From the NCBI RefSeq assembly GCF_019753045.1, contig NZ_JAIELN010000007.1, positions 186,001 through 250,000 of the forward strand: 64,000 bases of DNA, given 5' to 3'. The translations under genes and the position numbers were made by a program. Shown here in pieces: positions 1-64,000 of this stretch. Position 1 is the first letter of the stretch. Every line of letters begins with the position of its first letter. This DNA is from Hyphomicrobium sp. (GTDB lineage: Bacteria; Pseudomonadota; Alphaproteobacteria; Rhizobiales; Hyphomicrobiaceae). The notes beneath the pieces are model-generated. The model did no database searches, had not been told where the DNA came from, and was given only the letters and a program-made list of their open reading frames with translations.

Positions 1-1
1 C

Positions 2-1192
2 ATGGTCCGGACCCTGACCAGTGAAGGCATTGGCGTCGTTTGGAGCACGGCCTATCTCGAGGAAGCGGAGCGGTGCGAACGCGTGCTCCTGATGAACGAT
101 GGCAGGCTGGTCTATGAAGGAACGCCGTCCGAGATCACGAGTCGCATGGCCGGACGGAGTTTCCACGTACGCAACGCCGGAGAGCGGCGCCGGGCCGTGC
201 TCGCGGCCGCGGCCAAGATGCCCGGCGTCATAGACGGCGTCATCCAGGGCGCGAATGTCCGCATCGTCCTGGCGGCGGGAGCGACTCCCCCTTCCGCCGA
301 AGACTTCAAGGGTCTCTCGCTGGAGGTCGTTCCAACGCCGCCTCGTTTCGAGGACGCCTTCGTCAACCTGCTGGGCAGCGCCACCCCGGCGGTGTCCCGT
401 CTCCCAACAGCGGCGGACCCTGCGACGCGGAGCGCCGGCCCTGTCATCGAAGCGAGAGAGCTGACCCGCCGCTATGGTTCGTTTACAGCCGCTGACCGCA
501 TCTCTTTCGCAATTGGGAGGGGCGAGATCTTCGGTCTGCTCGGGCCGAATGGCGCCGGCAAATCGACCACCTTCAAGATGCTGTGTGGCCTCCTGCGCCC
601 GACCTCAGGCGAGGCGCGCGTCGCCGGCCTCGACGTCGCGGTTCAGACATCCGCCGCGCGCAACCGGCTCGGCTATATGGCGCAGAAGTTTTCGCTCTAT
701 GGAGATCTCAGCGTCGCGCAGAACTTGGAGTTCTTCGCCGGGGTCTATGGGCTCACGGGTGCAGGCCGTCGGCGCGCCGTCGAGCGCGTGACGGACGCGT
801 TCGGTCTGAAGCGATACCTCGACACGAACGCCGGAACGCTGCCGGCTGGCTATAAGCAACGCTTGGCGCTGTCATGCGCGGTCATGCACGAGCCGCCAGT
901 GCTCTTTCTCGACGAGCCGACCTCGGGCGTCGATCCGCTAACGCGTCGTGAGTTCTGGGCACATATTAATGCGCTCGTGCACAGCGGCGTTACGGTGATG
1001 GTGACGACGCATTTCCTCGATGAGGCCGAGTATTGCGATCGCATCGCGCTCATCTATCGAGGACGCGTAATCGCAACCGGATCTCCCGACGATTTGAAAG
1101 CCAGCGTACGGACGCCAGCGCTTTCCGATCCGACGCTCGAGGATGCATTCATCGCGCTCGTCGAGGCGGACGACCAGAAAGCAGTCGCATGA
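2..1192 (+). CDS. Dual-ATPase ABC exporter subunit, YbhF-like (5' end outside window)
   Basis: ATP-hydrolysing subunit of an ABC-2 type exporter. The visible 396 residues begin inside the end of a first nucleotide-binding domain (switch-like sequence WSTAYLEEAERC, then a linker). They then hold a complete second domain: Walker A GPNGAGKST near residue 180, signature-like LPAGYKQRLALS near 280, Walker B LFLDEPTSG near 300 and the H-loop TTHFLDEAEYC. Two ATPase domains in one chain are typical of YbhF/RbbA-type proteins. The stop overlaps the start of the first permease (ATGA), so translation is probably coupled. A HlyD-type adaptor gene would be expected upstream, outside the window. The substrate is unknown; relatives export drugs or cations. 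The first ATPase domain cannot be assessed. Confidence 0.9.
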   Translation: MVRTLTSEGIGVVWSTAYLEEAERCERVLLMNDGRLVYEGTPSEITSRMAGRSFHVRNAGERRRAVLAAAAKMPGVIDGVIQGANVRIVLAAGATPPSAEDFKGLSLEVVPTPPRFEDAFVNLLGSATPAVSRLPTAADPATRSAGPVIEARELTRRYGSFTAADRISFAIGRGEIFGLLGPNGAGKSTTFKMLCGLLRPTSGEARVAGLDVAVQTSAARNRLGYMAQKFSLYGDLSVAQNLEFFAGVYGLTGAGRRRAVERVTDAFGLKRYLDTNAGTLPAGYKQRLALSCAVMHEPPVLFLDEPTSGVDPLTRREFWAHINALVHSGVTVMVTTHFLDEAEYCDRIALIYRGRVIATGSPDDLKASVRTPALSDPTLEDAFIALVEADDQKAVA

Positions 1193-2331
1193 TGCCGTTG
1201 GCGTTGCAATCCACCGACCGCTTCCGCCGGATCGGTGCGCTGATTCGCAAAGAGACACGCCAGATCATCCGCGACCCAAGTACCATTGTCATCGCGGTGA
1301 TCCTCCCACTGACACTACTGTTCCTGTTCGGCTACGGCGTCTCCTTCGATGCCCGGCGTATCGAGATCGGGCTGGTCGTCGAGGATCCGACACCGGAGAC
1401 GGGCAGCTTCACGGCCTCGCTGACGAACTCGCCCCTCTTCGCAGCGCGTACGGCTCGTGATCGGCACAACTTCGACAGCGATCTTGTCGCTGGACGGATC
1501 GACGGGATTGTTATCCTAGCGGCCAATTTTGCCGCTCAGGCCGCGCGCGGCGACCGCGCGCCGATTCAGGTCATCGTCGACGGCAGCGACCCGAACAAGG
1601 CGACCCTGGTGCGCAACTACCTTCAGGGCGTTTGGGGAAACTGGCTCACCCAGGAGGCCATCGCGCGCGGCGAACGCGTGACCGTGCCCCTCACGGTCGT
1701 GCCGCGCGTCTGGTTCAATCCGGAGCTTTCCAGCCATCACTACCTCGTACCGGGCTCGATTGCGATCATTCTGATGCTCATCGGCGCCCTCCTCACAGCC
1801 CTCGTTGTCGCGCGTGAATGGGAGCGCGGTACGATGGAGGCGTTGCTCGCAACGCCCGTTGGCATTATCGACATTCTGGCAGGTAAACTCATTCCGTATT
1901 TCGTACTCGGCATGATCACCATGACACTCGCAACAGGCACGGCCTTGTTCCTGTTCAAAGTGCCATTTCGCGGGTCGTTCGCCGTGCTCGCGCTGATGAC
2001 GGCTGTATTCCTCACCACAGCGCTGGCCCAGGGCCTCTTGATCTCCACGTTGACCCGCAATCAGCTCGTCGCCGCCCAGAGCACGATGATCTCCGCCTTC
2101 CTGCCGAGCTTTTTTTTGTCGGGTTTCGTGTTCGAGATCGCTGGCATGCCCTTGTCGCTGAGGATCATCTCGTACGCGGTGCCAGCCAGATACTTCGTCT
2201 CTGGCCTTCAGACGCTGTTCCTCGCAGGCAACGTGTGGAGCGTCATCTGGCCGAACCTCGCCGGGATGGCGATCATCGCTTCCATTTACATCACCCTGAC
2301 AGCTTCAAAGACCAAAACAAGGCTCGACTGA
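1189..2331 (+). CDS. ABC-2 type permease, YbhS-like
   Basis: Inner-membrane permease of the exporter, 380 residues. The start is the ATG overlapping the upstream TGA; a longer reading upstream is only the shadow of the ATPase gene. It has the ABC-2 layout: a short cytoplasmic N-terminus with the RKETRQIIRDPS motif, one membrane helix (about 35-55), a large periplasmic domain (about 60-200), then five hydrophobic segments with the conserved VAREWERGTMEALLATP coupling segment. The next permease starts three bases after the stop. The two permeases are homologous and probably form a heterodimer with the dual ATPase. Confidence 0.93.
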   Translation: MMPLALQSTDRFRRIGALIRKETRQIIRDPSTIVIAVILPLTLLFLFGYGVSFDARRIEIGLVVEDPTPETGSFTASLTNSPLFAARTARDRHNFDSDLVAGRIDGIVILAANFAAQAARGDRAPIQVIVDGSDPNKATLVRNYLQGVWGNWLTQEAIARGERVTVPLTVVPRVWFNPELSSHHYLVPGSIAIILMLIGALLTALVVAREWERGTMEALLATPVGIIDILAGKLIPYFVLGMITMTLATGTALFLFKVPFRGSFAVLALMTAVFLTTALAQGLLISTLTRNQLVAAQSTMISAFLPSFFLSGFVFEIAGMPLSLRIISYAVPARYFVSGLQTLFLAGNVWSVIWPNLAGMAIIASIYITLTASKTKTRLD

Positions 2332-2334
2332 AAT

Positions 2335-3444
2335 ATGCGCCCCCGCTTGTGGTCCCTGATCGTTAAAGAGCTTCTCGCCAACTGGCGCGACCGTCGCAAC
2401 CGGATCATTCTTCTCATTTCTCCGATGATCCAAGTGCTGATCTTCTCCTTCGCCGCGACGCAGGAGGTGAAAAACGTGCCCCTTGCCGTGTTGGATGAGG
2501 ATCGTAGTGTGCTATCGCGCGAGTTGATCTCGCGTTTTGAGGCCTCGCCTCAGTTCTCGCAAGTCATGCGGCTTGAGGGCGTAGCCGATATCGCCCCGGC
2601 CATTGATTCCCGTGAGGCACCAGCGGTCTTACACATCGCTCAGGATTTCTCGCGCAGGCTTACGGCAGGGCAGCCGGTTCAGGTTCAGCTCCTTCTTGAC
2701 GGCCGGCGCTCGAACGCTGCGCAAATCATCCAGGGCTATACTGTCGAGATCGTCGATCGTCTGAACGCGGAGTTCGCCCGACTGGGTAGCCTGCGCGGTC
2801 CGCCAAGCTTTGTCGTGGCGCGGACCTGGTTCAATCCGAATTCCGATACGCTTTGGTCGACCGTGCCAGGCCTCTTTGCGGTACTGACGACTTCGGTTGG
2901 CATGATGGTATCTGCTCTGTCCGTCGCTCGTGAGCGGGAACTCGGCTCTTTCGAACAACTTCTCGTTTCACCGCTGACCTCCTTAGAGATCCTCGCTGGC
3001 AAGGCCGCATCGGCGCTAGTGATCGCTGTGGCCGAAACCACCATTGTCATGCTGATCGCGATGTACGTGCTTGTGGTGCCGATGGAAGGATCGATGTTGC
3101 TGCTCTACGGGTCGATGATCGTTTATCTCCTGTCCATCATTGGGATCGGATTGTTCATATCGTCGCTCTCCTCGACCCAGCAGCAAGCCGTTATCGGCAA
3201 CTTCATGTTTCTCGCCCCGGCGATCCTTCTTTCGGGATATGCAACGCCTGTCTCAAACATGCCGGACTGGCTGCAGACGCTGACGCTCGCAAACCCGGTC
3301 CGCCATTTCGTCGTCATAGCGAAGGGCGCCTTCCTAAAGGATCTGCCCATCGACGTCATTGCGACTCACCTTTGGCCGCTGGCACTGATTGCAGTGGTTA
3401 CGCTATCCGCTGCGACTTGGCTCTTTCGGGAAAAGACAGGGTAG
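2335..3444 (+). CDS. ABC-2 type permease, YbhR-like
   Basis: Second permease of the exporter, 369 residues. Its order matches its neighbour: the N-terminal KELLANWRDRRNRI segment, first membrane helix, periplasmic domain (about 45-170), then five C-terminal helices with the SVARERELGSFEQLLVSPL coupling segment. It is the last gene of the operon; the next genes are on the opposite strand. No terminator with a clear T-run was seen after the stop. Confidence 0.93.
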   Translation: MRPRLWSLIVKELLANWRDRRNRIILLISPMIQVLIFSFAATQEVKNVPLAVLDEDRSVLSRELISRFEASPQFSQVMRLEGVADIAPAIDSREAPAVLHIAQDFSRRLTAGQPVQVQLLLDGRRSNAAQIIQGYTVEIVDRLNAEFARLGSLRGPPSFVVARTWFNPNSDTLWSTVPGLFAVLTTSVGMMVSALSVARERELGSFEQLLVSPLTSLEILAGKAASALVIAVAETTIVMLIAMYVLVVPMEGSMLLLYGSMIVYLLSIIGIGLFISSLSSTQQQAVIGNFMFLAPAILLSGYATPVSNMPDWLQTLTLANPVRHFVVIAKGAFLKDLPIDVIATHLWPLALIAVVTLSAATWLFREKTG

Positions 3445-3744
3445 GTCTCAGGATTTCTTGGAGTCGCGGTCGACATCTCCCGTGGGCAGCAGACAACCCG
3501 GCCATTTGGGAAATGCGGGTTAATGTCTCAACAGTGTTGCCGCCTGACTCTACGCGGGAGGCAGGATCGAAAGCAGAATCGAGCCGCGAGCAGTACTTTG
3601 ACGCAGCTTGTCAACGCGCACTAGCCAGCGAGACCGAGTCGTTCGCGTGCAGGTTCTTGCCAGTCGGTCCCGGCCGGATAGCCTACGGCGGTAGCGAAAA
3701 TTATTAAGCTGGTTGCAGGATGGGCGCCATCGGAGTGGAGTAGG
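3445..3744. other. Intergenic stretch between convergent operons
   Basis: About 300 bases between the end of the permease gene and the end of the minus-strand TPM gene. Open frames here have no recognisable protein features. No repeat, RNA or clear terminator was seen. Confidence 0.5.
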
Positions 3745-4353
3745 TTAGATCTCTAAGAACTTGTCAGGCAACTCATCGCGGTTCAGTGCGCCCGGCGGAA
3801 AATGAGCGGCGAGAACCGCTCCGCATCGTTCGATCGCCGCGACAAAGCCGTCGGCAGGCCGGCCAACTTTGATCGCCGTAAGCAATACATTAATTGCGTC
3901 ATCCCAGACCTGGGGCGAGACTTTTTCGTTGATCCCGGCGTCTGCGACGATCTCCGCATAGCGTTCGGCCGTAGAGGCAAAGATGAGCACGCCGGTGCGA
4001 TGCTCGGTCTTGTCCAATCCTTGAGCAAAAAATTGACGCATCGCCTCAGCGTGCGCCCGATCTCGCTTGGCCTGTCGCGGTACGACGTGGAATCGAAGTT
4101 TCGGATGCGATAGGCCGATAGATGCAATCACGAAGGCGATAAGTTGCGACAGATAGATGGTCGCCGCGGACCATCTCGTTAGATAGATGAACGGCAACGG
4201 CGCGAACAAGGCTATTGCTGCCGCCCATGCGATCGGCACCAGTCGGTAGTCGCTTGAATGCCGAGCGACAACGCAGAAGATTTCTCCGGCGGTGCCCGAC
4301 TCCGCATTTCGGATAGCATCCGTGATGCGTCTCTTGTCAGAGTCGGCGATCAT
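3745..4353 (-). CDS. TPM-domain membrane protein
   Basis: A 202-residue protein with two hydrophobic segments (about residues 40-80) and a C-terminal TPM-type domain (TPM = TLP18.3/Psb32/MOLO-1), seen in [24 protein letters not shown] and the following helix. Residues 1-30 ([21 protein letters not shown]) are also TPM-like. The ATG was chosen because a GGAAGAAAG site precedes it and it lies 11 bases after the upstream TPM gene; the longer frame is a shadow of that gene. Third gene of a lemA-TPM-TPM operon. The biochemical role of such clusters is not established; they are linked to envelope processes. Confidence 0.85.
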
Positions 4354-4364
4354 TCTTTCTTCCT

Positions 4365-5132
4365 TCACCAGCTTCCTGACGAGCCCCCACCGCCGAACGT
4401 GCCGCCGCCGCCGCCGAAGCCGCCGCCCGACCGGGACGATCGCCCGTGTGATGACCTGCTTTCCGAAAGGAGTATCAGTAAGAGAGCCTGCAAGAGCGCC
4501 TGGCAATTTGCGCCCCCTGCGGTAGCGCAGAAGATCAGAAATCCGACCCCTAGGAGAACAATGACGATCACCAGCCAAAGCGGGACATCGTCAGGCTGCG
4601 TGATGTTGGGTGAGATACTTTGCGCGGCCCGTCGTTGCCATTCCTCAGCATCACCGCTTAACACCTGGATAAGGTCCTCGACACCGCGCTTGATGCCACC
4701 GGGAAAATCGCCAGCCTTGAAGCGCGGCAGGATTGAAGTCTCGATAATGTATTTGCCGATGGCATCGGTCAGCGTGCCCTCGAGTCCGTAACCGACTTCG
4801 ATTCGGACTTTTCGTTCGGTTGGTGCCACGATCAGGAGCGCGCCGTTATTCTTATCCTTCTGGCCGATTTGCCAGCGCCGCCCCAGTTGATATCCATAGT
4901 CCTCGATTGAAGTGCCTTGAAGCGATTTCAATGTGACCACGACCAACTGGTCCGTCGTCTTCTTCTCAAGATCGGCCAGCGCCTCTGTCAGCGCCGCGCG
5001 CTCTGCCGCGTCAAGCACGGCCGCCTCGTCGACGACGCGCCCCGTGAGCGCGGGAAAGCTGAGCGTCTGCGCGGCGCATGCGCCGACCAGACAGATCCAC
5101 GCCGCGGCAACGAAGATCGCACGGCGGAGCAT
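4365..5132 (-). CDS. TPM-domain protein, YgcG-like, secreted with Gly-rich tail
   Basis: A 255-residue protein with a Sec signal peptide (hydrophobic core about residues 5-17, AQT cleavage region near 21). A TPM domain follows (about 28-150) with the conserved start [16 protein letters not shown] and the segment [21 protein letters not shown] transmembrane helix (about 180-205) leads to a low-complexity Gly/Ser tail. This is the classic YgcG layout and faces the periplasm. The operon with lemA is widely conserved. Confidence 0.92.
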
Positions 5133-5144
5133 GACCGCGCTCCC

Positions 5145-5756
5145 TTAGAACTTCACTTGCGGCAGCCGCTTTGCATCCTCAGAGACCGTAAACTCCTGCA
5201 TTGGTTTGTTGCTCCTGTAGAGCGTTGATGCCCAGATTACACCCGGAAGGGTTCGAAGCTCCGTATTGTAGAGGCGCACCGCTTCGATGTAGTCGCGGCG
5301 TGCAACAGCAATACGATTTTCCGTGCCTTCGAGCTGCGACTGGAGTGCCAAGAAGTTTTGGTTTGACTTGAGGTCAGGATAGTTTTCGGAAACCGCGAGC
5401 AGTCGCCCGAGCGCGCCGGACAATTGCGCCTGCGCCTCTTGGAATTTCTTGAAAGCTTCTGGGTCGGTGATTGTACCCGCATTCACTTGGACTGACGTCG
5501 CGCGTGCGCGCGCGTCAGTTACTGCCTCGAGCACGGTGCGCTCCTGCTGCGCAAAGCCTTTAACCGTCTCGACCAAATTGGGGATGAGATCGGCCCGCCG
5601 CTGATATTGATTCAGCACGTCCGACCATTTCGCCTTGGCCTGTTCTTCGTAAGTCGGGATAGTATTGATGCCGCATCCCGACACCAGCAGTCCGAAAAGC
5701 GGCACGAGTATCGCTATCCGGGCAAATCGCGAGAGGCTTGTGAAAGAGGCAGACAT
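5145..5756 (-). CDS. lemA: LemA family lipoprotein
   Basis: A 203-residue LemA protein. The start chosen is the ATG giving a signal peptide with a lipobox (LLVSGC, Cys about residue 28), so it is probably a lipoprotein. Family motifs follow: YQRRADLIPNLVETVKG (about 50-66), long helices, and the C-terminal RTLPGVIWAS. A longer frame upstream runs into the pseudogene and is not used. First gene of the lemA-TPM-TPM set. The molecular function of LemA is unknown. Confidence 0.93.
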   Translation of the reverse strand: MSASFTSLSRFARIAILVPLFGLLVSGCGINTIPTYEEQAKAKWSDVLNQYQRRADLIPNLVETVKGFAQQERTVLEAVTDARARATSVQVNAGTITDPEAFKKFQEAQAQLSGALGRLLAVSENYPDLKSNQNFLALQSQLEGTENRIAVARRDYIEAVRLYNTELRTLPGVIWASTLYRSNKPMQEFTVSEDAKRLPQVKF

Positions 5757-5791
5757 GCAAATTCTCCTTGTCGGCTGCCACCGATCGCCCC

Positions 5792-5971
5792 GACGTTGTA
5801 GTGAAGAACGCGGCCGCATTCTCTCAAGTAAAACTGACCAAGGTCATAGGACACATGTTCGGCCAGAAGATCGCAGATAGTATCGGGATGGCCGCGACCC
5901 TTTCTTTCCACGACCTCGAATGAGGTTTCGCTCATCGTCGGACCTTTATGAGCGATAACCTCGAGATTCAC
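5792..5971 (-). pseudogene. N-terminal remnant of an archaeal-type S-adenosylmethionine synthetase
   Basis: About 60 residues beginning MNLEVIAHKGP with the unmistakable archaeal-type (AdoMet_Synthase family) N-terminus: VERKGRGHPDTICDLLAEHV, then a helix and LHYNV. After that residue the frame loses similarity and runs into the sequence preceding lemA. The family is about 400 residues, so more than four fifths is missing. The break lies about 35 bases before the lemA start, which suggests a deletion or insertion joined the two. It could be expressed as a short peptide but cannot be an enzyme. Confidence 0.75.
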
Positions 5972-5973
5972 GG

Positions 5974-6264
5974 CTACACCGTTGCCCGGCCCCAGATGAG
6001 GCGCGCAAAGCTAGGCCACAGATTGTAAAAGAACACGAACACCGCCGAGACGAACCAGCCATACATGGCGCTGGCGATCAGGCCATATAGGAAGCTCGGA
6101 ATGTCCAGCAGTTTGAACTGCGGGAAAATGTCGACCAAAAGGGCATGGCCTTTGAGTTCGGGGAAGAAGCCCCACAGGGTTACGCAAAGCACGTAGATCA
6201 CCTGAAACAGCATGCAGGTGGCAAACATTGTTGGCAGATAAGGAAGAGGATCGGATTTTGTCAT
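5974..6264 (-). CDS. Small membrane protein, DUF5676-like
   Basis: A 96-residue protein with two strong transmembrane segments (about 12-38 and 60-88), including MFATCMLFQVIYVLCVTLWGFFPEL and YGWFVSAVFVFFYNL. The ATG was chosen for the CAGAGGAGAC ribosome site; a longer frame adds an unlikely N-terminus. It has a paralogue at 21805-22098 with the same two-helix layout and conserved GLI...YGW(F/Y)V motif. Function is unknown; such proteins often sit beside copper/silver exporters, as here. Confidence 0.8.
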   Translation of the reverse strand: MTKSDPLPYLPTMFATCMLFQVIYVLCVTLWGFFPELKGHALLVDIFPQFKLLDIPSFLYGLIASAMYGWFVSAVFVFFYNLWPSFARLIWGRATV

Positions 6265-6293
6265 GATGTGTCTCCTCTGAAGAGATGACGACG

Positions 6294-6689
6294 TCACTGC
6301 TGCTCCGGATGATGAGCTTTGTGATCTTCATCAGTGGGCGATGCAGGAGTAGTTGGTGCGTCGCCCGATTTTTGGCCGCCTTGCATCATGCCGCCACCCA
6401 TCATTCCGCCGCCCATTTTCTGCATATTCCCCATCATCGTTCCCATCTGGTCGTGCATCTTCTGCATCTGGGTCTTCATGGATGGGTCGCTGGTGCTGCT
6501 CATCATGGCGCTCATATCCTTCATCATGACGCCCATGTTCTTCTGCATATCTCCCATCATCGGGCAGTTCATGCCGGCCGGGGCTTTCTGTGATGTGTCG
6601 GTTTTCGGTGTTGTGTCGGTTTGCGCGAAGGCAGCGGCCGGCAAAGCTAGCATTGCCGAAACCACGCATACGTTCATCAGAGCTTTCAC
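6294..6689 (-). CDS. Secreted Met-rich protein
   Basis: A 131-residue protein starting at GTG, eight bases after AAGGAGAAC. Residues 1-22 form a Sec signal peptide (ALPAAAFAQ). The mature part has more than twenty Met, arranged in MxxM/MM clusters (CPMMGDMQKNMGVMMKDM and GGGMMGGGMMQGG), and ends in HKAHHPEQQ. Methionine-rich periplasmic sequences typically bind Cu(I)/Ag(I). With CopA next on the same strand, a periplasmic copper-binding role is likely but inferred. Confidence 0.8.
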   Translation of the reverse strand: MKALMNVCVVSAMLALPAAAFAQTDTTPKTDTSQKAPAGMNCPMMGDMQKNMGVMMKDMSAMMSSTSDPSMKTQMQKMHDQMGTMMGNMQKMGGGMMGGGMMQGGQKSGDAPTTPASPTDEDHKAHHPEQQ

Positions 6690-6883
6690 GGTTGTTCTCC
6701 TTGGTTACCTGGTCCGCGAGTGCGCGCTTTCTATGCCGCACGGACCTACTTGATTGAATTCCATTTGGCGCGGGTGAAAACCTTGATGCCGGTCAAAAAT
6801 CGGCGAAAAATCACGCAAGATTATGCTCGCGGAAGCTGTCCATAATGGACTCGTCAAAGCTTTGAGATGTGCGCAGCAACACT

Positions 6884-9223
6884 TCACAGTCGTACCTGGT
6901 TTAGCCGCAGCGCATTACCGATGACACTGACGGAGGAAAGGGCCATGGCTGCGGCCGCAATGATTGGGGACAGCAGAACCCCAAACATTGGATAGAGAAC
7001 ACCCGCAGCCACGGGTATCCCTGCCGCGTTGTAAAAGAAGGCGAAGAACAAGTTTTGCCGAATGTTGCCCATCGTCGCCGCAGAAAGGCGGCGCGCTCGT
7101 ACAATTCCGTTCAGATCCCCCTTGAGCAGCGTGACGCCCGCGCTTTCCATGGCAACATCGGTGCCGGTCCCCATCGCAATACCGACGTCAGCGGCCGCCA
7201 GCGCCGGCGCATCATTGACACCGTCGCCGGCCATCGCGACGACACGTCCTTCGGAACGATATCGGGCGACGATCTTTCCTTTGTCCTCGGGCAGCACTTC
7301 CGCTTCGACATCCGAAATTCCGAGCTTCTGCGCGACCGCCCGCGCTGTCGTCGCGTTGTCACCGGTCAGCATGACGATGCGAATCCCGGCGGCTTTCAGC
7401 TCCGAGATCGCTTGGGCCGTGGTGACTTTGATGGGATCGGCAATAGCCAGGATGCCGGCGGCCTGCTTGTCGACGGCGACGTAGATCGCGGTGGCCCCTT
7501 CGCCGCGCAACTCGTCCGCCGCTTTGTCAAGATCGGCGGTGTTGACCCCGAGTTCGCTCATGATCCGCTTGTTACCAATGACCAGCTTGCGCCCGTCGAC
7601 TGATCCCGTAACGCCTTTGCCCACTGGAGAGTCAAAATCTTGAGGCGCCGTCAGTGACAACCCCCGGTCCTTCGCCGCCCGCACGATGGCTGCGGCAAGC
7701 GGGTGCTCGCTGTTGCGTTCGACGCTGGCGGCCAGGCGGAGCAGCTCGTTTTCATCGAGACCGGTCGTTCGTATCGCGACGACGCTTGGTTTGCCTTCCG
7801 TCAGGGTGCCGGTCTTGTCGATGACGAGCGTATCGACCCGTTCAAAACGTTCAAGGGCCTCGGCACTTTTGATCAGCACGCCGGATTGGGCGCCCCGCCC
7901 AACGCCGACCATGATTGACATAGGGGTGGCGAGACCGAGTGCGCACGGACAGGCGATGATCAAAACCGAAACGGCTGCGACGAGACCGAATGCGAACCGT
8001 GGCTCTGGTCCCCAGATTGCCCACGCCGCGAAGGCAAGGATTGCCACCGCAATGACGGTCGGCACGAACCAGGCGGAGACCTGATCCGCAAGCCGTTGAA
8101 TTGGCGCGCGGCTGCGCTGTGCCTGGGCCACCATCTGAACGATTTGCGCCAGCACCGTGTCGCGCCCGACCTTGTCGGCTCGCATTACGAAGCCGCCCGA
8201 TTGATTCATCGTGGCGCCGATGACTTGGTCACCTGCCGCCTTTGTGACGGGCATGGACTCGCCCGTCACCATCGACTCATCGATCGAACTTCGACCATCG
8301 ACGATGGCCCCATCGACAGGGACACGTTCGCCTGGACGCACACGCAGCTGGTCGCCGACCTGCACCTGATCGAGGCTCACGTCCTCATCTGTGCCATCCC
8401 CTCGAACGCGTCGCGCCATTTTCGGTGAAAGATCGAGCAGCGCCCGAATGGCGCCACTCGTCTCCTCGCGCGCCTTGAGCTCGAGAACCTGGCCGAGAAG
8501 CACGAGCACGGTGATGACGGCCGCCGCCTCGAAATAGATAGAGACCGATCCGTCCATGCCGCGCATGGCGGACGGAAACAGATCCGGCAGCGCCGTGCCA
8601 ACGATGCTGTAAATCCATGCTACGCCGGTACCCATGGCAATGAGCGTGAACATGTTCAGATTGCCGGTGCGAACCGAGGCAACGCCGCGCACGAAAAAGG
8701 GCCAACCCGCCCACAGCACGACGGGCGTGGCGAGCAGCAGCTGCAGCCAATTCGACGTCTGCTGCCCGAGCCATTGATGCAAACCGGCGAGGTGCCCGCC
8801 CATCTCCAGAGCAACGACGGGCAAGGAGAGAACCAGCCCCACCCAGAATCGCCGACGCATGTCAGCAAGCTCGGGATTCTCGCCCTGACCAGCGGTGACG
8901 AGTTCCGGCTCGAGTGCCATGCCGCATATGGGGCACGAGCCGGGACCAACCTGACGGATCTGCGGATGCATCGGGCAAGTATAGATCGTGCCTTCCGGAA
9001 CAGGCCGAGCTGGCTTTGTTTCAGGGGTCAGGTATTGCTCGGGCGCGCTGGCGAACTTTTCCTTGCAGCGTGCAGCGCAGAAATAATAGGTGCGCCCAGC
9101 GTGGACATGCCGGTACTTGGCAGTGTGAGGGTCCACGGTCATGCCGCAGACGGGGTCTTTGTTGCCCTCCATCGAGCCGTGTTGATGGCCATGATGCCCG
9201 TGCGCGTGGACGTCTGCCGACAT
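6884..9223 (-). CDS. copA: Cu(I)-exporting P1B-type ATPase with YHS and heavy-metal-binding domains
   Basis: A 779-residue copper exporter of the inner membrane. In order: a His-rich start, a YHS domain (22-65, DPVCGM...CAARC), a heavy-metal-binding domain (81-107, CPMHP...CPICGM), then the P-type core. The core has the TGES actuator loop (320-323), the CPC membrane motif (425-427) for Cu(I)/Ag(I), DKTGT with the phosphorylated Asp (469-473), the HP dipeptide (SEHPLA) and GDGVNDAP. Classical CxxC HMA domains are replaced by the YHS/HMBD pair. It is transcribed away from the CsoR-type gene over a 72-base region with two operators, so copper derepression is likely. Confidence 0.96.
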
Positions 9224-9241
9224 AATTCTGGACCTTTCTTG

Positions 9242-9284
9242 TACCCTCTGGGGGTATGCTTGACCTTAGTACCCTAAGGGGGTA
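9242..9284. promoter_or_regulatory. Two palindromic CsoR-type operators in a divergent promoter
   Basis: Two 15-base sites, TACCCTCTGGGGGTA (9242-9256) and TACCCTAAGGGGGTA (9270-9284), differ at only two central bases and start 28 bases apart. G-tract palindromes of this type are the known operator class of CsoR/RcnR repressors. They lie between copA and the CsoR-type gene and probably control both. Confidence 0.85.
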
Positions 9285-9295
9285 TCCGTCAATGC

Positions 9296-9571
9296 ATGGC
9301 TAAACCGTCGAAAAGCTCAAATCTGAAGCGCCTGAGCCGGATTGAAGGACAGGTTCGCGGCCTTATGCGCATGATCGAAGAAGATCGGTACTGCATCGAC
9401 ATCGTCACGCAGATCGCTGCGGTCCGGGCGGCTCTGCGCCGCGTTGAAGAGGAGGTGCTTCAGGATCACATCGGGCATTGTGTCGAACACGCGATTGTCA
9501 GCGGAAATGCCGTTGATCAGCGCCGCAAGATTAAGGAGCTTATGGACGTTTTGAGCCGCGCATCGCGTTGA
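9296..9571 (+). CDS. csoR: CsoR/RcnR family metal-sensing repressor
   Basis: A 91-residue all-helical protein of the DUF156 family. It has the hallmark LKRLSRIEGQVRGLMRMIEEDRYCIDIVTQIAAV; Cys near residue 37 and the HIGHC motif near 62-66 supply the Cys-His-Cys metal site of CsoR. Copper is the likely inducer given the divergent copA and the operators, although other DUF156 proteins sense nickel or formaldehyde. A hairpin (9566-9583, CGTTGAT/ATCAACG) overlaps the stop codon but lacks a T-run. Confidence 0.93.
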   Translation: MAKPSKSSNLKRLSRIEGQVRGLMRMIEEDRYCIDIVTQIAAVRAALRRVEEEVLQDHIGHCVEHAIVSGNAVDQRRKIKELMDVLSRASR

Positions 9572-9656
9572 TTTCCATCAACGTAGGCCGCGAGATCAAC
9601 GAGTATGAGAAACAAGATGACGGGGATTGCCTTGTTGGCCATTGCTGGAGAAGACG

Positions 9657-10136
9657 ATGAAGCCGGAAGGTTACCACTATGAACGGCGCGCGATACTGGG
9701 CTTGATCGCCTCGGCAGTGGCTACGCTTGCCACTAGCGTTCGTGCTGAGTCGGCGCCAACCATCAAGGTATTCAAGGACGCTGACTGCAATTGCTGCGGC
9801 GCATGGGTCGAACACCTGCGGGCCCATGGGTTTGTGGCGACCATCACTGAAACCTCTGAGATGCAGGCCGTGAAAGCACGCTCAGGCGTGCCGAAGGCAC
9901 TTTCGTCCTGCCATACAGCAGAAATCGCCGGCTACGTTGTTGAAGGTCATGTGCCCGCTCACGCAATTCAGCGTTTACTTGCTGAGAATCCCCAGGCCAT
10001 CGGTCTCGCCGTTTCCGGGATGCCTATTGGCTCGCCCGGTATGGAGGGGGGAAGGCCCGTAGCCTACGACGTGATCCTTTTTGAACAGGATCGGCAAGAC
10101 GTCTTTGGTCGCTACAAAGCCGATCGTCCTGTGTAA
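9657..10136 (+). CDS. DUF411 periplasmic metal-binding protein
   Basis: A 159-residue protein. The ATG was chosen for the GGAG site seven bases upstream. An N-terminal twin-Arg-like or Sec signal (YERRAILGLIASAVATLATSVRA) is followed by the DUF411 domain. The domain has the metal-ligand-like DCNCCGAW, then SCHTAEIAGYVVEGHVP and GSPGME. DUF411 proteins are found with copper and silver efflux genes. The next gene is a 34-residue membrane peptide, the same pair as at 26523-27086. Confidence 0.9.
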   Translation: MKPEGYHYERRAILGLIASAVATLATSVRAESAPTIKVFKDADCNCCGAWVEHLRAHGFVATITETSEMQAVKARSGVPKALSSCHTAEIAGYVVEGHVPAHAIQRLLAENPQAIGLAVSGMPIGSPGMEGGRPVAYDVILFEQDRQDVFGRYKADRPV

Positions 10137-10190
10137 CTGACAGAACTTCGTTGAGTACTTCCATAGACGGTTCGAGGAGGAGCCAGGAGC

Positions 10191-10295
10191 ATGATGCACG
10201 ATTGGATGTGGGGGATGGGGACTGGCAGTCTCCTCGGATTGATCGTGGTTGCGCTAGTGATCGCGGCCCTCGTGAAGTACGTGTTCTTCGATTAG
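10191..10295 (+). CDS. 34-residue membrane miniprotein downstream of DUF411
   Basis: ATG preceded by a strong AGGAGGAGCCAGGAG site. The product starts MMHDWMWGMGTG and has one transmembrane helix (about 13-29, SLLGLIVVALVIAALV) followed by KYVFFD. A homologue of the same length class (MLHDGMGGMMWGMG..., 39 residues) follows the other DUF411 gene at 26523-26642. The repeated gene pairing, the ribosome site and the Met/His/Trp-rich N-terminus make it a real gene. A Cu-handling or small-subunit role is inference. Confidence 0.75.
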   Translation: MMHDWMWGMGTGSLLGLIVVALVIAALVKYVFFD

Positions 10296-10442
10296 TGCGG
10301 AGTGCCATACTGTGTAGATGGCGAAGGGCTGGAAGTTCGTGGCGACTCTCCGCGGAGCGTGAGCGCCTCGAAGGTCGCTTTATCCATGACGCCTTCAACC
10401 TCGACCGCTGCCGAGCCCAATCCGAGCGGTATCGCTCGTGCT

Positions 10443-11234
10443 TCACGTGGCCAGCAGACCGGCGTTCGCATGCGCCTCATCGTACGGGAAAACAATTGCG
10501 GGATCTGGAACCGCAAGGTGCTTATCCGTTTGGGGACAGGCCAACCTCGAAATGAAGTCTCGGATCACGTTGAGCCGCGCGAGGCGCTTGTCGTCGGCGC
10601 GAACGACAATCCAAGGAGAGAGTGGGCTTGAAGTTCTTTCGAACATGCGATCGCGAGCTTCCGTATACGCATCCCAGTGCTTAACGGATACCGCATCAAT
10701 CGGACTAACCTTCCACTGCTTTAGGGGGTCGTCCTGCCGATTCCGAAGCCGCTTTTTCTGCTCGCTTTTGCTGATGTCCAGATAGTACTTCAGGATTTGA
10801 ATCCCGGATGCGATCAACATGTGTTCAAACGGAATGACATCCTGCAGAAAGCTTTCGTATTCGCTGTCTGTGCAGAAACCCATGACGGGCTCGACGCCAG
10901 CTCTGTTGTACCAGCTGCGATTGAAGAGCACCATTTCCTGCGATGCCGGCAAATAGCGCGTGTAGCGCCTGAAGTACCAGGAGGCCCGGTCATGATCCGA
11001 CGGCTTGCCGAGCGCCACGACCCGCGTCTCCCGAGGGCTAAGATGCTTGACAATTCGCTTGATCACACCATCTTTGCCGCTCGCATCCCGACCTTCGAAG
11101 ATGACCAAGACCTTGTGTCCGTGTTTTATGGTATGTTTTTGAATTTTTACGAGTTCGACCTGGAGGTCATGCAGTGTTGAGGCGTAGGCCTCACGATTAT
11201 TCAGATCGCTATTTTTATCGGCATCTTTTGACAT
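10443..11234 (-). CDS. ppk2: Polyphosphate kinase 2
   Basis: A 263-residue PPK2 of the single-domain class, which transfers phosphate between polyphosphate and nucleotides. Visible are Walker A GRDASGKDG (about 48-56), the following KRIVKHLSPRETRVVAL, the lid-type RSWYNRAGVE (about 106-115), and the C-terminal WKVSPIDAVSVKHWDAY and SPWIVVRADDK. Length fits the family. Polyphosphate can chelate metals and fuel stress responses, which may explain its place in a metal island. It stands between convergent and co-directional metal genes with no overlap. Confidence 0.95.
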   Translation of the reverse strand: MSKDADKNSDLNNREAYASTLHDLQVELVKIQKHTIKHGHKVLVIFEGRDASGKDGVIKRIVKHLSPRETRVVALGKPSDHDRASWYFRRYTRYLPASQEMVLFNRSWYNRAGVEPVMGFCTDSEYESFLQDVIPFEHMLIASGIQILKYYLDISKSEQKKRLRNRQDDPLKQWKVSPIDAVSVKHWDAYTEARDRMFERTSSPLSPWIVVRADDKRLARLNVIRDFISRLACPQTDKHLAVPDPAIVFPYDEAHANAGLLAT

Positions 11235-11287
11235 GGGCTCTTCTCGCTAGCGCTTGAGATTGAGTTACGAGGCGTGTGGCTATTGGC

Positions 11288-12541
11288 TTAGGGCGACGTC
11301 GGACGCGCGTGATCGAGACGACGCGGCAATCGCCAACATGCGACTGCGGCTGCCGCCAGAAAGCTCGACGTCAGCAAGAAAGGCGCGCCAGCAATAATTG
11401 TGCTCGCGAACAGCGAGCCGCCTGCCAACGATCCCAACACCTGCCCAAGATTGCTCACGGCGCTCTGCTTCCCGAGCTCGGCACCCCTGCTTTTTCCACC
11501 TTCCAGCGATACCCAGTACGTCAGAATCGGGAACAGAATGCCGGCGCTGGCCGCGACGACGGCAACAACGGCCAGGAGAGCCGTAAACGCAGTCATCCGG
11601 GGCACGAGAGCAAGCGCCGCAGCCATGGTGATGAGGGAAGGCACGATGAACCATCGGGTCGAGGCCGGCGTGATCATCGGCGAGAACACCGCAGCCTGAA
11701 CAATGAACATGACCAAGCTGCAGACTGTGAACATCAAAGCGACCTGCCGGGGATCCATGCCAAGGTCCTGATTGCCCCGCAAGGCAAGTCCGACCTCGAA
11801 TGCGCTGATCCCTATGGCGACGACGAAGCCAACCGCGCGCAGCGTCCAGATAGTTCGCATGTTGATTTCGCACGTTGGGTGTGACTGGCTTTGATCTGAT
11901 GGGGAAGCGATGGTCCCTCTGGGTACCCAAATGTGCACGGCCAGCGCTGCCGCGAACGCAAGGATTGAAACGGCAAGAAAAGGAAGGGCATACGACCGCC
12001 GCATAACCGCGCCAGCAAGGGACCCGGTTGGGAGTGTCGCTAGAAACCCGCTGAGCATGGGACCAATGAGGAACCCCGAAATGCTTGCCATGCTGACCCA
12101 GGCGAGACGGCGCGCACGCCACGCATCGCTGCCCCCCTGGTCCGCAATGACGGCAGATGCGACCGGCGTGATAGCTGACGCGAACAGACCGGTAAAGAAG
12201 CGCTCTGCGTAGAATGCGCCAATCGTCGGATTGATTGACCCCAGCAGCAGGCTGACACTAAAGCCGACAAGACCGATGACGAGGATCACCCGGCGTCCCC
12301 GCCGATCTGAGAGCCATCCCCAGACGGGTGCAAAGAGAAAGAGCGCCATGGCGTGGACCGCCGTCAATAACCCGGTGTGACGTGCCACTTCGGTCGCCGC
12401 ATTGGGGCCGTGGATTGCCAGCAGCATGAGCGGAAGAATGGGCAGAACGATCCCATAGCCAGCCGATACCATAGACACGCTGAGCAACAGGGCTGCCAAA
12501 GGAGCGCCGGAGAACGGCGGCTCTCCTGGTGTCTCGGTCAT
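11288..12541 (-). CDS. MFS drug/metal efflux transporter
   Basis: A 417-residue transporter with about twelve hydrophobic segments. It has the MFS loop motif [10 protein letters not shown] (about 76-85) and a TetA-like first helix ([12 protein letters not shown]). Its start overlaps the stop of the P-type ATPase by four bases (ATGA), so the two are probably co-translated. The substrate is unknown. Its coupling to a copper ATPase suggests a role in metal or toxic-compound export, but nothing in the sequence fixes this. Confidence 0.88.
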
Positions 12542-14967
12542 GCAGTGGCCCCGGCGAGGGTGGGGCTGCCGGCTATCGCGCCGGCACTTTTGATGCCCGA
12601 CAATTTCGTGCGCTTAAGCATCAAAGCATTGACGGCAACGAGAGCCGAGCTTCCGGACATGGCAAGCGCCGCGATCTCGGGGCTCAGCGTGAACGGATAG
12701 AACACGCCTGCAGCCAATGGAAAGGCGACAACATTATAGCCCACCGCCCACCAGAGGTTCTGGTGCATTTTTCGCAGCGTCGCGCGGGAGAGTTCGATCG
12801 CGCCGACAACATCGTAGGGATCGCTTTTCATAAGGACAACATCGGCGCTCTCCATGGCGACGTCTGTCCCCGCACCAATGGCAAAGCCGACATCGGCTTG
12901 GGTCAGGGCGGGAGCATCGTTGACCCCGTCCCCCACCATGCCGACCTTCTTGCCCTGCGATTGCAATTCCTTGACCTTGGATGCCTTCTGGCCGGGCAAC
13001 ACGTCTGCGAGAACGATGTCGATGCCCAGTTCGTGGCCGATACGCTCGGCGGTGCCTTGATTGTCTCCGGTGATCATTGCGACCTGCACGCCACGTGCCT
13101 GGAGCTGCTTGATGGTATCTGCTGCGGTAGGACGTGGTTTGTCGGCAATGGCAATAAGTGCGAGGATCTTGTTGTCGCGCGCCAGATGTACGACCGTGCG
13201 GCCAGCGCCCTGGAGTCGCTCGGCATCGCGCTTAAGTTCGCCAATATCGATATTCTGCGCGTTCATGAGCCGGCGGTTGCCGAGGAATACCGGCTTGCCG
13301 CCCACCGTCGCTTGCGCACCCATTCCCTCAAGGTTGGTGAAGGAATCAGCCTTGCCTGCGTCAATGCCTGCGGCTCGGCGGAGGATGGCTTGCGCAAGCG
13401 GATGATCAGAACCGGCCTCCACCGACGCAGCAATGCCGAGTATCTCACGCTGATCTACACCACTGGCAGGAACGACTTCGACCACTTCCGGCTGGCCCAT
13501 CGTGAGCGTCCCGGTTTTGTCGAAAACCACGACGTCCAGTTTTGTTGCCTCTTCCAGGGCCCCAGCGTTCTTGAACAGGATGCCGTTCATGGCACCGAGC
13601 CCGGTGCCGACCATGACGGCCATGGGTGTCGCGAGGCCGAGTGCATCGGGGCAGGCGATGACGAACACCGTTATCGTGAGAGTAAGCGCGAACAATAGCG
13701 GCTTACCAAGCCACCAGAACCAAACAATGAAGGTGAGAAGACCAATCAGTACTGCGGCTAGTACGAGCCACTGAGAGGCACGATCAGCAAGCAGCTGCGC
13801 CGGTGCCTTTGAGTTCTGCGCCTCCTGCACAAGCTTGACGATCTGCGCGAGTGCGGTGTCAGCGCCCACCTTGGTTGCCGTGTAGCGGAACGTGCCGCTC
13901 TTGTTGATGGTTGCGCCAATAACGGTATCACCGGGCTTCTTATCGACAGGCATGGACTCCCCTGTCAGCATCGACTCGTCCACCGTGGAGCGTCCTTCCG
14001 TAACGCGGCCGTCGACCGGGATCTTGTTCCCCGGGCGGATCACGACGGCATCACCGGCGAGGACCTCCGCCGTTGGCACTTCGATCTCGCGCCCGCTGCG
14101 GATCACATTGGCTTTTGGCGGCGCCAAGTCCAGCAGCGCCCGGATCGCAGCAGACGCGCCGGCGCGCGCCCGCATCTCGAGCCAATGACCCAGAAGAATG
14201 AACACGAGCAGGATGGCGGAGGCCTCGTAGAACTGCTCGCCCGCGAAGAAGAATGTCGCCCCTACGCTGAAAAGATAACCCGTCCCGACGCTGAGAACGA
14301 CGAGCACGGCCATATTGAGGACGCCGTTTTTCAGCGCTCGGTAGGCTGCGACGACGAAGGGCCAGACCGGATACAGGATGGCACCACTTGCCAGGAAGAA
14401 TAGGATGACGTTGAGGCTTAGTCCGAATGGTGGGGTCAATAACGGCGTCGTCATCCCCATCGGCGAGAACACGAATATCGGCAATGAGAATGCGAGGCTA
14501 ATGAAGAAACGGTTTCGCATATCGCGGACCATGTCCTGCATGTCCATGCCGGCGCCGTGGCCCATCTCATGGCTCATGTCGTCCATTTGCATCGCGTGGT
14601 CTGCATGTTTATGTGCGGGTGGTAGCAGTTCCGCAGCGATCGGAGTCTCCTGACGCATCGCTGAATGGTCATGCTTGCGATGGAAAGTCCCGGGCGGCTT
14701 GACCGCAGCGGTGCCTGAAGATGACGGGGCACGCTGGCAGAGATGCGAGGGTGCGAGCTCACCGGTGCAATGATGACCGCATTGGTCGATGGCTTCCTTG
14801 ATGACAGCCGGCGTAACCCTAGCCTCGTCGTAGTTGACAGTCGCGCTGCCCGAGACCTGATTGACCGCAACGTCTGCGACACCGTCAAGCTTGGCCAATT
14901 GCCGTTCGACGCCTAACGCACCGAGCGGTGAGAGCAATGCACCGACGTGGAGATTGATTGTCTTCAT
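12538..14967 (-). CDS. P1B-type metal ATPase with CPD motif and His/Met-rich N-terminus
   Basis: An 809-residue metal-transporting ATPase. The ATG chosen (MKTINLHV) follows AAGGTGAGA. The N-terminal HMA-like fold (about 1-68) has lost the usual CxxC (LLSPLGALG instead) but keeps a terminal CGHHC. A linker of about 55 residues rich in His and Met ([20 protein letters not shown]) follows. The P-type core has TGES, the membrane motif CPD (439-441) in [17 protein letters not shown] (483-487), and [11 protein letters not shown] is typical for Cu(I) exporters and CPH for CopB-type. The His/Met-rich linker resembles CopB-type pumps. Metal specificity is therefore open; copper or silver is most likely from context. 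Confidence 0.92.
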
Positions 14968-15029
14968 GACCGTCTCACCTTTTGAATGTCTGGAGCCACG
15001 GTGGGCTACTTCCAAATCAACGAACCATC

Positions 15030-15731
15030 TCAAAATCGCCCGGGTTCCGGCTCGCAAGCCTCGATCGGTTGGGCCCGCCTACTTCCAATTCGGTTGGTCA
15101 TGTTGACAATGTAGAGCGACATGATCGCTCCGCCGAAACAGAACACCGAAATGTATGCGAACTGGAAGAACGCGTATGTCACGAGCACCACGAACGTAAC
15201 CAGATAGCCGAAGATATTGACCTCTCTGATCGAAGAAGTGACGAGCGGCGCGATGATCACAAATAGGTACACAATGTAGGTAAATTCCCGAGGGACGATA
15301 AAGTCCAACAGGTGGGTGCCCTGATAGCTGATGGCCCGGTCCAGAAACTTGGTAATTAGCCAGCCGTCATGCGCGAAGTAGGGGACATATTGCAGCGCGC
15401 CGATCATTCCGCCGAGAATTGCAAAGAGCAGATAAATCTGACGGCGCCGGCACGGCTCGAGATAGTAGGTCGAGTAGGGGACCCATACCGGCCACGCAAG
15501 CCAGGAGAAGAACATATAGGCCAGTGAAAAACGCTGGACCCACTCCGGGTCTGACCAATGGCCGCTTATCCAAACCAGACCTTCAAAAAATTGCTGAAGG
15601 CCAAATAACAGCGGCAAAGTCGCAAGGGGGACGAAGCTGCGATCCTTTCGATAAGCATTCAGCATTGCGTATGTTCCGGCGGGGACAAGAACGGCGGCGG
15701 ACGCGAAGCTCACCTCAGCTGAAAAGCACAT
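15030..15731 (-). CDS. DUF6629-like integral membrane protein
   Basis: A 233-residue protein with about seven hydrophobic helices. It opens [22 protein letters not shown], a start I recognise from the DUF6629 family of uncharacterised membrane proteins. [12 protein letters not shown] lies in the second helix region. Transcribed in the same direction as the P-type ATPase, with a 62-base gap. Function unknown. Confidence 0.8.
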
Positions 15732-15824
15732 AACTTCTCGATCCCCGAACAGTTCTCACTCGGTCGCGGGTCTTCGGGCCCGCGCAATGCATCAATCGGA
15801 GCCCAAAGGCGTGAGGCCATAAGA

Positions 15825-16301
15825 TCAGTTTCCACCCGCCGAATGGGTCATTGTCAGCCGGTTCAAGCGCAGCGAAAACCAGGTAAAGATCACGACGTCG
15901 ATCAACGTTGCAAGCACGGCCTCCGTCATCACGATGACCTGAAACACCGACAGCTGGTTTACGCCTCGCGCCCAGTCGACGACGGCGTAACCAACGACGA
16001 ATAGAGGCAACACAGACACAAGAATCTCGACTAGCGCGTGTACGACTCCTCCGCGTGGTTGCTCGAGAATGGCGCGGGCCTGCCAAGCCACGTAGAGAAG
16101 CGCAATGACGCCAATCCAAGACACATGTTTCATGGCCTCATCGGTAGTTGCCACGCTCGGTGTGTGTCCAACCCATAAGATCCACCATAGCAAGACCGAT
16201 AGGACGATCGGAGCCCCATGCCTAACCGCCACGTAAAGGATAGTCCAAGCCGCATGACCGCTGTTGCTCTTGCCTGCGAGGTTAGCGTGCATCGCTTCCA
16301 T
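15825..16301 (-). CDS. Hypothetical four-helix membrane protein
   Basis: A 158-residue protein starting at the ATG that follows GGAG. Four hydrophobic segments are visible (about 25-48, 60-80, 90-115, 125-150). No family was recognised. The longer frame overlaps the upstream methyltransferase gene in another frame and is not used. It lies 28 bases after that gene and is probably in its operon. Confidence 0.65.
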   Translation of the reverse strand: MEAMHANLAGKSNSGHAAWTILYVAVRHGAPIVLSVLLWWILWVGHTPSVATTDEAMKHVSWIGVIALLYVAWQARAILEQPRGGVVHALVEILVSVLPLFVVGYAVVDWARGVNQLSVFQVIVMTEAVLATLIDVVIFTWFSLRLNRLTMTHSAGGN

Positions 16302-16329
16302 GTTTAATCTCCGGGGTTCGAACCGATTG

Positions 16330-16986
16330 TCACGCGCGCGTCGTATCGATTGGGCGAAGTGAGCGCGGAATGAAGCCCGGAACACGCGCCGCATAGCTCC
16401 GATAGGCATCGCCGAATGTCGAGAGCGCTTCTTGTTCCTCGGTACGCGCGAGCCGCACGTACATCCATACGAGGACAGGGAACATCGCGAGGGTCAGGAG
16501 CGTCGGCCATTGGAGGAGAAAGCCGAACATCACGAGGATAAAGCCAACGTATTGGGGGTGTCGGACGTAGGCGTAGGGCCCAGTTGTGGCGAGGGCCTTT
16601 CGCTTCTGTGCCTCGTATAGCACTCGCCACGCCGCAGAGATCACCCAGAAGCCGCCGACGATGAAGGCAAAACTCAGCAGGTGGAAGGGCCCGAAGTGGG
16701 GATTGCCCCGCCAGCCGAACATCATTTCGAACAAGTGTCCCGCATCGTGCGAGAGCCAATCGACATTGGGATAGCGGCTTTGTAGCCATCCTGACAGCAT
16801 ATAGATGGTCAGCGGAAACCCGTACATTTCCGTGAATAGTGCAACGATGAAAGCGCTGAAAGCGCCGAATGATCTCCAATCGCGCGCCGTCTGCGGTCTG
16901 GAAAAGCTGAAGGCGAAAATTATAAAGATCAGCGAGTTGATGATCACAAGGCCCCAGAGGCCATACGCGGGTCCATCGTCGGTCAT
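16330..16986 (-). CDS. ICMT/PEMT-like integral membrane methyltransferase
   Basis: A 218-residue membrane protein with about five or six helices. It has the methyltransferase signature ATTGPYAYVRHPQYVGFILVMFG (TTGPYxxxRHPxY) followed by helices and a terminal EEQEALSTFGDAYRSYAARV. These mark the SAM-binding end of the isoprenylcysteine carboxyl methyltransferase and phospholipid N-methyltransferase families. The substrate in bacteria is often a lipid or is unknown. It shares a four-base overlap with the upstream DUF2933 gene and lies in a neighbourhood of lipid enzymes. Confidence 0.88.
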   Translation of the reverse strand: MTDDGPAYGLWGLVIINSLIFIIFAFSFSRPQTARDWRSFGAFSAFIVALFTEMYGFPLTIYMLSGWLQSRYPNVDWLSHDAGHLFEMMFGWRGNPHFGPFHLLSFAFIVGGFWVISAAWRVLYEAQKRKALATTGPYAYVRHPQYVGFILVMFGFLLQWPTLLTLAMFPVLVWMYVRLARTEEQEALSTFGDAYRSYAARVPGFIPRSLRPIDTTRA

Positions 16987-17264
16987 TGTATATTTTCCTT
17001 CGTTCCAGAAGATGTTTTGCTGGGCTCTCGGTCAGGGGACCCGTGCCCTCCGTGATGACCGTGACCGAACACGTGCAGCAGCGGACACGCCAATAGGAAG
17101 AGGAAGGGCAAATAGCCGAGGAAGTGCGCCCGGTGCTCGCTGAAGAGCATCACCAAGGCGATCGCCAGGAAGCCGAGAAAGACGAAGAACGTTCGTGACC
17201 CGAGGAATCTTCCTGATGGGGCCGAGCCCCGATGCTCAGCTTGCGGATTTTCGTGATCGTGCAT
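16983..17264 (-). CDS. DUF2933-like small membrane protein
   Basis: A 93-residue protein from the ATG six bases after GGAGAG. It has a His-containing start (MHDHENPQAEHRG), two hydrophobic segments (about 22-40 and 48-66) and a C-terminal LLHVFGHGHHGGHGS. The hydrophobic helix plus FGHGHHGGHG tail is the DUF2933 pattern. Translationally coupled to the ICMT-like gene. A second protein of this kind is at 18406-18675. His-rich ends suggest metal contact, which is inferred. Confidence 0.8.
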   Translation of the reverse strand: MHDHENPQAEHRGSAPSGRFLGSRTFFVFLGFLAIALVMLFSEHRAHFLGYLPFLFLLACPLLHVFGHGHHGGHGSPDREPSKTSSGTKENIQ

Positions 17265-17301
17265 GTTACTCTCCATTCGTCTGTGTTCGATGCCGCTGAA
17301 A

Positions 17302-18084
17302 TCAGTGCAGGACCATTCCAGCGACGTGAAAGCCGGCGTCGGCGTGTACGATCTCGCCCGTGATGGACGTTGCGTAGTCGCTTGCAAGAAGCACAGAAAC
17401 GCGGCCGACCTCGCAGGCGTCGACCGTGCGCCGAAGCGGGGCTTTGGCAGCGGCCTCGGCGATCAGCTCATCGAAGTGGTCGATGCCCGACGCGGCGCGC
17501 GTCCTGATCGGCCCGGCGGAGATGGCGTTGACGCGAATGCCCTTCGGACCGAGTTCGTGGGCAAGATATCGGACGGAGGCTTCCAATGCGGCCTTCACCG
17601 GCCCCATGACGTTGTAATGATCGACCACTTTTTCGGCGCCATAATAGCTCAAGGTGAGTAGCGTGCCACCTTGAATCATGAGTGGTTCCGCTAGCCGCGC
17701 CATGCGTATAAATGAGTGGCACGAGATTATCATCGACTCGGCGAAGCCGTCCGCAGAACAGTCGGTCAGACGGCCATGGAGATCCTCTTTACGTGCCCAC
17801 GCAATGGCGTGGAATATGACGTCAATGCGCCCCCACTTCGCCTTGATCTCCTCGAACACGGCTTCGAGTTGCCCCGGGACATTCACGTCACAAGGCAAGA
17901 GGATCTCTGCGCCGAGTTCGGCTGCGAGGGGTGCGACATACGGCATGGCTTTGTCATTCAAATAGGTCATGGCGAGGTCGGCTCCAGCTCCTCTGATATG
18001 TTTGGCCGCCCACCAAGCGAGGCTGTCAGCATTCGCAACGCCAATAACCAGCGCTTTGCGCCCCTTGAGGTCGATGGCTTCCAC
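17302..18084 (-). CDS. fabI: Enoyl-[acyl-carrier-protein] reductase FabI
   Basis: A 260-residue short-chain dehydrogenase of the FabI type, which makes the last reduction in fatty-acid elongation with NAD(P)H. Start taken as GTG (VEAIDLKGRKALVIG), with GAGGAA nine bases upstream; no ATG fits the fold. The catalytic pattern SYYGAEKVVDHYNVMGPVK gives Tyr147, Tyr157 and Lys164, aligning with Tyr146, Tyr156 and Lys163 of E. coli FabI by family knowledge. A chromosomal essential copy probably exists elsewhere. An island copy could serve membrane remodelling or inhibitor resistance. Confidence 0.93.
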   Translation of the reverse strand: MEAIDLKGRKALVIGVANADSLAWWAAKHIRGAGADLAMTYLNDKAMPYVAPLAAELGAEILLPCDVNVPGQLEAVFEEIKAKWGRIDVIFHAIAWARKEDLHGRLTDCSADGFAESMIISCHSFIRMARLAEPLMIQGGTLLTLSYYGAEKVVDHYNVMGPVKAALEASVRYLAHELGPKGIRVNAISAGPIRTRAASGIDHFDELIAEAAAKAPLRRTVDACEVGRVSVLLASDYATSITGEIVHADAGFHVAGMVLH

Positions 18085-18155
18085 TGGTCGTATTCCTCGT
18101 TTTTCAATCGATGCGAACGGTGACGACGGCAGCAAGGAGACGATGATGCTGCCGG

Positions 18156-18359
18156 CTACTTGCGAGCCTTGCTGCCACCACAACAGCCGACGTCAGCCTG
18201 CGGTGTGGAGGAGTGTACGGAGTGCGCAGTGTCCGATGGCTTGGATTGCACCTTGTTACCCGGATGAGGCTCGTGGCCCTTTTCGTGGTTGCCACAGCAG
18301 CATCCTGATTTCTTCGCTGCATCTGGCGTCTGCGCTGACGTTTCGTTGGTCTTTGACAT
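18156..18359 (-). CDS. Small Cys-rich, putative metal-binding protein
   Basis: A 67-residue soluble protein starting MSKTNETSAQ after GGAG. It has two Cys clusters, SGCCCGNHEKGHE and VGCCGGSKARK, plus several His. No signal peptide. The pattern looks like a cytoplasmic metal-buffering peptide, although no family was recognised. It sits between FabI and the second DUF2933 gene, all on one strand. Confidence 0.7.
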   Translation of the reverse strand: MSKTNETSAQTPDAAKKSGCCCGNHEKGHEPHPGNKVQSKPSDTAHSVHSSTPQADVGCCGGSKARK

Positions 18360-18405
18360 GTCATTCTCCATCGGGTTTTGGGTATTTTTTCTGCGAATTG
18401 TTCGG

Positions 18406-18675
18406 TCAGCAGCCGTGGCGATGCCGTGAGTCTGCGTGACCAGCGTGGGCGGGTGCGCCACGTGGCGCTGGATCGTTTGAACCGGCGGTGGGCGACGCTG
18501 AACTGTTTATGTGAGTGAGCTCAGTTTCCGATTCCGCCGATGTGTTGTTTGCAGGGGGCGGATTCTGCCGGTCATCGCTGCTCTGGCGGCGGTGGCCGCC
18601 ATGGCCGAACATGTGCATGGCGACGAAGCCAACGGCCAACGCAATCCAGAACCAGTTATTCTGAAGCCATTCCAT
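18406..18675 (-). CDS. DUF2933-like small membrane protein
   Basis: An 89-residue protein. The second ATG is used, since GGAGG lies eight bases upstream inside the alternative start. MEWLQNNWFWIALAVGFVAMHMFGHGGHRR is the typical DUF2933 helix plus FGHGGH motif. A long polar tail ends HAGHADSRHRHGC. Probably in the operon running from cfa to the small Cys-rich gene. Confidence 0.8.
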   Translation of the reverse strand: MEWLQNNWFWIALAVGFVAMHMFGHGGHRRQSSDDRQNPPPANNTSAESETELTHINSSASPTAGSNDPAPRGAPAHAGHADSRHRHGC

Positions 18676-18724
18676 AGGCCTTGCCTCCATTTGTTTAGGC
18701 CAGCCGCACCATGCGACTGGCGCC

Positions 18725-19978
18725 TTACTCGGCTGCGACGCTCACGTCGGGCCGTTGTGTCTCTTGCAATCGCAAACCGGCTTCGCGCTCGGTGACGTAG
18801 TTGCGGGTGAGCGGCACGGCATCGAGCCGCTTCGCCAATTGGATCTGAAACACCATCAGGCCGCCATGCCTGAACGCAGCCTCAAACCCTGCTAGATAAA
18901 ACTCCCACATTCGGCAAAATCGCTCATCGTAAAGCATGGCGGCGTCGGCGCGTCGTGAGACGAAGCGCTCACGCCATGCATTGAGCGTTTGGGCATAGTG
19001 AAGCCGCAGGATTTCGATGTCGGTCACGATGAGGCCCGCTCGTTCTACCGCCGGAAGAACTTCGGACAATCCGGGCAAGTAGCCGCCAGGGAAGATATAC
19101 TTGGCGACCCAAGGATTAGTGATAGTCGCCCCGTCGATACTGCCAATGGAATGGAGAAGCATGACACCGTCATCGGCAAGGAGATCGGCCGCCTTGGAGA
19201 AAAATGCATCGTAGTGGCTGAGACCAACGTGCTCGAACATTCCGACAGAAACGATGCGATCGAACTGACCCTGGATCGCCCGGTAGTCCTGAAGTCGAAA
19301 GTCAACCGCGCCTGCGAGTCCTTTTTGGACGGCTCGTTTGCGCGCGATCTCGAGCTGCTCAACCGACAGCGTGACGCCCGTCACCCGAGCGCTGCATTGC
19401 TCAGCAAGATACAGCGCCAACCCACCCCACCCGCTTCCGATATCAAGGACATGTTGGCCTGGCTCGACGATGAGCTTCGCCGCGATATGGCGCTTCTTTG
19501 CAAGCTGAGCCTCTTCGATGTTTTGTTCGGGGTGCTCGAAATAGGCGCAGGAGTACTGGCGATCGGGATCGAGAAACAGATCGTAAAGGCGGCCGTCTAG
19601 ATCATAGTGATGAGCGACATTGCGTTTGGCTCGGCGTTCGGAATTGCGCTGACGGACTGATCGAAGAACCTTGCGGACGCTCGACCGTATCCTCAACAAA
19701 CGTGTCTGCGGCTGGAGCCCAAGATTGCGCGTCGCGATCAACAGCAAATCGTAAATCGAGCCCCGCTCGATAACGAGGCGACCATCCATATAGAGCTCGC
19801 CTAGGGCCAGCGGCGGGTTCGACAGCAGCCGGAGCTCCGCAGCCCTGTCGGCAAAGCGGATGGAGGCGAATGGTTCTTTTTCATTTCCAAAGACGCGCTT
19901 CGCGCCGGACGCACCGATCGCTTCGAGAGTTCCGTCCTTGATGAAACGTTTGAGGAAGGCAGCCAAAAGACGGTTCAT
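18725..19978 (-). CDS. cfa: Cyclopropane-fatty-acyl-phospholipid synthase
   Basis: A 417-residue enzyme that uses S-adenosylmethionine to convert unsaturated phospholipid acyl chains to cyclopropane forms. Family features: NVAHHYD (120-126), YSCAYF (142-147), the SAM-binding HVLDIGSGWGGLALY (176-190), and the C-terminal FCRMWEFYLAGFEAAFR. Length fits the shorter SAM-dependent CFA synthases. Its start overlaps the DUF3141 stop by four bases, so both are made together. Cyclopropanation protects membranes against acid and oxidative stress by family knowledge. Confidence 0.95.
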   Translation of the reverse strand: MNRLLAAFLKRFIKDGTLEAIGASGAKRVFGNEKEPFASIRFADRAAELRLLSNPPLALGELYMDGRLVIERGSIYDLLLIATRNLGLQPQTRLLRIRSSVRKVLRSVRQRNSERRAKRNVAHHYDLDGRLYDLFLDPDRQYSCAYFEHPEQNIEEAQLAKKRHIAAKLIVEPGQHVLDIGSGWGGLALYLAEQCSARVTGVTLSVEQLEIARKRAVQKGLAGAVDFRLQDYRAIQGQFDRIVSVGMFEHVGLSHYDAFFSKAADLLADDGVMLLHSIGSIDGATITNPWVAKYIFPGGYLPGLSEVLPAVERAGLIVTDIEILRLHYAQTLNAWRERFVSRRADAAMLYDERFCRMWEFYLAGFEAAFRHGGLMVFQIQLAKRLDAVPLTRNYVTEREAGLRLQETQRPDVSVAAE

Positions 19979-21792
19979 GCCCGGCCTCCGTAAATGCTGG
20001 CGAACGCGCGCTCTTCAGCGGCATCTCGAACCCTCTGAAGCGTTTCCCAGGAGGACGAGGTCTGGGCAATGAGCTGTCGCTCCTGGGCGATCAAAGGATG
20101 ATCGTCGGATAAGGGCTTGCGATCGTTCGAAATGATATCAGCCAAAGTCGAAAAAGCGGCCATCCACGGAGCGAAACTATCTGAAAACATGTAGCGGCTG
20201 GTCCGCATGGGATGAAGCCATTGCGCCGCGAGTGCGATCCAAGGATTGCTCATGGCTTGGACCCAAGGGCTGAAGAATGTGCGATAGACGCCTTCATTGA
20301 ACTCCGAGACCTGACGAACCCGGTCGAAAGTTGCGCGCGGATAGTCGAACCGGATATCCTCGACATTCCGAGGCTCGAACCGCACCGAATATTGATCGCG
20401 GGCGCAGTCGGGATCGCCGGTCGGATGATCGATTTTCATCTCATAGAGGCCGGGGGAAAGCCGTTCGATCTCGGGAAGATTTTCGAGGATGGCGCGGTGT
20501 TCGAACCGCACGACTTTCGCCGACACAAATATGCCGAGGTGACCTATTTTCTGATCGGTGAGATAGACAATCCGCTGGTTGCACGCCTTCAGATCTTCTG
20601 TGCTTCTATAGACGGCGGGGATCCAGCCGAGAGCTTGGTGCGGAGGCGTGATGTTGTCGCCGTAAGACGCAAAGATGACGAGCGGATTACGAATTTTGCG
20701 CAGATCGACGGCGCAGCGCTCGTCAAGCCGTACCTGCCCCTGCTCAAGCTCGTTGCCGATGAAAAGGTCCTCGACTGTGGACACGATCTCTTCGCGGCTC
20801 AAGCGATAGAAGCCGCCCCACCAGCGTTCGAAGTCGAGAAACCTGTCAGCCTCGGTGTCGATCCTTGTGAACAGGTTGGCGTATTTTTCGAAATACGAAT
20901 TGCCGGGTTTAAGATTCTCGAAATTCTGCACAAGCCACGCGCCATCGAAACGCCCGCCGTTGACGTCTGCCAGAAAGTGGTTGAGCCACACGCCACCGAC
21001 GAAGCCGCCTGTCATCCGCATCGGGTTCAAGCCTGGCTCGCCAGCCCAATACGAAAGTGGCGAACCATTGAGGACCGCAGCTCCGACTTGCTGTTCGCAA
21101 TCCGCCGCAACAAGCGCCGCAGCCCATCCCCCCTGACAGTTTCCATAGAGAACGGGACGCTTGCCATCGTGGCGCTCGGCCACTTCCGCAACGAATCGGC
21201 CAAGCGCCTTGATGACGTCGCCTAGCGTTTGGCCCTTACAAGGCTCCGGAAAGAAAACGACGAAGTATACGGGGTGGCCAGTGTGCAGGGCGGTCCCGAC
21301 CTCCGAGTCGCGCTTGAAGCCACCGATGCCCGGCCCGTGCCCTGCCCGGGGATCGATTATGAGAACCGGGGGCTTTGCGAGATCGACGCAATCGTCCCAG
21401 CAGTCATCACCGGCCTCCGTGATGCGCAAGAGAGCGTAGTTGACTGGACGCTCAAACTGTCGGGCATCGAGAAGCGTTTCATATTTGAAGTTGAGCAACG
21501 GCGGCAATCCGGCACGCTCGTGATCCAGCATGTTGTTGGCGCGTTTTCTCAGCGTATCGAAGAACAAGATCGTGCGTTCCAAGACGTCCCGCTGGTAGGC
21601 TAGGAAGTCTAGCGCGCTGGCGGCTGCCGGGGTTGGCTGGTCAACGGCCACGGCGGCGCTTGTGGCGACCACCTGCGTCAATCCATTCCGGCCCGGTCTC
21701 GTTTCTGCATGTTGGGTCGTTATTGCGGAAACAGAAGCCAGCGGTGCTTTTGTTGTCTCCGCATACGCAACGGATGTTTGGCGGGTAGGCAT
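19975..21792 (-). CDS. DUF3141 alpha/beta-hydrolase related to PHA synthases
   Basis: A 605-residue protein. The alpha/beta-hydrolase core shows GHGPGIGGFK, the PhaC-like nucleophile box GNCQG (217-221, Cys219), and later SYGDNITPP and KIGHLGIF, which probably carry the acid and His of the triad. A long C-terminal extension (about 430-600) is typical of DUF3141. The first 50 residues are Ala/Thr-rich with no clear signal. The function of DUF3141 is not established; a role in polyester or lipid metabolism is suggested by the box. Overlaps cfa. Confidence 0.88.
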   Translation of the reverse strand: MPTRQTSVAYAETTKAPLASVSAITTQHAETRPGRNGLTQVVATSAAVAVDQPTPAAASALDFLAYQRDVLERTILFFDTLRKRANNMLDHERAGLPPLLNFKYETLLDARQFERPVNYALLRITEAGDDCWDDCVDLAKPPVLIIDPRAGHGPGIGGFKRDSEVGTALHTGHPVYFVVFFPEPCKGQTLGDVIKALGRFVAEVAERHDGKRPVLYGNCQGGWAAALVAADCEQQVGAAVLNGSPLSYWAGEPGLNPMRMTGGFVGGVWLNHFLADVNGGRFDGAWLVQNFENLKPGNSYFEKYANLFTRIDTEADRFLDFERWWGGFYRLSREEIVSTVEDLFIGNELEQGQVRLDERCAVDLRKIRNPLVIFASYGDNITPPHQALGWIPAVYRSTEDLKACNQRIVYLTDQKIGHLGIFVSAKVVRFEHRAILENLPEIERLSPGLYEMKIDHPTGDPDCARDQYSVRFEPRNVEDIRFDYPRATFDRVRQVSEFNEGVYRTFFSPWVQAMSNPWIALAAQWLHPMRTSRYMFSDSFAPWMAAFSTLADIISNDRKPLSDDHPLIAQERQLIAQTSSSWETLQRVRDAAEERAFASIYGGRA

Positions 21793-21804
21793 ATTTGACT
21801 CTCC

Positions 21805-22098
21805 TTAAGCGCAGCGAGAAGTGAAAAAGTTGAATAGGGACCCGAAGACGAGGGCGACGTACCAGCCGTAGGCAAGAGTCTCGATCAGGCCGAGCAGGAT
21901 GCCGAAGGGGGTCCATTCAAAGCCCGGGAAAAACTGGAACCATGGGAGGTGATTGCTCACGTCGGGAACGAAAAGCCGGAGTGCGACGCAGAGGAGATAA
22001 GTGACAGCGAAGAAGATGCTCAGGCTCGTTCCGAATACGCCGATAGGCAATCCCGAACGTGTATCAGTCGGTCGAGCAGGGGCTTGATGGATACTCAT
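21805..22098 (-). CDS. Small membrane protein, DUF5676-like
   Basis: A 97-residue protein with two hydrophobic helices (about 20-45 and 62-90), FFAVTYLLCVALRLFVPDVSN and LLGLIETLAYGWYVALVFGSLFNFF. It resembles the protein at 5974-6264 in length, helix spacing and the YGW(F/Y)V motif. First gene of the DUF3141-cfa run, 12 bases upstream of DUF3141. Confidence 0.8.
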   Translation of the reverse strand: MSIHQAPARPTDTRSGLPIGVFGTSLSIFFAVTYLLCVALRLFVPDVSNHLPWFQFFPGFEWTPFGILLGLIETLAYGWYVALVFGSLFNFFTSRCA

Positions 22099-22281
22099 GA
22101 CAAAGTCCTCACGGGGTTAGGCGAGTTTGCTTCCGTCCGGAGCTCACCCGGCTCAAGTTTGATTTAGTCGCGCCCTTGCGCAGGTCGCCTCTATCGGCGC
22201 CAGGCGGATCGGTGTTCGCATCCACCACCCCGAGCTTCCTTTCTTTGGATTGGCGGCCTGGCGGAGCGCTCATTTGACACT

Positions 22282-22311
22282 TTGACGCTAATGTCTCCAA
22301 CGATAGGAGAC
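22282..22311 (+). promoter_or_regulatory. MerR-type dyad and -35-like box upstream of hmrR
   Basis: TTGACG (22282-22287) is followed by a perfect inverted repeat GTCTCC-N7-GGAGAC (22293-22311) directly upstream of the MerR-type gene. MerR regulators bind such dyads within promoters of unusually long spacing. No convincing -10 box was picked out, so the exact promoter is uncertain. Confidence 0.5.
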
Positions 22312-22339
22312 TCCAATCACGTCTTAGCGAGGCCTGCAC

Positions 22340-22744
22340 ATGTTCCGTATCGGCGACGCCGCACGACTGTCGGGGATAACCATCAAACTGATCCGGTATT
22401 ATGAGAGCGTCGGTCTCCTCAGGGTTGTCGACAGGCAAACGAACGGCTACCGGACCTACGAACTGCGTGACGTCCACGAGCTCCGCTTCATCAAGCGAGC
22501 ACGGTTGCTTGGCTTTCCAATCAAAGAAATTAAGGAACTCCTCGAGCTTTGGCGCAACAAGCAACGGCGCAGCCATACAGTCCGCAGGCTGGCCGAGGCA
22601 CATCTCGCCAACCTGAATGCCCGCATAAGGGCTTTTGAGGGCGTGACTGGCGTTCTGGAGCGTCTGATCAATGCTTGCGAGGGGAACGATCGGCCCGATT
22701 GCCCCATCCTGGATGAGCTCGGAGCAGAGGAACAAATCGATTGA
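22340..22744 (+). CDS. hmrR: MerR family copper regulator, HmrR/CueR type
   Basis: A 134-residue regulator with the MerR helix-turn-helix start FRIGDAARLSGITIKLIRYYESVGLL, a long dimerisation helix, and the C-terminal metal loop ACEGNDRPDCPIL. Two Cys in this C-x7-C arrangement are characteristic of Cu(I)/Ag(I)/Au(I) sensors of the CueR/HmrR group. It is divergent from the DUF5676-DUF3141-cfa run and is a second copper sensor in addition to the CsoR-type protein. Confidence 0.93.
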   Translation: MFRIGDAARLSGITIKLIRYYESVGLLRVVDRQTNGYRTYELRDVHELRFIKRARLLGFPIKEIKELLELWRNKQRRSHTVRRLAEAHLANLNARIRAFEGVTGVLERLINACEGNDRPDCPILDELGAEEQID

Positions 22745-23025
22745 GTTATCGCAGCCTATTTCGTTGGCGCCGCTCTGCTTAGACGTGTCTGCAAACTCGA
22801 ACATTGGCATCATCCTCACGCGCGTATTTCATGGGGGGCCGACCCGCGCTGTTGCTCGTGCTGCAATTGAAAGATGCAGCTTCCGGCAAGGTGCTCAGAA
22901 AAGATCAGTGTCAACCGCGAGCTAAATATTTTGAGCTCGCCGCAAGTGCCACTTGCACGCCTGCCAGACGGAGCCGAAAAGGTGGCGCAGTGACCAGGGC
23001 TACAGCAGTTGAGACGACGCTCGGG

Positions 23026-23451
23026 TCAGACTCGCGGAGGAGGAAGGTCGGGGGCAACCGACACAGCGAGATGGCCAATGAAGGCCATTGCGCACCAAGA
23101 ACCCAACGAGGGCGGGCTTGGCGTGGAGTTCTCTGCAGGAATCAGCCCTGGCGCCGCGCAAGAGGGGCAATGCGTGCCACCGGCAATTGAACCGCAACAT
23201 CCGTCGGAACAGCAATCCCCATCGCAGGGATTCATGGAAATCACGAAGCTGTTTGCAACAATGATGGCTCGCTGACTATCCAACCGATCGAGCGTCATAG
23301 CCTCCTTGATTTGACCCGACGTCAGTTCGTTACCAAATGGAGATTTTGAATAGGAATGACCAGCGTGCGCCAATGAAACCTCTGGCGCTAAGGCCATGAA
23401 CACAAGGCTTATCGCCAACAGCAATCCCCTTGCTGTAATTGATTGGCGCAT
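23026..23451 (-). CDS. Secreted Cys-rich hypothetical protein
   Basis: A 141-residue protein with a strong AGGAGTGACCG site before the ATG and a Sec signal peptide (LLLAISLVFMALAPEVSLAHA). The mature start HAGHSYSKSPFG is followed by a dense Cys cluster, NPCDGDCCSDGCCGSIAGGTHCPSC. No known family recognised. Secreted Cys-rich proteins recur in this island (26059-26397, 32247-32648). Metal binding in the periplasm is inferred. Confidence 0.65.
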   Translation of the reverse strand: MRQSITARGLLLAISLVFMALAPEVSLAHAGHSYSKSPFGNELTSGQIKEAMTLDRLDSQRAIIVANSFVISMNPCDGDCCSDGCCGSIAGGTHCPSCAAPGLIPAENSTPSPPSLGSWCAMAFIGHLAVSVAPDLPPPRV

Positions 23452-23958
23452 CGGTCACTCCTGACGCCCGAGGAGGGCCGGAAAGGGTCACATTACTACA
23501 AGTACCAATATGCCTGCGGCTTGGCCCTTGAGCTTTGATTTACCTCAAGCGTCGTCCATAAAAAGTCTGGAGCACTTGTCGCACGCAGCCTTTACCAACG
23601 TAGTACCAACGTAGTACCAACGTAGGTCCTGTCTCAAATTCTGCCAACACCACCAGTTCGGTCGTCCTTGGGAACGGGTCAAGCCTTGAGAACTCGGTAA
23701 TGGCCGGTTGCCATTCGCCTCTCTCAATGCCGCCTTATAATTAAGCAGATTGCCGATTGAAATGGCGCGATCATAAACAGCCCATCGCCATCGTTGGAAT
23801 GTCGCAAGTAGCACTAACTTATTGAGAGTGAGCGGCTTTCTCATGCCAAATCAGCCGCACGTCCCGTCAAGTATGCTGGCACGGTCCGTGCCTCACTTGT
23901 CTCGAACCTTAAAAACCTGTCGAGTAGTTCTCGGCGATTGATGGGGAGAAGAGGCGTG
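23452..23958. other. Intergenic region between divergent genes
   Basis: About 500 bases between the Cys-rich gene and the ABC transporter. A minus-strand frame at 23545-23844 has no recognisable features and runs through the tandem repeat, so it is not called. A weak hairpin CTTGAG-N11-CTCAAG lies at 23527-23549. Nothing else was seen. Confidence 0.5.
23593..23625. repeat. Three tandem copies of an 11-base unit
   Basis: TACCAACGTAG occurs three times head to tail without mismatch. It may mark slippage or a remnant of an inserted element; no function is evident. Confidence 0.85.
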
Positions 23959-25725
23959 ATGATCACAGTGCGCGAGCAGGCTTTCGCAGTCTGGCGGCTG
24001 GCGGTCCCGTACTTTCGGTCAGCGGAAAAATCCGTCGTCCATCTCGGGCCTTTCGGACCCTACCGCGTCAAGGAGGGCTGGATTGGCTGCTGCCTGCTAT
24101 TGGCAGTCATCTGCGCCCAGTGCGGGCAGATTTGCCTCACGGTCTACTTCAATCAATGGAACGCCGTCTTTTTTGATGCACTTCAGAATAAGGATCTACC
24201 AACTTTCTGGCGGCAGCTCCTTGTCTTCTCGGTCATCGCCGCTGCCTTCATGGTCATCGCGGTTTACCAGCTCTATCTCAGTCAGTGGCTCCAGATTCGC
24301 TGGCGGCGGTGGATGACGCATTACTATCTCGACCATTGGCTTGACGATGGCCTGCACTATCGCATGCGGCTAAGTGGAGATGCCACGGACAACCCTGACC
24401 AGCGCATCGCCGACGATATCGCACAATTCGTCGATCAAACACTGACGCTTGGCATTGGCCTGTTGTCCGCGGTCGGAACGCTGGCGTCGTTCTGTGTCGT
24501 CCTCTGGGGTATCTCGAATGAGGTTCCACTCTCGATTTCGGGATACGATCTCGCCGTACCAGGCCATCTGGTGTGGATCGCAGGCGCATTGGCGCTTTTG
24601 GCCACTGTCGGTTCCCACCTCATCGGCCGGCGGCTCATCGGCCTCAACTTCAATCACCAACGCCTCGGCGCCGATTTCCGCTTTGGGCTGGCGCGCGTGC
24701 GAATGCATTCGGAACAAGTTGCGCTCATGCGCGGTGAGCGTGTCGAGCGTGGTCTTCTGACTGACCATTTCGTGAGCATTGTCGCCAACTGGCATGCGAT
24801 CATGGGCCGACAGAAAATTCTCACGTTCTTCACGGCCGGTTACAATCAGATCGCGGTGATCCTGCCGTACATCATCCTTGCCGGCCCATTTTTCGGGGGC
24901 CGTATTCAGCTCGGAACGTTGATGCAGACTGTGGGCGCATTTGGCCAGGTCCAATCGTCGTTCTCATATTTCGTCAATATTTATTCGAGCCTCGCCACGT
25001 GGAAGGCCGTCGTTGATCGGTTGGTGGGATTCGAAAGCCAAATCATGCTCGCCCGTGATCCAATGTCGAGACGCGGCGTCAAGGTAGGGCAAGCACAATC
25101 CGAGGTGGCGCTTTCCGTAGCTGATGTGCACGTCCAAACCCCCGACGGAACGCAACTTCTCGCCCGTACGAATTTCGTGGTTGAGGCAGGGAAGGCTCTT
25201 CTGCTGAAGGGCCCGTCGGGATGCGGAAAGACGACCCTATTTCGCACAATCTCTGGCTTCTGGCCGCATTCCCAAGGTGTCGTTGCGCTGGCGCCGAATG
25301 CACGCGTGCTCGTCGTCCCGCAAAAACCTTACTTGCCGCTTGGATCTTTAAGGACGGCGGTCGCCTATCCTGCAACGGCGTTTGATGTTCCAGATGAAAG
25401 GATAAGCGACGCGCTCGGCAAAGTCGGTCTTGGTTATCTGCTCCAATCTCTAGATCGAGTTGAGCAATGGAGCGATGCTCTCTCCCTTGGAGAGCAGCAG
25501 CGTATCGCCTTTGCCCGAGCTTTGCTGACGAGACCCGATGTACTGTTGATGGATGAAGCGACGTCGGCGCTCGACGAGCTATCCGAGGCCGCGCTGTTTC
25601 GTAGGCTTAGGGCTGAACTCCCTGAGGCCGCCATCGTCTCCGTCGGTCACCGCTCAAGTCTCAGCACCTTGCATCACGACTCGATAAACCTTGTTTCACC
25701 TTTGGCGATGGCTCAAACAGCTTAG
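23959..25725 (+). CDS. ABC transporter with fused permease and ATPase, YddA/SbmA-related
   Basis: A 588-residue half-transporter. Start taken at the ATG preceded by GAGAAGAGGCGTG; an upstream ATG/TTG would add six or seven residues. The N-terminal membrane part (about 1-340) has the ABC_membrane_2 style: FNQWNAVFFDALQNKD, LQIRWRRWMTHYYLDHWL and DNPDQRIADDI. This is shared with SbmA/BacA and YddA. The ATPase has GPSGCGKTT (about 418), SLGEQQRIAFARAL (about 509) and LLMDEATSALDE. Relatives move peptides or vitamins. The substrate here is unknown. It stands alone and points away from the metal operons. Confidence 0.92.
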   Translation: MITVREQAFAVWRLAVPYFRSAEKSVVHLGPFGPYRVKEGWIGCCLLLAVICAQCGQICLTVYFNQWNAVFFDALQNKDLPTFWRQLLVFSVIAAAFMVIAVYQLYLSQWLQIRWRRWMTHYYLDHWLDDGLHYRMRLSGDATDNPDQRIADDIAQFVDQTLTLGIGLLSAVGTLASFCVVLWGISNEVPLSISGYDLAVPGHLVWIAGALALLATVGSHLIGRRLIGLNFNHQRLGADFRFGLARVRMHSEQVALMRGERVERGLLTDHFVSIVANWHAIMGRQKILTFFTAGYNQIAVILPYIILAGPFFGGRIQLGTLMQTVGAFGQVQSSFSYFVNIYSSLATWKAVVDRLVGFESQIMLARDPMSRRGVKVGQAQSEVALSVADVHVQTPDGTQLLARTNFVVEAGKALLLKGPSGCGKTTLFRTISGFWPHSQGVVALAPNARVLVVPQKPYLPLGSLRTAVAYPATAFDVPDERISDALGKVGLGYLLQSLDRVEQWSDALSLGEQQRIAFARALLTRPDVLLMDEATSALDELSEAALFRRLRAELPEAAIVSVGHRSSLSTLHHDSINLVSPLAMAQTA

Positions 25726-25757
25726 GACCGGAACGAAATTTCGTCGACGAGCGAGAG

Positions 25758-25790
25758 CAGGCCCGCGGCAGAGCCACGGGCCTGTCTTGT
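25758..25790. terminator. Probable bidirectional terminator
   Basis: A perfect 8-base stem CAGGCCCG/CGGGCCTG with an 11-base loop (25758-25784), followed by a T-rich TCTTGTT. It lies between the convergent ends of the ABC transporter and the small secreted protein, the expected place. Confidence 0.75.
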
Positions 25791-25793
25791 TCC

Positions 25794-25958
25794 TTACTTA
25801 CCTGGTTGAGGGAGCTGCGGTCCCGGTTGTGGAACCATTGGGCAACCGCCGCGCGTGATGGGCATTGGGCAGGTCCAATTGCCCGCTTGCGCCAGCCCGG
25901 CGAAGCCGGTCACGGTCACGACGCCGAGGAGCAAAGCTCCGATTATCGATTTCATCAT
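25794..25958 (-). CDS. Small secreted protein, Pro-rich tail
   Basis: A 54-residue protein starting MMKSIIGALLLG, with GGAG upstream. It has a Sec signal (cleavage near AQAGN), then NWTCPMPITRGGCPM with two Cys and a tail PQPGPQLPQPGK. Last gene of the Cus-type run on the minus strand. Function unknown; the two CPM motifs could bind Cu(I). Confidence 0.6.
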   Translation of the reverse strand: MMKSIIGALLLGVVTVTGFAGLAQAGNWTCPMPITRGGCPMVPQPGPQLPQPGK

Positions 25959-26058
25959 TTTCGGTTCTCCCGAGTTTGGGATGATTGTCACGTCACCACG
26001 CACGCTTGTGTGCGCGGCATGGTTGCGAGCTTCACGGCTCGCCACGTCAGGTCTTGGT

Positions 26059-26397
26059 TCAGGCCCGGGGAGGCGGAGTGGGCGGCTTTACAAGCAACGA
26101 GTGCAGGACAATGCCGTATCGCGTTGATGCCGCCGGACGAGAGACTGGAGGTACACCCGCACCATTGGGTAGGATCGCGCAGTTGATGAAACAGTGGTTC
26201 ACGCATCCGGCCGCGGTCCCGCATTGCGGCATTGTTCTGCAACCAGGCATAAACCTGTCGCACGGGCAGTGCGAAGGATTGCTGGCGCTCATCTCCGCGG
26301 TCATCATGCACGGCTTCGCCATTGCGACGCTGGCAAACGGCGCAAAGGCCGTGATCAGCGACAGCAGCAGGGCAAGTATAGTGCGGTGCAAAGTCAT
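26059..26397 (-). CDS. Secreted Cys-rich protein of the Cus operon
   Basis: A 112-residue protein with a Sec signal (TILALLLSLITAFAPFASVAMA). The mature part has eleven Cys, with CMMTAEM, HCPCDRFMPGC and CGTAAGCVNHCFINC. The C-terminus is Pro-rich (KPPTPPPRA). It resembles the protein at 32247-32648 in having a signal, a Met-rich then Cys-rich middle, and a Pro-rich end. The two flank the cusBA genes. Periplasmic copper capture is plausible but inferred. Confidence 0.65.
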   Translation of the reverse strand: MTLHRTILALLLSLITAFAPFASVAMAKPCMMTAEMSASNPSHCPCDRFMPGCRTMPQCGTAAGCVNHCFINCAILPNGAGVPPVSRPAASTRYGIVLHSLLVKPPTPPPRA

Positions 26398-26522
26398 CGG
26401 ACTTACCTACCTTATAGCTCGCAATCGGCTGCCGAAATTTCAAGATGAATAGTTCTGCTGCCGGCACTCGCGTAGAAATCACGGTCATCTCCATCATTTG
26501 CTCATCCAGGGCCTCTCCGCAG

Positions 26523-26642
26523 TCAGTTGTGAGACCGCAGGTATTTGATCAACGCCGCAATCGCCAGAACGAGCGCGATGATGGTGAGTAGCCCGAGGAG
26601 GCCCATTCCCCACATCATGCCCCCCATGCCGTCGTGCAGCAT
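26523..26642 (-). CDS. 39-residue membrane miniprotein downstream of DUF411
   Basis: Starts ATG six bases after the DUF411 stop. MLHDGMGGMMWGMG is followed by a transmembrane helix (about 15-33) and KYLRSHN. It is clearly related to the 34-residue protein at 10191-10295: shared M-x-HD start, MWGMG, Leu/Ile/Val helix and KY end. It is also in the same position after a DUF411 gene. This repeat makes it a credible gene although very short. Confidence 0.75.
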   Translation of the reverse strand: MLHDGMGGMMWGMGLLGLLTIIALVLAIAALIKYLRSHN

Positions 26643-26648
26643 CGAGGC

Positions 26649-27086
26649 CTACTCCTTGGCGTAGATGGGCGCAGGGCCATCGTGGCCTGTGATGGTTAGA
26701 ACCTCGAAGGGGTCTTCTTTGGTTCCCGACATCCCAGGCGAGCCTTGTGGCATGCCGGGGAGCGAAATGCCCTTGATGTCGGGCTTTTCCGCAAGCAGCC
26801 GCTTGATCGGACCGACCGGCACATGGCCTTCAACAACGTATTTGCCGATGACCGTGGAATGGCACCCTTCGAGGTCTTCGCGCACGCCGTACTTTTGCTT
26901 AATCAGCGTCATGTTGGGATGTTCGATGACGGTGACATTGAAACCGTTGGCGCGAAGATAGTTGGCATAGCCGTCGCAGCAGACGCAGCCGGGATTCTTG
27001 TACAGTGTGGCGGCGATTTTTTCCTCCGCCGCCGCGAAGCCGGAGGCAAAAACCAAAACGATGACTGCGAATAAGAAGCGTTTCAT
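26649..27086 (-). CDS. DUF411 periplasmic metal-binding protein
   Basis: A 145-residue protein with a Sec signal (FLFAVIVLVFASGFAAA) and a DUF411 domain: YKNPGCVCCDGYANYL, GCHSTVIGKYVVEGHVPVGPIKRLL and MPQGSPGM. It is related to the protein at 9657-10136 with the same Cys arrangement. Located just after cusA (39-base gap), which fits a copper or silver partner of the RND pump. Confidence 0.92.
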   Translation of the reverse strand: MKRFLFAVIVLVFASGFAAAEEKIAATLYKNPGCVCCDGYANYLRANGFNVTVIEHPNMTLIKQKYGVREDLEGCHSTVIGKYVVEGHVPVGPIKRLLAEKPDIKGISLPGMPQGSPGMSGTKEDPFEVLTITGHDGPAPIYAKE

Positions 27087-27125
27087 GTGAGTCTCTCCCT
27101 TCCAAAAATCTAAGACGGAGCAGGT

Positions 27126-30100
27126 CTACTCGGCCGGGTTGAGTTGCGGTGCACGGACCGGTTCCTCGGCAGGCAATTGCCAGCCTTTGACCAGTCCGTA
27201 GATGGCCGGGATGACGATGAGGGTCAGCAACGTTGATGAAACCATGCCGCCGATCATCGGCACGGCGATGCGCTGCATCACTTCCGAGCCGGTGCCGGTG
27301 CTCCACATGATGGGGAGAAGCCCCGCCATGATGGCCACCACCGTCATCATCTTCGGCCGCACGCGCTCCACCGCGCCGACCATAATCGCGTGGTAGAGGT
27401 CTGCGCGAGTGAACGGGCGTTTATAGAGGAGACACTCCGCGTGAATCTCCCGCGAGGCATTGTCGAGGTAGATCAGCATGATCACGCCGGTTTCGGCCGC
27501 GACGCCCGCGAGTGCGATGAAGCCGACCGCGACGGCCACGGAGAGGTTGAAGCCGAGCCACCACATCAGCCAGAATCCGCCCACCAGCGCGAACGGCAGC
27601 GACAGCATGACGATGAGGGTCTCGGTGAGGCGCCGGAAGTTGAGGTAGAGCAGCAGGAAGATGATCATCAGCGTCACTGGCACCACAATCTGCATGCGGG
27701 CTTCGGCGCGTTCGAGGTATTCGAACTGGCCACTCCACACCAGGTAGGTGCCGGTCGGCAGTTGCACGTTCTCGGCGACAGCCTTCTTGGCGTCGGCGAC
27801 GTAGCCGCCGAGATCACGGTCGCGGATGTCGACGAAGACGTACGTCGCCAACTTGGCGTTCTCGGTGCGGATGCTGGTGGCGCCTTGCGTGAGCTTGATG
27901 TCCGCGACTTCTCCCAACGGCACCGTGCCGCCGTTCGGCAATGACACCAGCACGTCCTTGGCAATCGCCTGCGGGTTGGAGCGCAGATCGCGTGGATAGC
28001 GAATGGCGACTGTATACCGCTCCCTCCCCTCCACCGTGGTGGTGATGGGTTCGGCGCCGAGTGCCATCGCCACGACGTCCTGCACGTCGGAGATCATCAG
28101 CCCGTAGCGGGCCAGCCGCTCGCGGTTCGGGATGATTTCGAGGTAGTAGCCGCCAAGAACTCGTTCGGCATAAGCGCTGGAGGTGCCCGGGACCGATTTG
28201 AGTGCGGTTTCGACTTGGCGAGCGACTTTGTCCATGGCTGTCAGGTCTGTACCGATCACCTTGACGCCGACGGGCGTGCGAATGCCGGTCGCCAGCATGT
28301 CGATGCGCGCCTTGATGGGCATGGTCCAGGCATTGGAGACGCCAGGGAACTGCAAGGCGTTGTCCATCTCCTTGATGAGCCCGTCAACGGTGAGCCCCGG
28401 CCGCCATTCCTCCTTCGGTTTGAGGTTGATGACGGTCTCGAACATTTCGATCGGCGCCGGGTCGGTTGCGGTCTGCGCGCGGCCGGCCTTGCCGTAGACC
28501 GATGCGACCTCCGGGAATGATTTGATGATGCGGTCCTGGGTCTGCAGCAGCTCGGCCGACTTGGTGACCGACAGCCCCGGCAGTGTCGTCGGCATGTAGA
28601 GCAGCGTGCCCTCGTTCAAGTTCGGCATGAACTCGCTGCCGATCTGGGTGGCGGGCCATACCGACACCGCAAGGATGCCCACCGCCAGCGCGATGGTCAG
28701 CGCTTTGGCTTTCAGCACGGCGCGGATGATCGGCCGGTAGATGGCGATGAGAGCGCGGTTCAGCGGGTTCTTCGCTTCCGGGATGATCCGACCGCGCACA
28801 AAGATGATCATCAACGCGGGCACGAGCGTCACCGAAAGGATCGCCGCAGCTGCCATCGAGAAGGTCTTGGTAAAGGCCAGCGGGCCAAAGAGTCGCCCCT
28901 CCTGCGACTCCAGCGTGAAGATTGGCAGGAACGACACGGTGATGATGAGCAAGGAGAAGAACAGCGCCGGGCCGACCTCGCTCGCCGCTTCGATGAGGAT
29001 CTCGGTGCGGGGCTTGCCGGGCGGCGCGCGCTCCAGATGCTTGTGCGCGTTCTCGATCATGACGATGGCCGCATCGATCATCGCGCCGATGGCGATGGCG
29101 ATGCCGCCGAGGCTCATAATGTTGGAACCGATGCCGAGGAGCTTCATGGCGACGAAGGCCATGAGGATTCCGACAGGCAGCATCAAAATCGCAACCATGG
29201 CGCTTCGAACGTGCAGCAGAAACACGATACAGACCAATGCGACGACGAGGCTTTCCTCGAACAGCGTGGACTTCAGCGTTTCGATGGCGCGATGGATAAG
29301 CTCCGACCGGTCGTAGACCGGCACAATCGTCGTCCCTGCGGGCAATGAGGGCGCAATCTCCTTCAGCCGCTCCTTGACGTTGTCGATGACGGTCAGTGCA
29401 TTGGCGCCTGAGCGCTGCAGGGCAATGCCACTGGCAACCTCACCGTCGCCGTTGAGCTCGGCGATGCCGCGCCGTTCGTCACCCGCCAGCTGTACGCTGG
29501 CCACATCCTTGAGCAGCACCGGTGTGCCGCCGTCGGACTTGACCACGATGTTGTTGAGGTCGTCGATGCCGCGCAAATAGCCGCGACCGCGCACCATGAA
29601 TTCGTGTTCGGAAAGCTCCAGCGTGCGCCCGCCCACATCCATGTTGTTGCCGCGGATGACGTCGCGGATTTTGGCCAAGGGTATGTTGAGCGCGCGCAGG
29701 CGGCCCGGGTCGATGACGACGCTATATTGTTTGACGAAGCCGCCGACGCTGGCGACTTCCGCGATGCCTTCGGCTTTCGAAAGGCCGAAGCGTATTTCCC
29801 AATCCTGCAGCGAGCGCAAATCCGCGAGGGATTTATCCTTGCCGAGAACCGCATACTGGTAGACCCAGCCGACGCCGCTGGCGTCGGGGCCGAGTGTTGG
29901 CGTCACACCGGCGGGTAGGCGCTTGGCGGCCGCGTTGAGGTATTCGAGCACGCGCGAGCGCGCCCAATAGATGTCGGTTCCATCCTCGAAAATGATGTAG
30001 ACGAAGGAGACGCCGAAGAATGAAAAGCCGCGCACCACCTTCGATCGCGGCACCGTCAGCATCGACGTCGTGAGCGGATAAGTAACCTGGTCCTCGACCA

Positions 30101-30278
30101 CCTGCGGCGCCTGGCCGGGGAATTCTGTGTAGACGATGACCTGCGTGTCCGAGAGGTCGGGGATGGCGTCCAGCGGCAGCGTCTTTACTGCCCACACGCC
30201 CGCCAGGACCGCGAAGACGGTGGCGATGAACACCAGCATCAGGTTCCTGGCCGACCAGGCGATGAGGCGGGCAATCAT
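27126..30278 (-). CDS. cusA: Heavy-metal efflux RND transporter, CusA/CzcA family
   Basis: A 1050-residue inner-membrane proton-driven pump. The HME-RND features are the start IARLIAWSARNLMLVF, PLDAIPDLSDTQVIVYTEFPGQ, the central GIAIAIGAMIDAAIVMIENAHK in helix 4 and the Met-containing periplasmic lobe. The C-terminal helices include FIALAGVAAETGVIMLIYL. Sequence features (IPDLSDTQV, VEDQVTYPL) match the monovalent CusA/SilA branch more than CzcA, though this was judged by eye. It overlaps cusB by four bases. No CusC-type outer-membrane factor is present in the window. Confidence 0.95.
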   Translation of the reverse strand: MIARLIAWSARNLMLVFIATVFAVLAGVWAVKTLPLDAIPDLSDTQVIVYTEFPGQAPQVVEDQVTYPLTTSMLTVPRSKVVRGFSFFGVSFVYIIFEDGTDIYWARSRVLEYLNAAAKRLPAGVTPTLGPDASGVGWVYQYAVLGKDKSLADLRSLQDWEIRFGLSKAEGIAEVASVGGFVKQYSVVIDPGRLRALNIPLAKIRDVIRGNNMDVGGRTLELSEHEFMVRGRGYLRGIDDLNNIVVKSDGGTPVLLKDVASVQLAGDERRGIAELNGDGEVASGIALQRSGANALTVIDNVKERLKEIAPSLPAGTTIVPVYDRSELIHRAIETLKSTLFEESLVVALVCIVFLLHVRSAMVAILMLPVGILMAFVAMKLLGIGSNIMSLGGIAIAIGAMIDAAIVMIENAHKHLERAPPGKPRTEILIEAASEVGPALFFSLLIITVSFLPIFTLESQEGRLFGPLAFTKTFSMAAAAILSVTLVPALMIIFVRGRIIPEAKNPLNRALIAIYRPIIRAVLKAKALTIALAVGILAVSVWPATQIGSEFMPNLNEGTLLYMPTTLPGLSVTKSAELLQTQDRIIKSFPEVASVYGKAGRAQTATDPAPIEMFETVINLKPKEEWRPGLTVDGLIKEMDNALQFPGVSNAWTMPIKARIDMLATGIRTPVGVKVIGTDLTAMDKVARQVETALKSVPGTSSAYAERVLGGYYLEIIPNRERLARYGLMISDVQDVVAMALGAEPITTTVEGRERYTVAIRYPRDLRSNPQAIAKDVLVSLPNGGTVPLGEVADIKLTQGATSIRTENAKLATYVFVDIRDRDLGGYVADAKKAVAENVQLPTGTYLVWSGQFEYLERAEARMQIVVPVTLMIIFLLLYLNFRRLTETLIVMLSLPFALVGGFWLMWWLGFNLSVAVAVGFIALAGVAAETGVIMLIYLDNASREIHAECLLYKRPFTRADLYHAIMVGAVERVRPKMMTVVAIMAGLLPIMWSTGTGSEVMQRIAVPMIGGMVSSTLLTLIVIPAIYGLVKGWQLPAEEPVRAPQLNPAE

Positions 30279-31747
30279 TGCGTGGCCTCCGTCGCGGCCG
30301 GCGTCGATGGCGCCGTAAAGCCTTTCAAGGCGGCCTGCAGGTTGCTTTCGGCGTCGATGAGGAAGTTGCCGTTGACGACGACCCTGTCGCCCTCTGAAAC
30401 GCCGCTGAGGACTTCACGGAAATCGTCACCGGTGCGGCCGAGCTTGACCTCGCGCGGCTCATAGCGGCCCTTGCCCAGCTCAACCAGCACGACCTGTCGG
30501 TTGCCGCTGTCGATCACCGCGCTGGCGGGAACCGACACCACGTCGGCCTTCGAGCCCGTCGCAATCTCCACGTCGCCATACATGTCCGGCAAAAGTGCCA
30601 TGTCGGGATTGGGCAGTTCGATGCGCACACGCACCGTCCGGGTTTCCGGCATCAGGCGTGGATAGATCACCGTGACCGTACCGGTGACCGTTCGGCCCGG
30701 ATGCGCCCGCGTCGTGACCTTGACCTTCTGGCCAACGCGCAGCGCATCCATGTCGCCCTCGGCCACGTTAGCCATCATCCATACCATGCTATGATCGACG
30801 ATGCGGAAGCCGACGTCACCGGCCTTGAAACCTTGCCCATCGCTCCAATCACGCTCCAGCACGTCGCCGCTGATGGGCGCGCGGATGGTGAAGGTGTCAG
30901 GCACGCGGCGCTCGTTCTTAACCTGGTCCATGAACTCCTCGGGCACGCCGAGATTCTGCAGGCGGCGGGTGGCGCCGACTACGCCGGCCGGACCCTTCAG
31001 CCCTGGTGGAGAAGCCGCTTCGTCACTGCGTGTCCAACCGGAGGTCTGTTCGATGAGCAGGCGTGCGGCCTGGTCGAGCACCGCCTGACCGAACACCGTT
31101 GCCAGCGCTTCGCCCTCTTTCACATGCGTGCCGGTGGTGACGTTGCTGATCTTGACCACGTAGCCGTCGAACTTCGGCGACACCACCGCGACGCGGCGCT
31201 CATCGATGGCGACCACGCCTGGCGCCTGGATGGTGCGGGTGATGGCATGGCGACCGACCGCCACGGTCTCCACGCCGGTGCGCTGGATCTTGCCCGGCGA
31301 GACCTTGATCGAGCCATCGTCGCTGTCCTCGCCCTCGTAGACTGGGATGTAGTCCATCCCCATCGAATCCTTCTTCGGCACCGGCGAGGTGTCGGGCAGG
31401 CCCATTGGGTTGCGGTAGTATTTGATCTTCTTCTCGCTGGGCGAGGCGGCGGCCCGCGCCACAGATTCCGTTTTCGGCTTGGGCTCGAAGGACACGTCCT
31501 CGCTGGCAAGGACAGGCACATAGACCTGACCGCCGTCGGTGTTGCGCGGCGAGAGCGAATAGAACGGCCTGCCGCTGGGGTCGCGGTAATAGATCACCGG
31601 ACCGGTGGCATCCGGACGCTCCCCAGTCATGGCCGCTGCGGGTGACAGCGGCAGCTTGAGCAAACCGGTCTGGCCGGCCCACAGCCCGGCTCCCGCCGCA
31701 GCGATAATCGCTGCGACGGAAACCAACCCCTTGGTCAGGGCGCTCAT
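30275..31747 (-). CDS. cusB: RND efflux periplasmic adaptor, CusB type
   Basis: A 490-residue membrane-fusion protein. It has an N-terminal membrane anchor (about 8-30) and two short heavy-metal-binding-like segments (VIYYRDPSGRPFYSLSP and KYYRNPMGLPDTSPVPKKDSMGMDY). Then come the barrel-sandwich (APGVVAIDERRVAVVSPKFDG), a helical hairpin, a second half (FTIRAPISGDVLE), a beta-barrel (GRTVTGTVTVIYP) and the proximal domain. The KDSMGM Met motif fits Cu/Ag. It is joined by ATGA overlaps to cusA downstream and the YtkA-like gene upstream. Confidence 0.94.
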   Translation of the reverse strand: MSALTKGLVSVAAIIAAAGAGLWAGQTGLLKLPLSPAAAMTGERPDATGPVIYYRDPSGRPFYSLSPRNTDGGQVYVPVLASEDVSFEPKPKTESVARAAASPSEKKIKYYRNPMGLPDTSPVPKKDSMGMDYIPVYEGEDSDDGSIKVSPGKIQRTGVETVAVGRHAITRTIQAPGVVAIDERRVAVVSPKFDGYVVKISNVTTGTHVKEGEALATVFGQAVLDQAARLLIEQTSGWTRSDEAASPPGLKGPAGVVGATRRLQNLGVPEEFMDQVKNERRVPDTFTIRAPISGDVLERDWSDGQGFKAGDVGFRIVDHSMVWMMANVAEGDMDALRVGQKVKVTTRAHPGRTVTGTVTVIYPRLMPETRTVRVRIELPNPDMALLPDMYGDVEIATGSKADVVSVPASAVIDSGNRQVVLVELGKGRYEPREVKLGRTGDDFREVLSGVSEGDRVVVNGNFLIDAESNLQAALKGFTAPSTPAATEATQ

Positions 31748-32139
31748 TGGGTGGCCTTGACGATGAGTTTGTCCTCAACCGTCCCGGTCTCGCCCTGCAC
31801 CTTGGCGCCGAGTGACAAGGCCCATTCCCCGGCCATGCCGAGGTCGGTCTTGAAGCGATAGACGCCTGGCTCGGTCGAGGAAACCAAGTCGATCGGCGCG
31901 GTCATCGTCTCCATGCCGCCGGGGCCCATGTCGATGCGCTTGGCGAAGATCACCGCATCGGCGATCGCGCGGCCGGAGGGCTTATGGACCAGCTTCACCG
32001 AGATGACCGCCGCGCCCTGCTTCACCTCTTTATCAAGCAGCTGGAATTCGTAGTCTTTGACGTCGGCAAGCGCCGACCCAGCCATGCCCATGAGGAGCGC
32101 GACGCCGACGGCGGCCGCGCGCAATGAGGAACGTTGCAT
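31744..32139 (-). CDS. Secreted YtkA/FixH-like protein
   Basis: A 131-residue protein from the ATG after CAGGAG. It has a Sec signal (VGVALLMGMAGSALA), then a single beta-sandwich domain with VKLVHKPSGRAIADAVIFAKRIDMGPGGM and EPGVYRFKTDLGMAGEWALSL. The latter is the pattern of the YtkA-like domain, often annotated FixH family. Met residues in the DMGPGGMETM loop could contact copper. It overlaps cusB and takes the place a CusF-type chaperone would have. Confidence 0.82.
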   Translation of the reverse strand: MQRSSLRAAAVGVALLMGMAGSALADVKDYEFQLLDKEVKQGAAVISVKLVHKPSGRAIADAVIFAKRIDMGPGGMETMTAPIDLVSSTEPGVYRFKTDLGMAGEWALSLGAKVQGETGTVEDKLIVKATQ

Positions 32140-32246
32140 GTTAGGAATCTCCTGTTGTCGTGAACCGGCGCGGGCCACCACGGCCAACGCACGCAAAGGG
32201 CCACGGCATCAGCCGCAGCCGCTATCACGCCCCATGGGCGCGCGGT

Positions 32247-32648
32247 TCAGACGCTGGGAGGTCGAAGAAGAGGAGGGATCAAGGAACTGGCGGTAACCCG
32301 CGTTGGCGAAGGCATCACGCGCTGGCCGACACTATCACGCTGCAGCCGCGCTTCGGCGATTGGCTGCGGCATTGGCTGGAAGCACTTGACCAAGCAACTG
32401 CCCATCTCCGGGCAGACCTTCTGCGGACAATGCGGGCAGTGTTTCATCGGGTTGTGGCAGGGCATCTCGTCCGCCGCAGCGAGCATCGACATGTCGCCGG
32501 ATGTCGCCGACGTTTGACCCGACATGGCCAAGGCATAGGTGGCCGTCATCGGCATAGAAATGAGCGCCCCGAACATGGCGACCATGCCGAGGACCACAAA
32601 CCAGCGCTGGAACAGACGGTTTGTCACGAAATCAGACTGCCACACCAT
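32247..32648 (-). CDS. Secreted or membrane-anchored Cys-rich protein
   Basis: About 133 residues; the ATG after CGGAG is used, with TTG three bases earlier as an alternative. It has an N-terminal hydrophobic segment (about 15-42). After it come a Met-rich stretch, then CHNPMKHCPHCPQKVCPEMGSCLVKC with seven Cys, and a Pro-rich end. It resembles the protein at 26059-26397. First gene of the cusBA run. Function unknown, metal binding likely. Confidence 0.65.
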   Translation of the reverse strand: MVWQSDFVTNRLFQRWFVVLGMVAMFGALISMPMTATYALAMSGQTSATSGDMSMLAAADEMPCHNPMKHCPHCPQKVCPEMGSCLVKCFQPMPQPIAEARLQRDSVGQRVMPSPTRVTASSLIPPLLRPPSV

Positions 32649-32721
32649 CAACTCCGTCGCAACATAGCCACGGGCGCCTTACTGACTAATGAATAATGCG
32701 TAATGCTAGGCGCGTAGATGG

Positions 32722-33516
32722 TCAGAAGACCGCCTTGTCGCGATTCTTCGCCATATCGAGGTTCTTAACCTCCTCCAGTCCCTTGGCATTCTTGAATACA
32801 GTTCCGTAGATGTTGGCGTCGGTGAAGTCTGCGCCGGCAAGCTCCGCTCCGCTAAGATCCGCGTTCGATAAATCAGCCCCGATCAGAATGGCGCCCCTGA
32901 GGTTGGCGGCAGCCATGTTGGCGAAGATTAGGTTCGCGCCGGTGAAGTCGGCGCCCGTCAGATTCCCTCCACCGAAGAGCGCGCCGGAAAGGTCGGTCTG
33001 CTTCGGCATCTTGAACTGGTTGCGCTCGGTGCCGAGCCGCGCGCCAGAGAGGTTGGCGTTGCGGAAATCGGCGCGGCTCAATCGTGCGAATATACGCGCT
33101 CCGGAAAGATTTGCACCTACGAAGGTCGGTGCGTTGGCGGCGGAAACCTCGAACGTCAGCGAACCAACGGCGTCGAACAGAGTGGCCTGTGAAAGGTCGG
33201 CACCGTCAAACTTGGCCCCGGCCAGTGACGTCCGATCCAGCTTGGCGCCAACAAGCTTGACGCGGGAGAGATTGGCTCCCGTCAGGTCATCACCCAGCAG
33301 GTTGGCGCCCGCCAGATTCGCTCGCTTGAAGTTGACGCCGCTGAGATCAAGTAGGGAAAGGTCTTTGCCCGAGTAATTGAGCTGGACCCCGGGCTTGGCG
33401 TTGAAGAGCGCTTGAACGATCTGGTGCAACGGAAGTTCCGCGCTCCCGGCAGTGGCGACAATGCCAAGAGTGAAGAGAAGACCTAAGCAAGCCCGAACCA
33501 GTACCTTCAACGTCAT
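32722..33516 (-). CDS. Secreted pentapeptide-repeat protein
   Basis: A 264-residue protein with a Sec signal (ACLGLLFTLGIVATAGSA). It has about 30 pentapeptide repeats of the A(D/N)LxX type (FKRANLAGANLLGDDLTGANL and later ADLSNADLSGAELAGADF), which fold as a right-handed beta-helix. The repeat is interrupted near residues 118-133 and 165-172. CTGGAGA precedes the ATG. The role is unknown; it stands between the Cus and CDF groups on the same strand. Confidence 0.88.
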   Translation of the reverse strand: MTLKVLVRACLGLLFTLGIVATAGSAELPLHQIVQALFNAKPGVQLNYSGKDLSLLDLSGVNFKRANLAGANLLGDDLTGANLSRVKLVGAKLDRTSLAGAKFDGADLSQATLFDAVGSLTFEVSAANAPTFVGANLSGARIFARLSRADFRNANLSGARLGTERNQFKMPKQTDLSGALFGGGNLTGADFTGANLIFANMAAANLRGAILIGADLSNADLSGAELAGADFTDANIYGTVFKNAKGLEEVKNLDMAKNRDKAVF

Positions 33517-33553
33517 TCTCCAGTCAGAGAACGAAGCACCATAGACTGGAAAG

Positions 33554-34195
33554 CTACACCGTCATCGCTTCCCGGCTCTCAGCCCACGCCTGACGAAGAA
33601 TCTGCGTCGACGACATGAGGAAGACACCGGCCATGATGCCGGCAACCAGCAGGTCCGGCCATGCGCTCGCGCTGCCCCACACCGACAGGGCGGCGATCAT
33701 CACCGCGACATTGCCGATCGCATCGTTGCGAGAGCATAGCCACACCGAACGGACGTTGGCATCCCCGTCCTTGTAGCGCAGCAGAAGGAGCACGCTGGCC
33801 AGGTTGGCGGCGAGCGCGAGCATGGCGATGCCGCCCATGATTTCCGCGCGCGGCAATCCAAGGATCAACACGTGATAGAGAGTGCTCCCGAACACCCACA
33901 TCCCCATCAGCAGCAGGCTGCCGCCTTTCAATAGCGCGGCGCCGGAACGGACCTGCAGCGAGCGGCCGATGACCGCGAGGCTGATGCCGTAGGTGAGCGT
34001 GTCGCCGAGGAAATCCAGGGCGTCGGCCTGAAGCGCCTGCGATCCCGCCAGCTGGCCGGCCGCCATCTCCACCACAAACATGATGCCGTTGAGGGCGATC
34101 ACCGTCCAAAGGACGCGCTTGTAGCGCGGGTCCAGGCCGTCGAAGCGCGGATTGCCGTGACAGCCGCAGGCGGAGGATTGGCAGGAGTCGGTCAT
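33554..34195 (-). CDS. CDF-like cation transporter, six helices
   Basis: A 213-residue membrane protein related to cation diffusion facilitators. It has the N-terminal metal-like MTDSCQSSACGCHG, then helices with ALQADALDFLGDTLTYGISL (a DxxxD metal site in helix 2) and CSRNDAIGNVAVMIAAL (NDxxxN in helix 5). The usual C-terminal cytoplasmic domain is absent, so it belongs to the short CzcD-like class. Zn, Cd or Co are the usual substrates. It is divergent from a MerR regulator. Confidence 0.88.
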   Translation of the reverse strand: MTDSCQSSACGCHGNPRFDGLDPRYKRVLWTVIALNGIMFVVEMAAGQLAGSQALQADALDFLGDTLTYGISLAVIGRSLQVRSGAALLKGGSLLLMGMWVFGSTLYHVLILGLPRAEIMGGIAMLALAANLASVLLLLRYKDGDANVRSVWLCSRNDAIGNVAVMIAALSVWGSASAWPDLLVAGIMAGVFLMSSTQILRQAWAESREAMTV

Positions 34196-34233
34196 GGTCA
34201 GCCCTTTCGTTTTCACGTCCGGAAGGCTACAAT

Positions 34234-34248
34234 CTCTAGTGACTAGAG
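34234..34248 (-). promoter_or_regulatory. MerR-type operator dyad with 19-base spacer
   Basis: CTCTAGT-G-ACTAGAG is a perfect 7-1-7 dyad. Read on the minus strand, TTGCTC is followed by 19 bases holding the dyad and then TAGCCT, the overlong spacing expected of MerR-controlled promoters driving the CDF gene. It also lies only 12 bases before the regulator's own start. Confidence 0.75.
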
Positions 34249-34260
34249 GAGCAAGAGGTT

Positions 34261-34686
34261 ATGAGCGACGTCATGGCGATCGGCGTTTTGTCCCGCAAAA
34301 CCGGGGTGAAGGTGCCCACTATCCGCTTCTACGAAGGCATCGGGCTGCTGCCCGCGCCGCCGCGCAGCGAGGGTAACCGTCGGCTCTACAGCACCGAAGC
34401 GGTGGACCGCCTGCGCTTCATCCGCCACGCGCGCGAGCTGGGGTTCGAGGTGGAGGCGATCCGCGAACTGCTGGACCTCGCCGAGCAGCCGCAACGCTCC
34501 TGCGCCAAGGTAGACGCCTTGGCGCGGGAACACCTGCACGCCATTACCAGCCGCATCGAACGATTGACGGCGCTCAAGACCGAAGTCGAACACATGATCA
34601 AGTCTTGCGCGAAGGGGCGCATCGCCCAATGCCGCATCATCGAGGCGCTGTCACATCATGAGCATTGCCTGAATCATAAGCACTAG
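34261..34686 (+). CDS. MerR family heavy-metal regulator (ZntR/CadR/PbrR type)
   Basis: A 141-residue regulator with the MerR helix-turn-helix IGVLSRKTGVKVPTIRFYEGIGLL. It has the dimer helix with RSCAKVDALAREHL (Cys near residue 81) and the C-terminal CAKGRIAQCRIIEALSHHEHC with His-rich NHKH end. Cys in the dimer-helix start plus the C-terminal CxxxxxxxC and His fit divalent sensors. It probably activates the divergent CDF transporter through the dyad between them. Confidence 0.92.
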   Translation: MSDVMAIGVLSRKTGVKVPTIRFYEGIGLLPAPPRSEGNRRLYSTEAVDRLRFIRHARELGFEVEAIRELLDLAEQPQRSCAKVDALAREHLHAITSRIERLTALKTEVEHMIKSCAKGRIAQCRIIEALSHHEHCLNHKH

Positions 34687-34735
34687 CGACGATGCCGGGA
34701 TTATTTCTGCCGGGTCGGGTCACTCACCGCGGCGA

Positions 34736-35665
34736 CTAGTCTCCACACGTCGCCTCGGGAATTGTCGACGACGATTGAGATTTCAGTAGCATCACAACTG
34801 ACAAGAGGATGACGATCGCGCCAAAACATTGTGCCGGAGTCAGGCGCTCTCCGAGCAGTGCGTAGGCGGCCGCCACTCCAAACAGGGGAGTCAGATTGAT
34901 AAACATGCTCGCAGTGCTCGCTGGGACGCGCCGAAGTCCGTTCAAATAAAGCCAGAACGCGGCAGCGTAGTACATCAAGCCACTTAGCGCTCCGCCCAGC
35001 ACCTCACTCTGTGTGAGCGTCAATATGCTATCGACGCCGTTGCCTCGTAGTTCAAAAGGCCAGATGGCTACGGACCAAATGAGCCCCGCCGTCTGCTGAA
35101 TGGCAACCGTGAGAAGCGGATCGACGCCCAGCCCAATCTTTCGGGATAGTATCGTATAGATCGCACAGCAGAGTACACCTCCTAAGATAAGCATCGCACC
35201 GTAACGATTTCCTATTTCTGTCGCTTCTAAATTTAGAAGACCGCTCACGAGAAGGACCCCGCATGCTGCTGTTGCCGTAAGCAACACTAGGCGGGGCGTT
35301 ATAACCTCCCTAAGAACGAGCCACGCCATAGCAACGATAAGGGCCGGCTCAGCTGCCCAAAGCAAAGTCGCGACACTGGCCGTCGTGCGCACCAGACCGA
35401 GCATGCTCAGTGTGTAGGAAAGACCCGGATTCAATAAACCGATCAGCGCCAGTGGCAGAAATCCGCGCCAATGCGTCGGCCGCACGCCCTTTGCTGCGAC
35501 CAGAAGCCAGAGCGCCAACACGCTCGGTGCGAGCTGGATCACCAAAAAGGTGATGGGAGGAACGGACGCGAGGAGTTGTTTGCTGAAAACCGTTGCGACG
35601 GCCCAAAATGCGCTTGCTAGGACAAGTGATACGCTTGGTGAAATACCCGCGGAATGGCGTGCCAT
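34736..35665 (-). CDS. EamA family (DMT) transporter
   Basis: A 309-residue protein with about ten hydrophobic helices in two EamA halves (LASAFWAVATVFSKQLL and GALSGLMYYAAAFWLYLNGL). The ATG six bases after GGAGAG is used; longer frames add polar residues. EamA proteins export metabolites or amino acids; the substrate is unknown. Single gene, convergent with the MerR gene. Confidence 0.88.
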   Translation of the reverse strand: MARHSAGISPSVSLVLASAFWAVATVFSKQLLASVPPITFLVIQLAPSVLALWLLVAAKGVRPTHWRGFLPLALIGLLNPGLSYTLSMLGLVRTTASVATLLWAAEPALIVAMAWLVLREVITPRLVLLTATAACGVLLVSGLLNLEATEIGNRYGAMLILGGVLCCAIYTILSRKIGLGVDPLLTVAIQQTAGLIWSVAIWPFELRGNGVDSILTLTQSEVLGGALSGLMYYAAAFWLYLNGLRRVPASTASMFINLTPLFGVAAAYALLGERLTPAQCFGAIVILLSVVMLLKSQSSSTIPEATCGD

Positions 35666-36204
35666 GTTGGCTCTCCACATTGAATGACCCGGATCGAAGG
35701 CTGTGACTTGAGCGAGCGAAATATCGCTCGATCGCTGCAAGCGTCGTCGTCACAGTTGTCGTAACCAGGTTTTCGTGAAGGCCGATTGGTCATAGGCGAG
35801 GATAAAGTTGGTCGTTCATTCGGCGCTTTGTTGAGCGTCTTTGCCCGTCCGCGTCACAGTCTAACAGCGACTGTGTCGGGATACAAAAGCGCCGCCGCCG
35901 CTGCCTACCGCCGGGTTTATGGCGAGCCAACGCCGTCGTTTAGCCGTGCAAAGAATATTCGTAGTCATCCCCGCTTTTGAGGATTAAGCGGTCAAAAGGT
36001 CCTTCTTTTCAAACCCGCTTCGAACGATCCGTATCGCGGCGGGATCAAAGCTTTGCGCCAATGCGAAGGGCTCAAACTAAACGGAAAGGAAGGCATCCTG
36101 GGCGCAACTCGAAGAGATCGTGAGAAACGCGTAACGGCTTCTAGCATTTAGCACATTCGAGATGGTAGGTCTGATTTTCGATCATTCGAATGGGGGGAAT
36201 GGGA
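35666..36204. other. Intergenic region
   Basis: About 540 bases between the divergent EamA and YnfA genes. No gene, RNA or repeat could be supported. Purine-rich GGGGGGAATGGGA just before the ynfA start may act as its ribosome site. Confidence 0.5.
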
Positions 36205-36540
36205 ATGTTGCTCGCCAAGACACTTGGGTTGTTCGTTGTCACAGCAATCGCGGAGATCATCGGCTGCTATCTCCCATACCTTTGGCTAAGGAAAGACGGC
36301 TCGCCGTGGCTGCTTTTTTGGGCCGCCATCGCACTGATCGCTTTTTCATATCTTCTCACGCTGCACCCCGATGCGGCCGGTCGGGTGTATGCGGCCTATG
36401 GCGGTGTCTATGTGACTATCGCGATTTTCTGGCTATGGCAGGTTGACGGCATCCGTCCGACGACTTGGGACATTGTCGGCGTCATCGTCACCATCATTGG
36501 AATGGCGATCATCGTGCTCGGCGGGTGGAAATCGGCATAG
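36205..36540 (+). CDS. ynfA: YnfA family membrane protein (UPF0060)
   Basis: A 111-residue protein with four hydrophobic helices and family motifs: [45 protein letters not shown] and [19 protein letters not shown]. The third ATG (MLLAKTL) gives the usual length of about 108-111. YnfA is SMR-like and has been linked to small-molecule export. Confidence 0.93.
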
Positions 36541-36554
36541 GCTTTTCTGCGTGA

Positions 36555-36779
36555 TTCCGCCTCCCGATTCTGGTCAGCCTTTTCGAATTTCCAGCCTTAC
36601 CCGCGGTGATCATCAATAAGGCCATGAGCTTGATCGTGGTGTCGGCATCCTTGCCCTTCCGGGCAAGCACGATCCCGTTCTCCGAGATCGCTTCTCACTG
36701 GATGATCATCGTCAACTTACTTGTGGGAAGCGTCGTCGGCGCATGGATCGGCGCCTCCTGGGCAGCAGCCGGAAAATGA
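36555..36779 (+). pseudogene. Fragment of a TauE/SafE (TSUP) transporter
   Basis: Directly after an in-frame stop, 74 residues read FRLPILVSLFEFPALPAVI, then INKAMSLIVVSASLPFRA, ASHWMIIVNLLVGSVVGAWIGASWA and a stop. This is the recognisable N-terminal third of TSUP/TauE-SafE permeases (LPxLxGLFxFPALxAVxxNKAMSL). There is no start and no second half. The 3' part overlaps the GDCCVxC gene on the other strand. Confidence 0.75.
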
Positions 36780-36998
36780 CCCGCTGGCACGCTCTTCCTG
36801 GATTGGGGGACAAGCGACCGTTCCGTAGCTGCAAAACACGCAGCAGTCCCCGGCCTTCGGCCTCAGCATCTGGCCACAGCCCGCGCAGGTGTAGAATCCC
36901 ACGCAGGCATCTGTCGGCATTGTTTCGGTCACCTGATGTCCGCAGTTTGGACAGGTGATGGTCGAGAGAAGATTTAAGTTAGCAGCGGTTTCCATCAT
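36717..36998 (-). CDS. GDCCVxC domain small Cys-rich protein
   Basis: A 93-residue protein with a zinc-ribbon-like start (TITCPNCGHQVTETMP, FYTCAGCGQMLRPK). The signature GDCCVFCSYGTVACPPIQ names the GDCCVxC family (some members are selenoproteins; here the positions are Cys). A Cys-containing tail ends it. It is 36 bases after arsH on the same strand, so it may be the last gene of the arsenic operon. Function unknown; often near mercury and arsenic genes. Confidence 0.85.
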   Translation of the reverse strand: MMETAANLNLLSTITCPNCGHQVTETMPTDACVGFYTCAGCGQMLRPKAGDCCVFCSYGTVACPPIQEERASGSFSGCCPGGADPCADDASHK

Positions 36999-37034
36999 GC
37001 GCGATTTCTTGCCCTGTTGGTCTGCTCCGCAGCT

Positions 37035-37778
37035 TCATGTTTTGCGGGCACCATTTCCCGCCGCCAACGAGAGGTTCACGCGCCGCGACAGTTCCTCGGC
37101 ACTTTCCTTCCGTTCGCTGTACCGGTCAACAAGATAAGCCGCGCGGTCGCGGGTCAGCAGCGTGAACTTCACCAACTCCTCCATCACGTCCACCACACGG
37201 TCGTAATAAGATGACGGCTTCATGCGGCCGTCCTCGTCGAATTCGTTGAAGGCCTTCGCCACAGACGATTGGTTCGGAATCGTGATCATCCGCATCCAGC
37301 GGCCGAGCACTCGCATCTGGTTCACGGCGTTGAAGGACTGTGAGCCGCCGCTAACCTGCATCACCGCCAGCGTCTTGCCTTGCGTCGGCCGGATTGCGCC
37401 GGTCGACAAAGGTATCCAGTCGATTTGCGACTTCATCACCCCGCTCATTGCGCCGTGACGCTCCGGAGAGCACCACACCTGTCCTTCAGACCACGCCGCA
37501 AGCTCGCGCAACTCCTGCACCTTGGGATGCGTTTCCGGCACGTCGTCCGGTAACGGCAGCCCGTGCGGATCATAGATCTTGGTCTCGGCACCGAAGTGCT
37601 CCAGCAGGCGCGCTGCTTCCATGGCGAGGAAGCGGCTATACGACCGCGCGCGCAATGAACCGTAAAGAAGAAGGATGCGCGGCTTGTGAATTGCCGTGGC
37701 GGCCAACTTGTCGGCGGCCGGAATGTGCAGGTGATCATGGACGACGTTGTTCAGGTCATCCGTGCCGTTCTTGGCCAT
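37035..37778 (-). CDS. arsH: NADPH-dependent FMN reductase ArsH
   Basis: A 247-residue flavodoxin-like protein. It has [26 protein letters not shown] (FMN phosphate loop GSLRxxSxS), the ArsH-specific [21 protein letters not shown], and [31 protein letters not shown]. It oxidises trivalent organoarsenicals by family knowledge. The ATG shares its A with the arsC stop (TAATG), so it is coupled. Confidence 0.96.
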
Positions 37779-38191
37779 TACGCTGTCTTTCTTGCGGGCA
37801 CCACTTCGCCGTCTTCCTTGGTGAAGGTGCCGATGTGGGGATTGGGGAGGATGTCGAGCACGGCTTCCGAGGGGCGGCACAGCTTCACGCCGAGTGGCGT
37901 TGCCACGATCGGCCGGTTGATCAGAATGGGGTGCTCCAACATGAAGTCGATCAGCTCGTCATCGGTCCACTTGGGACTTCCGAGATCCAGCTCCGCATAA
38001 GGCGTGCCTTTCTGGCGAAGCAACTCGCGCGGGCCCATGCCCATGCGCTTCATCAGATCCACGAGGGTCTTCCTCGATGGCGGCGTCTTGAGGTACTCGA
38101 TGACCTCTGGTTCCTCACCGCTTTGCCGGATCATCGCCAGCGTATTCCGCGAGGTGCCGCAGGCAGGGTTGTGGTAAATGGTGATAGTCAT
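37778..38191 (-). CDS. arsC: Arsenate reductase, glutaredoxin-coupled
   Basis: A 137-residue ArsC of the plasmid R773 type: [18 protein letters not shown] with the catalytic Cys near residue 11, [18 protein letters not shown] with the conserved Arg, and [12 protein letters not shown]. It reduces arsenate to arsenite using glutathione and glutaredoxin. Three bases separate it from acr3. A mechanistically different arsenate reductase sits on the other side of acr3. Confidence 0.95.
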
Positions 38192-38194
38192 GGC

Positions 38195-39259
38195 TCACTC
38201 TCCCGGCTGCGCGGACAAGCCCCGCTTTCGGACGGCATGACCCACCTCGTACCAATCCCGCGAGGAATTCACGATCTTCACCACGGATAGCATCACCGGC
38301 ACCTCGATCAACACGCCGACCACGGTCGCGAGCGCAGCGCCCGAGTGGAAGCCAAACAGGCTGATCGCAGCCGCCACGGCGAGTTCGAAGAAGTTGCTGG
38401 CACCGATCAGCGCGGAAGGACCGGCGACGCAGTGGGCTTCGCCAGCCGCCCGGTTGAGCAGATACGCCAGACCCGAATTGAAGTAGACCTGGATCAGGAT
38501 GGGCACCGCGAGCATCGCGATTATAAGCGGTTGCGCCAGAATCTGTTGGCCTTGAAATCCGAAGAGCAAGACCAGCGTGGAAAGCAACGCCAGCAAGGAG
38601 AGCGGCTGCAGATGCCGGAGCAATCCGTCGAGGGTCTGCTGTCCGCCGGTGGCGAGCACGCGGCGGCGAATGACCTGCGCGACGATGACCGGCACGACGA
38701 TGTAGAGCGCGACCGAAAGCACCAACGTATCCCACGGCACGGTGATCGCGGAGAGGCCAAGCAGGAGGCCGACGAGCGGCGCAAACGCAAACACCATAAT
38801 GACGTCGTTGAGCGCCACCTGGCCCAAAGTGAAGTGAGGTTCGCCGCGTGTGAGATTGCTCCACACGAAGACCATGGCAGTGCAGGGGGCCGCCGCGAGA
38901 AGAATGAGTCCTGCAATATAGCTGTTGATCTGGTCGGCGGGCAGGTACGGCTTAAACAGCCATCCGATGAAGACCCAACCCAGCAGAGCCATCGAGAATG
39001 GCTTCACGGCCCAGTTGATGAAGAGCGTTACGCCAATGCCGCGCCAGTGCTCCTTGACCTTCGACAGCGCCGAGAAGTCGATCTTCACGAGCATGGGAAT
39101 GATCATCAACCAGATCAGCACCGCTACCGGCAAGTTGACCTTGGCGATCTCAGCCGCGCCGATGGACTGGAATGCACCCGGGAAGAAATGGCCGAGCGCA
39201 ATGCCGAGCACGATGCAGCCACCGACCCAGATCGTCAGATAGCGTTCGAATGTGGACAT
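38195..39259 (-). CDS. acr3: Arsenite exporter, ACR3 family
   Basis: A 354-residue transporter with ten helices. It shows the ACR3 motifs PVAVLIWLMIIPMLVKIDF and AAPCTAMVFVWSNLTRGEPHFTL (with the essential Cys of helix 4), plus GPSALIGASNFFELAVA. The ATG is used; a GTG six bases earlier overlaps the upstream stop. It expels arsenite across the inner membrane. Middle gene of the arsenic operon. Confidence 0.96.
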   Translation of the reverse strand: MSTFERYLTIWVGGCIVLGIALGHFFPGAFQSIGAAEIAKVNLPVAVLIWLMIIPMLVKIDFSALSKVKEHWRGIGVTLFINWAVKPFSMALLGWVFIGWLFKPYLPADQINSYIAGLILLAAAPCTAMVFVWSNLTRGEPHFTLGQVALNDVIMVFAFAPLVGLLLGLSAITVPWDTLVLSVALYIVVPVIVAQVIRRRVLATGGQQTLDGLLRHLQPLSLLALLSTLVLLFGFQGQQILAQPLIIAMLAVPILIQVYFNSGLAYLLNRAAGEAHCVAGPSALIGASNFFELAVAAAISLFGFHSGAALATVVGVLIEVPVMLSVVKIVNSSRDWYEVGHAVRKRGLSAQPGE

Positions 39260-39261
39260 GA

Positions 39262-39783
39262 TCACGTCTTCCCTGGCGCCGGCGCTTTGGAACGGCCGAT
39301 GTCGTCGAGACGCCGCTGAAGCGAAAGAGTATCCAACGAGGATAGGGGAAGGCTGGTGAATATGCCGATGCGATTGTTGAGCATGCGGTAGGTGTCAGCG
39401 AACGCCAACGCCCGCTGCGCTTCATCGCCTTCGGCCGTGACCGGGTCCGGCACTCCCCAATGCGCCGACATCGGTTGTCCAGGCCAAATGGGGCAGACCT
39501 CGCTGGCGGCATTATCGCAAACGGTGAACACGAAATCCAACCTCGGCGCGCCGGGTGCCGTGAACTCCTCCCAGGATTTGGATCTCGCACCGCTCGTGTC
39601 GTAGTTGAGTCGCCCCAAAAGCTGCAGCGCCATCGGGTGCACCCTTCCAGCGGGCATGCTACCGGCGCTGTAGCCCTTGAACTTGCCATTGCCGAGCCGG
39701 TTGATGATGGCTTCGGCAAGAATCGAGCGGGCGGAATTGCCCGTGCAGAGAAAGAGCACGTTGAGTGGACGCTCTACTGTCAT
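39262..39783 (-). CDS. arsC: Arsenate reductase, low-molecular-weight phosphatase type
   Basis: A 173-residue protein with the P-loop LCTGNSARS (12-20), CDNAASEVCPIWPGQP carrying the Cys pair, and the acid loop GVPDP. This is the thioredoxin-coupled ArsC family. Residues past 140 form a usual C-terminal helix. First enzyme gene after arsR, separated by 11 bases. Confidence 0.94.
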   Translation of the reverse strand: MTVERPLNVLFLCTGNSARSILAEAIINRLGNGKFKGYSAGSMPAGRVHPMALQLLGRLNYDTSGARSKSWEEFTAPGAPRLDFVFTVCDNAASEVCPIWPGQPMSAHWGVPDPVTAEGDEAQRALAFADTYRMLNNRIGIFTSLPLSSLDTLSLQRRLDDIGRSKAPAPGKT

Positions 39784-39794
39784 TTTTTCTTCCC

Positions 39795-40130
39795 TTACTT
39801 ACAAACCGCACGGACTTTCTTGATGATACCGCCGCACAATTCCGGCTGGCCCCGGCAGCAATCCTCGGTGAGATAGGTCAGCAGCTGGCGCATTCCCTCG
39901 ACGTGCGGCGCGTAGCGCACGAAGCGCCCTTGGCGGGTTGAGGTGACCAGGCCAGCATGATCCAGCTCCTTCAAATGGAAGGACATGCCGGTGGCGCTGA
40001 TGCCGATGTGCTCGGCGATTTGCCCGGCCGGCACGCCGGACGGGCCTGCCCTTACCAGCAGGCGGAAAATGCGAAGGCGATGTTCATGGGCCAAGGCCGC
40101 AAGCGCGGCAACGATCTTTGATTCATCCAT
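39795..40130 (-). CDS. arsR: ArsR family arsenic repressor
   Basis: A 111-residue winged-helix repressor: ALAHEHRLRIFRLLVRAGPSGVPAGQIAEHIGIS, then the recognition helix TGMSFHLKELDHAGLVTSTRQGRFVRY. C-terminal DCCRGQPELC holds Cys that may bind As(III), unlike the classical CxCxxC in the DNA helix. The ATG was chosen because the longer TTG start would run into the operator. Confidence 0.93.
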   Translation of the reverse strand: MDESKIVAALAALAHEHRLRIFRLLVRAGPSGVPAGQIAEHIGISATGMSFHLKELDHAGLVTSTRQGRFVRYAPHVEGMRQLLTYLTEDCCRGQPELCGGIIKKVRAVCK

Positions 40131-40140
40131 AAACCTATTA

Positions 40141-40156
40141 TTCAAATAATTTTGAA
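40141..40156 (-). promoter_or_regulatory. ArsR-type operator palindrome
   Basis: TTCAAA-TAAT-TTTGAA is a perfect 6-4-6 inverted repeat 11 bases upstream of the arsR start. AT-rich dyads with TTCAA/TTGAA half-sites are the usual ArsR target, so the operon is probably autoregulated. Confidence 0.75.
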
Positions 40157-40381
40157 ATATGCAACATCAAACGGAGTTAGGCTCATCCCTGCCGTTTGAC
40201 AGCGCTCTGTGTAGTAAATCGAGGCCGCGGAAAATACGAAGTAAGACCTCGAGGCGGATGATGTGGTTTAGGCCGTTGCCGTATCGCGACGCGTGGTACG
40301 CCAACGCCCCGAATCCGAGCAGGACGTCGCGCCGTGGGCTTTTTTGACGTCAACATGAGGCAAATCTGTTTATATGCCGAC

Positions 40382-40970
40382 ATGCTGAATAGGCTGCTCA
40401 GATATCTGGTTACATCGACGGTCCTGCTGGCCATGGCGTTCGCGGGATTTCCGGTCATCTTGTGCGTGAGCGAAGCGCACGGCGCGATGATCGAAGTCGG
40501 CTGGATGCATCTGGATCACAGCAGGCCCTCGGCAAATCACCGCGCCTTATTCGGCGAGTTGGAGAAGTCCGCGCAGTCCCAGCCGTGTAGCGACTTTCAG
40601 CCGGAACGCGGGACAGTTGCGAAGGGAAGCCGCGATCTCCACGTCGCACTGGACAATCGGGACGCATCTATCTTCAGCAGGGCCGCGAGACCGACGCCGT
40701 CACGGATCTCGCACGCGCCCGAAGAACTGCGCCCAAGGCGACGCAACGGTTCTTTTCTAACGTGGAACTGCTTATTTCCGGACCGGGGAACTTTCCCGGG
40801 CCATCGCGTATTTCGCAAGAGCATTGAACTCAATGCGCTGTATGCGCCTGCGCTCGCCGAGCACGGATACGCATTTCTGCGCTTAGGGCAATTACTTCGC
40901 ACACGCCCTTCAGCTTGATCCGACGAGCGCGCGCGTGCGCTCCGGCCTTGAAACGTTGAGTGAATGATGA
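40382..40970 (+). pseudogene. Degraded secreted/TPR-like gene with frameshift
   Basis: The frame opens with a signal-like MLNRLLRYLVTSTVLLAMAF. It passes through about 90 residues without recognisable character, then shows a TPR-like helix pair (FRKSIELNALYAPALAEHGYAF...). Just after this, continuity moves to another frame: NYFAHALQLDPTSARVRSG is TPR-like and ends at 40970. The frame change near 40886-40895 and the junk-like middle suggest a decayed gene or a chimera of two. No convincing ribosome site. Confidence 0.45.
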
Positions 40971-41449
40971 TGCAGCCCTCGGTACGAGCCCGGCCGCTTA
41001 ATGATCGTTATAGCCATCTGTTCCGCTGCGTGGCGACAACGATGCTCTGCGTCCTCACCGCCTCAGCTGCGTTGGCCGGATCGCTTCGGCATTGCGGAGA
41101 CCAAGATGGCCATCATGTGACCGAGAGGGCGGACGCCGGTGACCTCGCGAATGCAAATCGCGCGGCGTTTCGTTATCAATACATTGCCCGAGCGGGCGAG
41201 AAGATTGATCTCGGCGGCCGCTTTTGCGTCGATCGCCTGCTTTTCGTGGAGGCCTTGAGATCCAGCTGGCACCCCACTGCGGCGAAAATCCATAAGCCGG
41301 CGCTCGAGCCGCGCGTAGCCGTCGCATCCCAGACGACGCGACAAGCGAAACAGAATTTTAGATCCGTCGCTCAGTCTCCAACGTGCCGCCAAAAAGATTT
41401 CGCGGATCCGGGTCTTACGGCACTCAGAACCGTCGTGCTCCTTAACTAG
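40964..41449 (+). CDS. Hypothetical protein, possibly secreted
   Basis: A 161-residue frame with a signal-like segment at about 18-40 (FRCVATTMLCVLTASAALAGS) and no recognised domain. Strand choice is uncertain because a minus-strand frame covers the same bases. It may be a remnant. Listed because the signal peptide is good and it continues the plus-strand series. Confidence 0.3.
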   Translation: MMMQPSVRARPLNDRYSHLFRCVATTMLCVLTASAALAGSLRHCGDQDGHHVTERADAGDLANANRAAFRYQYIARAGEKIDLGGRFCVDRLLFVEALRSSWHPTAAKIHKPALEPRVAVASQTTRQAKQNFRSVAQSPTCRQKDFADPGLTALRTVVLLN

Positions 41450-41710
41450 GTCTCAAGACGGCCGAGCACGCGCTGAGCCTTTAGCGGCATTGCCGGCGGC
41501 GCACCAGGCGTTCGCAATCAGAGATGATCGTCGGGATCCGCGTACGCGTATCGGCACCCTCCAAACACTCAGCTGCTTAAGCACCACCTGCGTTGTCGCA
41601 TGACGTCGGGGCCGGGATACGCTCCGAACGGTATGCGTGGTCCCGGCTCCCGCAACGAAATGCGCGCGACGCGCCAAGCGAAATTCACAAATCACGCAAG
41701 GACAAAAAAA

Positions 41711-42058
41711 ATGCGCAAGACCACTTTATCGCACCTTTCGACCCTTCGCCACGCCCCGTTCGCGGTCGCGATTTTCGCGGGTCTGGCCATTGCGCCGATC
41801 GCCGCCGGCGCTAGAGAAAAAGCGCCGGTCGATGAAAGCACCATTGGACAAGCCGCCAGCTTGATCGTGGCCGACGCACATCCTTTCCTGCACTGTCATA
41901 CCATTTTCACACGGACCTATTGCCATAAGAAAGACAGGTTGCCGGAAAACTGGCCACCCCACACCGATACACCGCACAGCGGTGTGTCGAAGGATAAGAC
42001 ACCGTGCCCGAAAGGCGAAACCGACTGCGGAACCAAGCCGTCGTACGGGCGAGGCTAA
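41711..42058 (+). CDS. Small secreted His/Cys-containing protein
   Basis: A 115-residue protein starting MRKTTLSHLSTLRHAPFAVA after AAGGAC. It has a Sec signal ending near AAGAREK. The mature part has HPFLHCHTIFTRTYCHKK and TPCPKGETDCG. No family recognised. The His/Cys spacing looks designed to bind a metal or form disulfides. Confidence 0.5.
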   Translation: MRKTTLSHLSTLRHAPFAVAIFAGLAIAPIAAGAREKAPVDESTIGQAASLIVADAHPFLHCHTIFTRTYCHKKDRLPENWPPHTDTPHSGVSKDKTPCPKGETDCGTKPSYGRG

Positions 42059-42225
42059 GCGGCAATGGCATCTGTCGCCTCCGAGCTCTGCAAGAACCCG
42101 CTTTGTGGGGCATTGCCCGGCTCGGGGGCCGATCCAGTGCCTTTTGGATCGATCGCCCCTCATCAGCGCAAATTTGGTTTGACGCCATCTCCCGGCGCGA
42201 TTGTCAGTGTGGATCATTCATCATC

Positions 42226-42411
42226 ATGAAGCGACTTCGTCTCATCCCCGGCGGACTCAGCGTCGGCATCTTTATCGGCGGACTGTTGGTCTATACGACA
42301 ACGCGCACCTCCGTGTTCAGTGGCATGTTCGATTTCAAGAGCCTCGCGGTGATATCTCCGTCCGCCGCGGCGAAACCCGAACACGGTGAGGTAGGCAGAA
42401 GTCCGTCATGA
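42226..42411 (+). CDS. Small single-helix membrane protein
   Basis: A 61-residue frame MKRLRLIPGGLSVGIFIGGLLVYTT with one hydrophobic helix (about 8-25) and a polar tail. No family and only a weak ribosome site. May be a real small protein of the same low-density stretch. Confidence 0.35.
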   Translation: MKRLRLIPGGLSVGIFIGGLLVYTTTRTSVFSGMFDFKSLAVISPSAAAKPEHGEVGRSPS

Positions 42412-42492
42412 CGCGCCTCAGTGGCCGCAAGTAACAAGGTTTTTTGATCTCGGCCGTGCTTATCCGATTGGCTAATTGCGTCGGTCTCTGAG

Positions 42493-43458
42493 GTGAAGGG
42501 TAAGAGAAGTTACCAGATGCCAGATGCAGCGAAGGAGGCGCTCGTCGTCGACCTTTGGGCATCGCTGTTCCTGCTGGTGCCGGCGGTATCGACGACGTTT
42601 GCTTCCGTCGAACGCATGCTGGGAAAGTTGCCGCCAGAGGCTTTGGGATGGCTACTCATCGACGAGGCCGGCCAAGCGTTGCCGCAGGCCGCGGTTGGAG
42701 CGCTGATGCGGAGTCGGCGGGCTATCGTCGTCGGGGACCCTATGCAGATCGAGCCGGTCGTGGTGCGCACTGATGTTCTTACGCAAGCCATCTGCCGGAC
42801 CTTCGGGATCGATCCGGATAGATTCAACGCACCTGTGGCATCGGTGCAGACGCTGGCCGATGCCGCAACACCCTATGTCGCGGAGTTCTCCAATCGGCAT
42901 GGTTCGCGCACGGTTGGCGTGCCCCTTCTGGTCCATCGGCGGTGCGATCAGCCGATGTTCGGGATCTCCAACGCTGTCGCCTATGAGCATCTGATGGTGC
43001 AGGGCCGTGGCGCGCGGCAGTCCGCCATTCGCGACATACTCGGCCCGTCGCGCTGGATCGATATTTCCGGTAGCGCCAATGAGAAATGGTGTCCGGAGGA
43101 AGGCGACGCCGTGCTCGCTCTTCTCGGTACGTTGCGGCGGCTGACGGAGCCGCCCGACATCTACATCATCACGCCGTTCGTGGTCGTGCAGGACAATTTG
43201 CGGGCGCTGGTGCGCGACAGCGGCGTCCTCGACGATTGGAAGGTAGATCCTGGGCGCTGGGTTTATGATCGCATTGGGACCGTACACACCGTACAGGGCC
43301 GTGAGGCCGAGGCGGTGATCCTGATCCTCGGTGCACCGGCAGTGCAGCAGACAGGAGCGCGGAATTGGGCTGGCGGCCGCCCCAACATTCTCAACGTCGC
43401 CGTCACGCGTGCCAAGGAGGCGCTCTGGCATCGATTTGCAATTAATTGCAAATCATAA
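42493..43458 (+). pseudogene. Truncated SF1 DNA/RNA helicase (C-terminal part)
   Basis: 321 residues of an SF1 (Dna2/UPF1-like, AAA_12) helicase. WASLFLLVPAVSTTFASVERM and Walker B LLIDEAGQA are present, followed by GDPMQIEPVV, PLLVHRRCDQPMF, a TVHTVQGREAEAVI motif V-like segment and NVAVTRAKEAL (motif VI). Walker A and everything before it are missing. The end (LWHRFAINCKS) diverges exactly into a 22-bp palindrome. With no ATP-binding loop it cannot be a helicase, although the remaining frame is open and clean. Confidence 0.8.
43433..43454. repeat. Perfect 22-base palindrome
   Basis: Half-site GATTTGCAATT followed by its exact reverse complement AATTGCAAATC, without spacer. It forms the last codons of the truncated helicase. 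It may be the scar or end of an inserted element, or an operator. Confidence 0.85.
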
Positions 43459-43491
43459 AAGCGACCCCGCTAGCTCGCGGGATCTTCGCTT
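43459..43491. terminator. Probable terminator hairpin
   Basis: AAGCG (43459-43463) pairs with CGCTT (43487-43491) around an inner stem CCCGC/GCGGG with a six-base loop. The sequence after it is moderately T-rich (CTCATTTCT). It follows the truncated helicase. Confidence 0.6.
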
Positions 43492-43727
43492 CTCATTTCT
43501 CCACACGATTCAAAGGCAGTTAGCTTCCTTCCGGTCCGTTCGGACATAGGAGGTCTCAGTTGGGCGTACCTGTGGATCATGGCGTCCGGATTGCCGAGTT
43601 AGCTGCAGTGCCTGCACGGGCTACTACCTTAAACAATTTAGCGAGTTCTGGTTGGCGAGGCGCAGGAAGTGCTGGCGGCGTAGATTGATCAATTCGGCGA
43701 GCGACTGCCCATACCCTGCCGCAGCCG

Positions 43728-44576
43728 TCAGGGTGCTGAAGCGGCGTCTGCGCCCGCCAGGGCGGGATTGATAGTACGCTCGTAAAGTTCACTCGCGAGA
43801 AGGCCATTCCATCGACGACTAGTTATCGCCTGGAGGTCCGGCGCGTCGGATGCGCTGATTCCTCCCGCGCAGTAATGCAGCTTGGCGTTGCGGGAGACGA
43901 TTTCGTATGGGGGAAAGAACTCGACGCGGCGTTTCAAATCGGGGTCGAGACGGAAGTGAATGTCTTTCGGAAGCGGACCGTAGTGGCGGCGGGCGCGGGC
44001 AAGAACTTCAGACGAGCAGTAATCGGTGGCTTCCGGTGTGATGCGACGACCGGTTTCCGCAACGAGGTAGTCGGGCAGAAAATTCTCTTCTCCGCGGAAG
44101 TACGCCTGGCAGATGAGGCTCACGTCGATGATTTCGAATGGCGGCGCGACGAGCCAAACGTGACCGGCGACCTGTTCGACATCCATGGGCCAAAAATGCG
44201 TGGGACTGGTCAGCTTCGGTGAATGGATCGTCAATGCCCCATTGGAGCCGTAGCTCCATACGCCGTGGAGTTCGAGCACCTTCATCAGAATCATGCTGGC
44301 ATCGATGCAGACGCCCTTCTGCCCGTCGCGTTTGATCTCTGCAGCAAGCGCCGACACGGCCCTCGGTACGAGCGACCGCACATGAGCATCGTACGCAGCA
44401 TCGCGGTTCCTCAGGCGTACGTAGGCGGCATAGAATTCAAGGAAGGACGGATCGCTTCGTTCAGCTGCGATGAATTCGGGCCGATTGTAAAACGCGATCT
44501 GATCAATCTGAATCTTCCGCTTCCTGAAGAAGCGTTCGATCTGGTCGAGGCAAGTAGGAAGTGATTTGCCTGTCAT
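43728..44576 (-). CDS. Transglutaminase-like protein of the helicase module
   Basis: A 282-residue protein, start at the ATG overlapping the upstream stop (ATGA). Spacing of GVCIDASMILMKVLELHG (Cys90), AGHVWLVAPPFEIIDVSL (His139, Asp151) is that of the transglutaminase/papain-like Cys-His-Asp triad. C-terminal residues contain HYCAGG. The domain call is by motif only. Last gene of a four-gene minus-strand run with two giant helicases, so a processing, protease or toxin role in that system is possible but inferred. Confidence 0.7.
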   Translation of the reverse strand: MTGKSLPTCLDQIERFFRKRKIQIDQIAFYNRPEFIAAERSDPSFLEFYAAYVRLRNRDAAYDAHVRSLVPRAVSALAAEIKRDGQKGVCIDASMILMKVLELHGVWSYGSNGALTIHSPKLTSPTHFWPMDVEQVAGHVWLVAPPFEIIDVSLICQAYFRGEENFLPDYLVAETGRRITPEATDYCSSEVLARARRHYGPLPKDIHFRLDPDLKRRVEFFPPYEIVSRNAKLHYCAGGISASDAPDLQAITSRRWNGLLASELYERTINPALAGADAASAP

Positions 44577-45148
44577 TTCCACTTCTTCTTCAAGCCGAGC
44601 AGCATGTCATGGAGAGTAGCGAGGTCTTTGTTGAGGCTCTCGATCATGCTCGACGCCTCTTTGGCGAGCCGGACGATGATGTCGGCAGGCGGTTCGGGCT
44701 GGCGGCACGTGTCGGCTAGTTCGCGGAGAACGTTTCTCAGGGCAAGTTTACCGACCTGCCCATAGAGAATATCGTCCAGCTTCTGCGCGGTCCTCATGCC
44801 GGCTTGTTCCCGCAGTTGATCCCGATACTTCCTCAATGCCTCGATGCTTTGCTCGACCGGCTTCGAGGTGGCCTCAAGCTGCGCGGCGATAGCGGTGAGA
44901 TCGTCCTTGGCGTCCTTGCCTGCGGCGATCTTCTCAAGATGCTTCTTCGTGCCACGAGAGCCGAAAGCGAGATTGCTGAGATTCTGCGCTGCGTTCTTCG
45001 ATTTGGTCTTCGCCCAAAGATCGGCGCCGGACTTGATCCGCCCCGCCGTGCGCTCGACTAAGCTCATCAGTTCGTTGATGGCTTCGACGATATCTGTCAG
45101 TGAGCCGGGGATCGCGACGTCAATATTTCTGTTTGCTTTCTTTGCCAC
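44573..45148 (-). CDS. Helical protein of the helicase module
   Basis: A 191-residue, mostly helical basic protein with no recognised family. It has Lys/Ala/Leu-rich helices at about 15-60, 75-120 and 160-190 (SSMIESLNKDLATLHDMLLGL), and a basic end KKKWK. Its stop overlaps the transglutaminase-like start. It lies 224 bases downstream of the SNF2 gene on the same strand. Confidence 0.7.
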   Translation of the reverse strand: MAKKANRNIDVAIPGSLTDIVEAINELMSLVERTAGRIKSGADLWAKTKSKNAAQNLSNLAFGSRGTKKHLEKIAAGKDAKDDLTAIAAQLEATSKPVEQSIEALRKYRDQLREQAGMRTAQKLDDILYGQVGKLALRNVLRELADTCRQPEPPADIIVRLAKEASSMIESLNKDLATLHDMLLGLKKKWK

Positions 45149-45372
45149 GGCTCCCTCCTCATATGTTTTCCAAGCGAGACCGTTACCCGAGTTGCATCAA
45201 ATGGACGAGCCAAGGCGAAGCTTCGAACACGCGCGTGGGCAGAGATTGTGGCGCCCTTCGCCGGAGCAACAGTGACTCCAAACGCTCGACCGGTCGCGAT
45301 ATCAAAAGATAAGAGTGGCGGAACCCGACCCGGAAGGGTGGAGCACCAGTGCCCAGAGCGCGATCATTGTGG

Positions 45373-48300
45373 CTATTTGTCAATGCTCCACCCGTTCTGG
45401 GCACGTTTTCCCACGGCAAGTCGTCCGATGATTGCCCTATCGGCGATCGAGTAGAGAAAGCCAATATGGCGGACTCGGAAACCAAGAAGCTTCTTCTGTT
45501 CGGCACAGACGGCGAGCTGCTGCTTGTCCGGTGACGCCTGGACGCTCTCGATCGTGCAATTTCCCTCGGCGACTTTTGAGACAAGCTGTTCGAGTTCGGG
45601 CCAAAGCTGCGGTTGGTCGACAGCACGACGAGTGCCGTTGAGCATTTCAACGATTGGGACCAGCTTGAACTGTTGTTGCCGTGTGGCGAACGAGCAGTGG
45701 ACTTGTAGCCGGGTAAGATCGCAGGTGCGGATGTCATCGGGATGAGTTTCACGCCGACTCCACGCGCACGGTATGGCTTCGGATTTCGCGCAGCACTTAC
45801 CGGCATCGGATAGTACCGCCTCGTCTTCGAGGCACCGAACGCCAGAAATGCTGCTCGCAACAAGATATTGTTTCAGCGCCTTTCGTCCGCTGATCGAGGA
45901 GGCCTCAAGCTCATTCGGGATTACTCGACAGCGCGAGACGACGCACTCTTGGAGTTGACCTGGGAAGGCGGCCATTCCAGTGACGGCGCAATGCTCCGCC
46001 TCGGCGGGCACCATCGAGCGGCCGGTGAGACTGCATCCAATAAATTCTGAAATGTGCCCGACCTGGCCGGATACTTCGGAGCGTGCCGACTGATCGGCGC
46101 GGAACAGCTTGCCCGAGACCTGACTAAGTGAAAGCTCGGCGAGTAGCCCATCGGCGTGAGTGAAGGCGCAGCGCCCCATTTTATCCGGCTCGGCCTTCCG
46201 ACCGCTCAGGGACGAAGTACGCAGTAAGGACCGCAGGACAGGACGGCCGGTCGCATCGGATGGAGCAAGTTGGCTGGGTAGGACCCGCTTGTGTGAGACA
46301 GAACATTCTTGCAGCGAGCCAGGAACAACAAGCCGGCCTGTGACTTCGCATCGCTCGGCCTCTGCCGACAATAGGGTCCTCCCCGTGAGCGCGCACGTGA
46401 CGAATTCCGACGTGTGGCCGGTGCGTCCGGAAATGTCAGATGCGCCTGTCTGATCGGCACGGTATCGCTTCCCAGACACGTCGCTGACGGCCAATTCGGT
46501 AAGGAGTGCGTCGACATGAGTAAACTCACAACGGCCAATATGGGCCGGTTCGGCCTTCTGGCCGCTCAGAGACGAGGATTTCAGCAAACACCGCAGGACG
46601 AGCTTGTTTGTCACGGCCGATGCTTCGACCTCGGAAGCTAGGACCCGTTTGCCGCTCAAAGTGCAGAGAGCCATGTGCTCAGGAAGGGCGCAGCGGTCGG
46701 AAGCTTCGGATTTGACGAGAAGGTGCCGAAGTACACGCATTCCTGAGACTGCGCATTCACCGATCGCGTCAGCCGGGGCACGGGTGCCGGACTTCGCGCA
46801 GACGACCAACGGCGGCGCCGTTATGATCTGCGACGTCGATGGAGCAAGACGAAGGGTCGACGTGTACTCACTCTGGCCATCAAGCGAGTAAGTGACCTGT
46901 CCTTCGAGAATGCGATGCACGGTGCCGCGCAGGCCTGTGATGGTTGTTTGCAAGCGAGGAGTGAAATCGTCCTGGAGCTTCTTGCTAAGACGCGGGTCGT
47001 TGCCGGCGGCATGAACCTCCTCGGTGCGGCGTTCCGTATAGAACCTGCAGAATTCAGCGATGCCGGGATCGAGCATCACGCTGCGGCTGGTTCGATCGAG
47101 GGAGATGCCAATGGACTTGGGATCGTTGATGACGGGAGGCAGTGGGTCCAATGCTGCAATGCCGTCAACGAACTGGTGGTCGTCACCGGCGCAGTCCACT
47201 GAAATGAGGCGCTCATAGCTGTCATGGGCAACTGTAGCACGGACCTGCAACAGCGCCTGCCCCTCGAATGCGCGGGTTACTCTGGCCAGCTTTGCGGATC
47301 GAAGCGTGCCGCCGAACGATTTGACCCAGTCAGCGCAGATGGCTTGCGCCCGTTGTTGGGGATTGGCGTCGGCGTCGCGTACATAGTGGACGCCAGATTG
47401 CGTCACGCGGGTGATCAGTTGGTCAAATGCTTGCGAGCCCGGCGCATAGAGGATCGCGCGGGTTTCGGCATTTGGTTGGTCGACAAACGATATCCGTTCT
47501 CTTCTGCCATCAAGTTCGCAGATGACGGTGTCTGGCGGTTCTTCGGTGAGCTTGGCGCCCAACGCCTTCAGTCCGGCGAAGACAAAATCGCGAGCGGCCA
47601 TAGAGCGCGCTTGCGGGGGCAGATCGGGGCTGCGGGGGCCTTTGTAGGCGGCATCGTCCATCGAGCCGAGCATCTCGTTGATGGTGGCTTCTTCATCAGC
47701 GAGTGCTTGGCGGGCACGATCGATACTGTCTTCGGCGGCGCGTGTGGCTGCTTCGACGTCTTTGCCAGCGAGCGAGGAGAGAACGAGGCGCAAGATTTCG
47801 TCTTCAAAGCTCTCAGAACCGCCTTCCTCGCTGTCCGCCATGCCGGAAGCTTGGAGCAATGATTCGATATCGCCGATCGCGTGAGACGCCATCTGCAATT
47901 TCTGCATCAAGCGACCGACGATGTAGTCCTCGAATGTACCGGCGAGCGTGACGCTGTAGACGAGGACGTTGGCGTGATCAGAACCCAGACGTTGGATGCG
48001 TCCGATGCGCTGTTCCACGATCATGGGGTTCCACGGCAGATCGTAGTTCACCAGCACGTTAGCGGCTTGAAGGTTCACGCCTTCCGAGCCCGCTTCCGTG
48101 GAGACAATCACGTTCAATTCTGGTGGCTTTCCCTTGAAGGCAGCGATGGTTGCTTGGTTCTTCCCGGTGGTCTCGCCGTTGATGATGCCTACGGGAACAC
48201 CCAAAGACTCCAGGTAGGCTTGTATGGTCGTCTGCGTCTCGCGCCGTTGCGTAAAGACGACCATGCGCCAGTTTTTGGGATTTTCGCGCTTCAGCTTGTC

Positions 48301-49434
48301 GACAAGGGTGGCGAGCCCTTGGAGCTTCGCGCTCATCTTCATGCTCTTGACGATGGCGCGGAACTGAGAGGCGACGTTAGCCGGGAAAGTCCCCTTCTTC
48401 GCCATGTTTTCGAGTTGGAGGGCGCAGGCATCGGGGCTGCTGGTCAAGGCTTGTAAGATGCCGATCTGGGCCAACCGATTGAGTTTCTGGATCGGTCTGG
48501 CGATCAGCTTGATCAGCTCCCATTCTTCCGGCGTTGGGGTCACGCCCTGGCGAAATACCTTGCGGTTCGGGAAATGGAGTTGCGCATCAGCGCGGCGAAC
48601 ACGTGACATGTATCCGTAAACGATTGAACGGAACTGGTCCTTGGCCTCCGCTTTGAGCTGTCTAGCCTGCGTGCGGTTATCAGCGATGAAATTACGGGCG
48701 AACAGGCCTTCGCTGCCGAATGGGTTTTGATGGCCTCGTGCGACGGTGAGGAGGTCGACAAGCGAATAGAGGTCCCACAGCCGGTTCTGGATGGGCGTTG
48801 CCGTCAACATCAGCACGAACTTGAAGGCGCGGTCGGCAAGGACCTCGCGGAACCGGATGGCGACTTGGGGGGGCGTGGGGACGCCATATAGATTGCGAAG
48901 CTTGTGGGCTTCGTCGAGGATCATCATCTGGAAGCGGTCTGCCGGCAACCGCTTTATGTATTCGCGTGCCGAGTGATAGGTGGTGATGACCGCGCCTACG
49001 TCCCCGTCCGGATCGGCGTCCAGTAGCTTCTTGCCGGGAGCGACGGTGGCTGGAATGTTAAACTTCGTTTCGAGCTCCTCCTTCCACTGCGGGCCGAGGA
49101 GCTTGGGAGCAACAATGAGAATCTTGTTGAGTCGTCGGCGGGCAATCAGCTCGCTGGCGATGAGCCCCGCGCTGATGGTCTTGCCCAGACCCACATCGTC
49201 CGCAAGAAGCGTGACAGGGAGGCGGCGGCAGTAGGTGATGAGGTTGGTGACCTGGTGGTGGAACGGCTCGACCCGATCATGCCACCGCACCTCGGATTTG
49301 AGGTCTTCCCGGTCATTGATGATGATCGGATCGACAAGGCCCCATTCCAGGCCAGCACAGTACACGTCGAATTCGGCCGGATCTTTCGATCGGCGTAGCG
49401 GCTTGGTCTGGACCTGATGCGGCTGTGGAGGCAT
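45373..49434 (-). CDS. SNF2-family helicase with C-terminal 15-residue Cys/Ser repeats
   Basis: A 1353-residue protein from the ATG; a TTG 15 bases earlier is an alternative. Residues 50-520 form an SNF2/RapA-like ATPase: ADDVGLGKT (78-86), DEAH (174-177), LTATPIQN, STEAGSEGVNLQ (445-456) and EQRIGRIQRLG (474-484). The middle (520-870) is uncharacterised. From about residue 879 to 1252 the chain is made of some 25 repeats of 15 residues, consensus [C/S]-x-[VL]-[ST]-G-[KR]-x-x-L-x-x-E-[LA]-x-x, with an eight-repeat super-period. No nuclease motif was seen. It is 240 bases downstream of the nuclease-helicase gene and probably part of one system. Confidence 0.88.
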   Translation of the reverse strand: MPPQPHQVQTKPLRRSKDPAEFDVYCAGLEWGLVDPIIINDREDLKSEVRWHDRVEPFHHQVTNLITYCRRLPVTLLADDVGLGKTISAGLIASELIARRRLNKILIVAPKLLGPQWKEELETKFNIPATVAPGKKLLDADPDGDVGAVITTYHSAREYIKRLPADRFQMMILDEAHKLRNLYGVPTPPQVAIRFREVLADRAFKFVLMLTATPIQNRLWDLYSLVDLLTVARGHQNPFGSEGLFARNFIADNRTQARQLKAEAKDQFRSIVYGYMSRVRRADAQLHFPNRKVFRQGVTPTPEEWELIKLIARPIQKLNRLAQIGILQALTSSPDACALQLENMAKKGTFPANVASQFRAIVKSMKMSAKLQGLATLVDKLKRENPKNWRMVVFTQRRETQTTIQAYLESLGVPVGIINGETTGKNQATIAAFKGKPPELNVIVSTEAGSEGVNLQAANVLVNYDLPWNPMIVEQRIGRIQRLGSDHANVLVYSVTLAGTFEDYIVGRLMQKLQMASHAIGDIESLLQASGMADSEEGGSESFEDEILRLVLSSLAGKDVEAATRAAEDSIDRARQALADEEATINEMLGSMDDAAYKGPRSPDLPPQARSMAARDFVFAGLKALGAKLTEEPPDTVICELDGRRERISFVDQPNAETRAILYAPGSQAFDQLITRVTQSGVHYVRDADANPQQRAQAICADWVKSFGGTLRSAKLARVTRAFEGQALLQVRATVAHDSYERLISVDCAGDDHQFVDGIAALDPLPPVINDPKSIGISLDRTSRSVMLDPGIAEFCRFYTERRTEEVHAAGNDPRLSKKLQDDFTPRLQTTITGLRGTVHRILEGQVTYSLDGQSEYTSTLRLAPSTSQIITAPPLVVCAKSGTRAPADAIGECAVSGMRVLRHLLVKSEASDRCALPEHMALCTLSGKRVLASEVEASAVTNKLVLRCLLKSSSLSGQKAEPAHIGRCEFTHVDALLTELAVSDVSGKRYRADQTGASDISGRTGHTSEFVTCALTGRTLLSAEAERCEVTGRLVVPGSLQECSVSHKRVLPSQLAPSDATGRPVLRSLLRTSSLSGRKAEPDKMGRCAFTHADGLLAELSLSQVSGKLFRADQSARSEVSGQVGHISEFIGCSLTGRSMVPAEAEHCAVTGMAAFPGQLQECVVSRCRVIPNELEASSISGRKALKQYLVASSISGVRCLEDEAVLSDAGKCCAKSEAIPCAWSRRETHPDDIRTCDLTRLQVHCSFATRQQQFKLVPIVEMLNGTRRAVDQPQLWPELEQLVSKVAEGNCTIESVQASPDKQQLAVCAEQKKLLGFRVRHIGFLYSIADRAIIGRLAVGKRAQNGWSIDK
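45679..46800 (-). repeat. Coding repeat: about 25 units of 45 bases (15 residues) in the SNF2 gene
   Basis: Each unit begins with Cys or Ser and reads like CTLSGKRVLASEVEA or SDVSGKRYRADQTGA. Twenty-two units are exactly 15 residues, one is 14, then two more follow. Units 6-13 and 14-21 match one to one (SSLSGQKAEPAHIGR with SSLSGRKAEPDKMGR), so a block of 120 residues has duplicated. Thirteen units start with Cys, the rest nearly all with Ser. Confidence 0.9.
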
Positions 49435-49689
49435 CTGTCGGGCTGGCAATCACATCATGAGCAAAGCAGTCAACATTGAGGGTGGCCCCGAAGGATTGGC
49501 GCACGTGGTGGAGCAAGACCATCAAGACGTCGCAACATGATTCCCCCGTTGTGACCCGCAATAACGAGCAGTCTACCTCAGAGCGAAGCCGCATTAGAAC
49601 CCAAAATCAATCTGCCCCTTTTTGTTCACCGGAAAGGTGTTGGCGTCGGTGTCGGCACGAAGATTTGACGGATGTTGAGTTGGGGAAGG

Positions 49690-52600
49690 TCAATCACGAG
49701 GTTGACGCGCCTCAGAATTGACCGCCGGGCGGTCCTGCAGGGCCGGCGCTATGGTCTCGGCCAGCTCGATGAACCGGCAGAAGGCGTTCACGAGGTGGAT
49801 CTGACGCGGTGTACGGCACTCGGCTTCAAGAAGCTGCGGCGAGCTTACGATGATCGATATGCACTTGGCGCGAGATGTTGCGACATTCAGCCGGTTGAGG
49901 CTGTAGAGGAACTCTATGCCACGCGGCGCATCGGCATGGCTGGATGTCGCCATCGAGTAGATGGCGATCGGTGCCTCCTGGCCTTGGAACTTATCAACTG
50001 TGCCCACGCGAGCGGTGGGAAGTCGCCGCTGAATCTCGAATACCTGCGCGTTGTAGGGCGTGATGATTACGATGTCGGACAAGGTAAGGGGCCGCTCCTC
50101 GCCATCTCTGTCGATCCAAGTCGTTCCTGAGTGCAGGATGGATGTGACGAGTTCAGTGACGGCAGCGGCCTCCTCCGGCGAGCAACTCTGATTGCCGGAA
50201 TGTTCAACGGGCACGTAGCGCAGTCCTGCGCCTTGTACGGGTCCGCGCGATTTGATCACCTGCATATCCAAGCCATCCTTGGAGCGGAGCTTGCCGTCAT
50301 AGAAGAGTTCGGAAGTGAAGGCGGTGATCTCAGGGTGGAGCCGCCATGTCTGCTCCAGGAAAATACCTTTGGCGGCAGGAACGGTGTGCACGCCATCGAG
50401 AATGTGCGTGAGGGCTGAGACGCCCGTATCATCAGGATGCGTACCCTTCATTGGCTGATCGAGCTGCTGCGGATCGCCGAGCAAAACCACGGCTTTTGCG
50501 GACTGGGCGATAGCGAGCACGTTAGCTAGAGACATCTGCGCGGCTTCATCGACGAAGAGTACATCGAGCGCGCCACAGACATCGGGACGAGACCAGAGCC
50601 ACGCGGTTCCGCCGCCTACCTGAATGCCGGTGCCGAGGGCGCTGATGAAGGCCTTGTTGTCCTTAACCGACGCGAACATCGGCTTGGCAGTCACAAGCTC
50701 ATCGGTCTTATGAGCGCATGCAATGGTCAGGCCTTGTTTCATGGCCTCGTCGATGACTCCGTCCAGGAGGTGCTGAATGACCTTATGGCTGTTCGCGGTG
50801 ATGCCGACTGTCTTGCCCTGGCGAACCAGCTCGCAGATCATTCGCGCGCCTGTGTAGGTCTTACCAGCTCCGGGCGGACCTTGGATGGGCAGGATGCCGC
50901 CTTGCAAATGAGCGCATAGACGGACGGCTGCGTCTGTCGCGGTTTCGCCTTCGCACATCAACAGCTCTCCTCCAGTGCGCGGTACGCTCTTCAAGAGAAG
51001 ATCGCGGGCCGCCTGGAAAGGACCATCGCCCGTCAGACCGTGATCTACGACATACTCGGCGAGGCGAGCCAACGCATCGGAGAGAACTGCAGTGGGAACG
51101 AGCTTAAGGGCGAACACGGCCTCGGGGTGAAGGGAGGCGGAGGCCTTCGACTTCTTGATATCGATCGTGCGATTTTCGAAGTAGATGGCTTGCACGCTTC
51201 CAAGCGGTTCACCGCCAGCAGCGCGAAGATCTTCATCTCCGCGAAGGTCCGTGTCCTGGGCCGGGAAACTGTAGCGGTGTACAGGTGTGGTTGCCTTGCT
51301 TCCCGGTGGGGGAGGAACGACACCAACAAAGCGAAGAGCGGAGAGCGCGGAGCGCTCGTCCATTAGATCTTCGGGAGCCAAGGCCTTCAGGCGGAAGTAC
51401 TCCCACCAGACCGCTTTGTCCTCGCGGCGATGGAAGTCGAGGATGTTGGCGAGTATCCATCGGCCGTCCTGGTCAGCGGTACGCGCGGCGGGATCAGCGG
51501 GGACGCCTTCGGTGAGATTCTCGATCAGCGGCCGAATACGCAGCAGCCAGTCGGTGATTTTCTCGTTCGGGCTGCCATCGCCCGGCTCGGGGCGCGGAAC
51601 GTCAGCACCGCGAGCGATCGCTTCGGCTCGCAGCTCTTCGAGCCAGTTGCGGAGAGCTGAGGCTGAACGGCAATCATCTTCGTTATAGGCGCGGACCACC
51701 TCTTTGGCGTCTTCGGAGATGCCCGCGATATCGCCCCGCTCAAGCCCGGCCTGCAGAGCTGCAAGCGCAGTGCGCGCATCGGCCAGTGGCGTGTGCCGTT
51801 CGAACCTGAAGAAGGGCTCGATCTGCTTGATCGAGTAGCTCTCGACGCTGGCACGAAGCGCCCTGCGTACTACCGCAAAGAGATCGACGAAGAGGCCGGC
51901 CCGCAGCATGCGATCGATCTCTTCTTCCCTCGTCGCATAGCGCCCCATCAGTCGCTTGAGGGCGGCTGGCTCATAGGGGGCGTAATGATAGATGTGCAAG
52001 CCCGGAAAGCGTTCCCAGCGGGCCATGACCAGATCGACAAACACCTCGAAAGCCTTCTTTTCATCGTCACGGATGAATGCCCAGTGGCCGGTGTAGGTGG
52101 TTCGGCCCTCCTCTTCGCGGAGATATCCGAAGAGAAACTCGATCCCGTGCTCGCCAACGAATGGATCGGCTTCGAAATCGAGGAAGATATCGCCAGAGTT
52201 GGGAGCGGGCAGGCAGCACAGACCGAAGCCTGGCTCGATGGGCAGGATCTCGATTTTGCGTTCGCCGGACTCTCGGGCATCGAACTGAAGACGAGCTTGC
52301 TCTCGAATGCGGACATAGCTGTCGGCTGAGCCGCGGTCGGGCTTCCAGCTCAACGGGACTGGTATAGCGGCGAGCTGTGCGAGTGTGCCGATGCCGCGCG
52401 CCTTGAGCTCTCCAATCTGAAGCTTGGAGATGTTGGCGACAAGGCAGAGGTGATCATCGTTGCGGCGGCGCTCGTCGCAATTCTCTCGCCACCGGCATAC
52501 GTCGCAGTGATCTTTGGGGTCGGGGTAAGTGGTGTCGGCGGAAGCTGGGGCGGACATGGAGCCTGCGAGCGCTCGCTTGACCTTGCGGAAGTAGGCCGCA

Positions 52601-53157
52601 CAATCGGCGTAGCGGAATTGCTGGGGAACGAAATCGCTCCAAGGGGCGACGACGGACATGAGAGCCGGCTCGACCCCTTGCGAGTGCGCCAGAAGATCGG
52701 AATACAGGCAAAGCTGGAGGATAGCGCCCGCCTTGGTCTCCCGTGCGAGTTTGGTGTCGATGGCCTCGTAGGACCACGAACCGAAGCGGCTGGGCTTGGT
52801 CTCGACACGCCGAAGAACGTCAGCGCGACCGATCCATTTCTCATGAGCGAGTGCGCCCTGGACAATTACCTGTGCGCCGCTCTGCATGGCAGCTATCGTC
52901 TCTGCTACGGCTGCGTCCGTCACCTCGACGCCATCGATGCGAACGACCGAATATCCAGCGGCTTGGAAGTGTTCGATGTAGGCCTGCTCATGAGCGGAGC
53001 CGCGCTCGGAGAGGATTTGCAAGAGCGGATCCCAAATCTTGGGCTTGGGCATTGCGCCTTCAGCGACGGCGCGATCGAGCCCGGTGAGGTGCCGGCAGTT
53101 GAGATGGCCGACAAGATCGCTGGCACTGAGTTGAAACGTCTCCCCCGATCTGCGCAT
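49690..53157 (-). CDS. RecB-like nuclease, RNase H-like exonuclease and SF1 helicase fusion (TM0106/Dna2-like)
   Basis: A 1155-residue protein with AGGGGGAACCA before the ATG. Residues 1-230 form a Cas4/AddB-like nuclease: Cys21 and Cys218-x2-Cys221-x5-Cys227 are the Fe-S ligand pattern, with ETKPSRFGSWSYEAIDTKLA and QLCLYSDLL as the core. Residues 320-510 form a DEDD/RNase H-like exonuclease (FLDFEADPF, YNEDDCRS). Residues 730-1130 form an SF1 helicase: GPPGAGKT (760-767), FVDEAAQM (868-875), GDPQQLD, TVDKFQGQEAPI and LNVATSRAK. It is a complete DNA-processing enzyme. Confidence 0.93.
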   Translation of the reverse strand: MRRSGETFQLSASDLVGHLNCRHLTGLDRAVAEGAMPKPKIWDPLLQILSERGSAHEQAYIEHFQAAGYSVVRIDGVEVTDAAVAETIAAMQSGAQVIVQGALAHEKWIGRADVLRRVETKPSRFGSWSYEAIDTKLARETKAGAILQLCLYSDLLAHSQGVEPALMSVVAPWSDFVPQQFRYADCAAYFRKVKRALAGSMSAPASADTTYPDPKDHCDVCRWRENCDERRRNDDHLCLVANISKLQIGELKARGIGTLAQLAAIPVPLSWKPDRGSADSYVRIREQARLQFDARESGERKIEILPIEPGFGLCCLPAPNSGDIFLDFEADPFVGEHGIEFLFGYLREEEGRTTYTGHWAFIRDDEKKAFEVFVDLVMARWERFPGLHIYHYAPYEPAALKRLMGRYATREEEIDRMLRAGLFVDLFAVVRRALRASVESYSIKQIEPFFRFERHTPLADARTALAALQAGLERGDIAGISEDAKEVVRAYNEDDCRSASALRNWLEELRAEAIARGADVPRPEPGDGSPNEKITDWLLRIRPLIENLTEGVPADPAARTADQDGRWILANILDFHRREDKAVWWEYFRLKALAPEDLMDERSALSALRFVGVVPPPPGSKATTPVHRYSFPAQDTDLRGDEDLRAAGGEPLGSVQAIYFENRTIDIKKSKASASLHPEAVFALKLVPTAVLSDALARLAEYVVDHGLTGDGPFQAARDLLLKSVPRTGGELLMCEGETATDAAVRLCAHLQGGILPIQGPPGAGKTYTGARMICELVRQGKTVGITANSHKVIQHLLDGVIDEAMKQGLTIACAHKTDELVTAKPMFASVKDNKAFISALGTGIQVGGGTAWLWSRPDVCGALDVLFVDEAAQMSLANVLAIAQSAKAVVLLGDPQQLDQPMKGTHPDDTGVSALTHILDGVHTVPAAKGIFLEQTWRLHPEITAFTSELFYDGKLRSKDGLDMQVIKSRGPVQGAGLRYVPVEHSGNQSCSPEEAAAVTELVTSILHSGTTWIDRDGEERPLTLSDIVIITPYNAQVFEIQRRLPTARVGTVDKFQGQEAPIAIYSMATSSHADAPRGIEFLYSLNRLNVATSRAKCISIIVSSPQLLEAECRTPRQIHLVNAFCRFIELAETIAPALQDRPAVNSEARQPRD

Positions 53158-53437
53158 TGGTTCCCCCTAGGCAATCATTCTGTTGCCCTAAGTCGGTCAG
53201 CTCCTCGGCCGTAGATGTCGGCTGGCCTCCGATACCAACGGTCAAAATACACGAAACGCCTGTAAGCCAACGGCGATGACTGCTTGTGCGATACAGCGAC
53301 TCAACGGCTGTCGACGACGAGTTGCCGAGATGGCGGTCATTCTGGCAGGACCCGTCTTGTTCCTCGGCAGCCAGATTGTCCGGAAAGCGAAGAAAGCGGC
53401 CGCATGGAGCTGGCAGTTTCTACCCGGCGATTGTGCC

Positions 53438-54226
53438 TCATTCGATCATATCCGGATGAAGGAGCAGGATGGTGACAACGCCCTCGCCGGGGACCCTGAA
53501 GGACTGTTCAGTAATCTCGTATCGCTCTGCTGCGCGATTGTCGAACCAGGCGTCGGCGCCGATCTTGCGCGGAAAGCCCTCATCCCGGACGGTCGAATTA
53601 TGCAGCAGTTCGAATGCGAAACTTTCGCTATCCAGGGCGTCTTTGGGAAACCAATAGCCTGGAACTTGCACTGCCCCCCTAAACCACTTTCGACCAATGA
53701 CGGCACGGTGCTGCACCATCATCGCTGTTGGATAGAGAGTGCTGTCGATCATGCGTATCAAGGTCGCTGTGAGGCTACAGTTGAAGCTGCCGGCCATGAC
53801 TTTCAACGCCTTCAAATCCAAGCGAGGGTGCTTCCGGCACTCCCGCTTGAACATAGACCAAGGCATCAGCAGATCGGCCGCGTATTGATCCGCAGCCCGC
53901 TCTCCCTGATTGGTCTTAGAAAACCCGCCGATCTCTGTCGCTCTGCAGGCGACCGACTGCCCTCTATGATGCGCCCAGTGACCCAGTTCATGTGCGATGG
54001 AGAACCGCTGTCGTTCCGGCATGCTAGTTGGAAGCACGGAGATGATGCCTTTGTTTCCCATCCCGGTGATCATGGCTTCGCAGCTCGTGAGACGTCGTCT
54101 CTTGATGCGAAGGCCCACGTAATACGCGATGGCTTCTATATCGATGTCGCCCGGCTGAGCGATGCCCAGCGAACGCAGCAACGCGTCAGGCGACACGTTG
54201 GTTGGAAGTGGATCAATCCTTTTCAC
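53438..54226 (-). CDS. ImmA/IrrE family metallo-endopeptidase
   Basis: About 262 residues. It has the zinc protease motif FSIAHELGHWAHH, the downstream Glu in GERAADQYAADLLMP, and a C-terminal domain of about 100 residues. The start is uncertain: GTG at 54226 overlaps the upstream stop by 14 bases, and a TTG at 54250 is the longest option. ImmA/IrrE proteases cleave repressors or anti-sigma-like proteins in response to stress or phage. Third gene of an operon divergent from the Ubl-E2 genes. Confidence 0.88.
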   Translation of the reverse strand: MKRIDPLPTNVSPDALLRSLGIAQPGDIDIEAIAYYVGLRIKRRRLTSCEAMITGMGNKGIISVLPTSMPERQRFSIAHELGHWAHHRGQSVACRATEIGGFSKTNQGERAADQYAADLLMPWSMFKRECRKHPRLDLKALKVMAGSFNCSLTATLIRMIDSTLYPTAMMVQHRAVIGRKWFRGAVQVPGYWFPKDALDSESFAFELLHNSTVRDEGFPRKIGADAWFDNRAAERYEITEQSFRVPGEGVVTILLLHPDMIE

Positions 54227-54584
54227 GATCGTCGTCTTCAAGTTCGGCAAGGTCTTCTAGGATGGCTTCGATGTCGCCCTCCATTGATCCATCACCAAAG
54301 CGAGCAGCCAAAGTGATGCGTGCAGTTTCATCACCCGCCTTGGCTCGTTCCAGGAGCCGCCGGGCCCGTTCGAGATCAAGACCCTTTAAGTTTGATTGTT
54401 GCGCCCACGTGGCTGCACCCACCTTGGCCCGTACAAAACGCGCGCGGGCCACACGCGCTTCTCCGGCGTTGATTGCGCTGTTAAAGAGATCCACACTGGA
54501 CTGATCCTCAGGTTCAACGGGTGAGTTGTCCGACAGGATGAATTCGAGGAAGTTGTCCAAGGCCTCCTTCTTTCTATCGTTCAT
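54213..54584 (-). CDS. Hypothetical acidic helical protein
   Basis: A 123-residue protein with no recognised family. It has helical segments (RAKVGAATWAQQSNLKGLDLERARRLLERAKAGDE) and a very acidic C-terminus (EDLAELEDDDREKD). ATG shares a base with the preceding stop (TGATG). Its place between a sigma-like and an ImmA-type gene suggests it could be an anti-sigma or protease substrate, which is inference only. Confidence 0.75.
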   Translation of the reverse strand: MNDRKKEALDNFLEFILSDNSPVEPEDQSSVDLFNSAINAGEARVARARFVRAKVGAATWAQQSNLKGLDLERARRLLERAKAGDETARITLAARFGDGSMEGDIEAILEDLAELEDDDREKD

Positions 54585-55171
54585 CAGGACCGTCCTTCCT
54601 TCGCCAGATACTCGCTGGCGAGTTTGTCGATCTGGCGGTTCAGTCGAGTGCGGAGGGCCGCCAGACGCTTTGTATCGACGCCGACTGCTTCTTGCAGGGC
54701 CTGTCCGATAAGGCAGTCGTTAAGCCCCATCAGCAGCAGCTCCATTTCCTCGTCTCCGGCGAAGTGCGCCGCCAGTTTCGACATCGCATCCTCGAGCAGA
54801 GCCTTCTCTCCCGCAAACGCTCCGTCAGGCGGGGCGGCAACCGTATCCATATCCTCAATCCCAACCACGGCGAACTTGTTCTTCAGCGCCTTCACTTTCC
54901 TCTCATCGGTCAAGAACATCCTATCCGTCAGGAGGCTCTTCATCACCCCAGTCACGAATGACGCGAAAGCGTGCGATTTCGGCCACGGGCGCCGTCCTTC
55001 GGCAATCCTGACGTAGGCCTCGTTTAAGAGTTCGTGGGGCGACGCAAACCGGCCTTCGCCGGCCAATGCCTTGGCCGCCCTAGTTAAGTTGCGCCTTTCG
55101 AGATCGGACAAACTTTCGAACGCGCCGACAGCGTCATCAGCGGAGTAGAAAGAATCGTCGGGCTGATCCAC
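54584..55171 (-). CDS. Sigma-70-like small regulator
   Basis: A 195-residue protein from the GTG six bases after GGGGAG. The layout fits an ECF-like sigma: ELLNEAYVRIAEGRRPWPKSHAFASFVTGVMKSLLTDRM resembles region 2, and LLLMGLNDCLIGQALQEAVGVDTKRLAALRTRLNRQ resembles region 4 helix-turn-helix. The call is by pattern, not by a family search. First gene of the operon, divergent from the Ubl-E2 gene over a 194-base gap. Confidence 0.65.
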   Translation of the reverse strand: MDQPDDSFYSADDAVGAFESLSDLERRNLTRAAKALAGEGRFASPHELLNEAYVRIAEGRRPWPKSHAFASFVTGVMKSLLTDRMFLTDERKVKALKNKFAVVGIEDMDTVAAPPDGAFAGEKALLEDAMSKLAAHFAGDEEMELLLMGLNDCLIGQALQEAVGVDTKRLAALRTRLNRQIDKLASEYLAKEGRS

Positions 55172-55365
55172 CAAGGTCTCCCCGAAATTTTGACAGATCA
55201 CAGATTAGCGCGACCATATTCGATTCTCCACTGCCTCCCGGCTGACATGTGTGCGCGTGAGGCGGCGAATTCTGACACTCAAATTTTTTTTGTCGGAATC
55301 CATCTGTCCGCCCGCACACCTCATAGGACGGCTCGCCGTCATCCACACGGCTGTGAGGGCTATAT
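55172..55365. promoter_or_regulatory. Divergent intergenic region with a 14-base palindrome
   Basis: The control region between the sigma-like operon and the Ubl-E2 operon. It holds GACGGCTCGCCGTC (55327-55340, perfect palindrome) and a run of eight T (55286-55293). GAGGG precedes the Ubl-E2 ATG by five bases. No standard promoter boxes were assigned. Confidence 0.4.
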
Positions 55366-56469
55366 ATGACGACCGGATCTGCCGCACCGCGGCGAGACAA
55401 CAAACCGAACATCGAAATCGCTGGCACGGACCTGGATTTCCGCGCCGTCAAGCTGGACAGTCGGACACCAACCGGCGGTCAGATTGCCAAGGCCGCAGGC
55501 TTCGTGGGCGACCAGCACCCCTATATCCTGCAGTGGCTGGCAAACGGGGACTTTGAGGACATCCGCGTTCACGAGGAGGCCGATCTCGACAAGGGCATCA
55601 AGTTCATCGTCGCGGAAAGCAGCAGCTCGAACCGCATCACCGTCGACGGTGAACAGATCGACTGGCCGGCGGGCGTGATCACCGGCGCGGTGATCCGGAA
55701 GCTCGGCAGGGTTCCTGCCGAAAACTCCATCTACCTTGTCCGGGAGGACGAACCGGATCGGTTGGTCGAAGAGCACGACGTCATAAAGATCAAGGCGGAC
55801 GGCATCGAAGAGTTCAAGAGCCGGAGGCCCGAGGCTTGGGAGCTGATCGTCCAGGGTAAAAAGATCATCTCCATCAGCCCGGTAATCTCGGTCGTTGAGG
55901 CCCTAACGCGGGCAGGCTTCGACCCGAATGCTTGGCTCATCTTCCTCAAAGTGGAGGGCCAGCGCAAGCGCCAGCTGGCAATCGGCGATTCCGTCGATTT
56001 GCGCACGCAAGGCATCGAGAAGATTCGGCTAACGCCGAAGGACGTCAACAACGGTGAGGCGCGCCCTACGGGCCGCCGTGACTTCGCACTTCTCGCCGCC
56101 GACCAGCTATACCTCGACGATTTGGGTTTGAATTGGGAAACCGACAATGCTGAAGGACAGCGCTGGCTGATCATCCACGAGTACCCCGTGTTGGCCGGCT
56201 ACACCATTCGCACGACGACCCTTGCCCTGCTGATCCCGCCCACCTATCCGCAGGCCGAGATCGACATGTTCTTTGTGCATCCGCCCCTTCACAGGGCATC
56301 GGGTGGCGACATTGCAGCGACTGAGGCCGCGCAGATGATCCAAGGCCTGTCTTTCCAGCGCTGGTCACGCCATCGCGGTGCTGGATCTCAGTGGAACCCC
56401 GCCGCCGACAATGTCGTCAGCCATTTGGCACTCGTGGACACCGCCATCGCCAAGGAGGTGGGGGAATGA
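55366..56469 (+). CDS. Three ubiquitin-like domains fused to an E2-like domain (multiubiquitin/Prok-E2_E)
   Basis: A 367-residue protein. Residues about 14-84, 88-150 and 157-224 are three related beta-grasp units. Each opens with a strand of the type IEIAGTDLDF, ITVDGEQIDW or LIVQGKKIIS and ends before a short acidic linker. Residues 237-362 form an E2-like fold of the prokaryotic family E: LAGYTIRTTTLALLIPPTYPQAEIDMFFVHPPL, then GGDIAAT and a terminal RWSRHRG...W. There is no Cys anywhere in the chain. The site that would carry the catalytic Cys reads GGDIAAT. It overlaps the E1-like gene by four bases. Confidence 0.85.
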   Translation: MTTGSAAPRRDNKPNIEIAGTDLDFRAVKLDSRTPTGGQIAKAAGFVGDQHPYILQWLANGDFEDIRVHEEADLDKGIKFIVAESSSSNRITVDGEQIDWPAGVITGAVIRKLGRVPAENSIYLVREDEPDRLVEEHDVIKIKADGIEEFKSRRPEAWELIVQGKKIISISPVISVVEALTRAGFDPNAWLIFLKVEGQRKRQLAIGDSVDLRTQGIEKIRLTPKDVNNGEARPTGRRDFALLAADQLYLDDLGLNWETDNAEGQRWLIIHEYPVLAGYTIRTTTLALLIPPTYPQAEIDMFFVHPPLHRASGGDIAATEAAQMIQGLSFQRWSRHRGAGSQWNPAADNVVSHLALVDTAIAKEVGE

Positions 56470-57866
56470 GTTCGGTGAGAACCTTGGCTCTTGCCGGCGT
56501 CACCCATGATGCGCTGCATGCCCACCTTTTCCCGGGCGACGGAAACGAGGCGGCGGCCATTCTTGTATGTGCCAGGTCGCCTGATCCACGGTGCCGCTTG
56601 GTAGTCCGCCAGGCCATCTTGGTCCCGCATGATGCCTGCTCCGTGCGCACGCCGGATGCGGTTGTCTGGCCGGGGTCGTACATCGAAGACGCCATTGACG
56701 TGGCGGAGCCTGAAGGGCTCGCGATCCTGCTTCTCCATTCCCATCGTGGTGGCTGGCTGGATTTCTCCCCCATCGACGACGCCAGCGATGCCACGGTTCT
56801 GCCGGGCATCTTCGAGGCCTTCGACGCTTGCCACGGTTCGGCGGTGATGACGCCGGACGGCGCGATCCGGGCGAGACTCTATTCGCCGGACATGAGGTGC
56901 GCCCCAGTCGATCTCGTCACGGTTGCGGGCGACGACATTCTGTATTGGTGGAGCGACGGCATCGTCGCCGGCGAGCCGTCCGGACGCGCTCTGGCATTCA
57001 CGGGCGGTATGAGCTCGGAGCTCTCCCGCCTTTCAGCGACCGTGGTAGGCGTGTCCGGAACCGGTTCGATTGCCGCCGAGCAACTGGCGCGGCTCGGCTT
57101 CGGCAACATCACCCTCGTCGACTTCGACATGGTCGAGACGAAGAACCTAAACCGGATCTTGAACGCGACGACACGCGATGCCGAAGCCCAACGCTTGAAG
57201 GTCGACATGTTTGCGGGCGCCATCGCTTCCCACCGGGGAGAAGGTATCGCTCGGAAGGTGCCGACCACAATAGCGACCCGTGAGGCCATCTGCGCCGTCG
57301 GTCAATGTGACGTTGTCTTCTGCTGCGTCGATACACAGGAAGGTCGCTACTTTGCCGACCTGATCGCTTCCGCGTTCCTGTTGCCCTTGTTCGACGTCGG
57401 CGTCACCATTCCGACCCACAACTCCGATGGGAGGACGTCGATCGCCGACGTCTGTGGCCGCATAGATTACGTACAGCCGGGTGGATCGACGCTTGGTGAC
57501 CGGGAAGTCCATACGCCTCGAGGCCTGCGTGCCGAATATCTGCAACGCGTCGATCCGCAGGCGTTCAGCAACGAGGTAACGGCAGGGTATATCAAGGGCG
57601 TCACCGAGCAAGCCCCAGCCGTCATCACTTTAAACATGCGCGCGGCTTCAATGCTGGCGAACGAGTTCATTGCTCGGGCGTACCCCTTTCGGCTGGAGTC
57701 CAATCGCCTCTATGCGCGCACGTCCTTCAGCCTGGCTGCATGCGAGGAAGACTATCGTAGCGAAGACAGCTTCCCGAAAAGCGAGAACAGAGTGTTCGGT
57801 CTTGGCGCGACCGAACCGTTGCTTGGATTGCTGATGTTCCAGACCCCGACGGCGGCAGCAGCATGA
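56466..57866 (+). CDS. JAB-domain/E1-like (ThiF) fusion protein
   Basis: A 466-residue protein. The N-terminal domain (about 1-180) has a complete JAMM motif, HSH (91-93)-x7-Ser101-x2-Asp104 (HSHRGGWLDFSPIDD), expected to bind zinc and cleave isopeptide or peptide bonds. The C-terminal E1-like domain has VVGVSGTGSIAAEQLARLG (GxGxxG), LVDFDMVETKNLNR (DxDxVExxNLNR) and the crossover-loop region VCGRIDYVQPGGST. The usual Cys in PGxxC is Ser/Thr here, although Cys330 is close by. Starts inside the stop of the Ubl-E2 gene. Confidence 0.88.
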   Translation: MSSVRTLALAGVTHDALHAHLFPGDGNEAAAILVCARSPDPRCRLVVRQAILVPHDACSVRTPDAVVWPGSYIEDAIDVAEPEGLAILLLHSHRGGWLDFSPIDDASDATVLPGIFEAFDACHGSAVMTPDGAIRARLYSPDMRCAPVDLVTVAGDDILYWWSDGIVAGEPSGRALAFTGGMSSELSRLSATVVGVSGTGSIAAEQLARLGFGNITLVDFDMVETKNLNRILNATTRDAEAQRLKVDMFAGAIASHRGEGIARKVPTTIATREAICAVGQCDVVFCCVDTQEGRYFADLIASAFLLPLFDVGVTIPTHNSDGRTSIADVCGRIDYVQPGGSTLGDREVHTPRGLRAEYLQRVDPQAFSNEVTAGYIKGVTEQAPAVITLNMRAASMLANEFIARAYPFRLESNRLYARTSFSLAACEEDYRSEDSFPKSENRVFGLGATEPLLGLLMFQTPTAAAA

Positions 57867-58198
57867 AGATCGCAAGCTGGTTGCGCCGATTCTGGGACAA
57901 TTACGGTCCAGCCCGCAAGTTGCAGGTCATCGAAGGCGACACTCTACCGACGCTCTTGCCGCATCGCGATCTGGTTCTCACGCGGGACGACGGAGAGGAC
58001 TGGAGCGCCGGAATGCGGTGCCCGTGCGGGTGCGGCGCCACGATCGAGCTGATGATCTTGCCCGGAGCGAACCCGCGGTGGAGCATTCAAGTGGACGAAG
58101 TCGGCCGGCCCACTCTTCAGCCCTCCGTATGGCGGCAAACGGGGTGTCGCTCCCATTTCTGGGTGCGGCGTGGTCGTATTCAGTGGTGCGGTGACTAG
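57863..58198 (+). CDS. DUF6527 family protein
   Basis: A 111-residue protein with GMRCPCGCGATIELMILPGANPRWSI, TLQPSVWRQTGCRSHFWVRRGRIQWC. These are the conserved Cys and tryptophan motifs of DUF6527, which accompany prokaryotic ubiquitin-like operons. Four Cys in CPCGC and GC...WC could bind zinc. Its start overlaps the E1-like stop by four bases, so it is the third gene of the operon. Confidence 0.85.
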   Translation: MKIASWLRRFWDNYGPARKLQVIEGDTLPTLLPHRDLVLTRDDGEDWSAGMRCPCGCGATIELMILPGANPRWSIQVDEVGRPTLQPSVWRQTGCRSHFWVRRGRIQWCGD

Positions 58199-58359
58199 AT
58201 CGAGAAGATCAATGACAAGCTTTTTGAGTGATGCCTTCGTGCGGAACATCCCAAAGCTCTCCAGTTCCATCGGGAAGAAACTGGCAAGCGGGTAACACCG
58301 GTGGTATACATGCGGGGGACTTAATCCAATTGCTGCGTTTCGGCTTCCAAGTACCGTTC

Positions 58360-58380
58360 TTGTTGATGCAACATCAACAA
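58360..58380. promoter_or_regulatory. Perfect 9-3-9 inverted repeat
   Basis: TTGTTGATG, three bases CAA, then CATCAACAA. It lies 12 bases upstream of the next gene start, so it may be an operator or an mRNA hairpin controlling that gene. Confidence 0.6.
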
Positions 58381-58392
58381 AAGAGAACGCGC

Positions 58393-58911
58393 ATGAATAC
58401 GAATAATGGGAAGGCCAACTTAACGAACAATAAGCCGTTGGCCACCCCGATCGGCGACGATTTTCTGGAGCTCGCAAAGTGGTTCCGCGAAATACAAGAT
58501 GAAGCACCCGAGAGGTTCGCACTCGAGGCGAAGTCCTCGGGCGTCGGATTGCGCAAGGCCTACGCGCTGGCGCAGATCGATCGCCGTATTCGCCCTCTCG
58601 ACATCGGTCGCGAACTCCTCGGCAGGATCGGTTGGACGAAGCTACAGGTCGTAAGTAATCACATCAACGTAAAAAACTTCAAAGAGTTACTCGCGCTGGC
58701 CGAGAGCAGCAGCGCACATGAGCTGGCGATGACCATGCGCAACCAAAAGCCGCTTGCCGGAACACGTTGTGTGGCTCTGTATTTGTGTCCCAAGCAATAT
58801 AAGATCTTTGCGGCTGCTGTGCTCGCGAACGGCGGCAAAAAGAGCGGACGCGGCTTGATCGATAAAGAAGAGGCGCTCACAAGGGCGTTGACTTCCAGTT
58901 GTTCGACGTAA
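58393..58911 (+). CDS. Hypothetical protein, 172 residues
   Basis: No family recognised. The start is taken after the inverted repeat, with a weak GAGA upstream. The N-terminal part is helical (FLELAKWFREIQDEAPERFALEA). Helices IDRRIRPLDIGRELLGRIGWTKLQVV and NFKELLALAESSSAHELAMTM follow, and it ends with CVALYLCPKQYKIFAAAVL. Could be a DNA-binding regulator; this is a guess from context. Confidence 0.6.
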   Translation: MNTNNGKANLTNNKPLATPIGDDFLELAKWFREIQDEAPERFALEAKSSGVGLRKAYALAQIDRRIRPLDIGRELLGRIGWTKLQVVSNHINVKNFKELLALAESSSAHELAMTMRNQKPLAGTRCVALYLCPKQYKIFAAAVLANGGKKSGRGLIDKEEALTRALTSSCST

Positions 58912-59149
58912 GCCCCCGGATCCCATCGGCCGCCGCTCTCGTGTCCGTGCTCTTGGGCACCGCAAAGACTAACGGCCGGCGGATGCACGGTCGTCGGTAA
59001 ATCAGCACCGGATTGCTACAACGGCGCGACGCAAGTCGATTGTAGCTTCGCGCAACTCCTTCAACATGAGAGGCGGGGCCGCGGTACGCACATCACCCGA
59101 GCTGGAAACGTCGGCTTTGTGGCGATGAACCGACGTCATGGGACGCCTT

Positions 59150-59833
59150 TTAGGCATCATCCTCGGCAGAAGTCGAACTCTTTGGGCCTGACGGGACCCA
59201 TTTTGGAGGTGGACCGCTAGGGAAGATCCATTCTCGACCGGTTTTCTCCCTCAGTTTATCAAGTTGGGCGTGAAGCCGACGGAACATCAACTCGTCAAGA
59301 AATACAACGAGCGGTTCCCATTCGAGCGCACCGCCTACGTGAAAGCCCATATTGAAATTGACGCGGATGTCGAACTTCCCATCTTCGAAACCGATATCGA
59401 GGCTCCCGGTTATCGAGTCGTGGGCGTCATTGTGAGCATAGCGTTTATTGCGAAGTCCGATGATCTTGTCATGCACGGGGCGAAGCTCGGCGGGTAACGC
59501 GCGGCGGGAAACGCCACTGCCGATGCCGCCGTCGATGAGACGAACGTATGTCGTTACGAACGCCAACGTCAGCATATCGTTCTCAAGCACCCATTCCGTT
59601 GTCGCTTCGAACTTGGTGGAGACGAGCCGATGCTGAATGTAGCGAAGGCTAGCCATAGTTGGGAACGCATGGACAAGACGATTCAATATCTTCAGATTGT
59701 CATCTGCTGCCTCCAGAACGGCTTGTCCCTCTTCTTTGAGCGCATAGACGTGTTTCTTCCATTCTTCGGGTAGATATTGGATGGCTTCCGCAGGGAAGAC
59801 GACGTATTCATCCTGCTTTTCTGTTTTCTCCAC
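59150..59833 (-). CDS. Hypothetical protein with HEPN-like RNKRYAH motif
   Basis: A 227-residue protein beginning at GTG after AAGGAGGGCGAC. It has long helices in the first 120 residues and VHDKIIGLRNKRYAHNDAHDSITG near residue 120-143. The R-x5-H spacing resembles the HEPN ribonuclease motif (Rx4-6H). The C-terminal part is beta-rich with a terminal EKTGREWIFPSGPPPKW. The HEPN call is tentative. It is divergent from the SIR2-APAZ gene. Confidence 0.6.
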   Translation of the reverse strand: MEKTEKQDEYVVFPAEAIQYLPEEWKKHVYALKEEGQAVLEAADDNLKILNRLVHAFPTMASLRYIQHRLVSTKFEATTEWVLENDMLTLAFVTTYVRLIDGGIGSGVSRRALPAELRPVHDKIIGLRNKRYAHNDAHDSITGSLDIGFEDGKFDIRVNFNMGFHVGGALEWEPLVVFLDELMFRRLHAQLDKLREKTGREWIFPSGPPPKWVPSGPKSSTSAEDDA

Positions 59834-59938
59834 GTCGCCCTCCTTAGCTCCGCATAATCAAGGCTCATCCGGGCCGCACACTTTTCCACAATAATCAGGC
59901 GGAGCACGGACTGCTCTGGCCGATGTTACGTGCCAGGC

Positions 59939-62818
59939 ATGGTTAAACCTCGTGGACGCTCCCCGAATCAAGCTGGTAGTTCGCTCATCCAAGTGCCCCC
60001 GCCAACACACTTGCACCAGACCATGAAAACCACCGCCAAAAAGCCGGCAGAGATTCGCGTCGCGGCCCCGGGCCGGCTGCGTTCGCTGCTGCTTGACGGA
60101 ACCGATCCCGTCGTACTGCTCGGAGCCGGCGCGTCAATCACATCGGGCGTACCAGCGGCTGCAACGATGGTTGACAAGGCAGCACGCTGGGCATGGTGCA
60201 AGGAGAATGGCCGTCACACAGAAGATTTCACGATACGTCGTTCAGACTACTGGCCATGGCTCACTGCGTTCCCGTGGTTTCGCTCCGATGTGGAACCCGC
60301 CGAACTTTATCCGGTCGTCATCGACAATCTGCTCGGGATCAAGCGAGATCGACGCGAATTCTTTGAGCGAATGATCAATCCGGGGGTTGATCCGTCGCGC
60401 GGGTACGTCGCGCTGACCCATATCCTTCACCAGGGATGGATGTCGACCGTACTGACAACAAATTTCGACCGCTGCCTTGATCTCGCCGCGATTCAACACA
60501 ACCGACCACATCGCTTGGTGAGCATCGCCACTCCGGCCGACTACGTAATGTTCAACTCGGCACCCCAAGATCCCCAACTGATCTTCCTTCATGGATCGGT
60601 GCAGCATTACACGGACAAGAATCTGACTGCCGAAGTTCAGACACTCGATCCCGCCCTCGTTGAACGGCTGAAACCACTACTGCGAGACCACCCGATCATT
60701 GTCGTTGGTTATCGCGGTGCAGAGGCTTCGGTGATGAACGACCTGTTCATGGCCCAAGCGACAACAGGCGGTTTTCTCAATGGCGTTTTCTGGTGCGTAC
60801 TTGAATCGGAGCGTGACAAGCCTCTCTCGCCCCTGGTGACGGGCCTGGCAGGAACCATCGGCTCCAATTTCCAAAAAGTGCCGATCGTGGGCTTTGACGA
60901 CCTCTTCGAAAAAGACCTGCTTGCGAGCATGACTGCAGCCAAAGCCCGTCCGACGAGGAGACCGTCAGGTCACAGTGCCGCTGGCATGCCTGCCGACATG
61001 AAGCCTCTTGACGGCTTCGACCCAAAAGGGCTCGAGCGCCCACTCTTAGCTGCACGGCTTGGACAATATGCTGAGCGCACCGATCTTGGGCGGCCTGAAA
61101 AGATTGATGACGGATGGCTCGAGCTTATGACCGGGCGCCTCGATCTCGTTCGACCGGTTGGCAAAGCTACAGTACCGACGCTCGCGGGCTGGTTACTGTT
61201 TGCTGCGAATCCCACCGAGCGATTTCCGCAAGCGCGCGTCGAATTCCGGGCCACTGGCCCATCGCACTGGCTTCACGCCCGTTTCGGCGATGATATCGAG
61301 CTCGAACCGGCCGGCAAGCTCGCGGAGTTTACAGTCAGGCGTGAAATTCATGGAAACCTCTGGGCTCAACTTGATGCGTTGACCGACCTTCTCGCGCTCG
61401 TCAATTTTCAGTTCCGTCTCAAGGCCGAAGTTTCGAAGACCGTCAGCGCTTACAATGCGCTTGCGCTGAAGGAAATGCTGGTGAACGCCATTGTGCACAG
61501 AGACTACGAACGTGACGAGCCGGTCACGATCTTAGTCGAACCTGGCAATATCGCAGTAACTAGCCCCGGGGGTTTGATCAGCGAACTTGCTGCACAGCTC
61601 GACGAGCACACATTCCAACAAGCCATCACCGAACGTCGTGGGCAGATCAAAGGTTACCGCAATCCAGCGATATCAGACCTGTTTTATGGCGGCGGCCAGA
61701 TGGATCGGCGTGGCTCCGGCCTATCCGACATGCTCCGCCTTACCGCCAACAACAATGGAACTCTGGTTTTTGGTCCGTCGGCTGACAATCGGCTGTTCAC
61801 CGTTACCATGGGAGCGCGCCCCGAAGCGATCGACGAGATCACTGCTACCGCACTTCCTATCGAAGAAGAGACCGTCCGGTATGGCTCGAACCTTCTTCCA
61901 ATCGAGGAGATGCCGACGACAATCTGGCACGCTGCGACCAGTGCCAAGACCAACCGCGCCTTTTACAAGTCAGTCGAGGAATTGGCCGTGCCGCCGGGGC
62001 ATGTCAGTGATGGTCGCTTCTATTCGTTTTACGATCTGGAAGCGTTAGCCGAAGCGATGGTTTCTCCATTCGAGGCAGGGGATATCGAAAGCATAAGCAT
62101 CAGCGAAATGCTCACGCGACCGGGCGGAGAGGCCATTTTGCTCAAACTTGTCCACAACGCTCTTTTCGAACACTTCCGATCGAAAGGGCTTGAGATCGAC
62201 CGCGAACGGCGGCGTGCTTACTTCAGGCGCAACACAAAACCAGAGGTCAAGATCAGCTATCAAGGCCGCCTGCGAAAAGCGACGCGCACCGTTGTTAAGG
62301 CGCGCACCAAGCGCGACTCCAACGATATCGTCTATTACGAGCACAAGGCCGTCACGTTTTCGGTGATGCGTTTCACGGACGACTGGGCGGTAGTCCTCAC
62401 GCCAGGGTATGCATTCACGCGTGACGGCGTGCGTACGCCGCTTAGTCGTGAACGAACCAATATCCTCTCCACGCGAAGGGCGGCGCTAGATTTCAACCCA
62501 AGCGTTCTGCATGACGTATCATTCTGGGTTGCGATCCTCTCGGGCGAAGCTCAAGGCCTTTTTGCGCTTGAGCATGAGGATCGGAATGACCTCGCTCGTT
62601 TCGCACCGTCGATCATCCTTTCGCACCGGACGCCGACGATCTCGTTCAACATTGCTGCATTTGAGAATTCTGCGCAGGCAGACCCTACAATATCAGAAGA
62701 CCTCAAACGCCTTGACGATGAACTCGAAGCGCTCGCTGCGGAGCCCGAGGAGCTGAGCGACACACCTGACGATACCGAGCTCGATTCCATCTCGCATGAG
62801 GACGATGATGACAATTGA
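59939..62818 (+). CDS. SIR2-HATPase-APAZ fusion, partner of short Argonaute
   Basis: About 959 residues; the ATG at 59939 is used, with GTG 59930 and ATG 60023 as alternatives and no clear ribosome site. Residues about 45-330 form a SIR2 NADase-type domain: VVLLGAGASITSGVP, TTNFDR and FLHGS. About 390-630 form a COG2865-like module: VPTLAGWLLFAANPTERFPQARVEF, ALKEMLVNAIVHRDY, RRGSGLSDML. About 655-910 form an APAZ domain (LVHNALFEHFRSKGLEIDRERRRAYF...VVLTPGYAFTRDG...LFALEHED). The acidic tail ends the chain. It overlaps the Argonaute gene by 11 bases. By family knowledge, SIR2-APAZ proteins deplete NAD+ when the guide-loaded pAgo binds target DNA or RNA. Confidence 0.9.
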   Translation: MVKPRGRSPNQAGSSLIQVPPPTHLHQTMKTTAKKPAEIRVAAPGRLRSLLLDGTDPVVLLGAGASITSGVPAAATMVDKAARWAWCKENGRHTEDFTIRRSDYWPWLTAFPWFRSDVEPAELYPVVIDNLLGIKRDRREFFERMINPGVDPSRGYVALTHILHQGWMSTVLTTNFDRCLDLAAIQHNRPHRLVSIATPADYVMFNSAPQDPQLIFLHGSVQHYTDKNLTAEVQTLDPALVERLKPLLRDHPIIVVGYRGAEASVMNDLFMAQATTGGFLNGVFWCVLESERDKPLSPLVTGLAGTIGSNFQKVPIVGFDDLFEKDLLASMTAAKARPTRRPSGHSAAGMPADMKPLDGFDPKGLERPLLAARLGQYAERTDLGRPEKIDDGWLELMTGRLDLVRPVGKATVPTLAGWLLFAANPTERFPQARVEFRATGPSHWLHARFGDDIELEPAGKLAEFTVRREIHGNLWAQLDALTDLLALVNFQFRLKAEVSKTVSAYNALALKEMLVNAIVHRDYERDEPVTILVEPGNIAVTSPGGLISELAAQLDEHTFQQAITERRGQIKGYRNPAISDLFYGGGQMDRRGSGLSDMLRLTANNNGTLVFGPSADNRLFTVTMGARPEAIDEITATALPIEEETVRYGSNLLPIEEMPTTIWHAATSAKTNRAFYKSVEELAVPPGHVSDGRFYSFYDLEALAEAMVSPFEAGDIESISISEMLTRPGGEAILLKLVHNALFEHFRSKGLEIDRERRRAYFRRNTKPEVKISYQGRLRKATRTVVKARTKRDSNDIVYYEHKAVTFSVMRFTDDWAVVLTPGYAFTRDGVRTPLSRERTNILSTRRAALDFNPSVLHDVSFWVAILSGEAQGLFALEHEDRNDLARFAPSIILSHRTPTISFNIAAFENSAQADPTISEDLKRLDDELEALAAEPEELSDTPDDTELDSISHEDDDDN

Positions 62819-64000
62819 GCTCTCCATACAGGAATTAGCGCCGCCCAAGCTACAGTTTGGCGGAGCGAGTGCCCATAGCGATCCGAAAGTCGGCCTTGCT
62901 CATGCTGGCCCATTTGACCTCCGTTTCGGCTCGGCTCGCAAAGACCATGTTCATGTTGGGGTGATCGGATCAGCCGAACAAGTCGCAGCTGCGATGTTGT
63001 GGGTGGAGCGATGCGGTAACGAGATACCTGTGTTCGGCGAGCCAAATTTGCTCAAACGAGCATTTCCCGGCTTTCAGGATGCATTCCACAAACGAATCGT
63101 GGCGCCGTCTTCATCCACCATCACGCTGTCGCTGGACAAGAGTGGTGATCTTGGGCGCGCGCTCGACGGCGATGCTTACGACTGCTTTCAGCGTGTCGTC
63201 GATGTCTATTCCGAGGCCTTGTCGCGTCTTGCGTTGCGCGAAGTCAACCGACCAGACATCGTGCTCATATGCATTCCTGAGATTGTTCATTCCAAAGTCA
63301 GTACCGTAGAGCGCAAGACGTCGGCCGCCGAGCGCCAGCGCGCCAAAGAGCTGCAGCGTGCCCGCGCCAACAACCAGATGGACCTTTTCGATCAGTTGGA
63401 CGAAGTCGAACAGACTGCCGAGGACTTCTTGAAGCGCGATCTGAGGCTCGCTCTGAAGGCTCGGGCTCTAAGGTATCGTCTCCCTATCCAACTCGTGACT
63501 GATGGGCTGCTCAATGACGCCGCCCGCAGCCAGGACCCAGCTACCCGTGCCTGGAATTTTTCAGTAGGCCTATATTACAAGGCCGGCGGCGTTCCGTGGC
63601 GCCTGCCGCCGAGCGGTCCTGATACATGCTTCGTCGGCATCAGCTTTCACCACTTCAGGACAACCCAAAGGGCCATAGTTCGGTCTAGTCTGGCCCAAGC
63701 ATTCTCCAGCGACGGTGAGGGCTTTGCCATTCGAGGCGAGGCCGTGCCCCTTGAACCAGACCAAGGGCGCAATGTGCACTTGTCGGAAGACCAGGCATTC
63801 GAGCTCGCTCGCAATGTACTTGCTGAATACGAGCGGCGAACAGGCGGCGCGCCGCTACGTGTGGTCTTGCACAAGACCTCGTCGTTCAACGACGCTGAAA
63901 CAGAGGCTTTCGAAATCGCCCTGAAGAATACGCCAATCGTATCCATGGTCACATTGGTGCCGAGCCAGTTCCGGCTCCTCAGGTACGGTGCCTATCCACC
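62808..64000 (+). CDS. Short prokaryotic Argonaute (MID-PIWI), 3' end outside window
   Basis: About 397 visible residues from ATG 62808 (ATG 62805 also possible); the frame is open to the window end. It has no PAZ or N-domain. MID-like residues include the LICIPEIVHSKVSTVERK and DLFDQL region, and PIWI begins with GGVPWRLPPSGPDTCFVGISFHH. The first catalytic Asp of DEDX is replaced (FVGIS instead of GID), and later HKTSSFNDAE and SMVTLVPSQFRLLRYG follow the fold. This fits catalytically inactive short pAgos, which signal through an APAZ-fused effector. It overlaps the SIR2-APAZ gene. Confidence 0.88.
   Translation, partial: MTIELSIQELAPPKLQFGGASAHSDPKVGLAHAGPFDLRFGSARKDHVHVGVIGSAEQVAAAMLWVERCGNEIPVFGEPNLLKRAFPGFQDAFHKRIVAPSSSTITLSLDKSGDLGRALDGDAYDCFQRVVDVYSEALSRLALREVNRPDIVLICIPEIVHSKVSTVERKTSAAERQRAKELQRARANNQMDLFDQLDEVEQTAEDFLKRDLRLALKARALRYRLPIQLVTDGLLNDAARSQDPATRAWNFSVGLYYKAGGVPWRLPPSGPDTCFVGISFHHFRTTQRAIVRSSLAQAFSSDGEGFAIRGEAVPLEPDQGRNVHLSEDQAFELARNVLAEYERRTGGAPLRVVLHKTSSFNDAETEAFEIALKNTPIVSMVTLVPSQFRLLRYGAYP

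Follow-up and report, generated by a model that had tools for sequence, protein, structure and literature searches.

Bacterial operons of the kind described here were classified by Iyer et al. (2006, PMC1779556) as operon type 6e. In the section of that paper that deals with them, type 6e resembles the present locus in having ubiquitin-like (Ubl) repeats, an E2-like domain that lacks Cys, a fusion of JAB and E1 domains, and a small metal-binding-like protein. The E2-like domain is called catalytically inactive there, and the PGxxC set is not discussed in its section 14. An E2 without Cys has been known from these operons since 2006, and a paper on the Bub mechanism appeared in 2026; the Cys-less E2 is not new. 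In the EMBO J in 2026 (PMC13373217), the name Bub operons is used and 544 of them are counted. This paper says that protection against phage by Bub has yet to be demonstrated, and it cites Ye et al. 2026 (10.1038/s41594-025-01696-1). The closest known system is the BUB of Citrobacter, which is represented by the PDB entries 9ea4, 9ea5, 9ea8, 9eae and 9eav, with 9d59 as a further entry for BubA (Ye et al. 2026, Gong et al. 2025).

The operon and its surroundings

The window (the whole stretch of 64,000 nucleotides of Hyphomicrobium DNA that was analysed) contains, as judged by homology and gene order, an intact BUB (bacterial ubiquitination-like) operon that consists of a BubA-BubB fusion, a JAB-ThiF protein (BubCD) and a DUF6527 protein (Table 1). 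On the fusion protein, Pfam Multi_ubiq matches in three separate stretches (4.9e-29) and Prok-E2_E covers residues 242-363 (E 2.5e-35). In phmmer searches against the PDB, its multi-Ubl part is homologous to the solved BubA (chains 9d59, 1.7e-55, and 9ea8, 2.2e-20), and its E2-like part is homologous to the solved Citrobacter BubB (9eav_D, 5.4e-35), with an E2 site that has no Cys in this alignment. The 466-aa protein matches Citrobacter BubCD 9ea4 over residues 4-455, practically its full length (2.1e-148), and its JAB residues are kept; Pfam recognizes ThiF (3.5e-21) and, below the family cut-off, Prok-JAB (7e-4). The DUF6527 gene, which we take to be bubE, adjoins bubCD, as it also does at locus L045, and the order bubAB / bubCD / DUF6527 is also present in Citrobacter freundii pOZ181 and E. 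coli TW05614. The window's genome holds one Prok-E2_E and one DUF6527 protein, and a search of this genome for the other E2 families PF14461, PF14457 and PF00179 gave no match, as was likewise the case for the controls, so that the genome may still encode an E2 that acts in trans.

Table 1. Features of the bub locus, with positions in the window.
Feature	Position	Strand	Basis
CapP-type M78 metallopeptidase, divergent, probable regulator	53438..54250	-	PADLOC capP 1.3e-57; Pfam Peptidase_M78 3.9e-12
123-aa protein, divergent	54213..54584	-	no family match at cut-off (Pfam, NCBIfam, PADLOC); relatives in L021, L044, L064
205-aa protein, weakly ECF sigma factor-like, divergent	54584..55201	-	NCBIfam TIGR02999 1.1e-3, well under the cut-off
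bubA-bubB fusion, three Ubl units and Prok-E2_E domain, 367 aa, 0 Cys	55366..56469	+	Pfam, PDB chains
Gly230 codon, presumed mature BubA C-terminus (junction NNG, then E)	56053..56055	+	solved BubA ends; presumed cleavage
E2-like (BubB) domain, subject of the original prediction, residues 237-363	56076..56452	+	Pfam Prok-E2_E
GGDIAAT, residues 313-319, presumed usual E2 Cys region (distance from HPP 305-307)	56302..56322	+	
bubCD, JAB peptidase domain and ThiF/E1-like domain, 466 aa	56466..57866	+	PDB 9ea4, Pfam
PGGST, residues 338-342 of BubCD; Thr342 in the column of the sister clade's first Cys	57477..57491	+	alignment
Tyr375 codon (GYIKG) of bubCD	57588..57590	+	conservation
bubE-type gene, DUF6527, 111 aa	57863..58198	+	Pfam DUF6527 1.1e-25

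The divergent CapP-type peptidase, the 123-aa protein and the 205-aa protein all have relatives beside Bub genes at the loci L021, L044 and L064, and relatives of the 205-aa protein are found at L021, L038, L044 and L064 (E <= 3e-48). This sigma-like protein may be a regulator in the place of CapH. Downstream of the operon, the region 59930-64000 (+) is a defence island, with a SIR2-APAZ type protein (PADLOC Aga_SIR2) followed by a short pAgo (1.3e-101) that runs past the end of the window. On the other side, at 45373-53157 (-), two large helicase-type proteins are encoded, for which the best PADLOC matches are DrmD and MkoA.

Cysteines in the E2-like domain

The 367-residue Ubl-E2 protein was predicted to have no Cys and to read GGDIAAT in the E2 active-site region, and both statements were confirmed. 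A domain of about 135 aa without Cys is unremarkable alone; the telling point in the alignment is that none of its columns holds a conserved Cys. Across the 45 aligned E2 domains (score of at least 60 bits, nine loci dropped), the richest column has a Cys in 11 domains, at residue 304, and two columns near GGDIAAT have one in five and four domains, which means that the conserved catalytic E2 Cys of a canonical relay was not found. Tyr294, Ser334, His336 and Trp343 are present in all 45 domains. The proposed alignment of E2 family E homologues therefore bears out the lack of a conserved Cys but not a complete lack in every member, as domains without any Cys make up 11 of the 25 in the window's clade and 5 of the 20 in its sister clade (the two clades are defined below). 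At the sister-clade loci L052, L055 and L056, the E2 has no Cys at all although the E1 carries four characteristic ones. The absence of a conserved E2 Cys from both clades is, on this alignment, a trait of the family and not damage, and it means that the Cys-free mode extends beyond the clade of the Citrobacter type.

The PGxxC motif and two clades of BubCD

BubCD has Cys at positions 35, 43, 58, 122, 145, 276, 281, 286, 287, 330 and 426. The E1-like partner was correctly described as having PGGST with a Cys eight residues earlier (Pro338 and Cys330). The PGxxC Cys that is missing here was taken to be catalytic, and this part is not supported by the homologues. In MoeB, ThiF and UBA5, a set of four Cys, formed by the CxxC that starts at PGxxC and a C-terminal CxxC, binds structural zinc. 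BubCD was aligned for 60 loci, with the frame-broken L047 and the duplicates L024, L066, L042, L043 and L072 set aside; for residue counts, L063 (a near-copy) and L065 (partial) were also excluded, leaving 58 rows, 25 without and 33 with the PGxxC Cys. As this column was the sorting criterion for the rows, the 33/33 for that Cys is true by definition. In the 33 rows of the sister clade, the second Cys of the CxxC, three residues on, is present in 32, and the C-terminal CxxC is present in 22, while ten rows end before this region and L060 lacks the pair. Both the second Cys and the C-terminal CxxC are absent from all 25 rows counted of the window's clade, so that neither the window nor its clade has the zinc-site pattern. 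In this clade, the PGxxC column holds T in 11 rows, S in 10, N in two, G in one and C in one; the row with the lone Cys, L075, is also without the second Cys and the C-terminal pair. The rows with N (L048 and L068) and G (L051) all have PD and not PG just before this column.

In a tree of 50 of the 60 rows (380 aa), the 25 four-Cys proteins and the 25 others are split by one branch with a support of 100/96, and none of 500 shuffles gave a split as low; the long branches of L071, L060 and L077 call for caution in reading this tree. Since the tree and the other Cys columns agree, the split is not a mere artefact of sorting by the PGxxC column. The PGxxC Cys thus behaves as a member of a four-Cys, zinc-type set, which makes the catalytic reading probably wrong, and the window's clade has probably lost this set. 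The loss in the window then need not mean the loss of a thioester Cys. The C-terminal CxxC aligns with its MoeB/ThiF counterpart at sub-significant level only (-3.1 and -2.8 bits), and the full four-Cys set was not found in 12 MoeB-like rows of nearby genomes. The four-Cys type is present at the locus L004, whose genome belongs to the same genus as the window, and both types are therefore present within one genus.

The crossover loop and a proposed mechanism without thioester

In 59 BubCD rows, no conserved Cys was found in the crossover loop after the PGxxC motif in either clade, and the E1 crossover-loop Cys of a canonical relay is thus missing as well. The original prediction that an ordinary thioester relay is unlikely is borne out by this pattern of Cys in the homologues, and it is highly likely that BUB uses no thioester relay. 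Tyr375 is kept in 53 of the 54 rows that cover it (25/25 in the window's clade and 28/29 in the sister clade), the sole exception being a Phe in L071; four rows do not cover the position. The same place, Tyr370 in Citrobacter numbering as counted from D104A, is Tyr in the chains 9ea4 and 9ea5 and Phe in 9eav, whose entry also contains BubA and BubB. We infer that this Phe was introduced deliberately, like D104A in the published Citrobacter construct. In an automatic alignment with 12 MoeB-like proteins, which all have the crossover Cys, this Cys stands four columns before Tyr375 and beside a gap, so that the equivalence of Tyr375 is only approximate.

The gene order, the protein families and the fact that neither the E2-like domain nor the crossover loop has a conserved Cys are read directly from the sequence. 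The best explanation as a whole, an intact BUB operon with a non-thioester mechanism, has a probability of about 0.75. In this mechanism, cleavage after Gly230, possibly the work of the DUF6527 protein (Ser88/His98), would release BubA with its three Ubl units from BubB, and Gly230 would be adenylated by the ThiF domain of BubCD. The acyl group would then pass to an oxygen nucleophile, for which Tyr375 in the crossover loop of the E1 is the likeliest candidate, or it would move from the adenylate directly to a target lysine. BubB would act as a non-covalent adaptor with an E2 fold, and the JAB domain would reverse the conjugate. Tyr375 is at present only a tentative candidate for the acyl acceptor: its conservation is the same in both clades, L071 has Phe, and it may be structural. 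Ye et al. 2026, the Bub mechanism paper, reportedly deals with an oxyester route, and the Tyr375 mechanism may already be published there. A broader proposal holds that both clades are thioester-free, that the invariant Tyr375 would accept the Ubl in an aryl ester bond and pass it on to a lysine held by the Cys-free E2 fold, and that the four-Cys set would be structural and lost or gained once; this proposal is rather doubtful.

The main alternative to a Tyr375 ester has no covalent enzyme intermediate, as the target lysine would attack the BubA adenylate and BubB would only bring the target. BubB has no conserved nucleophile and the adenylation residues N227, R230, K245 and D289 of BubCD are present in every row, as this route would have it, but the near-invariant Tyr375 and the Phe in 9eav are left unexplained. 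It is somewhat unlikely, and the Tyr375 ester is slightly favoured over it. In another route, the hydroxyl of Thr342 at the PGxxC place would replace the catalytic Cys and carry the oxyester. The residue is T or S in 21 of the 25 rows of the clade; against this, two rows have N, one has G and one has C, and the sister-clade Cys in this column belongs to the zinc-type set described above, which makes the route improbable. Ser334 of BubB, or another residue, is an equally improbable acceptor.

A thioester formed through another Cys of BubCD (Cys287, Cys330, Cys35 or Cys58) is a still poorer prospect. Cys287 is found in 25/25 and 29/33 rows of the two clades, but it lies within the strand motif DCTDN that is common to MoeB and ThiF. 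Cys35 and Cys58 are present in 25/25 rows of the window's clade, but they belong to the JAB part and are shared by only 9 and about 2 rows, respectively, of the sister clade. Cys330, the residue that the original prediction had noted eight positions before the motif, was rejected as a stand-in nucleophile, being present in 14 of the 25 rows of its own clade and 0/34 of the sister clade. For the preferred non-thioester mechanism, the survey points to Tyr375 and not to the PGxx[S/T] hydroxyl as the target for mutagenesis.

The modifier end and the DUF6527 protein

The solved BubA chains 9d59 and 9ea8 stop at the Gly that aligns with Gly230. Of the 25 rows of the window's clade, 15 have NGE at the fused junction and four have TEG, TDG or QDG, while six are unfused. 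Among seven unfused BubA proteins, four terminate in TEG, which is where the fused proteins have their junction; in two the Gly is followed by one or two residues, and one lacks the Gly. The Ubl units look like modifiers because of the free TEG ends and the solved BubA that ends at Gly, and the sequences favour BubA as a modifier whose C-terminal Gly is set free by cleavage. The other possibility that had been raised, that the array of Ubl units serves as a substrate or scaffold, draws on the fusion of three units to an E2-like domain; it is very improbable and was rejected on the free C-terminal Gly of the unfused relatives, and BubA and BubCD were also co-deposited in 9ea8 and 9eav.

Ser88 and His98 of the DUF6527 protein are invariant in 17 aligned rows and fit the role of a serine peptidase, which this protein presumably has. 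A search of the PDB with it gave no relative at E<=1. Of 17 loci examined for an unfused BubA, four (L052, L055, L056 and L082) already expose the Gly and still have DUF6527; as these loci need no release of BubA, DUF6527 must have a further use.

Integrity of the copy

The JAB residues E28, H91, H93, S101 and D104 are conserved in every BubCD row that covers them. The bub genes are under purifying selection according to the comparison with Sinorhizobium L044, in which BubCD has dN 0.24 and dS 1.90 (dN/dS about 0.13) and BubAB has dN 0.24 and dS 1.22 (about 0.20), with dS near saturation in both; a third comparison was saturated. Decay of this copy alone, which the original prediction had named as the finding that would overturn it, is the least probable reading of all: the JAB motif is HSHRGG where most relatives have HSHPGG, but all frames are open, the lack of Cys is common to the clade, dN/dS is low, and the JAB, ATP-site and DUF6527 residues are kept. 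AlphaFold models, each built from three rows, were too poor to use, with a mean pLDDT of 35.9 for BubCD and 38.0 for DUF6527. The locus is most likely an intact copy that is predicted to encode a working, non-thioester conjugation pathway.

Spread

In a phylum sample, 9 of 398 genomes have a Prok-E2_E match, six of them over the cut-off, and in an order sample 16 of 397 genomes have one. Relatives of BubCD are present in 158 of 72,556 plasmid records and in none of 50,697 phage records. A scan of genome contigs for further loci gave one locus, and scans of viral contigs gave 0, 2, 1 and 1, of which the last two repeat contigs already found. On the viral contig of L064 (1753-8559), the Bub operon and the same divergent regulators adjoin a head maturation protease and a major head protein; this operon is prophage cargo. 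In L047, a plasmid of Enterobacter hormaechei, the copy of the operon is broken across several frames.

Comparison with known systems

If the non-thioester reading is true, ubiquitin-like tagging needs no Cys, and BubB shows a role of the E2 fold without chemistry of its own. Bil (BilABCD) and the E1-E2 protein Cap2 of CBASS share the bacterial Ubl/E1/E2/JAB logic with the window. In contrast, BilB has a catalytic Cys (PMC11354881), and the window has neither such a Cys nor a separate E2 that carries one. The sister clade, with Synechocystis pSYSX (L055), Oscillatoria (L056) and Rhizobium phaseoli (L052) as examples, has the same genes as the window, no conserved E2 Cys, no crossover-loop Cys, and Tyr375. 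It differs in having PGxxCxxC and the C-terminal CxxC, and its BubA and BubB are often separate genes. The Citrobacter BUB is most similar: it shares with the window the order of multiubiquitin-E2 fusion, JAB-ThiF and DUF6527, as well as PGGST, the Cys-free E2 site and the NNG junction, and the window's BubCD is about 52% identical to that of Citrobacter freundii pOZ181. The two differ in their divergent regulators, which are CapP and the sigma-like protein in the window and a hypothetical protein with a winged-helix protein as a pair in Citrobacter freundii pOZ181.
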